DNA of 33,655 bases from Bacteroidales bacterium (GTDB lineage: Bacteria > Bacteroidota > Bacteroidia > Bacteroidales > UBA932). The notes beneath the pieces are model-generated. The model was not told the DNA's origin. It made no database searches and was given only the letters and a program-made list of their open reading frames with translations. Every line of letters begins with the position of its first letter. Within the stretch, counting starts at the first letter, position 1. Below are positions 1 to 33,655 of this stretch, piece by piece. The DNA lies in assembly GCA_015060225.1 (NCBI GenBank), contig SUYX01000021.1, positions 1-33,655 of the forward strand. Direction: 5' to 3'. A program made the position numbers and the translations under genes.

Positions 1-20
1 GTTCCTTTGTAAAACTAAGC

Positions 21-84
21 ATATGTCTGTATTTTTAAAGTTGAACATTCTTTGTTCTTGGGACCTTTAAATTTACAGACATAT
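21..84. repeat. Large imperfect inverted repeat / hairpin
   Basis: Bases 21-31 pair perfectly with 74-84 (11 bp). After a 2-by-2 internal loop, bases 34-40 pair with 65-71 (7 bp). Inside the remaining loop, GAAC at 43-46 can pair with GTTC at 54-57. The right arm runs into a T tract (84-88), so on the plus strand it could terminate a gene that lies before the window. It could equally be part of a small non-autonomous element or a structured RNA. No coding sequence overlaps it. Confidence 0.5.
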
Positions 85-192
85 TTTTATTCTGCCCTCA
101 CGGACACACTTTCTGGGACATTATCCTATTACCACACCAATGGCAGACATTAGCCGGAAATAGTCATTAATACCTGCAACTTCTTAACTAAT

Positions 193-229
193 AGCCGCTA
201 TTACCTACAATTGACTGGTAATAGCGGCT
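193..229. repeat. Perfect 13-bp inverted repeat with 11-nt loop
   Basis: Arm 193-205 (AGCCGCTATTACC) is the exact reverse complement of 217-229. Neither side has a convincing T run, so a rho-independent terminator is only one possibility. The stretch just before it (about 150-185) resembles the left arm in sequence, suggesting imperfect local duplication. The rest of 1-252 shows no gene. Confidence 0.5.
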
Positions 230-252
230 TATTGTACACTATTTATTGGTAA

Positions 253-453
253 TGTACTTTATCGGAGGCTTACCGCTCTTTAACTGAAGCCAGATATAGT
301 TGGATATTCAGGCGTTGGAGAGTATACGCACTTGGTGGAGTAGATTTCAATTACCAATACATGACAGGCACTCTTTCGGGATTGGAGTTGCCATATGCAA
401 TGCTGAACGAGACGAGTTTTATTGAAAAGTATGCCTGTAATCCAATATGCTAA
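253..453 (+). pseudogene. Remnant of a possible outer-membrane barrel protein
   Basis: An open frame of 66 codons runs from just after a TAA at 250-252 to a TAA at 451-453. It has no plausible start codon at its beginning. The translation alternates aromatic and polar residues in strand-like blocks (ARYSWIFRRWRVYALGGVDF and then FNYQYMTG), which resembles the late strands of Bacteroidota outer-membrane barrel proteins. It looks like the C-terminal stub of a gene whose front has been lost. The family call is an impression from composition and pattern, not a recognised domain. It lies just downstream of rdrB in the opposite orientation, in a gene-poor stretch. Confidence 0.3.
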
Positions 454-482
454 GTTTTTGTTGATATTGAATATTCCGATAA

Positions 483-2987
483 TTAGATAAATTTGTATAT
501 CTGAGCATTCTTCTCCAGCTTTTCAATTACATTCATTGCTTGATTTCTACTCACATGATGTACATATACAAGTTTACAGTATATGTTTGAGTATTCATTA
601 TAAATATTAGTAGCGAATATACCAGGATCATCTGTGCCAACAACAATAGGAGGTATTGGGTTACCTTCATTTTCCCATTTAATCCAATTCCATAGGTGAT
701 ATGTATCATATGTATGATGATGCCCGATTCTAACATTGCTGGTAGGAAGTGTTTCAATTACAATTTCCTTTTCATTTAAATACTTCAAAAGCATTAATTG
801 CAATTCTTTCAAATCTAATTCAGAAAAGATTTCAGTTGTTTTCACTTCAATTATTTTATCATACTTCTTTCTGAATTTGGGGCAATGATATTGCCGTAAC
901 ATTGTTATTCTTTCATTCTCTTCATTTATATGTCCCCCACAATTACATTTATCATCATCAGAATCAAGATTAAGTCTATTGAATACTTCACACCATTCTT
1001 CATGATTATACTGAGGTATATCCTTGGCACCCTCCATATTCCCTGCAAAAACATGGAATGGACATAAGCGACGAAGTTTCCATACCTCACTTATCAATTC
1101 AATAGGATAAGAATGCCCATATATACTATAATACAACTCGTGAATTTTCACAACGAGATTATTAATTGCATGTTTTAACTTATCGTTTGAATACTTTGTT
1201 ATAAGATTATATGCAAAAACCAGGTCGTCAAGATATTCACCTTTATGCATGTAGATATATTCACCAACGTTTTCAATCCATTGTTTAGGTGACACCCCAG
1301 CAGCAGTAGCATGTCCTATTCGATCTCCATAGCTGAAATCCAAGAAGTCTACAGCTTCGTATATACTTCTAAGACCTCCTAAAATATGAAAGAAATCCTC
1401 TCCTGCGTGATATGTGAAGTGGTTGAAACCTCTCCTTTTAAGATAACGGAATGCTGGCGCAAACACTTCTGGAGGAGCATCAAATTCACTTGCAGCTGCA
1501 TCTACTCCTATAATATGCCTTGAAGCAGGCGAATTGTCGTCCTTCATTCGTGCAAGCACATTTGCCCTTTCCCATACATCTTTTCGCAATTGTTCATGCC
1601 TAATCAGTCTTGGGTTATTATCTTTCTTTTTTATAAAGTGAGCTATCAACTTCAATTCTGGAGTATGTTTGCATCCTGATTCATACAAGCGGCTAAGATC
1701 TTTCCAACAATTCTCCCAGCCCTGAATTATATTAGATATGAGTAGTTCATTTTCTTCTTTTGACTGTTTAGGGGAAAAACGTCCTTCCACAAAAGCTATA
1801 TTACAACCGTTATTTCCACACAATTGCAAAAAACGTGTCTTATAATCAATCCTCTCACAATTATCGCGAATACCATTCATTGTATATTTCTGAAATTCTT
1901 CAAATCCATAGTCACGTTTTTGTTGTACGAGGAGACGATTAAATAATCCAAGTATTAGTAAATACAGGTGAAATGCAGCAGCTACACTTTCCTTCTGATT
2001 ATCGACTAAATAGCTCAATACAAGAATATACATAAGCCCTTCTACATTCAATGGGGTCCCATATTTAGTTCCTCCTTCAATAGTAATTGTAGCAAACGGA
2101 TTTTCTATTCCATCATTAAGTTCATCATTACCATTGATAAAAGAAAAAATGACATCCGACAAGTCTTTTGTATTGGGAAGTTGTTGTCTACTTTGTTCTT
2201 TACCTTGTTGTCCTTGATGTTGTGACTCTTCTTTATCCCTTCCTTCATCAATAATGAGGTCTTCAAATAAGACCATATATAAGTATTGTCGTATCCTTCT
2301 TGCTACTAATAATAATTGCTCCAATTTATCAGTACTCATTGGAGCTAAATCTTGCTCTATCTGCTCTTGTGCAAGACTACTGTTAGTGATAGAATTATAG
2401 TAAAAATCCAAGATTTTCTGCGGATACATTATCAAGTCTTGCCAAACAATATCAGCTTCAGTAGAGCCATTTAGGTGAATGTGCAAATCGTGAAAGCCTT
2501 GCTGCTGTTTCACTATATGAACAATTTCGGGAATATACGGATATGGTAATGCCGTATACTTAACATTAGGAAGAATCGTTTTGAGACAATACTCTCTTAT
2601 TTCAGATATGTCGGCATTCACACACAATGGTTTCTTCACATGCAAGAATGCCATCTGCAGAATTAGTGGCGGAATATATGTTATAAGTTCTTGCCACGAA
2701 TTCTGCATAGCCTGCTTTACATAAATATGATCATCAATCATCTCCAAATGTTCCTCAGCCAACTTATACAGACCTTTCGTTAAAAGACTTGGAAGAGAGT
2801 CTATGTCTTTTAAAAAATATCGCTGATTCAGTCTATAATAGTGGTCTGGTACATTCTTGTCTTCACTGCGCATGAGCAGCAACAAACGCCGTTTAACATC
2901 TGTGAAAGATGGAACCTTGCCACAGATATAATCATTCAGAGAAATATTGTCTGCAAGCAAATATCTTATGATTGAACTTGTAGTCAT
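483..2987 (-). CDS. rdrB: RADAR adenosine deaminase RdrB
   Basis: A divergent adenosine/AMP deaminase-fold protein of 834 residues, more than twice the size of metabolic adenosine deaminases. The metal and catalytic motifs are all present: HIH (H169, H171) in HDLHIHLNGS, HAGED (H527, E530), RIGH (H559), PTSN (748-751) and GTDDP (D786, D787). Between the first and second motifs lies a long family-specific insert that includes a glutamine-rich, probably disordered segment (about 248-273). Residues 681-702 carry C681, C683, H686, H701 and C702, a possible extra metal site. In characterised RADAR systems RdrB deaminates adenine-containing nucleotides or RNA to inosine during phage infection and works with the ATPase RdrA. 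Here it begins 24 bases after the rdrA stop, so the two are almost surely co-transcribed. The start ATG is preceded by an A-rich leader as usual for this phylum. Whether RNA or free nucleotides is the substrate cannot be read from sequence. Confidence 0.9.
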   Translation of the reverse strand: MTTSSIIRYLLADNISLNDYICGKVPSFTDVKRRLLLLMRSEDKNVPDHYYRLNQRYFLKDIDSLPSLLTKGLYKLAEEHLEMIDDHIYVKQAMQNSWQELITYIPPLILQMAFLHVKKPLCVNADISEIREYCLKTILPNVKYTALPYPYIPEIVHIVKQQQGFHDLHIHLNGSTEADIVWQDLIMYPQKILDFYYNSITNSSLAQEQIEQDLAPMSTDKLEQLLLVARRIRQYLYMVLFEDLIIDEGRDKEESQHQGQQGKEQSRQQLPNTKDLSDVIFSFINGNDELNDGIENPFATITIEGGTKYGTPLNVEGLMYILVLSYLVDNQKESVAAAFHLYLLILGLFNRLLVQQKRDYGFEEFQKYTMNGIRDNCERIDYKTRFLQLCGNNGCNIAFVEGRFSPKQSKEENELLISNIIQGWENCWKDLSRLYESGCKHTPELKLIAHFIKKKDNNPRLIRHEQLRKDVWERANVLARMKDDNSPASRHIIGVDAAASEFDAPPEVFAPAFRYLKRRGFNHFTYHAGEDFFHILGGLRSIYEAVDFLDFSYGDRIGHATAAGVSPKQWIENVGEYIYMHKGEYLDDLVFAYNLITKYSNDKLKHAINNLVVKIHELYYSIYGHSYPIELISEVWKLRRLCPFHVFAGNMEGAKDIPQYNHEEWCEVFNRLNLDSDDDKCNCGGHINEENERITMLRQYHCPKFRKKYDKIIEVKTTEIFSELDLKELQLMLLKYLNEKEIVIETLPTSNVRIGHHHTYDTYHLWNWIKWENEGNPIPPIVVGTDDPGIFATNIYNEYSNIYCKLVYVHHVSRNQAMNVIEKLEKNAQIYKFI

Positions 2988-3011
2988 TGCTACTTATTTG
3001 TCTGTTTAAAT

Positions 3012-5537
3012 TTATTTGGAGGACATCGCGACATCAACTAACTTTTTATAAATAGATTTATCTTTAAACCACTCTATATCAAAATGCTTAGTCTTTCCTG
3101 AACTTTTGTAAATATCCATGGCAAAAGATAATATATCTGTATTCTTCGTTTTAGTTTCAAGCTTTTCACCTTCATCTATTTTTTCGTTGAATAGTGACTC
3201 TATATTCATATAAAGTAATAATAATGGGCATGCTAATAACCAACGAGAAAATTCTATTTTTTTCCATTCTTTAGAAATTTCATTAACTTTCTTTAAATTA
3301 TTAATGAAAATAGTATTTTTCTCTAAAGGATTATTATTAGATAGTGTAAATTTATCAAGATTCTCTTTTGCGTCCTCAACAAGAGCGGAATTCATAACAA
3401 TAACGATTCGTCTATGCATAGCATCACCAAGATTGGGGTCTTCACCAAATAAAGCACGATCATCTAAATTTCTCATAGCATAGAACGCACGTGTAGCTAT
3501 TTTCCCAATTAAATGAGGCGGAACACAGCTCGGACATTTCTCCATCCATGCATATAATACATTAGCTAATTCTTTTTCTTCTCCTTCTTTTTCTTCTTCT
3601 ATAGTATTAAATATAGGTTCTTGTCCCGATGGATTTACACCACTTTCAAAAACGGGCATAACATTATCTTTTACTTGAGAAAGTTCTTTCAATAAAACAT
3701 AAATATCATTTACGTTATTACTACTATCTTTTTTTAATATATTATATCGCTTAAGTAATTCAGTAATAGTACCTAATAAAGTATAGAACGAATAGATAAC
3801 TATGGATTGTTGCTTATGTGCATACGACGCAATTGACATTGGGAAAAATGCAAGTTGCCTATCCATTGTAGTTATACCATCTCTCTTGAATACAACATCT
3901 ATTCTATCTTGTGTGGCTTTTAAGGATTTCTTTGCACTATCAGCCAACCCCTTAAGGATTAATGTCCCACCCCAAGGTGCTTTATTTTCCGAACTATTAT
4001 AATTAATACTTGCTCTAATATAAGTTGACATATAGCTACATATATCTCTATAAACCTTATTTTGCCCAATAAATGAATAGTCAGATAACCCTTCAATTGT
4101 TGGGACAAGTGCAGTGTCCTTTTTCTGATCACTGCGATATGGCATTATAGTGAGGAGATTCTTAATCGTTGCAATCGTAATCCAATATTCAAAAAACATT
4201 GAAGGATTGTTTTTTGAATGCTCAACAAACATCATATATAATGAGAATAGGACCGCATTAGAATTAACAGAACCAGATGTTGGCAACAATTGATATGTTT
4301 CATTCAGTAACTCTTTCTTGAGCAAAAAATCATGAGCAATATTGCAGAAATCCTTTGGTTGTGATTTCGCCAATTCAACATCAACACCAGATTCATACAA
4401 ATCACTCACAAAGGCGTCTATTACATTTAATATATTGAGACCACTATCAGAAATTTGTTTAAGTATTTGAATTTGAGTTCTTAACGGCAATCCCAACAAA
4501 TATGTATTTACCGCATGAATTTCATATTTATTATGTAATCCTAACTTACTCAAAAAATCCTCATAATGTTTATATATTGTAACCTCATTTGATTGTTTTT
4601 TAATAAAAATTTTATCACCATTATTTAGTTTTTCCCCTATAGTAAGCAAATGAATACGATTGGGAGCCTTCATAATTTTTTGCATATATTGGCTCTCTAT
4701 TTCGGTTACTAATTCATCGTACTTCTCAATTTTTTTGAGTTTCTCACCTTCCCAAGTTAAAAGTTCATTCCCAAAATTCTTCCACTGATAATTTCGTATT
4801 GCCTTTGAGAACAACTTAAGGTCTCCACTTAGGAGTGTTATTATTCGTGGCGATGTAAGATACTTTCGTATTGTTTCAAGTACTTTCCACCCATTATTGA
4901 AATTAACATCAATATCATCAAAGGCTATCAAAAAAGCCTTTTTACTCAAGATATCAAGTGCTTCCTCTACAATTTTATTAAAGTTATCTTCAAGCTCTTT
5001 TGCTGCTTTTACAGCATCAAGACCTTTTCTCATCACATGCTCAGGATCATGCCAATTTGAATACATTGAGGCGTTGTCTATATCAATGGAGGGCAAACCT
5101 GCCGCTAATCTCTTTAATTTATCATCCCAAGATTTCCTTTTACGATACTCTTTGCAGCAGGGGTCACATTCATTTTTACTGATTTTCTTTTCGACTTTAT
5201 CAGCAATTAAAGAAATCAATGTTAAAAATATGTGTCCCTTTTCCTCAATAAGAGTAGGGTCTATAAGTTCGATAATTTCAATATTATCATGCCCATTATA
5301 ATTCTGAAGTATACTCATCAAAAAAGAGGTTTTTCCACTTCCTCGTGAACCTAAGATTGTGATTGTATCATTATAACGACCACAAATCTTAGAGTCGTTA
5401 TTCTTATCATCCTTTATTTTTTCATCAATCAGTTTCTTTACTCTATCAAACTCCGCCTTATGAATAATATCTGTACTTTCAAAAGAACGGGCATTCAAAC
5501 TTTTGCTTAAGTCTATTAAAATTTTGTCGTTTGCCAT
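3012..5537 (-). CDS. rdrA: RADAR P-loop ATPase RdrA
   Basis: An 841-residue AAA+/STAND-like ATPase. The Walker A motif GSRGSGKTS is at 63-71 and the Walker B motif FLIAFDDID at 202-210, with acidic D207 and D208. LLSGD at 235-239 fits a sensor position. The remaining ~600 residues are a helical region without a motif I can name, containing two cysteine pairs (C124/C127/C128 and a CPSC motif near the C-terminal third). RdrA of known RADAR systems is a large ATPase of about this size that assembles into rings and associates with RdrB. It is the first gene of the pair and is transcribed towards rdrB. No clear TAnnTTTG promoter was seen in the 140 bases upstream, which hold nuclease-gene debris. 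The base composition is clearly more AT-rich than that of the core genes beyond 8.4 kb, in keeping with horizontal acquisition. Function is inferred from the pairing with the deaminase and from size and motifs. Confidence 0.87.
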   Translation of the reverse strand: MANDKILIDLSKSLNARSFESTDIIHKAEFDRVKKLIDEKIKDDKNNDSKICGRYNDTITILGSRGSGKTSFLMSILQNYNGHDNIEIIELIDPTLIEEKGHIFLTLISLIADKVEKKISKNECDPCCKEYRKRKSWDDKLKRLAAGLPSIDIDNASMYSNWHDPEHVMRKGLDAVKAAKELEDNFNKIVEEALDILSKKAFLIAFDDIDVNFNNGWKVLETIRKYLTSPRIITLLSGDLKLFSKAIRNYQWKNFGNELLTWEGEKLKKIEKYDELVTEIESQYMQKIMKAPNRIHLLTIGEKLNNGDKIFIKKQSNEVTIYKHYEDFLSKLGLHNKYEIHAVNTYLLGLPLRTQIQILKQISDSGLNILNVIDAFVSDLYESGVDVELAKSQPKDFCNIAHDFLLKKELLNETYQLLPTSGSVNSNAVLFSLYMMFVEHSKNNPSMFFEYWITIATIKNLLTIMPYRSDQKKDTALVPTIEGLSDYSFIGQNKVYRDICSYMSTYIRASINYNSSENKAPWGGTLILKGLADSAKKSLKATQDRIDVVFKRDGITTMDRQLAFFPMSIASYAHKQQSIVIYSFYTLLGTITELLKRYNILKKDSSNNVNDIYVLLKELSQVKDNVMPVFESGVNPSGQEPIFNTIEEEKEGEEKELANVLYAWMEKCPSCVPPHLIGKIATRAFYAMRNLDDRALFGEDPNLGDAMHRRIVIVMNSALVEDAKENLDKFTLSNNNPLEKNTIFINNLKKVNEISKEWKKIEFSRWLLACPLLLLYMNIESLFNEKIDEGEKLETKTKNTDILSFAMDIYKSSGKTKHFDIEWFKDKSIYKKLVDVAMSSK

Positions 5538-5555
5538 ATTAAAAGAGTTTAATAT

Positions 5556-5945
5556 TTAATTAGTTGTTAGTAGATTCTTAATCATTACTATTGCAATGTC
5601 CTTTCTTAATAGACATCTATTCATCTGATTTGCAACCAATTCTTGCAACTTTTTTTAGGTAATATTAATATTCTGCTACACCAATAGGTTTGTTGGAGAC
5701 AATCCCATATCGGGATACTTTGTTTTCAAATCTATGGACAGCCTCTTTACGATGCTATTATCATGCTTACTGCCAACTTTTCTCTCATATAACAACTTAC
5801 CTATCTCCAAATAGGAAAACATCATAATAGTATTCAATTGTTTTGCTATTCATAATCGAGGAATTTCGATTACTGTTACGGTCTGTTGCAGTAATTCATT
5901 GTGATCTTCTTCACTGAATAGTATTGAAACAGTTAAATCCTTCAT
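5556..5945 (-). pseudogene. Decayed DUF1016/YhcG-type nuclease N-terminus
   Basis: Reading from an ATG at 5943-5945, one frame gives 31 residues, a TGA, then 57 residues to a TAG at 5676-5678, and in the same frame further debris to 5556. The second block contains LNTIMMFSYLEIGKLLYERK and then LKTKYPDMGLSPTNLL. These match the DUF1016 N-terminal pattern (…N..MV..YWEIG+.I… and L…FPDM.GFS..NL). A later piece, KKLQELVANQ, fits the QQLVAQIPW region of the same family. The C-terminal PDDEXK catalytic domain is absent. In-frame stops and loss of the back half show a dead gene. Intact members are found in defence and restriction neighbourhoods. Recognition of the 5676-5945 part is fairly sure; the extension to 5556 is less so. 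Confidence 0.6.
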
Positions 5946-6472
5946 AGTCTTATCTCTCCGTTGCTTAAACCTTATACAAAAATATAAAAGATTTTCGCTT
6001 GTAATGTAACATTAGCGGAATTGAGTGCCTTTTGCCCATTGCATTATAATAATCTGTTCTTTAATCTATCACATCCCAGCAATATGAGTAGGTTGATTAA
6101 ATCCTCTTTTCGCCGGCAAATACTCTCAAATACCTTTTGCCTTACCCTACTAGCCTCGTAGGTATTCAACTGAAGGCAAGAGCAATGACCACTTAAAGGT
6201 TATAGAATGTAGCCCACTCGTAGGAGTGACAATATTGCAAAAATATAGGATTACAATGGATTTACATGTTTGAATTGGCCACTAATTATCTAACAAAACA
6301 TATAGCCACTCTATTGATTCTTTGATAATTAAAGATTTATTAGATAACTAACATCTAACAACCTATAATATATATATTTAACCAATTGATAATCTACATT
6401 TTACTCTTTTGTTCTATTAAAGTTCTATTTAAACATATTATACTAACCTATAAAATATTGATTACAAGCAAT
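5946..6472. other. AT-rich gene-free stretch
   Basis: I find no credible gene here. A minus-strand frame of about 50 codons ending near 6050 (with SRVRQKVFESICRRKEDL) reads like a coding remnant, but I cannot assign it. The octamer CTCGTAGG occurs at 6155-6162 and again at 6217-6224, the second inside a small hairpin (CACTC 6215-6219, GAGTG 6224-6228). From about 6240 to 6472 the sequence is strongly AT-rich, with repeated TCTAACA-like words. Confidence 0.4.
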
Positions 6473-8137
6473 TTACCTTAAATATTTAAGAATAGTCTCT
6501 ATATCGCATGATCCAGAAGAAGAAATTTTATCTTTAAACCTGGATTTTTTCATATAGATACTACCGGTTGAATTATTGGTAAAGATACTTATTGCCTTTG
6601 CTGAAAAACCAGCGTACATGTAACAAAGCATTCTAAAATCAATTTCACTTAATTGTGGTACGGCATTTCTTGTTTTTTTCATTACACCATCCATGTGATT
6701 GTTTACAATTTCCTCCAGTTGGGCAAGATATTTTTTATCTGTACTCAGTTTCTCAATCTCTTTTGTTACTTGCTTATATATTGCATCCTTATCTCTATTG
6801 AATCCATGAGTCTCATAATATGTTGTACTCAATTTATCTATCAAGTCGAATTGGGTTATAAACAGGTCTGATATTTTTTCTGTCATTTCCATTGCAACAC
6901 TATCCTTATCCATATTTGCATGAAACAGTGACCTTTCCAGATCCTGAATCTTATCCATATACCCCTCAATACGTCTTTGCTTTGAATTCATTCTGTATAC
7001 ATACAACAGGGTAACCAATACAAGAATGACAATGGCAGCTATAATAATAATTGTAAACTTTTCTCTATTGTACTTCAATTGCAGCTCATTGTATATTGCT
7101 TCATTTTTATAATGGTCTTTTTGTGCGGTTATAATTGGCTGGGATAATTTTCTTGCAACTGATATGTCCTGTATCAGAAAATATCTTTCATGGCAATCCA
7201 ATGCTGCCCTATAATTTCCCAACAATTTATTTATCTGATATGACCTATGGTATAGAGTTGCTGAGTCTTTTCCGCTTTTGGCAACTTTCCATGCCTTATG
7301 CAAATACTCCTGCGCACTCCTGAAATCATTGTTCAGAGCTGACAGGTACGCATTGTAATGTAAAAATTTTGGATCTCCTTTACATACTGCATAAAACTTG
7401 CCACCCAATAAGTTTTTAAGTTTCTGACTCTCTCCTGTCTGGAGGTATAAACTGACCAACATTCTAAAGCCATCTCTACAAGTAATGTAATCTGCCTTGG
7501 CAAATGACCAACGCATAAACTCCTGCAAATACTCTTCTGCTTTGCCAAATTGCTGCATACTGAGCAGCACATTACCAATATTCAACTTGACATACATTGA
7601 ATGGTTATATTTCTGAGCGGCAATATAGTGATTGTATGCATTTTTAAATGATTCCAGACTCTTGGTGAAATCATACACTTTTTGATAAAGAAGGCCAAGA
7701 TTAGCATACAGTAATCCTATATTGTAATCATCTTCAATTTTATCTGCAAGATCTTCTGATTTTGTAAATGCAATGATTGCTTTAGTATAATCTCCTGCGT
7801 TCTGATATACTCTACCGCTGTAGTAATACGCAAGGAATTTATTATAAATATCATTGGTATGCTCATAATAATCCACAGCAACAGTAATGAGGGAATCATC
7901 TGTTTCATCTATCCAGTTTTTGTCCATGGCCTGTGAATACAATAGTGCATATAGGGCATTTGCTTCCTTGTTTTTCAACTGCTCCACTTTTATCCCAGAA
8001 AGTGTATCCAATACCTGTTTTGGATACTCCTGCATATTTGCAGAAATATTCATCAGATCACTGACTGTTATGAGATTACTTGTGCAGGATGCAAATGATA
8101 TGGTCAGAAGTATGAGAATGTATTCCAGACGTTTCAT
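6473..8137 (-). CDS. TPR lipoprotein with membrane anchor and C-terminal HTH-like domain
   Basis: A 554-residue protein with a lipobox (ISFASC, C18), so probably lipid-anchored or at least exported at its N-terminus. Residues ~30-330 form tetratricopeptide-type helical repeats (for example around 105-125, 140-172 and 183-205). A single hydrophobic segment at 361-381 is followed by a basic stretch (SKQRR) and a coiled coil (about 390-485). A C-terminal block (495-540, LSEIDFRMLCYMYAGFSAKA onward) has the helix pattern of a LuxR-like helix-turn-helix. Proteins of this layout are common in Bacteroidales and are thought to be membrane-tethered sensors that act on transcription; target and ligand are unknown. 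It is a single gene with a TAAATTTG -7-like box at 8187-8194. It sits in the AT-rich region together with the RADAR pair, but about 900 bases upstream of it, and nothing in the sequence ties the two together. Confidence 0.75.
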   Translation of the reverse strand: MKRLEYILILLTISFASCTSNLITVSDLMNISANMQEYPKQVLDTLSGIKVEQLKNKEANALYALLYSQAMDKNWIDETDDSLITVAVDYYEHTNDIYNKFLAYYYSGRVYQNAGDYTKAIIAFTKSEDLADKIEDDYNIGLLYANLGLLYQKVYDFTKSLESFKNAYNHYIAAQKYNHSMYVKLNIGNVLLSMQQFGKAEEYLQEFMRWSFAKADYITCRDGFRMLVSLYLQTGESQKLKNLLGGKFYAVCKGDPKFLHYNAYLSALNNDFRSAQEYLHKAWKVAKSGKDSATLYHRSYQINKLLGNYRAALDCHERYFLIQDISVARKLSQPIITAQKDHYKNEAIYNELQLKYNREKFTIIIIAAIVILVLVTLLYVYRMNSKQRRIEGYMDKIQDLERSLFHANMDKDSVAMEMTEKISDLFITQFDLIDKLSTTYYETHGFNRDKDAIYKQVTKEIEKLSTDKKYLAQLEEIVNNHMDGVMKKTRNAVPQLSEIDFRMLCYMYAGFSAKAISIFTNNSTGSIYMKKSRFKDKISSSGSCDIETILKYLR

Positions 8138-8186
8138 CTTGTATATGCTTTTAATTCTACAATATAATTACATTTTAGCCAATTGG

Positions 8187-8194
8187 CAAATTTA
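8187..8194 (-). promoter_or_regulatory. -7-like box upstream of TPR gene
   Basis: On the minus strand this reads TAAATTTG, fitting the Bacteroidota -7 consensus TAnnTTTG, 50 bases before the start codon at 8137. No TTTG was found at the usual 19-21 base spacing, so support is partial. Confidence 0.35.
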
Positions 8195-8206
8195 TTGTGT
8201 TTATCA

Positions 8207-8332
8207 ATGCAGATTAGAGCAGTGCAAGGTAAAATACCAGTGGAACTATGTTGGATATTCGGGCTAAAACTTACCAATTATAATTCTATGGCAACCATAG
8301 GATGGAGTCGGCAATGGAAGAAGAACAAATAA
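8207..8332 (+). pseudogene. Small ORF, possible C-terminal barrel-protein remnant
   Basis: A 41-codon frame runs from ATG 8207-8209 to TAA 8330-8332 and stays open upstream of the ATG for at least 12 codons. The end of the peptide (MATIGWSRQWKKNK) has the alternating pattern of a last beta-strand. It shares the codon block for WIF, within TTGGATATTC, with the remnant at 253-453, which may be chance. It is bounded by the ferredoxin terminator and the promoter region of the TPR gene. It is more likely a gene stub than an expressed gene. Confidence 0.2.
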
Positions 8333-8340
8333 ACGATATG

Positions 8341-8373
8341 TAAAATAAAAAGAAGCTGACCTTTTGGGTCAGC
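8341..8373 (-). terminator. Rho-independent terminator of the ferredoxin gene
   Basis: GGTCAGC-type arms at 8367-8373 and 8355-8361 form a 7-bp stem with a 5-base loop. On the minus strand it is followed by a T-rich tail (complement of 8341-8354). It lies 26 bases after the ferredoxin stop codon. Confidence 0.8.
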
Positions 8374-8398
8374 CTCCTTGTAGTTTGGTTGCTATAAA

Positions 8399-8566
8399 TT
8401 AAGCCTGTACGATAGCACCCATTGGGCAAGCGTTAGCGCAAGTACCGCAATCAGTACACATGTTAGGATCAATTTTGTAGATATCACCTGCTGAAATAGC
8501 ACCTACTGGACACTCGTCAATGCAAGTACCGCAAGCTGCGCAATCCTCTGTAATTTTGTAAGCCAT
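8399..8566 (-). CDS. 2[4Fe-4S] ferredoxin
   Basis: A 55-residue protein with two classical cluster motifs: CAACGTCIDECP (residues 9-20) and CTDCGTCANACP (38-49). Each has CxxCxxCxxxCP spacing, so all eight cluster cysteines are present. This is the small clostridial-type electron carrier used with pyruvate:ferredoxin oxidoreductase, Rnf and similar low-potential enzymes in anaerobes. The full length is normal for the family. It is monocistronic, with its own promoter (8610-8640) and its own terminator (8341-8373). A highly regular, GC-moderate sequence marks the return to core-genome composition. The length, motifs and flanking signals make this a confident call; the redox partner is not shown by the sequence. 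Confidence 0.95.
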   Translation of the reverse strand: MAYKITEDCAACGTCIDECPVGAISAGDIYKIDPNMCTDCGTCANACPMGAIVQA

Positions 8567-8609
8567 GACTTTAAATTTTATTGTTTGTTAATTGTGTTTA
8601 AACCGCGTG

Positions 8610-8640
8610 CAAAGATAGCAACTATTTGTTAGTATCCAAA
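8610..8640 (-). promoter_or_regulatory. Bacteroidota promoter of ferredoxin gene
   Basis: On the minus strand TTTG (8637-8640) is followed after exactly 19 bases by TATCTTTG (8610-8617). This matches the Bacteroidota -33 TTTG / -7 TAnnTTTG consensus. The -33 box lies within the last Phe-Gly codons of the M16 gene, and the start codon is 44 bases downstream of the -7 box. Confidence 0.75.
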
Positions 8641-11562
8641 AATATCTTCCAATGAAACCCTCTCCACTTTGCCATATTTCTCTGGGTTAAGGGCTTTCAT
8701 ATCCAAATCTTTTTCTGTTCCAAGGATACCAATCACATACTTCCTGTCTTTTATTACCTTGTTCTGGAAATCTACAACATCCTGAAGGGTGAATTGTTGA
8801 ACCTTCTCAAACTCTGCCTTGCGAGGGTCAACGCTGCAGTCAAACCCGCGTTTCTTCAGGTTCTGATAATAATTGATTACACTTGCTCCCAACATGCGCT
8901 GTGTCCTGTGGTATGCAATGAGATTCTCCTTGGCAATGTTGAATGCAGCCTCTGACTGTGGCATCTGGTTTATGATTTCATCAAATGCATTAATGGCATC
9001 CATCATCTTGTCATTCTGGGTTGCGATGAATGTGGTGAACGAATAAGTTTCACCCTCCTTGCCAGGGGTAACATATCTTGCATTTGCAGAGTATGCCAGA
9101 CCGCGAGCCTCACGCATTTCCTGGAATACAATTGAGTTCATACCACCACCAAAGTAGTCATTGTACATAGTTACAATACAGTTGTTCTGGGCAGGGTCAA
9201 ACACCTCTTTGCCTGTGTTTGAATACTGGATCATATAGATCTGTTTTGCATTGTAAGGTGCAATTACAACCTTAGGCTCATCCACAACCTGAAGTTTTAC
9301 ATCCTCCTTCTTAGGATATTTCTCAAGTTTCTCAGGGATGTTGTGGTGCTTGTCAACAATTGCTATAACCTCCTCCATGGCCATTGGACCATAGTAGGTG
9401 ATGGTCTGCTCATAACCAAGGGCATTCTTTATCTCTGAAAGCAGTTGCTCAGATGTTAGGGCCTGAATCTCCTGGTTTGAAAGGACATTTGTTGCATTGT
9501 TGTTCTTTCCGTAGTTTACATACTGGGTAAGCATTGAGTAGCAAGCCCTCTGGTTGGTCTTGCTGTTTATCCTCTGCCTGAAGATATTCCCTTTGTAGTT
9601 TGCAAGTACAGCGTCATCACCCTTTACATTTGCAATCTTGTCCTCAATGATTGCAAGGGCAGCCTCCATATTCTCGCTCAAACCCGATACGCCAATATAA
9701 ACCTTCTCACCTGCAGCATTTACACCTGCATTACAAGCCAGGTCATAAAGTTCCTTCTTTATCTGGGCTGCTGTCTTCTCAACTGTCCCAAGGAAGTTGA
9801 AGTAACCTGTAGCAAATGAGATGGCTTTGTTGTCGTTGGATCCAAAGTCAATCTGAATGCTCAAGGTAAACAGATCGTTCTTCTCATTTTTCTTGTAAAG
9901 TACCTCAATATCATTTTTTGCCTTACCTTTCTGCAAGTCCTTGCTGAAATCTACAAACACAGGTTCAATTGGCTGGGCAGCGGCTGCCTCTGCCTGAACC
10001 TGAAGAAGGAAGTCACTCTGTTTGTCCCTATTGGTAAGGATAGGGGTTATCTTAGGTTTGCTTATTGCTGCAGTCTCAGGAGCTTTGCCCTGCACTTTAT
10101 GGATTGAAACATAACCGTCTGTAAGGTATTTGTTTGCCATGGCAACAACATCCTCTTTTGTAACTTTGGCCATATTGTCAAGTTCTGCAACCATATTTGC
10201 CCAAGGAATCTCATAGATGAATGATGTTACAAACTTGTCAGCTCTGTTTGAGTTGCTCTCAAGCTCACTCATCTCATATTTCTTGTAGTTGTTGATTACA
10301 CTCTTTATCATTGACTCGTCAAACTCGCCGTTCTTGAGTTTTGCAACCTGCTCCATAAGCAAAGCCTCAACCTCCTGAAGAGTCTGTCCATGTTTAGGTC
10401 TTGCTGTAAGGATAAAGCAAGAGTGGTCTGCAAAGATGTTAACGCCACCACCAGCTCCGCCAAGAACTTTCTGAGCCTGGTTGATGTTCACATCTATAAG
10501 TCCTGTGCTGCCGTTGTTAAGGATGTTCTCCATCACTGTAAGGGCAGGCATATCCTCTGAGTTTGCAGCAGGCAATCTCCATGCAAGATACATGAACGGA
10601 GCCTCCTGACCCTCCATAACTACCTTCACAGGCTCTGTTAGAGGTTTCTCCTGAGGGAACTCAAGTTTCTTCAAGTTCTTGTTAGGCTGGAAATCACCCC
10701 AGTATTTCTCAATAATCTCCACCATCTCATCGGGATCAAAATCTCCTGAAACACAGATGGCAATGTTGTTTGGAACATACCACTCTTTGTGGTAGTTCTT
10801 TATATTTGTTATTGAAGGGTTCTTCAGGTGCTCCTGGGTACCAAGTACGCTCTGTTTTCCATAAGGGTGGTTAGGGAAAAGTTTTGCAAGCATCTCTTCC
10901 AATACCCTTCTGCTGTCCTGGGTAAGGGACATGTTCTTCTCCTCATATACTGTCTCCAGCTCAGTATGGAATCCCCTTATGACATTGTTCTTGAAACGGT
11001 CAGCCTGGATTTTTGCCCATGTCTCAATCTGGTTGCTTGGAATGTCCTCCACATATACTGTCTGGTCGTATGAAGTATAAGCGTTTGTACCCTGCGCACC
11101 AATTGCAGCCATAAGTTTGTCATACTCGTTTGGAATTGCAAATTTGGAAGCCTCATAAGAAAGACTGTCAATCACCTTGTATGCAGCAGCACGCTCAGCC
11201 TCATCTGTAAGGAGCCTGTACTCCTCAAACTTCTTCTCAATATCATCAAGAAGGGTTTTCTCTGCAGCAAAATTGCTTGTACCAAACTGTTCTGTACCTT
11301 TGAACATAAGGTGCTCAAAATAATGGGCAAGACCTGTTGTCTCGCTAGGGTCATTCTTGGCACCAACCTTTACGGCAATATATGTCTGGAGGCGCGGTTC
11401 GTCGGGATTAACGGTCATATAAACCTTAAGTCCGTTGTCCAATGTGTAAATTTTTGCATCAAGCAAATCACCCTCTACTGTCTCATACTGGTATTTGCTT
11501 CCACAACCGGCGGCAAAAACGAGAGCGGCCGCCACAACAAATAATTTAAATAGTGGTTTCAT
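8629..11562 (-). CDS. M16 family zinc metallopeptidase lipoprotein
   Basis: A 977-residue pitrilysin-type peptidase with a lipobox (FAAGC, C20), so predicted to be an exported lipoprotein. The inverted zinc motif HYFEH is at 80-84 (H80, E83 and H84, with E83 as catalytic base). The downstream glutamate lies in the ELETVYEEKN segment (201-210). The length and a second half of similar fold (about 540-970, lacking the zinc motif) match two-domain M16 enzymes with an active N-terminal half and an inactive C-terminal half. Such proteins degrade peptides in the periplasm or at the outer membrane. Residues 102-150 form a charged helical insert between the zinc motif and the third ligand. It is divergent from the DUF1573 gene (start to start 68 bases). 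The natural substrate is unknown. Confidence 0.92.
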   Translation of the reverse strand: MKPLFKLFVVAAALVFAAGCGSKYQYETVEGDLLDAKIYTLDNGLKVYMTVNPDEPRLQTYIAVKVGAKNDPSETTGLAHYFEHLMFKGTEQFGTSNFAAEKTLLDDIEKKFEEYRLLTDEAERAAAYKVIDSLSYEASKFAIPNEYDKLMAAIGAQGTNAYTSYDQTVYVEDIPSNQIETWAKIQADRFKNNVIRGFHTELETVYEEKNMSLTQDSRRVLEEMLAKLFPNHPYGKQSVLGTQEHLKNPSITNIKNYHKEWYVPNNIAICVSGDFDPDEMVEIIEKYWGDFQPNKNLKKLEFPQEKPLTEPVKVVMEGQEAPFMYLAWRLPAANSEDMPALTVMENILNNGSTGLIDVNINQAQKVLGGAGGGVNIFADHSCFILTARPKHGQTLQEVEALLMEQVAKLKNGEFDESMIKSVINNYKKYEMSELESNSNRADKFVTSFIYEIPWANMVAELDNMAKVTKEDVVAMANKYLTDGYVSIHKVQGKAPETAAISKPKITPILTNRDKQSDFLLQVQAEAAAAQPIEPVFVDFSKDLQKGKAKNDIEVLYKKNEKNDLFTLSIQIDFGSNDNKAISFATGYFNFLGTVEKTAAQIKKELYDLACNAGVNAAGEKVYIGVSGLSENMEAALAIIEDKIANVKGDDAVLANYKGNIFRQRINSKTNQRACYSMLTQYVNYGKNNNATNVLSNQEIQALTSEQLLSEIKNALGYEQTITYYGPMAMEEVIAIVDKHHNIPEKLEKYPKKEDVKLQVVDEPKVVIAPYNAKQIYMIQYSNTGKEVFDPAQNNCIVTMYNDYFGGGMNSIVFQEMREARGLAYSANARYVTPGKEGETYSFTTFIATQNDKMMDAINAFDEIINQMPQSEAAFNIAKENLIAYHRTQRMLGASVINYYQNLKKRGFDCSVDPRKAEFEKVQQFTLQDVVDFQNKVIKDRKYVIGILGTEKDLDMKALNPEKYGKVERVSLEDIFGY

Positions 11563-11586
11563 ATTTTATTAGTTTAATTCCACCAC

Positions 11587-11594
11587 AAATTTAG
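11587..11594 (-). promoter_or_regulatory. -7-like box for M16 gene
   Basis: On the minus strand this reads TAAATTTG, matching TAnnTTTG, 24 bases before the M16 start at 11562. No clear -33 TTTG is seen. It sits just before the divergent -7 box of the plus-strand gene. Confidence 0.4.
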
Positions 11595-11606
11595 TGTTTT
11601 TGCATT

Positions 11607-11614
11607 ATCTTTGT
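11607..11614 (+). promoter_or_regulatory. -7 box for DUF1573 gene
   Basis: TATCTTTG matches the Bacteroidota -7 consensus exactly and ends 16 bases before the ATG at 11631, implying a very short leader. No TTTG is found at the usual upstream spacing. Confidence 0.5.
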
Positions 11615-11630
11615 AGGATAAGTTAGTGAA

Positions 11631-12716
11631 ATGAGGATTTTTTTACGCATATTATTTTTCCCGATAGCTCTATTTTTAAGTTATCACATTGCTGCACAGG
11701 GAACTGCGCAACAGGGACAAGCTATTGAATTTACAAAAAAAGTGCATAATTTCGGAAAGATTTCCGTAAACGAGGGGGCAAGGAACTGCTCATTTGAATT
11801 CAAGAATATATCTGACAAACCAGTTGTAATAAGCAATATCCTCTCTTCATGCGGCTGTACAACACCAAAATGGCCAAAAAAACCCATAATGCCCGGAGAA
11901 GGGGGTAAAGTTGAAGTGACTTACCTCAACGACCAGGGGCCGTACCCTTTTGACAAAACCCTTACCGTATACACCTCTGCAAGCACCAAGCCCATAATTT
12001 TGAGGATTACCGGTCTTGCTTATGAAAATGAACGCTCCATGAAGGAGATGTTCCCTACAGCCATAGGGCCATTGGGGGTAAAGAACGAAATTATTAGAGG
12101 TGGCCAGATTTCCCAGGGAAACGCAAAAAGCGGCAATCTCAGGATAGCCAACATATCCGGTAAAAGCGTTGATGTAAAGTTTGTGCAGGTTTCACCAGGG
12201 CTGGAAATATCAATTGATCCCCAGATAATCCCCGGAAACGACATTGCTGAGATAAGCTATACAGTCAACACTGCAGCGGCAAAAAAATGGGGCAACACCA
12301 CCTACTCTGCATATTTGACATGCAACGGTACCAGGGCTGCAACCCCACTTTCAATAGAATGCATGATAATTGACAACTTTTCCGGCATGACAAAAGAGGA
12401 GAAAAACAGGGCACCTATGCTTTTGGCCGAGAACAGTTCCTTCAATTTTGGAAAAGTGAAGAGAGGTGAAAAGGTAAAAGCCATATTCAATTTGCGCAAT
12501 ACCGGATACTCAGACCTAATTCTCCACAAGATTGAGAAAAAGGATGAGATTGCCATAAATACTAAAGAGAAGGTTCTGGCCGGTGAAAAATTCACATTGG
12601 AAGCTATCCTTGATACAAACGGATGCAGAGGTGAGGTAATCTATACACTCACCCTCATAACCAATTCTCCAAACAGACCCCTTGTAAACCTTTTCATAAC
12701 AGGAACAGTTGAATAG
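11631..12716 (+). CDS. Exported DUF1573 protein
   Basis: A 361-residue protein with an N-terminal signal peptide (about 1-22, cleavage probably after the AAQ-containing region). It has two DUF1573/ASH-like immunoglobulin-type domains. The first (about 33-128) has the family hallmark SSCGCTTP (72-79), and the second (about 268-360) starts with FNFGKVKRGEK. The middle (about 135-260) looks like another beta-sandwich. DUF1573 proteins are abundant exported proteins of Bacteroidota with no settled biochemical role. It heads a plus-strand run with meaB (31-base gap) and the metal exporter (2-base gap), so the three may be co-transcribed. That does not explain its function. Confidence 0.85.
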   Translation: MRIFLRILFFPIALFLSYHIAAQGTAQQGQAIEFTKKVHNFGKISVNEGARNCSFEFKNISDKPVVISNILSSCGCTTPKWPKKPIMPGEGGKVEVTYLNDQGPYPFDKTLTVYTSASTKPIILRITGLAYENERSMKEMFPTAIGPLGVKNEIIRGGQISQGNAKSGNLRIANISGKSVDVKFVQVSPGLEISIDPQIIPGNDIAEISYTVNTAAAKKWGNTTYSAYLTCNGTRAATPLSIECMIIDNFSGMTKEEKNRAPMLLAENSSFNFGKVKRGEKVKAIFNLRNTGYSDLILHKIEKKDEIAINTKEKVLAGEKFTLEAILDTNGCRGEVIYTLTLITNSPNRPLVNLFITGTVE

Positions 12717-12747
12717 ATTTTTAATCCCGACAATAACTTTATAAGAT

Positions 12748-13878
12748 ATGAGCGCAACAACCGGAGAGTGGCCTCCTAAATGCCACGAAAACCCAGACAC
12801 AGCATTGGTAGTAAATGAAGGTGTGGAACAGCCACCCATCATCAATCCATATATAAAGAATTTCTTCAAGAAGAAACCTTCCCTACTCTCTGTTGAGGAG
12901 TATATGGCCGGAATCACATCGGGAAATACCACAATCCTCAGCCAGGCAATAACATTGGTTGAGAGTAACCTTCCTGCCCACAGGGAAGTTGCCCAGAAGA
13001 TTATTGCAGCGTGCCAGGAGCATGCCGTAAAGAGCGGGATAAAATCTATGAGGATAGGAATCACAGGTGTACCAGGTGCAGGAAAGAGTACATTCATTGA
13101 GGCATTCGGAAGTTTCATCACCTCAAAGGGTCACAAGCTGGCTGTACTTGCCATTGACCCCAGCAGTGAGAAGAGCAAGGGAAGTATCCTTGGTGATAAA
13201 ACCCGTATGGAAACCCTCTGCAACGACCCTAACGCCTTCATCCGTCCCAGTCCGAGTGCCGGTTCACTGGGTGGCGTAGCCAGAAAGACTAGAGAGACAG
13301 TTATCCTATGCGAGGCTGCGGGATACGATGTGGTATTCATTGAGACAGTAGGTGTAGGACAATCTGAAACAGCAGTACACTCCATGAGTGACTTCTTCCT
13401 TCTCCTTATGCTCAGTGGTGCCGGTGACGACCTTCAGGGAATAAAGAGAGGTATCATGGAGATGAGCGACATGATTGCCATAACCAAAGCAGACGGCAAC
13501 AATGTGGAGAAAGCTTCAATGGCCCGAGCCCTTTATGCCAACGCACTTCACCTCTTCCCTCCTACGGAATCCACATGGGTACCTACCGCACTAACATCAT
13601 CGTCCGTTACCAAAGAAGGGTTGCCTGAAATCCTTGCCAAAATAGAAGAGTACTTTGAACTGGTAAAAGGGAACGGATACTACGAGCACAAACGCCGCCA
13701 ACAGGCAAGATTCTGGATGTATGAGAGCATCAACGAGTCACTGAAGAACAGTTTCTATGAGAATCCTGTAATAGAGAAACTCATGGTTGATTATGAAGAT
13801 GCAGTACTGGAGGGTAAAATGGAATCATTCATTGCCGCCGGTGAACTGCTGGAGAAGTATAGGAGTTTGAACAAGTAA
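12748..13878 (+). CDS. meaB: Methylmalonyl-CoA mutase-associated GTPase MeaB
   Basis: A 376-residue G3E-family GTPase that protects and reloads the B12 cofactor of methylmalonyl-CoA mutase in the succinate-propionate pathway. Seen motifs are Walker A GVPGAGKS (107-114), DPSS (137-140), the G3 region ETVGVGQSE (199-207) and the base-recognition motif TKADG (246-250), all with normal spacing. The N-terminal ~45 residues (with VNEGVEQPPIINPYIKNF) are an extension resembling that of Bacteroidales MeaB proteins. The mutase genes (mutA/mutB) often found beside meaB are not in this window. It is followed 2 bases later by the metal exporter. Product identity is secure; linkage to propionate metabolism is by family. 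Confidence 0.93.
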   Translation: MSATTGEWPPKCHENPDTALVVNEGVEQPPIINPYIKNFFKKKPSLLSVEEYMAGITSGNTTILSQAITLVESNLPAHREVAQKIIAACQEHAVKSGIKSMRIGITGVPGAGKSTFIEAFGSFITSKGHKLAVLAIDPSSEKSKGSILGDKTRMETLCNDPNAFIRPSPSAGSLGGVARKTRETVILCEAAGYDVVFIETVGVGQSETAVHSMSDFFLLLMLSGAGDDLQGIKRGIMEMSDMIAITKADGNNVEKASMARALYANALHLFPPTESTWVPTALTSSSVTKEGLPEILAKIEEYFELVKGNGYYEHKRRQQARFWMYESINESLKNSFYENPVIEKLMVDYEDAVLEGKMESFIAAGELLEKYRSLNK

Positions 13879-13880
13879 AG

Positions 13881-15071
13881 ATGACCTGGCATTTATTCAT
13901 TGATGTATTGCGGAACAGCATCCTCATTACCGGGCTTGTCCTCATAATGATGCTGATGATTGAGTATTTCAATATCCACTCCCACGGCCGTTGGTTTTCA
14001 AGGATACAGAATTCCAAGATCAAACAGATCCTGCTCGGATCTCTCCTCGGACTTGTGCCAGGATGTATAGGAGGTTTTGCAACCGTATCCCTTTATACCC
14101 ACAGACTTCTGAGCCTGGGTGCACTGGTAGCCATGATGATAAGTTCGTCGGGAGATGAGGCATTTGTCATTATGGCAATGATACCAAGGGAAGGATTCAT
14201 CCTTTTTGGGATACTCTTTGTAATTTCAATAATCACAGGAGTGATTGTAGATTATATCATTTACCGCAATCCCCAAAAGGACCTTTGTCCCGACGATTTT
14301 GAGATACACGACACCCTTGAAGGAGAAGACAGAAGAATACCTTCAATCTTCCATCTGGAATCATATAAAGTGATGCGTCACCCCTCAAAGGAGAGAATTG
14401 CAATAATGTGCGGAATAGCCTGTTTCATTGCTGCCGTAATAATGGGAATACTGGCCTGCGGCCATGACCACTCAGCAGATGCCACCGGACATGTACATAC
14501 ATCAAAATGCACCCATGTACACACGGCAGAATGCACCCATGCACATGCATCACATGAGCATGTACACGCTCACGGGGATACTCATGGCGATGTCACCTTG
14601 AATATCCTAAACGAGAAGAGCATAAACATAGTGTTTGCCATAATAAGCATCATTACCCTCTTCTTCACAGCTACAGCCAATGAACATTTCATAAAGGACC
14701 ATTTGTGGAAACATGTAATAAAAAGGCACATGGTATCCATATTCCTCTGGACATTCGGCACCCTTCTGGTATGCAATATAGGTATGCAGTATCTGGATGT
14801 AGCACACTGGATAAACCACAATATGGCATTTGTAATCCTGCTTGCAATACTTATAGGTATAATTCCCGAATCAGGGCCACATCTTGTATTTGTAACACTT
14901 TTTGCACAGGGAGTACTCCCATTCTATGTACTTCTTGTAAACTCAATTGTACAGGACGGCCACAGCGCCCTTCCATTGTTGGCTGAAAGCAAAATGAGCT
15001 TTGCCAAAGCAAAGCTCATCAATATTGCTGTAGGACTGCTCATAGGCTATGCCTGCCTTATCCTTTTATAA
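13881..15071 (+). CDS. Putative 10-TM heavy-metal exporter (ArsP_2-like) with His-rich loop
   Basis: A 396-residue integral membrane protein with about ten hydrophobic segments in two halves. The halves are joined by a cytosolic or periplasmic loop (195-237) containing about fourteen histidines and two cysteines, including CTHVHTAECTHAHA. Related inward-facing motifs in the halves, SSSGDEAFVIMAMIP (88-102) and IPESGPHLVFVTLFAQG (328-344), suggest an inverted duplication. DGHSALPLLAES (359-370) is a further conserved-looking polar stretch within a membrane segment. This layout matches the putative manganese / heavy-metal exporter family (ArsP_2, DUF2899). The ion is not known; the His-rich loop suggests zinc, nickel or another soft divalent metal. 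It starts 2 bases after meaB, so translation is probably coupled, and its last 14 bases overlap the convergent rpe gene. Confidence 0.8.
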   Translation: MTWHLFIDVLRNSILITGLVLIMMLMIEYFNIHSHGRWFSRIQNSKIKQILLGSLLGLVPGCIGGFATVSLYTHRLLSLGALVAMMISSSGDEAFVIMAMIPREGFILFGILFVISIITGVIVDYIIYRNPQKDLCPDDFEIHDTLEGEDRRIPSIFHLESYKVMRHPSKERIAIMCGIACFIAAVIMGILACGHDHSADATGHVHTSKCTHVHTAECTHAHASHEHVHAHGDTHGDVTLNILNEKSINIVFAIISIITLFFTATANEHFIKDHLWKHVIKRHMVSIFLWTFGTLLVCNIGMQYLDVAHWINHNMAFVILLAILIGIIPESGPHLVFVTLFAQGVLPFYVLLVNSIVQDGHSALPLLAESKMSFAKAKLINIAVGLLIGYACLILL

Positions 15072-15705
15072 GTCTCATTGCCTCCATAGGGTCCTGTGCC
15101 CCGAATACGGCACTTCCGGCAACAAGAACATCAGCGCCAGCCTCTTCAAGAGCCCTGGCGTTTTTTGTTGTAACGCCGCCATCAACCTGGATAAGGCATT
15201 TGGCTCCCTTCTCATCAATCATCCTCTTGAGCCTGCGCACTTTGTCCAATGCATTCCCAATGAATGACTGTCCTCCGAAACCAGGGTTTACAGACATTAT
15301 AAGTACATAATCCACATCCATGAGTATATCTTCAATAAGGGTAATTGAAGTGTGCGGATTAAGTGCAACTCCTGCCTTCATTCCAAGAGCCTTGATTGCC
15401 TGAATGGTTCTGTGCAGATGTGTACATGCCTCATAATGCACACTCAACCACTCTACTCCAAGCTCTGCAAAATTGGAAAGGTACCTGTCGGGATCCACAA
15501 TCATAAGATGTGCATCCAAAGGTTTCCTTGCCTTCTTTGCCATTGCCTTTACAACCGGGAATCCATAAGATATATTAGGGACAAACACTCCATCCATAAT
15601 ATCCAGATGGAACCAGTCTGCAGCTCCCTCATTTACAAGTTCAACATCTTTGTCCAGCTGCCCGAAATTAGCAGACAACATGGATGGTGCCAATAAAATA
15701 CTCAT
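15058..15705 (-). CDS. rpe: Ribulose-phosphate 3-epimerase
   Basis: A 215-residue TIM-barrel enzyme that interconverts ribulose-5-phosphate and xylulose-5-phosphate in the pentose phosphate pathway. Metal and acid/base residues are visible: H33 and D35 in WFHLDIMDG, H66 in DAHLMI and D175 in VDGGVTT. The phosphate-binding loops SVNPGFGGQSF (138-148) and VAGSAVFG (195-202) are present. The length is normal. It starts 9 bases after the pepD stop, so it is likely transcribed with pepD. Its stop region overlaps the end of the convergent metal exporter gene. Confidence 0.97.
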   Translation of the reverse strand: MSILLAPSMLSANFGQLDKDVELVNEGAADWFHLDIMDGVFVPNISYGFPVVKAMAKKARKPLDAHLMIVDPDRYLSNFAELGVEWLSVHYEACTHLHRTIQAIKALGMKAGVALNPHTSITLIEDILMDVDYVLIMSVNPGFGGQSFIGNALDKVRRLKRMIDEKGAKCLIQVDGGVTTKNARALEEAGADVLVAGSAVFGAQDPMEAMRLIKG

Positions 15706-15714
15706 ATATGCCTA

Positions 15715-17184
15715 TTATTTAAAACTTACAAGAATCTCCTCAAGCAGCATTCTGAATTTGTCCAAAGATGCAAGATCCAGGCGCTCGCCAGGAGCATGTA
15801 CACCTCTGAGTGTAGGTCCGAATGAAATCATGTCCAAACCCGGGAATTTATCCAGGAACAGGCCGCATTCCAAACCTGCATGTATAGCCCTTACTACGGG
15901 CTCCACGCCAAACAATCTTTTATATGCCGCAACAGAAGCCTCCAGAATATCCGAATTTACATTCGGTTTCCACCCCGGATACTCGCTCTCATGTGTCACT
16001 GCCGCTCCAGCCATCTCAAAACAAGCCTCCACCATCTCTGCAGCATACCTTCTGCAGCTGTTGATTGCACTTCTCTGGCTTGTGCCAATCCTTATCACAT
16101 TTCCTTTAAGCATCTTTATTGATGCAAGATTGGTAGATGTCTCAACAAGTCCTTTAACATCATTGCTCATTGCCAGTACACCATGAGGCGCACAATACAA
16201 GGAATATATGAGAGATGCAGCAGTATTCTTGTCAATTGCCTTTTTAGGGGTTCCGAAACATGTTCCCTCCTTTACATCGTGGATGCCCACCTCCCTGGCA
16301 ATGCCGTCAACGGCAGGATCGCTCACTCTGAACTCATCCTTAACCTCTTCTATGACTTCCCTGAAAATCTTGAGGATTGCCTTTTCAGATCTTTTTGCAA
16401 AACCTATAACGGCGTATGCCTCACGGGCAATGGCATTCCTCTTGTTGCCGCCGTCTATTTCATAAAGTTCAATATCATGCTTTGCCAATACCCTGTATAG
16501 GAAACGGGCCAGTATCTTGTTTGCATTTGCCCGGTTCTTGTCTATGTCATCCCCACTATGGCCACCCTGCGCCCCAAAAATCTTGAACTCACATTTGACA
16601 TAATCTTTTGTAGCCGGATATGTGGTGTATTTGAACTTGGCAGTTGTATCTATTCCCCCTGCACAACCTATGAAAAGCTCCCCTTCATCTTCAGAATCCA
16701 GGTTAATGAGAGTTTTACCGGTTATGAATTCAGGCTGGAGGGCCATGGCTCCGTCCAGACCTGTCTCCTCACTTACAGTGAACAAGGCCTCTATCCTTCC
16801 ACATTCAAGATCAGGATCCGTAAGGGCTACCATCTGGGCAGCCATACCTATTCCGCAATCCGCACCCAAAGTTGTATCTTTGGCAACAAGCCATCCGTCC
16901 TCCTCAACTGCAACTATAGGATCTTTGGTAAAATCATGATCTACACCGGCATTCTTCTCACACACCATATCTGAGTGGCTCTGGAGAACTACAGTCGGCA
17001 TATCTTCCTTCCCTTTTGCCGCAGGGCGCACTATAAGCACGTTACCGGCACTATCAGTATGGCACTCCAATGAATGCTCCTTTGCAAAATTCTGCAGATA
17101 AGCAATGATTTGTTCTTCGTGACCACTCTCACGGGGGATTGTAAGGATATCCTTAAAGGTATCAAGTATCTGTTGTGTCTTCAT
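15715..17184 (-). CDS. pepD: Aminoacyl-histidine dipeptidase (PepD, M20)
   Basis: A 489-residue cytosolic dinuclear-zinc dipeptidase that cleaves Xaa-His and other dipeptides. Zinc and catalytic residues are visible: H70 and D72 in LQSHSDMV, D109 in TTLGADCGIGMA, E139 (base) and E140 in TVSEETGLDGA, and an acidic LDSEDEGELF further on. The dimerisation/lid region contains GGHSGDDIDKNRANA. Length and order match bacterial PepD (Xaa-His dipeptidase). The ATG directly follows the T run of a hairpin located between it and dnaA, so expression may depend on partial read-through or on a separate promoter. Confidence 0.95.
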   Translation of the reverse strand: MKTQQILDTFKDILTIPRESGHEEQIIAYLQNFAKEHSLECHTDSAGNVLIVRPAAKGKEDMPTVVLQSHSDMVCEKNAGVDHDFTKDPIVAVEEDGWLVAKDTTLGADCGIGMAAQMVALTDPDLECGRIEALFTVSEETGLDGAMALQPEFITGKTLINLDSEDEGELFIGCAGGIDTTAKFKYTTYPATKDYVKCEFKIFGAQGGHSGDDIDKNRANANKILARFLYRVLAKHDIELYEIDGGNKRNAIAREAYAVIGFAKRSEKAILKIFREVIEEVKDEFRVSDPAVDGIAREVGIHDVKEGTCFGTPKKAIDKNTAASLIYSLYCAPHGVLAMSNDVKGLVETSTNLASIKMLKGNVIRIGTSQRSAINSCRRYAAEMVEACFEMAGAAVTHESEYPGWKPNVNSDILEASVAAYKRLFGVEPVVRAIHAGLECGLFLDKFPGLDMISFGPTLRGVHAPGERLDLASLDKFRMLLEEILVSFK

Positions 17185-17186
17185 AA

Positions 17187-17226
17187 AAAAAATGCATTAA
17201 ACTTTTTCAAATTTAATACATTTTTT
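17187..17226 (-). terminator. Hairpin with T run between dnaA and pepD
   Basis: On the minus strand a 15-bp stem (17212-17226 with 17187-17201, one G-U pair, 10-base loop) begins 1 base after the dnaA stop. It ends in an eight-T run that touches the pepD ATG. It is AT-rich, so strength is uncertain. It could terminate dnaA transcripts or occlude the pepD start. Confidence 0.5.
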
Positions 17227-18639
17227 CTATTGTTCCACTTTTAAAAGCTTTTCTATATCCGCAACATATTGTTTGAATGTCCTGTCCGTTGCTATAAGGT
17301 CACTGACAGTGTTGCAGGCGTGGAGTACCGTAGCATGATCTTTTCCTCCTATTTGTGTACCTATGGCCGCCAGGGACACTTTTGTAAGGCTTCGTCCCAA
17401 ATACATAGCAATCTGCCTTGCCTGCACAATCTCCCTTTTTCTGGTCTTGGAAAGCATAAGATCCCTGGTTATACCAAAATACCCGCAAACCGCATCCTGA
17501 ATCCTGTCCAGGGAAATCTCCTGCGAAACCGGACTGACAATCTTGTCTGTAAGCCTCTTGGCAAGATCCATTGTAATTGTCTCCCTGCATAATGTCGCAT
17601 GGGCAAGAAGTGAAGCCAATGTACCCTCAATCTCCCTGACACTTCCTACCACCTTTGAAGCAAGGAAAGTAAGCACATCTTCTGGAAGTTCAATACCATC
17701 CCTGAGGCTCTTGGCCTTAAGGATCTCCAAACGGGTATTGTAAGAAGGCGGGGTAAGCTCAACTGAAAGTCCCCATTTGAACCTTGAAAGGAGTCTCTGC
17801 TCAAGCCCCATAAGGTCTACAGGAGCCTTGTCTGATGTAAGAATCAGCTGCTTGCCGCTCTGATGCAGATGATTGAAGATATGGAAAAACGCATTCTGCG
17901 TCCCCTGTTTCTCTGCAAACTCCTGAACATCATCAAGAATGAGCACATCTATCATCTGATAGAAGTTGAGGAAATCGGTAAGTTTGTTCTTTACATTAAC
18001 GGCATCTATATACTGGGTCATAAACCTGTTGGCTGTAACATAAAGGACAATCTTGTCCCTGAAATTTTGGGCAATCTCAATTCCAATGGCCTGTGCAAGA
18101 TGTGTCTTGCCCAAACCTGAACCACCATATATAAAGAGTGGATTGAATGCATTTTTCCCGGGACTCTTGGCAATTGCAAGACCGGCAGAACGGCCCAACC
18201 TGTTGCACTCTCCCTCAATGAAGTTGGCAAAACTGTAATTGGGGTTAAGCTGCGGGTCAATGTCCAGTTGCTGCAACCCCGGTATCACAAAAGGGTTCAG
18301 CATAGTTGTATTCACCTGCGGCATTACAGGCTTGTTCCTGATTACCGTCTTCTCCTGAGCCGGCATGGTTACAGTTGAGTTTGCTATCACCTGCACTTTG
18401 TACATCAGCCTGGCATCATTGCCAATCTCCTTACGCAGCGCCCTGCTCAGCAAATCTATGTAGTGAGTCTCAAGATACTCCCTGAAAAACTCTGACGGAA
18501 CCTCAATGGTAAATGTACTCCCGACAAGGCTTACCGGTTTTATCTTGGCAAACCATGTCTCATACTGGTTGGGATTCAGCACCCCCTGAATCATCTGGAG
18601 GCAATTGTTCCATACCTGTATATGTTGGGTATTATCCAT
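17227..18639 (-). CDS. dnaA: Chromosomal replication initiator DnaA
   Basis: A 470-residue replication initiator. The N-terminal DnaB-interacting domain covers about 1-90 and a short linker about 90-130. The AAA+ domain has Walker A GGSGLGKTH (172-180), Walker B ILDDVQEF (234-241) and sensor II VREIEGTLASL (334-344). Domain IV (about 375-470) has the signature GGKDHATVLHACNT (431-444), which reads DnaA boxes. All key residues are present and the length is normal. The ATG at 18639 is preceded by AT-rich sequence without a strong Shine-Dalgarno. Flanking DNA within the window shows no cluster of DnaA boxes. Confidence 0.98.
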   Translation of the reverse strand: MDNTQHIQVWNNCLQMIQGVLNPNQYETWFAKIKPVSLVGSTFTIEVPSEFFREYLETHYIDLLSRALRKEIGNDARLMYKVQVIANSTVTMPAQEKTVIRNKPVMPQVNTTMLNPFVIPGLQQLDIDPQLNPNYSFANFIEGECNRLGRSAGLAIAKSPGKNAFNPLFIYGGSGLGKTHLAQAIGIEIAQNFRDKIVLYVTANRFMTQYIDAVNVKNKLTDFLNFYQMIDVLILDDVQEFAEKQGTQNAFFHIFNHLHQSGKQLILTSDKAPVDLMGLEQRLLSRFKWGLSVELTPPSYNTRLEILKAKSLRDGIELPEDVLTFLASKVVGSVREIEGTLASLLAHATLCRETITMDLAKRLTDKIVSPVSQEISLDRIQDAVCGYFGITRDLMLSKTRKREIVQARQIAMYLGRSLTKVSLAAIGTQIGGKDHATVLHACNTVSDLIATDRTFKQYVADIEKLLKVEQ

Positions 18640-18784
18640 TAAGTTGCGTCAATTTAAATTATGAATGTTTTGCTTGGGATTGCGGTACAAAAGTGATGAA
18701 AAAATTATTATAAAAAAAACTAAAATCTATTGTTTTTTTAGAAAACAGTATAATATGCAGAAAATCAGCACTAAAAATTTTAAC

Positions 18785-18815
18785 AAAAATTTAACCACCT
18801 GGCTATCAGGTGGTT
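18785..18815 (-). terminator. Terminator of the amidase-mlaD operon
   Basis: Arms 18793-18801 and 18807-18815 form a perfect 9-bp stem (AACCACCTG) with a 5-base loop. On the minus strand it is followed by a T-rich tail (complement of 18781-18792). It lies 52 bases after the mlaD stop. Confidence 0.85.
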
Positions 18816-18867
18816 ATATGCTAACTATCTAATAATCTACACTATACGAAATTCAGTCTCTTCCAAT

Positions 18868-19788
18868 TTAAAAGACGCTTACTTTAATGTATTTTTTAGG
18901 GTTTTCTGTAATGCATTTTACAAGGCTGTCAACATCCTCAACAAGCCCTGTAACTGCATTGTGAAGCGAATCCGACGACAGGAGTTTCCCTATTGACCCG
19001 TTCGGATCCTGCAATTTTTCCGAGAGTTTCCTCAAACTTTCAACAGTCTTGTCAAGTTCCGCTTTTGAAAGCTGGGAAGTAATCTCATTCACATTTGCCA
19101 ATGACCCCTCAATATTTCCTGCACTTCTGCCCAATCCGTCTGAAAGGGTCTGCAGGTTCTTCACCATCTCTTTAAGCTCAGGAGACATCTCCTTGAAATC
19201 ACTGCTTAATGCCACAGCATTTGAAAGGGTACGGTTAAGATTGGCCAAACTGCCCTGTATATTCTTGCGGGCCGCTGAATCGAGCATAAGGTTTACATTT
19301 TCCAAGGTCCTTCCCAATTCCGCCATAAGTTTCACAGCCTCATCCTTCAATGGAAGAATCTCGGCAGTAAGGGCCGTAACCATATCAGGAACAATTGCAG
19401 TAGAAAGTGTATCTCCATCCTGTGCATAAATATCTGAATCTCCAAGGTTCACCCTCATTGCCCTTGACCCCATGATATCTGCACTGTAAATCTCAGCCAC
19501 CGAATTGTCGGGAATATGAAACTTTGACTTCACCTTGAACTCAACCTCAAAACGGTCCTTCTCCATATCGTATTCAATTCCCTCAACCATACCTACCTTC
19601 AGCCCTTTAATGAAAACCGGGCCTGTAACTGTGAGACCGTCAACTGTCTCAAATGTTGCATAATAGGCAGTACTCCTGTTAAAAAGGTCCTCTCCTCTCA
19701 AGAAGTTGATCACCGCAAACGCTGCAATAAGTGTAAGCAACACAAACAAGCCTATTGCCTGCAACTTTGTCAATCTGAATTTCTCCAT
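18868..19788 (-). CDS. mlaD: MlaD-like MCE-domain lipid transport protein
   Basis: A 306-residue protein with one N-terminal membrane helix (about 9-29) and an MCE domain (about 42-117). A long helical, coiled-coil-like tail follows (about 135-295). MlaD-type proteins form hexameric rings in the inner membrane that pass phospholipids between membranes; the ATPase and permease (MlaF/MlaE) are not in this window. The start is 2 bases after the amidase stop, so the two are co-transcribed, which puts an envelope lipid transporter with a cell-wall hydrolase. The operon ends in the hairpin at 18785-18815. The family is certain; the exact transporter is inferred. Confidence 0.88.
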   Translation of the reverse strand: MEKFRLTKLQAIGLFVLLTLIAAFAVINFLRGEDLFNRSTAYYATFETVDGLTVTGPVFIKGLKVGMVEGIEYDMEKDRFEVEFKVKSKFHIPDNSVAEIYSADIMGSRAMRVNLGDSDIYAQDGDTLSTAIVPDMVTALTAEILPLKDEAVKLMAELGRTLENVNLMLDSAARKNIQGSLANLNRTLSNAVALSSDFKEMSPELKEMVKNLQTLSDGLGRSAGNIEGSLANVNEITSQLSKAELDKTVESLRKLSEKLQDPNGSIGKLLSSDSLHNAVTGLVEDVDSLVKCITENPKKYIKVSVF

Positions 19789-19790
19789 AT

Positions 19791-20969
19791 CTATTGTACA
19801 ATTTTGTTATCCCTTATATGTATCACAAAGGCTCCAGGAAAAGTTTTCCTTAGAATCCACATCTGCTCCACAGCTTCCTTTCTGGTTTTGTACCTGCCTA
19901 CATAGTACTTGTACAGGTTCCCCACCTTCATATGCTGCGCATCATCCCTTCCTCTCAAATCGTATGCCCCTTTTTCCAATTTCTTTCCTACAGATAAAAT
20001 CTGCACTGCATAAAAGTTGTCGGGAAGAGATTTCTGCGCCTGTTTCTCAGGTTGCGGTTCAAACTTGGATTCGGGCTGCACCTGAGGTTTTGGCTCCTGC
20101 TGGGGCTTCTGCCGCGAAGGGAGTTGCTCCTGAGGTTGCTGTGCAATTGATTTGTCCAGCACAGAAGATGCACTCTCCACACTTCCCTTATATGCCTTAA
20201 AGGCATTGAAAAGTTTCCTTGCAAACTGTTCCTGGCCATTTTTGGTTATAAGCACCGCACAATCCTTGGGATTTGAGATAAAACCTATCTCAGTGAGGAC
20301 TGCCGGCATTGTGGTTTTCCAAAGTACAAGAAGTCCACCCTGCTTCACTCCACGATTCACAGTAATGGGTCCCTTGGCAAACTGCTCCTGTACCTGGGCT
20401 GCATATCTTATACTCTGCTCCTGATGCACATTCTGCAAAAGGGAAAATATGATATATGACTCGGGAGAATTGGGGTTGAATCCCTCATATTTGGTCTGGT
20501 AATCATCCTCTATGACAATTACCGAGTTTTCTGTCTTACACACCTCAAAGTTGTCATCACTTTTATGGGCTCCCATGACAAATGTCTCGGTACCACGCGC
20601 CTGGGTAGCCTTTGCAGAATTTACATGTATGGAGATAAACAAGTCTGCCCTGTTTCTGTTAGCTATGGCAGCCCTCTGTGAAAGTTCTACATACTTGTCT
20701 GTACTTCTGGTATATATCACTTTAATCCCCGGATATGCAGACTTTATCATATTGCCAAGTTTCAAAGCTACGGAAAGGGTGATATTCTTCTCATAATACT
20801 TTCCGTTCCTGCTTATGGCCCCAGGATCCTTTCCACCGTGCCCGGGATCTATGACTACGGTCTTTATACGCATTACCTCCCCTACTCCCTGCGCCAGGAC
20901 ACAGAGAGGGAGCAGCAACAGAAATACTGCACACACAATAATATTTGGCAGTTTGGCTTTAAGTGGCAT
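19791..20969 (-). CDS. N-acetylmuramoyl-L-alanine amidase with C-terminal SPOR-like domain
   Basis: A 392-residue exported peptidoglycan amidase (Amidase_3). An N-terminal signal segment spans about 8-27. Zinc ligands are visible: H44 in VIDPGHGGKDPG, E60 and H115 in SIHVNS, with the catalytic E227 in TEIGFISNP. A long Pro/Gln/Lys-rich linker (about 270-315) leads to a SPOR-like domain (317-388) with AVQILSVGKK and YKYYVGRYKTRKEA. SPOR domains bind denuded glycan at the septum, so the enzyme probably acts in daughter-cell separation. It is divergent from lptD and co-transcribed with mlaD. The amidase assignment is firm; the SPOR call is by pattern. Confidence 0.93.
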   Translation of the reverse strand: MPLKAKLPNIIVCAVFLLLLPLCVLAQGVGEVMRIKTVVIDPGHGGKDPGAISRNGKYYEKNITLSVALKLGNMIKSAYPGIKVIYTRSTDKYVELSQRAAIANRNRADLFISIHVNSAKATQARGTETFVMGAHKSDDNFEVCKTENSVIVIEDDYQTKYEGFNPNSPESYIIFSLLQNVHQEQSIRYAAQVQEQFAKGPITVNRGVKQGGLLVLWKTTMPAVLTEIGFISNPKDCAVLITKNGQEQFARKLFNAFKAYKGSVESASSVLDKSIAQQPQEQLPSRQKPQQEPKPQVQPESKFEPQPEKQAQKSLPDNFYAVQILSVGKKLEKGAYDLRGRDDAQHMKVGNLYKYYVGRYKTRKEAVEQMWILRKTFPGAFVIHIRDNKIVQ

Positions 20970-20989
20970 ATTAGTTGCAAAAAAAGTGT

Positions 20990-20997
20990 TATTTTTG
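20990..20997 (+). promoter_or_regulatory. -7-like box for lptD
   Basis: TATTTTTG fits TAnnTTTG and ends 36 bases before the lptD ATG at 21034. No good -33 box was found. Confidence 0.4.
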
Positions 20998-21004
20998 CGT
21001 TTTG

Positions 21005-21012
21005 CAAAAGTA
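21005..21012 (-). promoter_or_regulatory. -7-like box for the amidase-mlaD operon
   Basis: On the minus strand this reads TACTTTTG, fitting TAnnTTTG, 35 bases before the amidase ATG. Together with the box at 20990-20997 it forms a compact divergent promoter region of 64 bases. Confidence 0.4.
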
Positions 21013-21033
21013 CAAAAAAATTATCCAATATAG

Positions 21034-23772
21034 ATGCATCTGAAATTGGTACACAATATAAAATATGTGGTTGCAGTAGTCATTGCATTGTTTTTTCTAC
21101 CTTTAGAAGGCAAATGTGACAGATACGGTTACCTGGATACCCTGAAGACAAGGATACAGAACCTTAGAGGACCTGCATCCGATACTCTGACACCCCTTCA
21201 GGATACCCTCATTACCGGCACAGACTCCACCGCATCCGATTCTCTTGTAAACAACAGCTCCCTGGAAGGGCCAATATTCTCTGGAGGAAAAGATTCCATA
21301 GTGAAGGATTTCAATGTTGACGGAAGAAAGATGATATACTACTACGGAGATGTTAAAGTCTCATATGGGGACATGGAGATTTCTTCTGAGTATATGGCAT
21401 TTGATGTGGATTCCAAAACCGTTTTTGCAAAAGGACTTCCTGATACAAGCGGCACCGTATTCGGCAAACCCAAAATGAAGCAGGGTGAGAAGACATACGA
21501 AATGGAGAGCGTTTACTATAATTTCAATACAGAAAAGGCGAAAATCAAGAATATGATTACCCAGGAGGCAGAGGGATTCCTCCACGGTACCTATATAAAG
21601 AAAATGCCTGACAACTCCATAAACATAGCAAAAGGCAAATACACCACCTGCGACCACGAACATCCGCACTTCTATCTTAAAATGACAACTGCAAAGGTCA
21701 TTCAGGATGAGAACGGAGGACAAAAGACCGTATTCGGTCCGGCCTATGTGGTGCTGGAAGATGTTCCTACCCCATTTGCACTGCCGTTCGGATTTGTTCC
21801 AAAATTTGGAGGAAGGGCAAGCGGTCTCCTTATGCCAACATATGGAGAAGAGGCTGCCAGGGGTTTCTTCATGAGAGGGTTGGGTTACTATTTTGTTTTC
21901 AGTGACCATTTTGATGTTGCAGCTACCGGTGACATATATACAATGGGATCTTGGGCCGGACAACTTAATGCCAGATACAACAAAAGGTACAAATACAACG
22001 GTACCTTAAGCATTGCGTACCAGAATGACCAGACAGGGGAAAAAGGACAGCCGGACTTCTTCCAGACAAAAAACTTCTCAATGCAGTGGAGCCACTCAAT
22101 GGATGCCAAGGCCAGACCGGGGACATCGTTCAGAGCATCGGTAAACTTCTCCAGCCCTTCGTATAACCAGTACAATAACCAGACGAATATACAGACCGCC
22201 CTGCAGAACCAGATATCGTCATCCATCTCATATGGAAAGACATGGACAGGCACTCCGTTCAGTTTGAGCATAAACGCACTGCATAGCCAGAACTCCCGCG
22301 ACAGCTCATATGCCGTAACATTGCCTAACCTTACATTCACTGTAAACAGGATATATCCGTTCAGGAGAAAAGAGAGGGTTGGTAAGGAGAAATTCTATGA
22401 ATCTTTTGCCTTCAACTACAATACTACTCTGGAAAACAAGATCAATTTCAAGGCAAAAGAGGTAAAGGAGCCTGATTTCTTCAAAAAGATGAAAAATGGA
22501 ATGAGACACAATTTCAGCATCTCACTTCCATCCTTTTCTGTGGCAAAATATATTCAAGCATCTCCTTCCGTCACTTATGGCATGAACTGGTACTTCACAG
22601 ACTGCGAGAAAGTGTTCAACCAGCAGACCCAAAAAGTAGAGACCATATATTCAGATCCGTTCAGCACATTCGGAATTACCCAAAACTTCTCTGCCGGTCT
22701 TTCATTGAGCACCCGCCTTTATGGAAAGTTTGTGTTTGGCAAAGAGAGGAAAGTGGAGGCCATAAGGCACATGGTGACACCATCAATATCGTTCAGCGTA
22801 CAGCCTGAAATGGGAACAACCGCCAACGGATATACACAATTGAGTTATGTTGACATAAACGGCATACAGCACTCTGTTACATACAACAAATATGAAGGAC
22901 AGACAAATTCTCCTCCGGGCAGAGGCAAGAGTGCATCCATGAGCTTTTCTCTGGGCAATAACCTTGAGGCAAAGATCAGGGACAGGAATGACACTACAGG
23001 TACCGGAGTGAAGAAAGTGAAACTGATAGACCAGCTCTCTTTTGGAGGATCTTACAACTTTCTTGCAGACTCGCTGAACCTGTCAAATATCTCAGTAAAC
23101 ATGAATACCACCATCTTTGGCAAACTGGGTTTGAATGTCAATGCCACATTTGACCCTTATGCCATAGATAGTCATGGAAAGAAGATAAACACATTCAATA
23201 TTGTAAAGGAAGGGGGATTCAAACTTGCCCGCCTTACCAATGCAAGTGCATCCTTTTCGTACTCATTCTCGGGTGAAGGTAAGGGAAGAATGGGGTCAGA
23301 CTATAAAGACCCCAACGCTGTCACGTCACAGAACAGCACCTACCAGAGAATATACCACAATCCTGTAACAGGAGAGTATATACCTGGAGGATGGGTATAT
23401 TATATGAGTCCGGAGATTCCATGGTCAATAAACATGAACTACAACTACAGCTATAACCGCAGTTACCAATATGCAAATGAAAAGCTCCTCACCAAGCATA
23501 ATCATATGATGACGCTTGGCTTGTCGGGACAATTGAGACTTACAGATGCCTTGAATGTAAACCTGAACTCAGGTGTTGATATGATGAAGATGAAACTTAC
23601 CACAACCCAGATGAGTGCCACATATGATCTTCACTGTTTCAGCATCTCCGTTTCGTGGGTTCCCAACGGACAATGGGAGAGCTGGAGCTTCAGGATAAAT
23701 GCAAAAGCATCTGCACTGGCAGACCTGCTTCAATTCAAGAAAAATGCAAGTTACTGGGACAACAGATTCTAA
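21034..23772 (+). CDS. lptD: LPS-assembly protein LptD-like outer-membrane protein
   Basis: A 912-residue exported protein. A signal peptide spans about 1-27, followed by a low-complexity Ser/Thr/Asp-rich stretch (about 47-75) and then an OstA/LptA-like jellyroll (about 85-220). The jellyroll shows YYYGDVKVSYGDMEISSEYM and a KYTTC motif (C206) like that of LptD proteins. The rest is a large beta-barrel (about 225-910) rich in alternating aromatic residues. LptD inserts lipopolysaccharide into the outer leaflet; LptE and the Lpt ABC parts are not nearby. In Bacteroidota this form is longer than average and lacks the disulfide pattern of enterobacterial LptD. It is transcribed away from the amidase-mlaD pair. 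Confidence 0.85.
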   Translation: MHLKLVHNIKYVVAVVIALFFLPLEGKCDRYGYLDTLKTRIQNLRGPASDTLTPLQDTLITGTDSTASDSLVNNSSLEGPIFSGGKDSIVKDFNVDGRKMIYYYGDVKVSYGDMEISSEYMAFDVDSKTVFAKGLPDTSGTVFGKPKMKQGEKTYEMESVYYNFNTEKAKIKNMITQEAEGFLHGTYIKKMPDNSINIAKGKYTTCDHEHPHFYLKMTTAKVIQDENGGQKTVFGPAYVVLEDVPTPFALPFGFVPKFGGRASGLLMPTYGEEAARGFFMRGLGYYFVFSDHFDVAATGDIYTMGSWAGQLNARYNKRYKYNGTLSIAYQNDQTGEKGQPDFFQTKNFSMQWSHSMDAKARPGTSFRASVNFSSPSYNQYNNQTNIQTALQNQISSSISYGKTWTGTPFSLSINALHSQNSRDSSYAVTLPNLTFTVNRIYPFRRKERVGKEKFYESFAFNYNTTLENKINFKAKEVKEPDFFKKMKNGMRHNFSISLPSFSVAKYIQASPSVTYGMNWYFTDCEKVFNQQTQKVETIYSDPFSTFGITQNFSAGLSLSTRLYGKFVFGKERKVEAIRHMVTPSISFSVQPEMGTTANGYTQLSYVDINGIQHSVTYNKYEGQTNSPPGRGKSASMSFSLGNNLEAKIRDRNDTTGTGVKKVKLIDQLSFGGSYNFLADSLNLSNISVNMNTTIFGKLGLNVNATFDPYAIDSHGKKINTFNIVKEGGFKLARLTNASASFSYSFSGEGKGRMGSDYKDPNAVTSQNSTYQRIYHNPVTGEYIPGGWVYYMSPEIPWSINMNYNYSYNRSYQYANEKLLTKHNHMMTLGLSGQLRLTDALNVNLNSGVDMMKMKLTTTQMSATYDLHCFSISVSWVPNGQWESWSFRINAKASALADLLQFKKNASYWDNRF

Positions 23773-23791
23773 ATACTAATTTATATATACT

Positions 23792-24172
23792 ATGGAAAAG
23801 AAAATTGTAGCAAGTCCAAAAGCTCCCAAAGCTGTTGGCACATACAGCCAGGCTGTAATTGCAGGTGACACCATTTATGTATCAGGCCAGCTTCCAATAG
23901 ATGCACAGACCGGTGAGTTTGTTCCAGGAGGCATTGTTGAGCAACTTCATCAGGTTTTCAAAAACCTTCAGTATGTTCTGGAAGAGGGCGGATACACATT
24001 CGCAGATGTAGTAAAGACAAATGTATATTTGTCTGATTTGGCAAATTTTGCCACTCTGAATGAGGTGTACGCAATGTATTTCAAGGAACCGTATCCTGCC
24101 CGCGTAGCATACCAGGTTGCAGCTCTTCCTAAGGGCGCACTTGTTGAAATAGATGTAATTGCTGCCAAATAG
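23792..24172 (+). CDS. ridA: Enamine/imine deaminase RidA
   Basis: A 126-residue member of the YjgF/YER057c/UK114 family, which hydrolyses reactive 2-aminoacrylate formed by PLP enzymes. The hallmark arginine R104 in YPARVAYQVAALPKGALVEI, with E119, and Y18 in GTYSQAV are present. The length is standard. It begins 19 bases after lptD and ends in its own terminator, so it may be read together with lptD. Confidence 0.95.
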   Translation: MEKKIVASPKAPKAVGTYSQAVIAGDTIYVSGQLPIDAQTGEFVPGGIVEQLHQVFKNLQYVLEEGGYTFADVVKTNVYLSDLANFATLNEVYAMYFKEPYPARVAYQVAALPKGALVEIDVIAAK

Positions 24173-24203
24173 AGATATTTCTCTTTTTAAAAAAAGAAAA
24201 AAT

Positions 24204-24236
24204 AAAGGGTAAAGGTCAAACTTTTACCCTTTTTCT
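24204..24236 (+). terminator. Rho-independent terminator after ridA
   Basis: AAAGGGTAAA (24204-24213) pairs with TTTACCCTTT (24223-24232) over 10 bp, followed by a T-rich tail. It lies 31 bases after the ridA stop. Confidence 0.8.
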
Positions 24237-24266
24237 TTTGTTTGTAGGAAAATAGTTTTAACTTTG
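24237..24266 (+). promoter_or_regulatory. Promoter of rho
   Basis: TTTG at 24237-24240 and TAACTTTG at 24259-24266, 18 bases apart, fit the Bacteroidota consensus with slightly short spacing. The -33 box begins at the end of the ridA terminator tail. The rho ATG is 70 bases after the -7 box, leaving a leader of about 60-65 bases. Confidence 0.55.
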
Positions 24267-24336
24267 TGATGTCTCAGGAGATCTACCTGCGGCATTCCCA
24301 ATACAAAATCCCGGATATTCATATCAAATAAAATAT

Positions 24337-26187
24337 ATGTACGACATAATGGAGTTGAGCAATAAAAGTTTGGAAGAACTTTATGTTATTGCTGAAAATT
24401 TGAATGTAAAAAGAGTAAAATCCTACTCAAAAGATGAACTTGTATACAAGATTCTTGACGAGCAGGCTATCCAAGGTGTAAATAAACCTATTCAGAAAAG
24501 ACAACGGAACAGGATTGTCAACCCAAAACTGGCAGTAAAGACAGAAGAGGTAAAACCAGCTGCTGAACCTGTAAAAGAAGTACCAGCCGTATCTGCAGAA
24601 AAGTCCTCTACAATTGAAGAACCTGTTTCTGGGACAAAAGCAGAACAAGAGCAGTCCACCCCTCATAAAGGGAGAGGAAGGCGTCCAAGACAGAAAATCG
24701 AGCGCACAAATACCCCAACTGAATCAGCTGATGCTCCTGCCATCCAATTGACTGAACCGGCTGTACAACCTGCACAAGAGAATCAGGTAGAGGTGCAAGG
24801 AGAAGAGAGCAAAGAAAAAGCACCGGAAAAGGGCCCTAAAATGAGAGGCAGAAAAAAAGGGAGCCACAACCGTCCAAAAGATGAAGAGCAGACAAAACAG
24901 GAAAACAGCGTAACAGAATCAGTGCATAAAGATGAAGGGGTAAAGGCACCTTCAACAGAAGAAGCACCTGCAGTTGCAGCAAAAGCCGAGTCTGAACCTC
25001 ATGATGAAAGGAGCGGACAAGAGAACCACGAAAACGGCAATAAAAAGCCTCAGCAGCCAAAAATTGAATTTGAAGGGATTGTAGAGGCCAGCGGTGTACT
25101 TGAAATAATGCCGGACGGATACGGATTCTTAAGATCTTCTGACTACAACTACCTCAATTCACCAGATGACATCTATGTATCACAATCACAGATAAAACTC
25201 TTTGGTCTCAAGACAGGAGACACCTTGTTTGGAGAGATAAGGCCACCAAGGGAGGGTGACAAGTACTTTCCGTTGGTAAAAGTAAACCAGATAAACGGCA
25301 GGAGTCCTGAATACATCAGAGACCGCGTTCCATTTGATTTCCTTACTCCTCTCTTCCCCGACGAGAAATTTGAACTTCTTGCAAACGGACACAACAACCT
25401 CTCTTGCCGCATAGTTGACATGTTCACCCCTATAGGGAAGGGACAGCGCGGACTTATAGTAGCACAGCCAAAGACCGGTAAGACAATGCTCCTTAAGGAG
25501 ATTGCAAATGCCATTGCAGACAACCATCCTGAAGTATATATGATTGTACTCCTTATTGACGAGCGTCCTGAGGAGGTTACAGACATGGCCCGCAGCGTAA
25601 AGGCAGAGGTAATTGCCTCCACCTTTGACGAACCTGCAGAGAGACACGTAAAAGTTGCAAACATTGTACTTGAAAAGGCAAAAAGGCTTGTAGAGTGCGG
25701 ACACGATGTCGTTATCCTACTTGATTCAATCACCCGTCTTGCAAGGGCTTTCAACACAGTACAGCCTGCATCCGGTAAAGTATTGAGCGGTGGTGTTGAT
25801 GCAAATGCCCTCCACAAACCAAAACGTTTCTTTGGTGCAGCCCGCAATGTGGAAAACGGCGGTTCGCTTACCATCCTTGCTACCGCCCTCACAGAAACCG
25901 GCTCAAAAATGGACGAGGTTATCTTTGAGGAGTTCAAGGGTACCGGCAACATGGAGTTGCAGTTGGACCGCAAACTTGCCAACAAGCGTATCTTCCCTGC
26001 AGTTGATGTAACCTTGAGTTCTACCAGACGTGATGATCTTCTTTACAAACCGGAAGATACCAACCGCATCTGGATCCTGAGGAACCACCTTGCTGACATG
26101 ACCAGCATAGAAGCAATGGAGTTTATGAAGGAACGCCTTCAGGGTACTGCAAGCAATGAAGAGTTCTTCAAATCAATGAACGGATAA
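24337..26187 (+). CDS. rho: Transcription termination factor Rho with long N-terminal insert
   Basis: A 616-residue hexameric RNA helicase that ends transcription. An N-terminal helical Rho_N domain (about 1-45) is followed by a low-complexity insert of about 195 residues (50-243) rich in Glu, Lys, Pro, Ala and Gln. The cold-shock-like RNA-binding domain (about 245-325) has the GYGFLRS motif. In the ATPase domain Walker A is AQPKTGKT (376-383) and Walker B is [16 protein letters not shown] (458-473), with [10 protein letters not shown] (483-492) in the Q/R-loop region. E. coli Rho has about 419 residues, so the difference is mainly the insert, which is typical of Bacteroidota. The insert holds two basic RGR patches ([10 protein letters not shown], 111-120, and RGRKKG, 170-175). 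It is a single gene ending in a strong bidirectional hairpin. Confidence 0.97.
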
Positions 26188-26208
26188 ATACCAACATACC
26201 ATAAAAAG

Positions 26209-26246
26209 AAAAGAGCAGGGTGGCAAATTTGCCACCCTGCTCTTTT
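26209..26246. terminator. Bidirectional terminator between rho and psd
   Basis: A perfect 38-base palindrome with 19-bp arms (centre AAATTT), starting in A residues and ending in T residues. It can terminate rho on the plus strand and psd on the minus strand, since both genes converge on it (22 and 18 bases away). Confidence 0.92.
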
Positions 26247-26263
26247 TATACCGGATCTGTCTG

Positions 26264-26920
26264 CTATTTCAATTTTGCAACAACTGTCTCACATGCTCTT
26301 GTCCTGTCCCCTATCTTTACATTGAGTTCTGTACCAAGAGGAAGGAACAGGTCCATTCTGGAACCGAATTTTATGAATCCCACCTGCGAACACTGTTGTG
26401 CCTGCTCTCCCGGCTTGGCATAGCAGACAATTCTCCTTGCAATATAACCTGCAATCTGTCTGAAAAGGATTGTAGTTCCTGAAGCTGTCTCTACTACAAT
26501 ACTTGTCCTCTCATTGAGTTCTGAAGCTTTTGGATAGGAAGCGACAACATATGCACCCTCATGATGCTTGCTGTAAAGGATCCTTCCTCCCACGGGATAA
26601 TAGTTCACATGCACATTAAACACACTCATGAAGATGGAAACCTGCAGACATTTCTCCTTCAGATACTCATTCTCCTCCACTTCCTGAATAAGGACAACCT
26701 TACCGTCGCAAGGTGCAACAACAAGATCCTTATTTACAACCAGTGTCCTTTTTGGCACTCTGAAGAAACGGACAACAAATGCAAAAACCAACAATGCTGC
26801 TCCCGACATTGTTTTGGTCAACACCCCCCATCCCAGCAGGCAATACAATCCAAGAACAACTGCTGATGCAATGATGAACGCCACCGCAATAATGTTGTAC
26901 CCTTCTTTGTGAACTTTCAT
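26264..26920 (-). CDS. psd: Phosphatidylserine decarboxylase
   Basis: A 218-residue short-form (PSD-A type) decarboxylase that makes phosphatidylethanolamine from phosphatidylserine. Two hydrophobic stretches near the N-terminus (about 9-30 and 36-53) anchor it in the membrane. The self-cleavage site is G186-S187 in FIKFGSRMD, where the serine becomes the pyruvoyl group. Conserved FNVHVNYYP (101-109) and APCDGKV (69-75) are present. It is the last gene of rsfS-ftsH-cdsA-psd, 26 bases after cdsA, so two steps of phospholipid synthesis are adjacent. Confidence 0.95.
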   Translation of the reverse strand: MKVHKEGYNIIAVAFIIASAVVLGLYCLLGWGVLTKTMSGAALLVFAFVVRFFRVPKRTLVVNKDLVVAPCDGKVVLIQEVEENEYLKEKCLQVSIFMSVFNVHVNYYPVGGRILYSKHHEGAYVVASYPKASELNERTSIVVETASGTTILFRQIAGYIARRIVCYAKPGEQAQQCSQVGFIKFGSRMDLFLPLGTELNVKIGDRTRACETVVAKLK

Positions 26921-26946
26921 AAACAGTTATATAGGTTAAGTTTTAT

Positions 26947-27834
26947 TTAGGCTGCAAAAAATATTATGTAGACAATTGCTACAGGAAATGCCAACAATGC
27001 TCCATCAAACCTGTCCAACATACCTCCATGCCCGGGCATTATCTTTCCTGAGTCCTTGACTCCAAAATTACGCTTTAATTGCGACTCCACCAAATCTCCC
27101 AATACGCCAAAGATACAAATAATTACGCCAACTGCAATAGCATCTGCCAGATTAAGTTCAAGCAATCCCACACCCCTAAGCACAACCGCTCCTGCAACTG
27201 AACACACAAGTCCTCCGAAGAACCCCTCCCAGCTCTTTTTAGGGGATATTGACGGGAATAGCCTGTGTCCGAACATCTGCCCGAGGGTTGATCCCAAAAG
27301 ATATGCACCTACATCTGTACACCACAGCATTACCATCATGCACAGAAGGAGATTTCCGTCATACACACCTGTTTTGTCATATAGGACAATTGACATCAGC
27401 GAGAATGGCAATGCTACATATACGAGGGCACCCAAAGCAAAAGGATGTGACTCATAACCGTTTGATGTTCTTACAGTAACCCCGTCCACCTCCTTTATGT
27501 CATGAACATTAAAACCTTTCACATACAGATTTGAGATGAATATTCCCAACACCGGAAGTATGGCAAAAAGGATATACAGAGGGTCAAATCCATATGCTGC
27601 AACAAGGAATACATTTACAAAGAGTGATAATGACGCCACTATTGTCAATGCTCTAAGAAGAATATTACCTCCTGCATTTGACTTGCCCACAGTAATATTG
27701 AGATATTCAGATACGGCAATTGTCATTATGGTACCAAATACAACAGCAAAGGCAACAGGTCCATACAAGATGGAACCTATTACCAATACAGTAAACGCAA
27801 GGCCACTGAGTGTCCTTATTATAAAGTTCTTCAT
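26947..27834 (-). CDS. cdsA: Phosphatidate cytidylyltransferase CdsA
   Basis: A 295-residue membrane enzyme that makes CDP-diacylglycerol from phosphatidate and CTP. It has about eight hydrophobic segments. The family signature lies near the C-terminus in SGKIMPGHGGMLDRFDG (262-278), with the catalytic aspartates D274 and D277, preceded by DLVESQLKRNFGVKDS. It is 24 bases after ftsH and upstream of psd in the same run. CDP-diacylglycerol feeds the serine transfer that provides the substrate of Psd. Confidence 0.95.
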   Translation of the reverse strand: MKNFIIRTLSGLAFTVLVIGSILYGPVAFAVVFGTIMTIAVSEYLNITVGKSNAGGNILLRALTIVASLSLFVNVFLVAAYGFDPLYILFAILPVLGIFISNLYVKGFNVHDIKEVDGVTVRTSNGYESHPFALGALVYVALPFSLMSIVLYDKTGVYDGNLLLCMMVMLWCTDVGAYLLGSTLGQMFGHRLFPSISPKKSWEGFFGGLVCSVAGAVVLRGVGLLELNLADAIAVGVIICIFGVLGDLVESQLKRNFGVKDSGKIMPGHGGMLDRFDGALLAFPVAIVYIIFFAA

Positions 27835-27858
27835 TTGTCAGATAAAGTTTTTCTCCAC

Positions 27859-29820
27859 TTAGGCGATTTGTTCCGGTGCCTCTTCAATTTCCGGCGCTAT
27901 AACTTCAGGTTTTGCCTCCTCCCCATCTTTTGGTTTTCTAGGACCAAAAATATTCTCCATATCTTCTGTAAAGATAACTTCCCTCTCAAGAAGCAGGTTG
28001 GCAAGTCTGGTAAGTCCCTCCATGTTTGCCTCAAGAACCTCATGGGCCTTCTTATGGGCTGCATCAATGAGAGCCTTGGCTTCATTGTCTATGAGCTCAG
28101 CAGTCTTCTCACTATAAGGTTTGTTGAAACTGTACCCATCCTGAGAATCATAGAATGAGATATGCCCCACTTTGTCACTCATACCAAAGTAACTTACCAT
28201 TGCATATGCCTGTTTTGTTATCTTCTCCAGATCAGAAAGGGCACCTGTAGAGATTCTTCCGTTTACAATCTCCTCTGCCACACGGCCGCCAATGGTGGCT
28301 GCCATCTCTTCCATCATCTGCTCACGGGTGGTTATCTGCCTCTCCTCAGGAAGGTACCATGCCGCTCCAAGTGCTTTGCCCCTTGGAATTATGGTAACTT
28401 TCAAAAGCGGATTTGCATTAGGAAGTAACCAGCTTACTGTTGCATGACCTGCCTCATGGAATGCAATTGTCTTCTTCTCTGCAGGAGGGATTATCTTGCT
28501 TCTCTTCTCCAGTCCACCTACTATACGGTCAATTGCATCAAGGAAATCCTGCTTTTCAATAGACTTCTTATTCCTTCTTGCAGCAATGAGTGCAGCCTCA
28601 TTACATACATTGGCAATATCTGCACCTGAAAATCCGGGAGTCTGTTTTGAGAGGAATGTTGTATCCAAAGATGGCTCCAGTTTCAATTTTGCAAGATGCA
28701 CCTTGAATATCTCCTCCCTCTCCTTGAGCTCCGGGAGATCCACATGAATCTGACGGTCAAACCTGCCGGCCCTCATAAGGGCCTTGTCCAGGATGTCTGC
28801 ACGGTTGGTAGCGGCCAATATGATTACACCGCTGTTTGTACCAAAGCCGTCCATCTCTGTAAGGAGCTGGTTCAAGGTATTCTCCCTCTCATCATTTGAG
28901 GAGAAACCTGTATTCTTGCCTCTGGCACGTCCAACTGCATCAATCTCATCTATAAATACAATACATGGGGCTTTCTCCTTAGCCTGTTTGAACAGATCCC
29001 TCACCCTTGAGGCACCCACTCCCACAAACATCTCTACAAAGTCTGATCCCGATATTGAGAAGAAAGGTACATTTGCCTCACCTGCAACTGCCTTGGCAAG
29101 AAGAGTCTTACCTGTGCCCGGAGGGCCTACAAGCAGTGCACCTTTAGGAATCTTTCCACCCAATGCTGTATATTTTGCAGGGTTCTTGAGGAAATCCACA
29201 ATTTCCATAACCTCCACCTTTGCCTCTTCAAGGCCTGCCACATCCTTGAATGTAACTTTGGTATGGTTGTCCTTGTCAAACAGCTTGGCCTGTGACTTTC
29301 CTACATTAAAGATTCCGCCACCACCGGCGCCACCGCCCCCCACATTCTTGGACATATTCCTGAGAAGGAAAAACCACAATGCAAGAAGGATTATCGGGAA
29401 GAGGAGCCAGTCCATTATCTTCCCGAAATAGTTTGTACGCTCCTCTGTCTCCACAGAGAATCTCTTTTCTGCAGGAAGTGCACTCCTGGCCTGCTCAAAC
29501 TGCTGCTCCGCCTCAAAATTACCGGATACTTTAAAGAAGAAATGAGGGCCGTACTTGGGCTCCCTTCCTCCAAACATGTTCTTGTATTTGGAGAGGCTGT
29601 CCTTCTTTATTGACACTTCCGCAAGATTCTGGTTGGTTACAAATGTTATCTTCTCCACGTCTCCCTGGGGAATCATCTGCTCCTTCACCTTCAGCCACTC
29701 TGTCTTTACCGGATCGCCACCTTTAGTATCAAAGAAATACATGTACCCTATCAGAATCAGAAGGGGCACATATATCCATACCGCACTGTATTTTGGTTGC
29801 TGTTTCTTTTTCTTTGCCAT
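27859..29820 (-). CDS. ftsH: ATP-dependent zinc metalloprotease FtsH
   Basis: A 653-residue membrane-bound AAA+ protease that degrades misfolded membrane proteins and regulators. TM1 is about 13-30, the periplasmic domain about 31-137 and TM2 about 138-153. A glycine-rich linker (160-169) precedes the ATPase, which has Walker A GPPGTGKT (232-239), Walker B IVFIDE (287-292) and the second region of homology at 339-356. The M41 zinc site is HEAGH (455-459), with D529 as probable third ligand in STGALSDLEK. The C-terminal tail (about 630-653) is acidic and proline-rich. It follows rsfS by 3 bases and precedes cdsA, giving an operon for membrane quality control and lipid synthesis. Confidence 0.98.
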   Translation of the reverse strand: MAKKKKQQPKYSAVWIYVPLLILIGYMYFFDTKGGDPVKTEWLKVKEQMIPQGDVEKITFVTNQNLAEVSIKKDSLSKYKNMFGGREPKYGPHFFFKVSGNFEAEQQFEQARSALPAEKRFSVETEERTNYFGKIMDWLLFPIILLALWFFLLRNMSKNVGGGGAGGGGIFNVGKSQAKLFDKDNHTKVTFKDVAGLEEAKVEVMEIVDFLKNPAKYTALGGKIPKGALLVGPPGTGKTLLAKAVAGEANVPFFSISGSDFVEMFVGVGASRVRDLFKQAKEKAPCIVFIDEIDAVGRARGKNTGFSSNDERENTLNQLLTEMDGFGTNSGVIILAATNRADILDKALMRAGRFDRQIHVDLPELKEREEIFKVHLAKLKLEPSLDTTFLSKQTPGFSGADIANVCNEAALIAARRNKKSIEKQDFLDAIDRIVGGLEKRSKIIPPAEKKTIAFHEAGHATVSWLLPNANPLLKVTIIPRGKALGAAWYLPEERQITTREQMMEEMAATIGGRVAEEIVNGRISTGALSDLEKITKQAYAMVSYFGMSDKVGHISFYDSQDGYSFNKPYSEKTAELIDNEAKALIDAAHKKAHEVLEANMEGLTRLANLLLEREVIFTEDMENIFGPRKPKDGEEAKPEVIAPEIEEAPEQIA

Positions 29821-29823
29821 CTT

Positions 29824-30285
29824 TTACTCCTCATCTTGGTAAACCTTCTTCTGAGCATCAGCCCACAAATCCTCCAGACGGTAGAACTCGCGGTACTCTG
29901 TCTGGAAAATATGCACAACTATATCCGAGTAATCCATAATTATCCAGAATGCATTCTCCTTACCCTGCTGACGCAACACCTTTGTATTGCATTTAACAAG
30001 CATCTCCTCCTCAATGTTGTCTGCAATAGCAAGAACATTGGGGGTTGAGTCTGCATTGCATATTACAAAATGGTCACAAATAGATGTACCTATACCGGTA
30101 AGGTCCAATGTACACACATTCTTTCCTTTCTTATCTTGTATTGCTTCCACTATTGTCTTAAGTGCAAGTTCTGTAGGATTCAGCACCACCACTTCCTTGG
30201 TCTCTTTTTCCGCAGATGCCTTTTTTGCAGCTACCCTCTTCTTTAGAGATGCCGCACCTTTTGTTGTCTCTTTTTTAACAGCCAC
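29824..30285 (-). CDS. rsfS: Ribosome silencing factor RsfS
   Basis: A 153-residue protein of the RsfS/YbeB/iojap family, which binds uL14 of the large subunit and blocks subunit joining when nutrients are short. The core is about 36-150, with CTLDLTGIGTSICDHFVICN and the later WIIMDYSDIVVHIFQ and REFYRLEDLWADA. The first ~35 residues are a basic lysine-rich extension not found in the shorter homologues. It is the first gene of the operon, with a TATCTTTG box 41 bases upstream. Confidence 0.93.
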   Translation of the reverse strand: MAVKKETTKGAASLKKRVAAKKASAEKETKEVVVLNPTELALKTIVEAIQDKKGKNVCTLDLTGIGTSICDHFVICNADSTPNVLAIADNIEEEMLVKCNTKVLRQQGKENAFWIIMDYSDIVVHIFQTEYREFYRLEDLWADAQKKVYQDEE

Positions 30286-30312
30286 TATTTATAATTTTTA
30301 AGTGTAAATCAT

Positions 30313-30320
30313 TATTTTTG
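30313..30320 (+). promoter_or_regulatory. -7-like box for birA
   Basis: TATTTTTG fits TAnnTTTG and ends 39 bases before the birA ATG at 30360. The TTG inside it could be read as a start, but that is better explained as promoter. Confidence 0.45.
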
Positions 30321-30325
30321 TCATG

Positions 30326-30333
30326 CAAAGATA
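30326..30333 (-). promoter_or_regulatory. -7 box of rsfS-ftsH-cdsA-psd
   Basis: On the minus strand this is TATCTTTG, an exact TAnnTTTG match, 41 bases before the rsfS ATG. No -33 TTTG at normal distance was seen. It is 5 bases from the opposing birA box. Confidence 0.5.
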
Positions 30334-30359
30334 CAGCAAAAATTTTGCCGATTATAATT

Positions 30360-31169
30360 ATGGAGAAAAATCTTGGCATAAAGTGGTACCAAACCATAGA
30401 CTCCACCAATTCTCAGGCAAACAGGGAATTGGCAGATGCGCCCCATGGCAGTGTCTGGGTGGCTGATTTCCAGACTGCAGGGAGGGGCCAGAGGGGAAAC
30501 AGATGGGAGAGCAAATCTGCTGAAAACCTCACATTCTCAATACTTTTGAGACCAACATTCCTACACCCTGCGCAACAGTTCCACATCTCCAGAATTGCCT
30601 CATTGGGAGTACTGAGATACCTGCATGACAAAGGATTGGATGCAAAAATAAAATGGCCCAATGATATATACATAGGGAACAAAAAAATCTGCGGCATGCT
30701 CATAGAAAACTCCATCAGCACTGACAAATTGTCAGCAAGTATTGTGGGAATTGGCCTCAACCTGAACCAGAGGGGATTCTCCTCTAAACTTACCAACCCC
30801 ACTTCCCTAATTATGGAGAAACTATCTGCGGAAGGGAATTCTGATCTTCCCGACAAAATTTATGACCGCAAGGATGAGCTTTCCCTGCTCTTGGGTTATA
30901 TCTTTACTGCATACTCTGAGCTGGAGGAGGGATATTGCAAAGAACTGGAAGAAGAATACCACCGGAACCTCTACCGCCTTGGAGAATTCCACCGTTTCAT
31001 TGAAATAGACCAGGATGCTCCTGCCGATATCCCCGTAGAAAGAATCTCCCGGGGAAAAGAAATTACCGCCCGCATTTTGGGGACAGATGAATACGGATGC
31101 GCCATAATGGAACACATTTCAGGGGAAATAAAGCACTATCCGTTCAAGGGGATCAGATATGTATTATAA
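30360..31169 (+). CDS. birA: Biotin--protein ligase BirA (no HTH domain)
   Basis: A 269-residue biotin ligase that makes biotinyl-AMP and loads it on the biotin carboxyl carrier protein. The biotin/adenylate loop GRGQRGNRW is at 41-49, KWPNDIYIG at 98-106 and KKICGMLIE at 108-116. There is no N-terminal helix-turn-helix, so it is a ligase only and not a repressor. I chose the ATG at 30360 rather than the TTG at 30318, because the TTG lies in the -7 box and the extension is not part of the family. It is divergent from rsfS and convergent with pyrF. Confidence 0.93.
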   Translation: MEKNLGIKWYQTIDSTNSQANRELADAPHGSVWVADFQTAGRGQRGNRWESKSAENLTFSILLRPTFLHPAQQFHISRIASLGVLRYLHDKGLDAKIKWPNDIYIGNKKICGMLIENSISTDKLSASIVGIGLNLNQRGFSSKLTNPTSLIMEKLSAEGNSDLPDKIYDRKDELSLLLGYIFTAYSELEEGYCKELEEEYHRNLYRLGEFHRFIEIDQDAPADIPVERISRGKEITARILGTDEYGCAIMEHISGEIKHYPFKGIRYVL

Positions 31170-31171
31170 AC

Positions 31172-31205
31172 AAATTACGGGATAAATCGAGTTATCCCGT
31201 AATTT
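31172..31205. terminator. Bidirectional terminator between birA and pyrF
   Basis: AAATTACGGGATAA (31172-31185) pairs perfectly with 31192-31205 over 14 bp, with a 6-base loop. It lies 2 bases after the birA stop and 20 bases after the pyrF stop on the other strand. It can serve both genes, although the T tails are short. Confidence 0.85.
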
Positions 31206-31225
31206 ATATTGCCATTCAGACAAGC

Positions 31226-32035
31226 TTACAGCCATTTGGCCATCTGGTCTGCCAGTTCCCTGGCTTTCTCGCCTGCAACAGCTGCAAAGTTTTCGGTTTT
31301 GTCAGCGAAGATTATTCCGCGGGAAGAGTTCACCAAAAGGCCGCAGCGTGAGTTGAAGCCGTATTTGGCTACCTCTTCAACTGTGCCGCCCTGTGCTCCT
31401 ACACCTGGAACAAGGAAGAAATTGTCGGGACAATACTTACGGATTTCTGCAAGTTTCTCCGGACGGGTTGCTCCAACTACAAACATGATGTTCTCCCGGC
31501 TTCCCCAGCTCATGACAGTTTTGATTACCTTCTCGTAAAGGGGTGTCTCCCCTACCGGAAGCATCTCAAAATCATTTGCACTTGCATTTGAAGTAAGGGC
31601 AAGCACCACAGACCATTTCCCCTCATAATCAAGGAAAGGCTGTACAGAATCCTTACCCATATAAGGGGCAAGGGTTACAGCATCGCAAGGCATGCTCTCA
31701 AAGAAACATTTTGCGTAACGTTTTGCAGTGTTTCCAATATCGCCGCGTTTTGCATCTGCAATAATGAGAATCTCCGGATATTTTTCAGCAATGTATTTTA
31801 CTGTCATCTCCAGTTGTCTCCACCCCTCAAGCCCCTCTGCCTCATAAAAGGCTGTATTTGGCTTGTAGGCTACAGTGTAAGGTGCAGTTGCATCAATTAT
31901 TGCCTTGTTGAACTCAAAAATAGGATTCTCCACCCCTTTAAGGCACTCGGGGAAGAGGGCAGGATCCGAGTCCAAACCCACGCACAAGAACGATTTCTTG
32001 GCTTTAATCTGCTCGTATAATTGTGTATATGTCAT
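31226..32035 (-). CDS. pyrF: Orotidine 5'-phosphate decarboxylase (type 2)
   Basis: A 269-residue TIM-barrel enzyme for the last step of UMP synthesis. The catalytic motif is DAKRGDIGNTAKRYA (94-108), with D94, K96 and D99. CVGLDSDP (18-25) is the substrate loop and LVPGVGAQGG the phosphate region. Its length exceeds the ~230-residue type 1 form and fits the type 2 form. It starts 3 bases after the M20 dipeptidase stop, so these are probably co-transcribed. Confidence 0.96.
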   Translation of the reverse strand: MTYTQLYEQIKAKKSFLCVGLDSDPALFPECLKGVENPIFEFNKAIIDATAPYTVAYKPNTAFYEAEGLEGWRQLEMTVKYIAEKYPEILIIADAKRGDIGNTAKRYAKCFFESMPCDAVTLAPYMGKDSVQPFLDYEGKWSVVLALTSNASANDFEMLPVGETPLYEKVIKTVMSWGSRENIMFVVGATRPEKLAEIRKYCPDNFFLVPGVGAQGGTVEEVAKYGFNSRCGLLVNSSRGIIFADKTENFAAVAGEKARELADQMAKWL

Positions 32036-32038
32036 ATT

Positions 32039-33385
32039 CTAATAATATTTATAGAACAATGCTATAGATTCCATTCCCTTATAGAACTGGCTCAAAAGAT
32101 AACTCTCATTAGGTGAGTGGATAGTATCCCTCTCAAGACCGAATCCCATTAGCAACGGATTTACGTTGAGGATATTCTGCAGGTCTGCAAGGATTGGAAT
32201 GCTTCCGCCACCGCGGCTTGGTACCGGCTCAATGCCGTAAACCTCCTCAACAGCCTTTGCTGCGGCCTTGTAAGCAGGTGAAGATATAGGCATAAGGAAT
32301 CCGTTTCCACCGTGGTGAGGGGTAACCTTAACCTTCACGCTCTTAGGGGCAATCTTAAGGAAATGTTTTGTAAACTTCTCTGCTATCTCCTCGCAATCCT
32401 GGTTAGGGACAAGCCTCATGGAGATTTTAGCATGGGCTACAGAAGGGAGTACAGTCTTTGCACCCTCTCCGGTATAGCCTCCCCAGATACCGTTAACATC
32501 AAGGCAAGGACGGATACCTGTACGCTCAAGGGTGGTGTAACCCTCCTCCCCTTTCACTTCGTCTATATCAAGCGACTCCTTGTACTCTTTCATATCAAAT
32601 GGAGCGCGGGCAAACATTGCCCTCTCCTCTGCAGAAAGTTCAACCACATTGTCATAGAAACCCTCAACGGTAATGTGTCCCTTCTCATCTATCAATGAAT
32701 CAATCATTGTACATAGGGCATTTATTGGGTTATGCACCGCACCGCCGTAATGGCCGCTGTGGAGATCCTTGTTAGGACCGGTAACCTCAACCTCAAGGTA
32801 TGCAAGGCCCCTCATTCCACAGTTGATGCTTGGAACCTTCTCAGAAATCATTGTAGTATCCGAAACAAGGATAACATCACATGCAAGCATCTCCTTGTGC
32901 TCTTTTGCCCAGGCTGCCAAAGAAGGGGAACCAATCTCCTCCTCACCCTCAAGGATAAATTTTATATTGTGGCGCAACTTGTTCTCCTTTACAAGGTACT
33001 CAAATGCCTTAACATGCATGAACAACTGACCTTTATCATCATTCGCACCGCGCGCATAAATTGCCCCGTCCCTAATCTCAGGCTCAAATGGCTGAGACTT
33101 CCAAAGGTTAATAGGATCTACCGGCTGCACATCATAGTGACCGTAAACCAGCACTGTAGGGAGCGAAGGGTCCACCTTCTTCTCTCCAAAAGCCACAGGA
33201 TGCCCTGCAGTCTCATATACAGCAGCACTGTCTGCACCTGCAGCAAGGAGGAGTTCTACCAGTTTATTGGCGCAGGTTACCATATCACCTTTGTTTGCCT
33301 CCAGAGAACTGATGCTCGGAATTCGCAGAATCTCAAACAGTTCCTCCAGGAACCTCTTCTCATTTTTCTGTATATACTCTTTCAT
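32039..33385 (-). CDS. M20 family dipeptidase
   Basis: A 448-residue dinuclear-zinc dipeptidase of the CNDP/PepV-like branch. H83 and D85 are in VLVYGHYDVQPV, D116/D117 in YARGANDDKGQ, and E149 (base) and E150 in ILEGEEEIGSPS. A dimerisation domain contains LHSGHYGGAVHNP. I place the start at the ATG 33383-33385 because the homologous N-terminus (MKEYIQKNEKRFLEELFEIL) begins there. An upstream TTG-started extension of 35 codons is open but does not look like the family. The substrate is not specified by the sequence. It precedes pyrF by 3 bases. Confidence 0.93.
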   Translation of the reverse strand: MKEYIQKNEKRFLEELFEILRIPSISSLEANKGDMVTCANKLVELLLAAGADSAAVYETAGHPVAFGEKKVDPSLPTVLVYGHYDVQPVDPINLWKSQPFEPEIRDGAIYARGANDDKGQLFMHVKAFEYLVKENKLRHNIKFILEGEEEIGSPSLAAWAKEHKEMLACDVILVSDTTMISEKVPSINCGMRGLAYLEVEVTGPNKDLHSGHYGGAVHNPINALCTMIDSLIDEKGHITVEGFYDNVVELSAEERAMFARAPFDMKEYKESLDIDEVKGEEGYTTLERTGIRPCLDVNGIWGGYTGEGAKTVLPSVAHAKISMRLVPNQDCEEIAEKFTKHFLKIAPKSVKVKVTPHHGGNGFLMPISSPAYKAAAKAVEEVYGIEPVPSRGGGSIPILADLQNILNVNPLLMGFGLERDTIHSPNESYLLSQFYKGMESIALFYKYY

Positions 33386-33536
33386 ATATCTAAGTGTTTT
33401 TAATTTTTTATCTGATATCCAGATGTGTTTATAAAATTGGGACGACACAGCCTCCTCTGCTTCGTCATAGCATTCTGCTATAACTCGCAACCGTCGAATG
33501 AGGTCCTCAATTTTTAAACACCTCTTCTGTATTACA

Positions 33537-33655
33537 TTACTTCATGGTTATTGCCCCGGTGAATTTGGCCACCTTCTCCTTGGCATAAGGCAATGTAATC
33601 TCCAAACTCTTCTTTCTTCCCGACGGAGCCTCATACATTGCATCCAGCAGAATTG
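33537..33655 (-). CDS. clpX: C-terminal end of probable ClpX (partial)
   Basis: The last 38 codons before a TAA at 33537-33539; the gene continues beyond the window. The sequence ILLDAMYEAPSGRKSLEI followed by TLPYAKEKV resembles the C-terminus of Bacteroidota ClpX, the ATPase unfoldase of the ClpXP protease (E. coli has a related ILLDTMFDLPS). The assignment rests on a short piece, so it is moderate. It runs towards the M20 dipeptidase gene, 151 bases away. Confidence 0.65.
   Translation of the reverse strand, partial: ILLDAMYEAPSGRKKSLEITLPYAKEKVAKFTGAITMK

Follow-up and report, generated by a model that had tools for sequence, protein, structure and literature searches.

The stretch of Bacteroidales DNA analysed here (the window; contig SUYX01000021.1, 33,655 bases) carries near its start a large ATPase gene and a long adenosine deaminase gene, and the question it raises is whether this pair is an intact anti-phage operon of the RADAR kind, how such an operon would act, and what the uneven divergence between the pair and its closest relatives signifies. 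Very probably, the window holds an intact two-gene RADAR operon acting by nucleotide deamination, as in the mechanism proposed below. RADAR is a known, rare defence system to which the window adds an ordinary Bacteroidota member; within it, the C-terminal part of the ATPase, RdrA, has evidently been exchanged in the past between close relatives.

Table 1. Coordinates of features in the window and of members of the associated membrane protein family
Feature	Coordinates	Strand	Remarks
rdrA, AAA+ ATPase	3012..5537	-	841 aa, ATG start, frame intact
rdrB, RADAR adenosine deaminase	483..2987	-	834 aa, ATG start, frame intact
rdrA C-terminal part, codons ~475-841	3015..4115	-	very high synonymous divergence from L016, low flanks; boundary approximate
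DUF1016/YhcG-type PDDEXK nuclease remnant	5556..5945	-	frame broken, ~670 bases absent vs L016
Stub of small membrane-protein gene start	445..470	-	matches gene after rdrB in L016, L017; limits approximate
Stretch matching L016 8684-8830	263..410	.	~2 kb further on in L016; far side of missing DNA
Membrane protein family member, L016	6633-7289
Membrane protein family member, L017	10557-11177
Membrane protein family member, L048	423-1055
Membrane protein family member, L051	4414-5070
Membrane protein family member, L052	4477-5151

Identity of the gene pair

The two genes follow the tandem order of RADAR, rdrA first and rdrB second on the minus strand with a gap of 24 bases, and their 1,675 codons contain neither stops nor frameshifts, in agreement with the original prediction of a large ATPase and an 834-residue deaminase at this spacing. 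The predicted AT-rich setting was likewise found, G+C content per kilobase being 31-37% in bases 1-8000, 38.6% in 8001-9000 and 41-47% in 9001-33000. Because window position 1 is the first base of the contig, just 482 bases lie beyond rdrB. The host assembly (2.15 Mb, 86% complete) contains a single match for each gene.

As predicted, the pair is best matched by RdrA and RdrB in profile searches, among solved structures and by predicted fold. The top matches in PADLOC (RdrB 2.2e-30, RdrA 9.3e-29) and NCBIfam (2.7e-51 and 2.1e-39) are RADAR models, with metabolic adenosine deaminases far behind (3e-11); a sequence search of the PDB gave E. coli RdrB 8fnv (1.6e-68) and RdrA 8fnt (1.7e-32, aligned over residues 5-307 only) as best, and the predicted single-chain folds are closest to the same two proteins. 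Furthermore, the structural match of the predicted RdrB covers 719-736 residues with E. coli RdrB, against about 300-320 with metabolic deaminases of a single domain, with insertions beyond the metabolic core, and the helical C-terminal lobe of the E. coli RdrA fold is present in the predicted RdrA. The counter-case named in the original prediction, a metabolic adenosine/AMP deaminase beside an unrelated STAND ATPase, did not materialise; with either STAND or KAP as the ATPase family, this reading is a negligible prospect, ruled out by the profile and fold results. The sole names above Pfam cut-offs are A_deaminase (2.8e-10) and KAP_NTPase (2.1e-8), but each protein is matched far better by RADAR models and structures, and the rdrA-rdrB pair recurs across phyla.

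The window does not reach the curated NCBIfam cut-offs (NF041743/NF041744; RdrB 175 of 800 bits, RdrA 136 of 600 bits), and neither does Pantoea L005, an E. coli-type control (115 and 128 bits) whose RdrB has 90-95% identity with a pair of E. coli proteins, one belonging to the solved type (L101, 90%) and the other to its sister class; Aliivibrio L008 passes with 970 and 781 bits. Because L005, closely similar to the solved type, fails too, the cut-offs describe one RADAR type, which we take to be the C. rodentium type, and not the whole system. Likeness between the window and that type is detectable over most of RdrB and the ATPase part of RdrA. The RdrB cut-off passes L008 alone and misses four of the five RdrB proteins run (window, L005, L007, L016), and surveys resting on this model at its cut-off may undercount RADAR.

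Conserved and divergent residues

The window shares gene order, protein sizes, catalytic residues and, as predicted for its own proteins, whole-length folds with E. coli P0304799.3-type RADAR (8fnt, 8fnv, 8fnw, 8hr7), at about 25-26% identity in RdrB and 20-21% in RdrA. RdrA has the AAA+ residues in full, with Walker A (G68-K69-T70) and Walker B (D207-D208) inside the predicted intervals 63-71 and 202-210, sensor 1 at D239 and sensor 2 at R353. In RdrB, every predicted deaminase motif is present, namely H169/H171 (HIH), H527..E530 (HAGED), R556..H559 (RIGH) and D786/D787 (GTDDP); the zinc and catalytic residues H169, H171, H527 and H559, together with E530, are invariant across 66 aligned rows, and motif residues of either protein whose E. 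coli counterpart is named in PMC9994260 were matched by alignment.

The interfaces of the E. coli type, in contrast, are only partly kept. Glutamates 595-597 at the threefold interface of RdrB, which E. coli RADAR cannot lose by mutation without losing defence, correspond to a gap, H625 and S626 in the window; since all three occur in just the 4 E. coli-type rows of 21 compared, they mark the E. coli type and not the RADAR system. Of the three E. coli RdrA crown residues that have been tested, E151 and R162 are replaced by K135 and A146, and K150 by R134, which keeps the charge, in a region where the alignment is loose. In addition, an insertion in RdrB carries a Cys/His cluster (residues 681-702, C-x-C ... 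H ... H-C) that is kept in the window, L016, L017 and L018, is absent in five further kin compared, and may represent a clade-specific metal site.

Neighbouring genes and the state of the locus

The window's closest relative, L016, has an intact DUF1016/YhcG nuclease gene (347 aa, YhcG_C 6e-55), rdrA, rdrB and a gene for a 218-residue membrane protein, in this order. Both neighbours are decayed or lost in the window, and the locus may therefore be eroding. The decayed nuclease postulated beside the operon proved genuine: when five pieces were searched, a 57-residue piece (5679-5849) was matched by Pfam DUF1016_N (1.2e-7; 32.3 bits, cut-off 32.8) and the other four had no match, and with the intact counterpart in L016 the E-values exclude chance. 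L017 retains just an 86-codon frame from the end of this gene. On the 3' side of rdrB, window sequence corresponds first to L016 6542-6668 and next to L016 8684-8830; about 2 kb, including nearly all of the membrane gene, is therefore missing. An accessory membrane gene is absent from the 935 bases between rdrA and the next gene upstream, the 482 bases after rdrB hold only the stub, and no second copy was found in the 86% complete assembly. Moreover, the variable tail that ends RdrA in the closest kin, L016-L018, is missing from the window RdrA.

These losses could mean that the operon is a decaying relic, its frames still open but its defence gone together with the membrane partner and part of RdrA. 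We consider this unlikely, given the open frames and a dN/dS against L016 of 0.17 (rdrA) and 0.11 (rdrB); along the branch leading to the window itself, nonsynonymous to synonymous changes number 31.3:48.7 in rdrA and 45.5:82.5 in rdrB where site numbers predict roughly 4:1, although the neighbours may have been lost at any point along it. Judged by these codon comparisons, both genes have been under purifying selection. E. coli RADAR, moreover, defends with two proteins (PMC9994260), and the membrane family occurs in only 5 of the 95 gene-called loci and not in L018.

The family, of about 210 residues, lies after rdrB in L016 and L017 and before rdrA in L048, L051 and L052. Its profile had no match among 393 genomes of the order and a single one among 395 of the phylum, a distant orphan (L100 9394-10080) whose genome yielded no RdrB; searches with one copy against viral contigs and two against plasmids gave no matches. 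Two copies have weak PADLOC matches to reverse-transcriptase-associated SLATT models (0.027, 0.0014) and weak ones in Pfam too, and none of the five has an NCBIfam match above cut-off, in libraries that may lack the Csx27 model; an RdrD model, judging from annotation, seems to exist in NCBIfam. Comparison with a KwaA-like and with a SLATT neighbour found no similarity. Membrane partners as such are not new, since RADAR subtypes with Csx27 or SLATT partners (rdrABC, rdrABCD) are known (PMC7699616); the window's two nearest relatives likewise have a small membrane protein after rdrB, whereas the window is without the gene.

The proposed defence island is supported in part only. While the nuclease remnant does adjoin the operon, ten further window proteins, a subset of the window's genes, gave in PADLOC just general AAA ATPase-type matches, and these in two of the ten; the stronger is presumably FtsH. 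A TPR protein at 6473-8137 shows weak likeness to BT3442 of NCBIfam (50.8 bits against a cut-off of 940), has 10 matches in its own genome and is matched in 21 of 39 genus genomes, its own included.

Distribution and phylogeny

A profile built from five proteins picked up 439 related stretches in GTDB species genomes, the best 80 of which were kept; with plasmid, viral-contig and other genome loci, 99 loci were examined, 3 of them the window itself. The profile detected an RdrA frame in 91 of the 99, and in 90 of these it shares the strand of the RdrB frame and is no more than 220 bases away from it; the remaining locus, L072, has a split rdrB. Among the 8 loci without RdrA, L014, L015 and L059 have no DNA before the frame and L009, L010, L012 and L013 have 1.2-1.4 kb. 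The pairing is nevertheless not without exception because of L041, where a shortened RdrB frame (659 aa, 7881-9860) follows 7,880 bases without an RdrA match; this locus is perhaps a relic. L012 has neighbouring families in common with L041.

After removal of eleven broken, short or duplicate loci, a tree of 88 rows placed the window with L016, L017 and L018 (SH-aLRT 100) inside a mostly Bacteroidota clade. The MAGs with these three loci come from goat colon, yak cecum and sheep rectum, and L016, labelled Lachnospiraceae, is likely a mis-binned contig, as its nearest kin are Bacteroidales. RADAR is rare in the window's order: a single-protein RdrB search matched 1 of 100 genomes, the window's own, the other 99 comprising 38 from the same genus, 21 from the family and 40 from the order, and a profile search at E 1e-30 found RdrB in 6 of 393 genomes of the order, again including the window's. 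We infer that the operon was gained horizontally. There was no match among 50,697 phage records, and 7 of 72,556 plasmid records matched; viral contigs yielded nothing by single-protein search and three loci by profile.

Exchange of the RdrA C-terminal part in the window clade

Divergence between the window and L016 is strikingly uneven along the operon, with a synonymous distance of 0.35 for rdrA codons 1-474, 1.48 for codons 475-841 and 0.42 for rdrB. The 150-codon peak of synonymous divergence extends from rdrA 696 to rdrB 11 and was reached by 0 of 2000 shuffles. Breakpoints for the segment distances and for the unchanged-codon count were chosen after looking at the data, whereas the shuffle scan used no chosen breakpoint. 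Because poor alignment can inflate synonymous divergence, the count was limited to unchanged amino acids with conserved neighbours; at these, the share of codons that differ is 37% for the C-terminal part, against 16% for the N-terminal part and 19% for rdrB (p 4.7e-8).

Two-against-one synonymous patterns favour the window-L016 pair in rdrA 1-474 (99 vs 21 and 19) and the L016-L017 pair in rdrB 161-520 (39 vs 15 and 7), a conflict of sister pairs with a chi-square p of 2e-15; at the end of rdrB they are even (21, 26, 27). Since the patterns conflict along the operon, its parts have different histories, and the C-terminal part of RdrA has, on this comparative evidence, been exchanged between close relatives. 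The same divergence could in principle reflect fast evolution under selection alone, without recombination, as might be suggested by L098 and L101, which share one C-terminal class and have a dN/dS of 0.057/0.23 in the C-terminal part and 0.019/0.21 and 0.022/0.22 elsewhere, and by the patterns in rdrA 475-841, which still lean towards window-L016 (45 vs 33 and 27). This explanation is decidedly improbable, however: synonymous divergence is at or close to saturation in the C-terminal stretch and low on both sides, the rise extends to codons whose amino acid is unchanged and whose neighbours are conserved, and different sister pairs are backed in rdrA 1-474 and rdrB 161-520.

Generality of the exchange

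To gauge the generality of past exchange, 12 pairs from 7 clusters were scanned, drawn from 24 close pairs among 81 loci and from E. coli loci added later; pairs saturated throughout (L003/L069/L088, L018 and L026 pairs; L071 pairs nearly) and redundant pairs within clusters were left unscanned. The maximum was reached by 0 of 2000 shuffles in at least one pair for the window clade, the E. coli type, L032/L033 and L062/L068, and by 5 of 2000 for L046/L049; L004/L075 (275/2000) and L019/L036 (230/2000) showed nothing. Two pairs within one E. coli-type class gave nothing in one case (1468/2000) and a modest maximum in rdrB in the other (24/2000). Under the stricter unchanged-codon count, the signal is strong in three of the seven clusters (best pair p at most 7.5e-10), weak in two (0.004, 0.003) and absent in two.

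The maxima fall at rdrA 253-405 (L062/L068), 260-411 (window-L017), 379-528 (L103-L101) and 743-911 (L032/L033); they support exchange in rdrA behind the ATPase core but, being so scattered, not one fixed module border. For L032/L033 and L016/L017, the whole of rdrA is raised and not the C-terminal part alone, and the difference of L017 continues into the start of rdrB. RdrA is described as poorly conserved outside the ATPase site among distant systems (PMC9994260), and the literature consulted (including PMC10952713, PMC12948488 and PMC11676413) yielded no report of exchange between close RADAR operons.

Two RdrA classes in E. coli-type operons

The E. coli type displays the C-terminal exchange most sharply. 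A megablast search found this operon in 4 of 5426 E. coli genomes, with two full query matches and two over 64% in two pieces. The loci compared form class 1 (L101, L102 and viral L096 and L098) and class 2 (L103 and Pantoea L005); among E. coli strains, MSI001 carries class 1 and W284 class 2. Between classes, RdrA up to residue 300 is 91-99% identical per 100-residue block, with a synonymous distance of 0.07-0.28, and RdrB is 89-91% identical (leaving out L102, whose rdrB is annotated in two parts); past a junction near residue 322, identity falls to 28-71% per block and synonymous distance is at least 1.5, mostly saturated. The solved E. coli RdrA is class 1-like at the junction. L103 and L104 do not differ in either protein, and the E. 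coli examples of class 2 therefore amount to a single allele found in two loci. E. coli operons of both classes (L101, L103) adjoin type I restriction genes.

The C. rodentium type matched 24 of 5426 E. coli genomes, 23 of the 24 with one score; of three such loci fetched, one had both genes annotated whole and two were broken, and the within-type comparison was dropped.

Proposed mechanism

In E. coli, an RdrA heptamer and an RdrB dodecamer join, and RdrB turns ATP/dATP into ITP/dITP during infection (PMC9994260); by analogy, the window pair most likely works in the same way. Its RdrA would be expected to assemble into an ATPase ring, as known from E. coli relatives, whose helical C-terminal lobe would respond to a phage cue; RdrA would then dock on the RdrB shell and switch on or channel the deaminase, and conversion of ATP and dATP into ITP and dITP would poison the nucleotide pool and stop phage growth.

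The original statement that RADAR limits phage growth through adenine deamination can be refined, in that the best-supported reaction in print is ATP/dATP to ITP/dITP conversion, not RNA editing (PMC9994260). That RADAR acts chiefly by RNA adenosine editing is very unlikely: A-to-I RNA editing was described in the original report, as retold in PMC7699616 and PMC9994260, the latter naming the C. rodentium system, but PMC9994260 finds ATP/dATP deamination, no in vitro editing of a hairpin RNA and, in vivo, little sign of A-to-G changes, and the window is nearer the E. coli type than the C. rodentium type. Compared with Cad1 of type III CRISPR (PMC11645235), a CARF-fused adenosine deaminase with its sensor in the same chain, RADAR relies on a separate AAA+ partner.

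Possible role of the exchanged part

The C-terminal domain of RdrA has been suggested, without test, as a phage sensor, and the cue of RADAR is stated to be unknown (PMC9994260). If the C-terminal lobe is indeed the sensor, its exchange would change the phages sensed. Whether this part is a recognition cassette, swapped by recombination so that sensing changes while the ATPase core and deaminase are kept, is in our judgement an evenly balanced question; C-terminal exchange fits a recognition role without proving one, and a similar picture could arise from recombination that is neutral or from evasion of phage inhibitors. If true, RADAR would be a modular, retargetable immune machine of which two natural cassette types already exist in E. 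coli. Exchange of a recognition part with catalytic parts held constant is familiar from HsdS target domains, whereas the exchanged part of RdrA has only a putative recognition role. Natural operon pairs differing mainly in the RdrA C-terminal domain, E. coli included, turn the sensor proposal into an allele comparison, and the window clade provides a second lineage with the same kind of exchange.

Further observations on related loci

In L072, L079, L102 and L116, rdrB occupies two or more frames; L102 and L116 are E. coli strains, and L116 also carries an annotated rdrD. In L034, a KwaA-like protein (10276-10908; NCBIfam KwaA 1.3e-19, 70.7 bits against a cut-off of 100) is encoded in overlap with the last part of rdrB, making this locus a possible RADAR-Kiwa mix. 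A SLATT-domain protein lies directly 3' of rdrB on the Aureibacter plasmid L007 (11277-11984), like the known SLATT-associated arrangement, and proteins of the PADLOC candidate PDC-S18 occupy the same position in Tannerella and Dysgonomonas (L019 10415-11323, L026 10503-11411).
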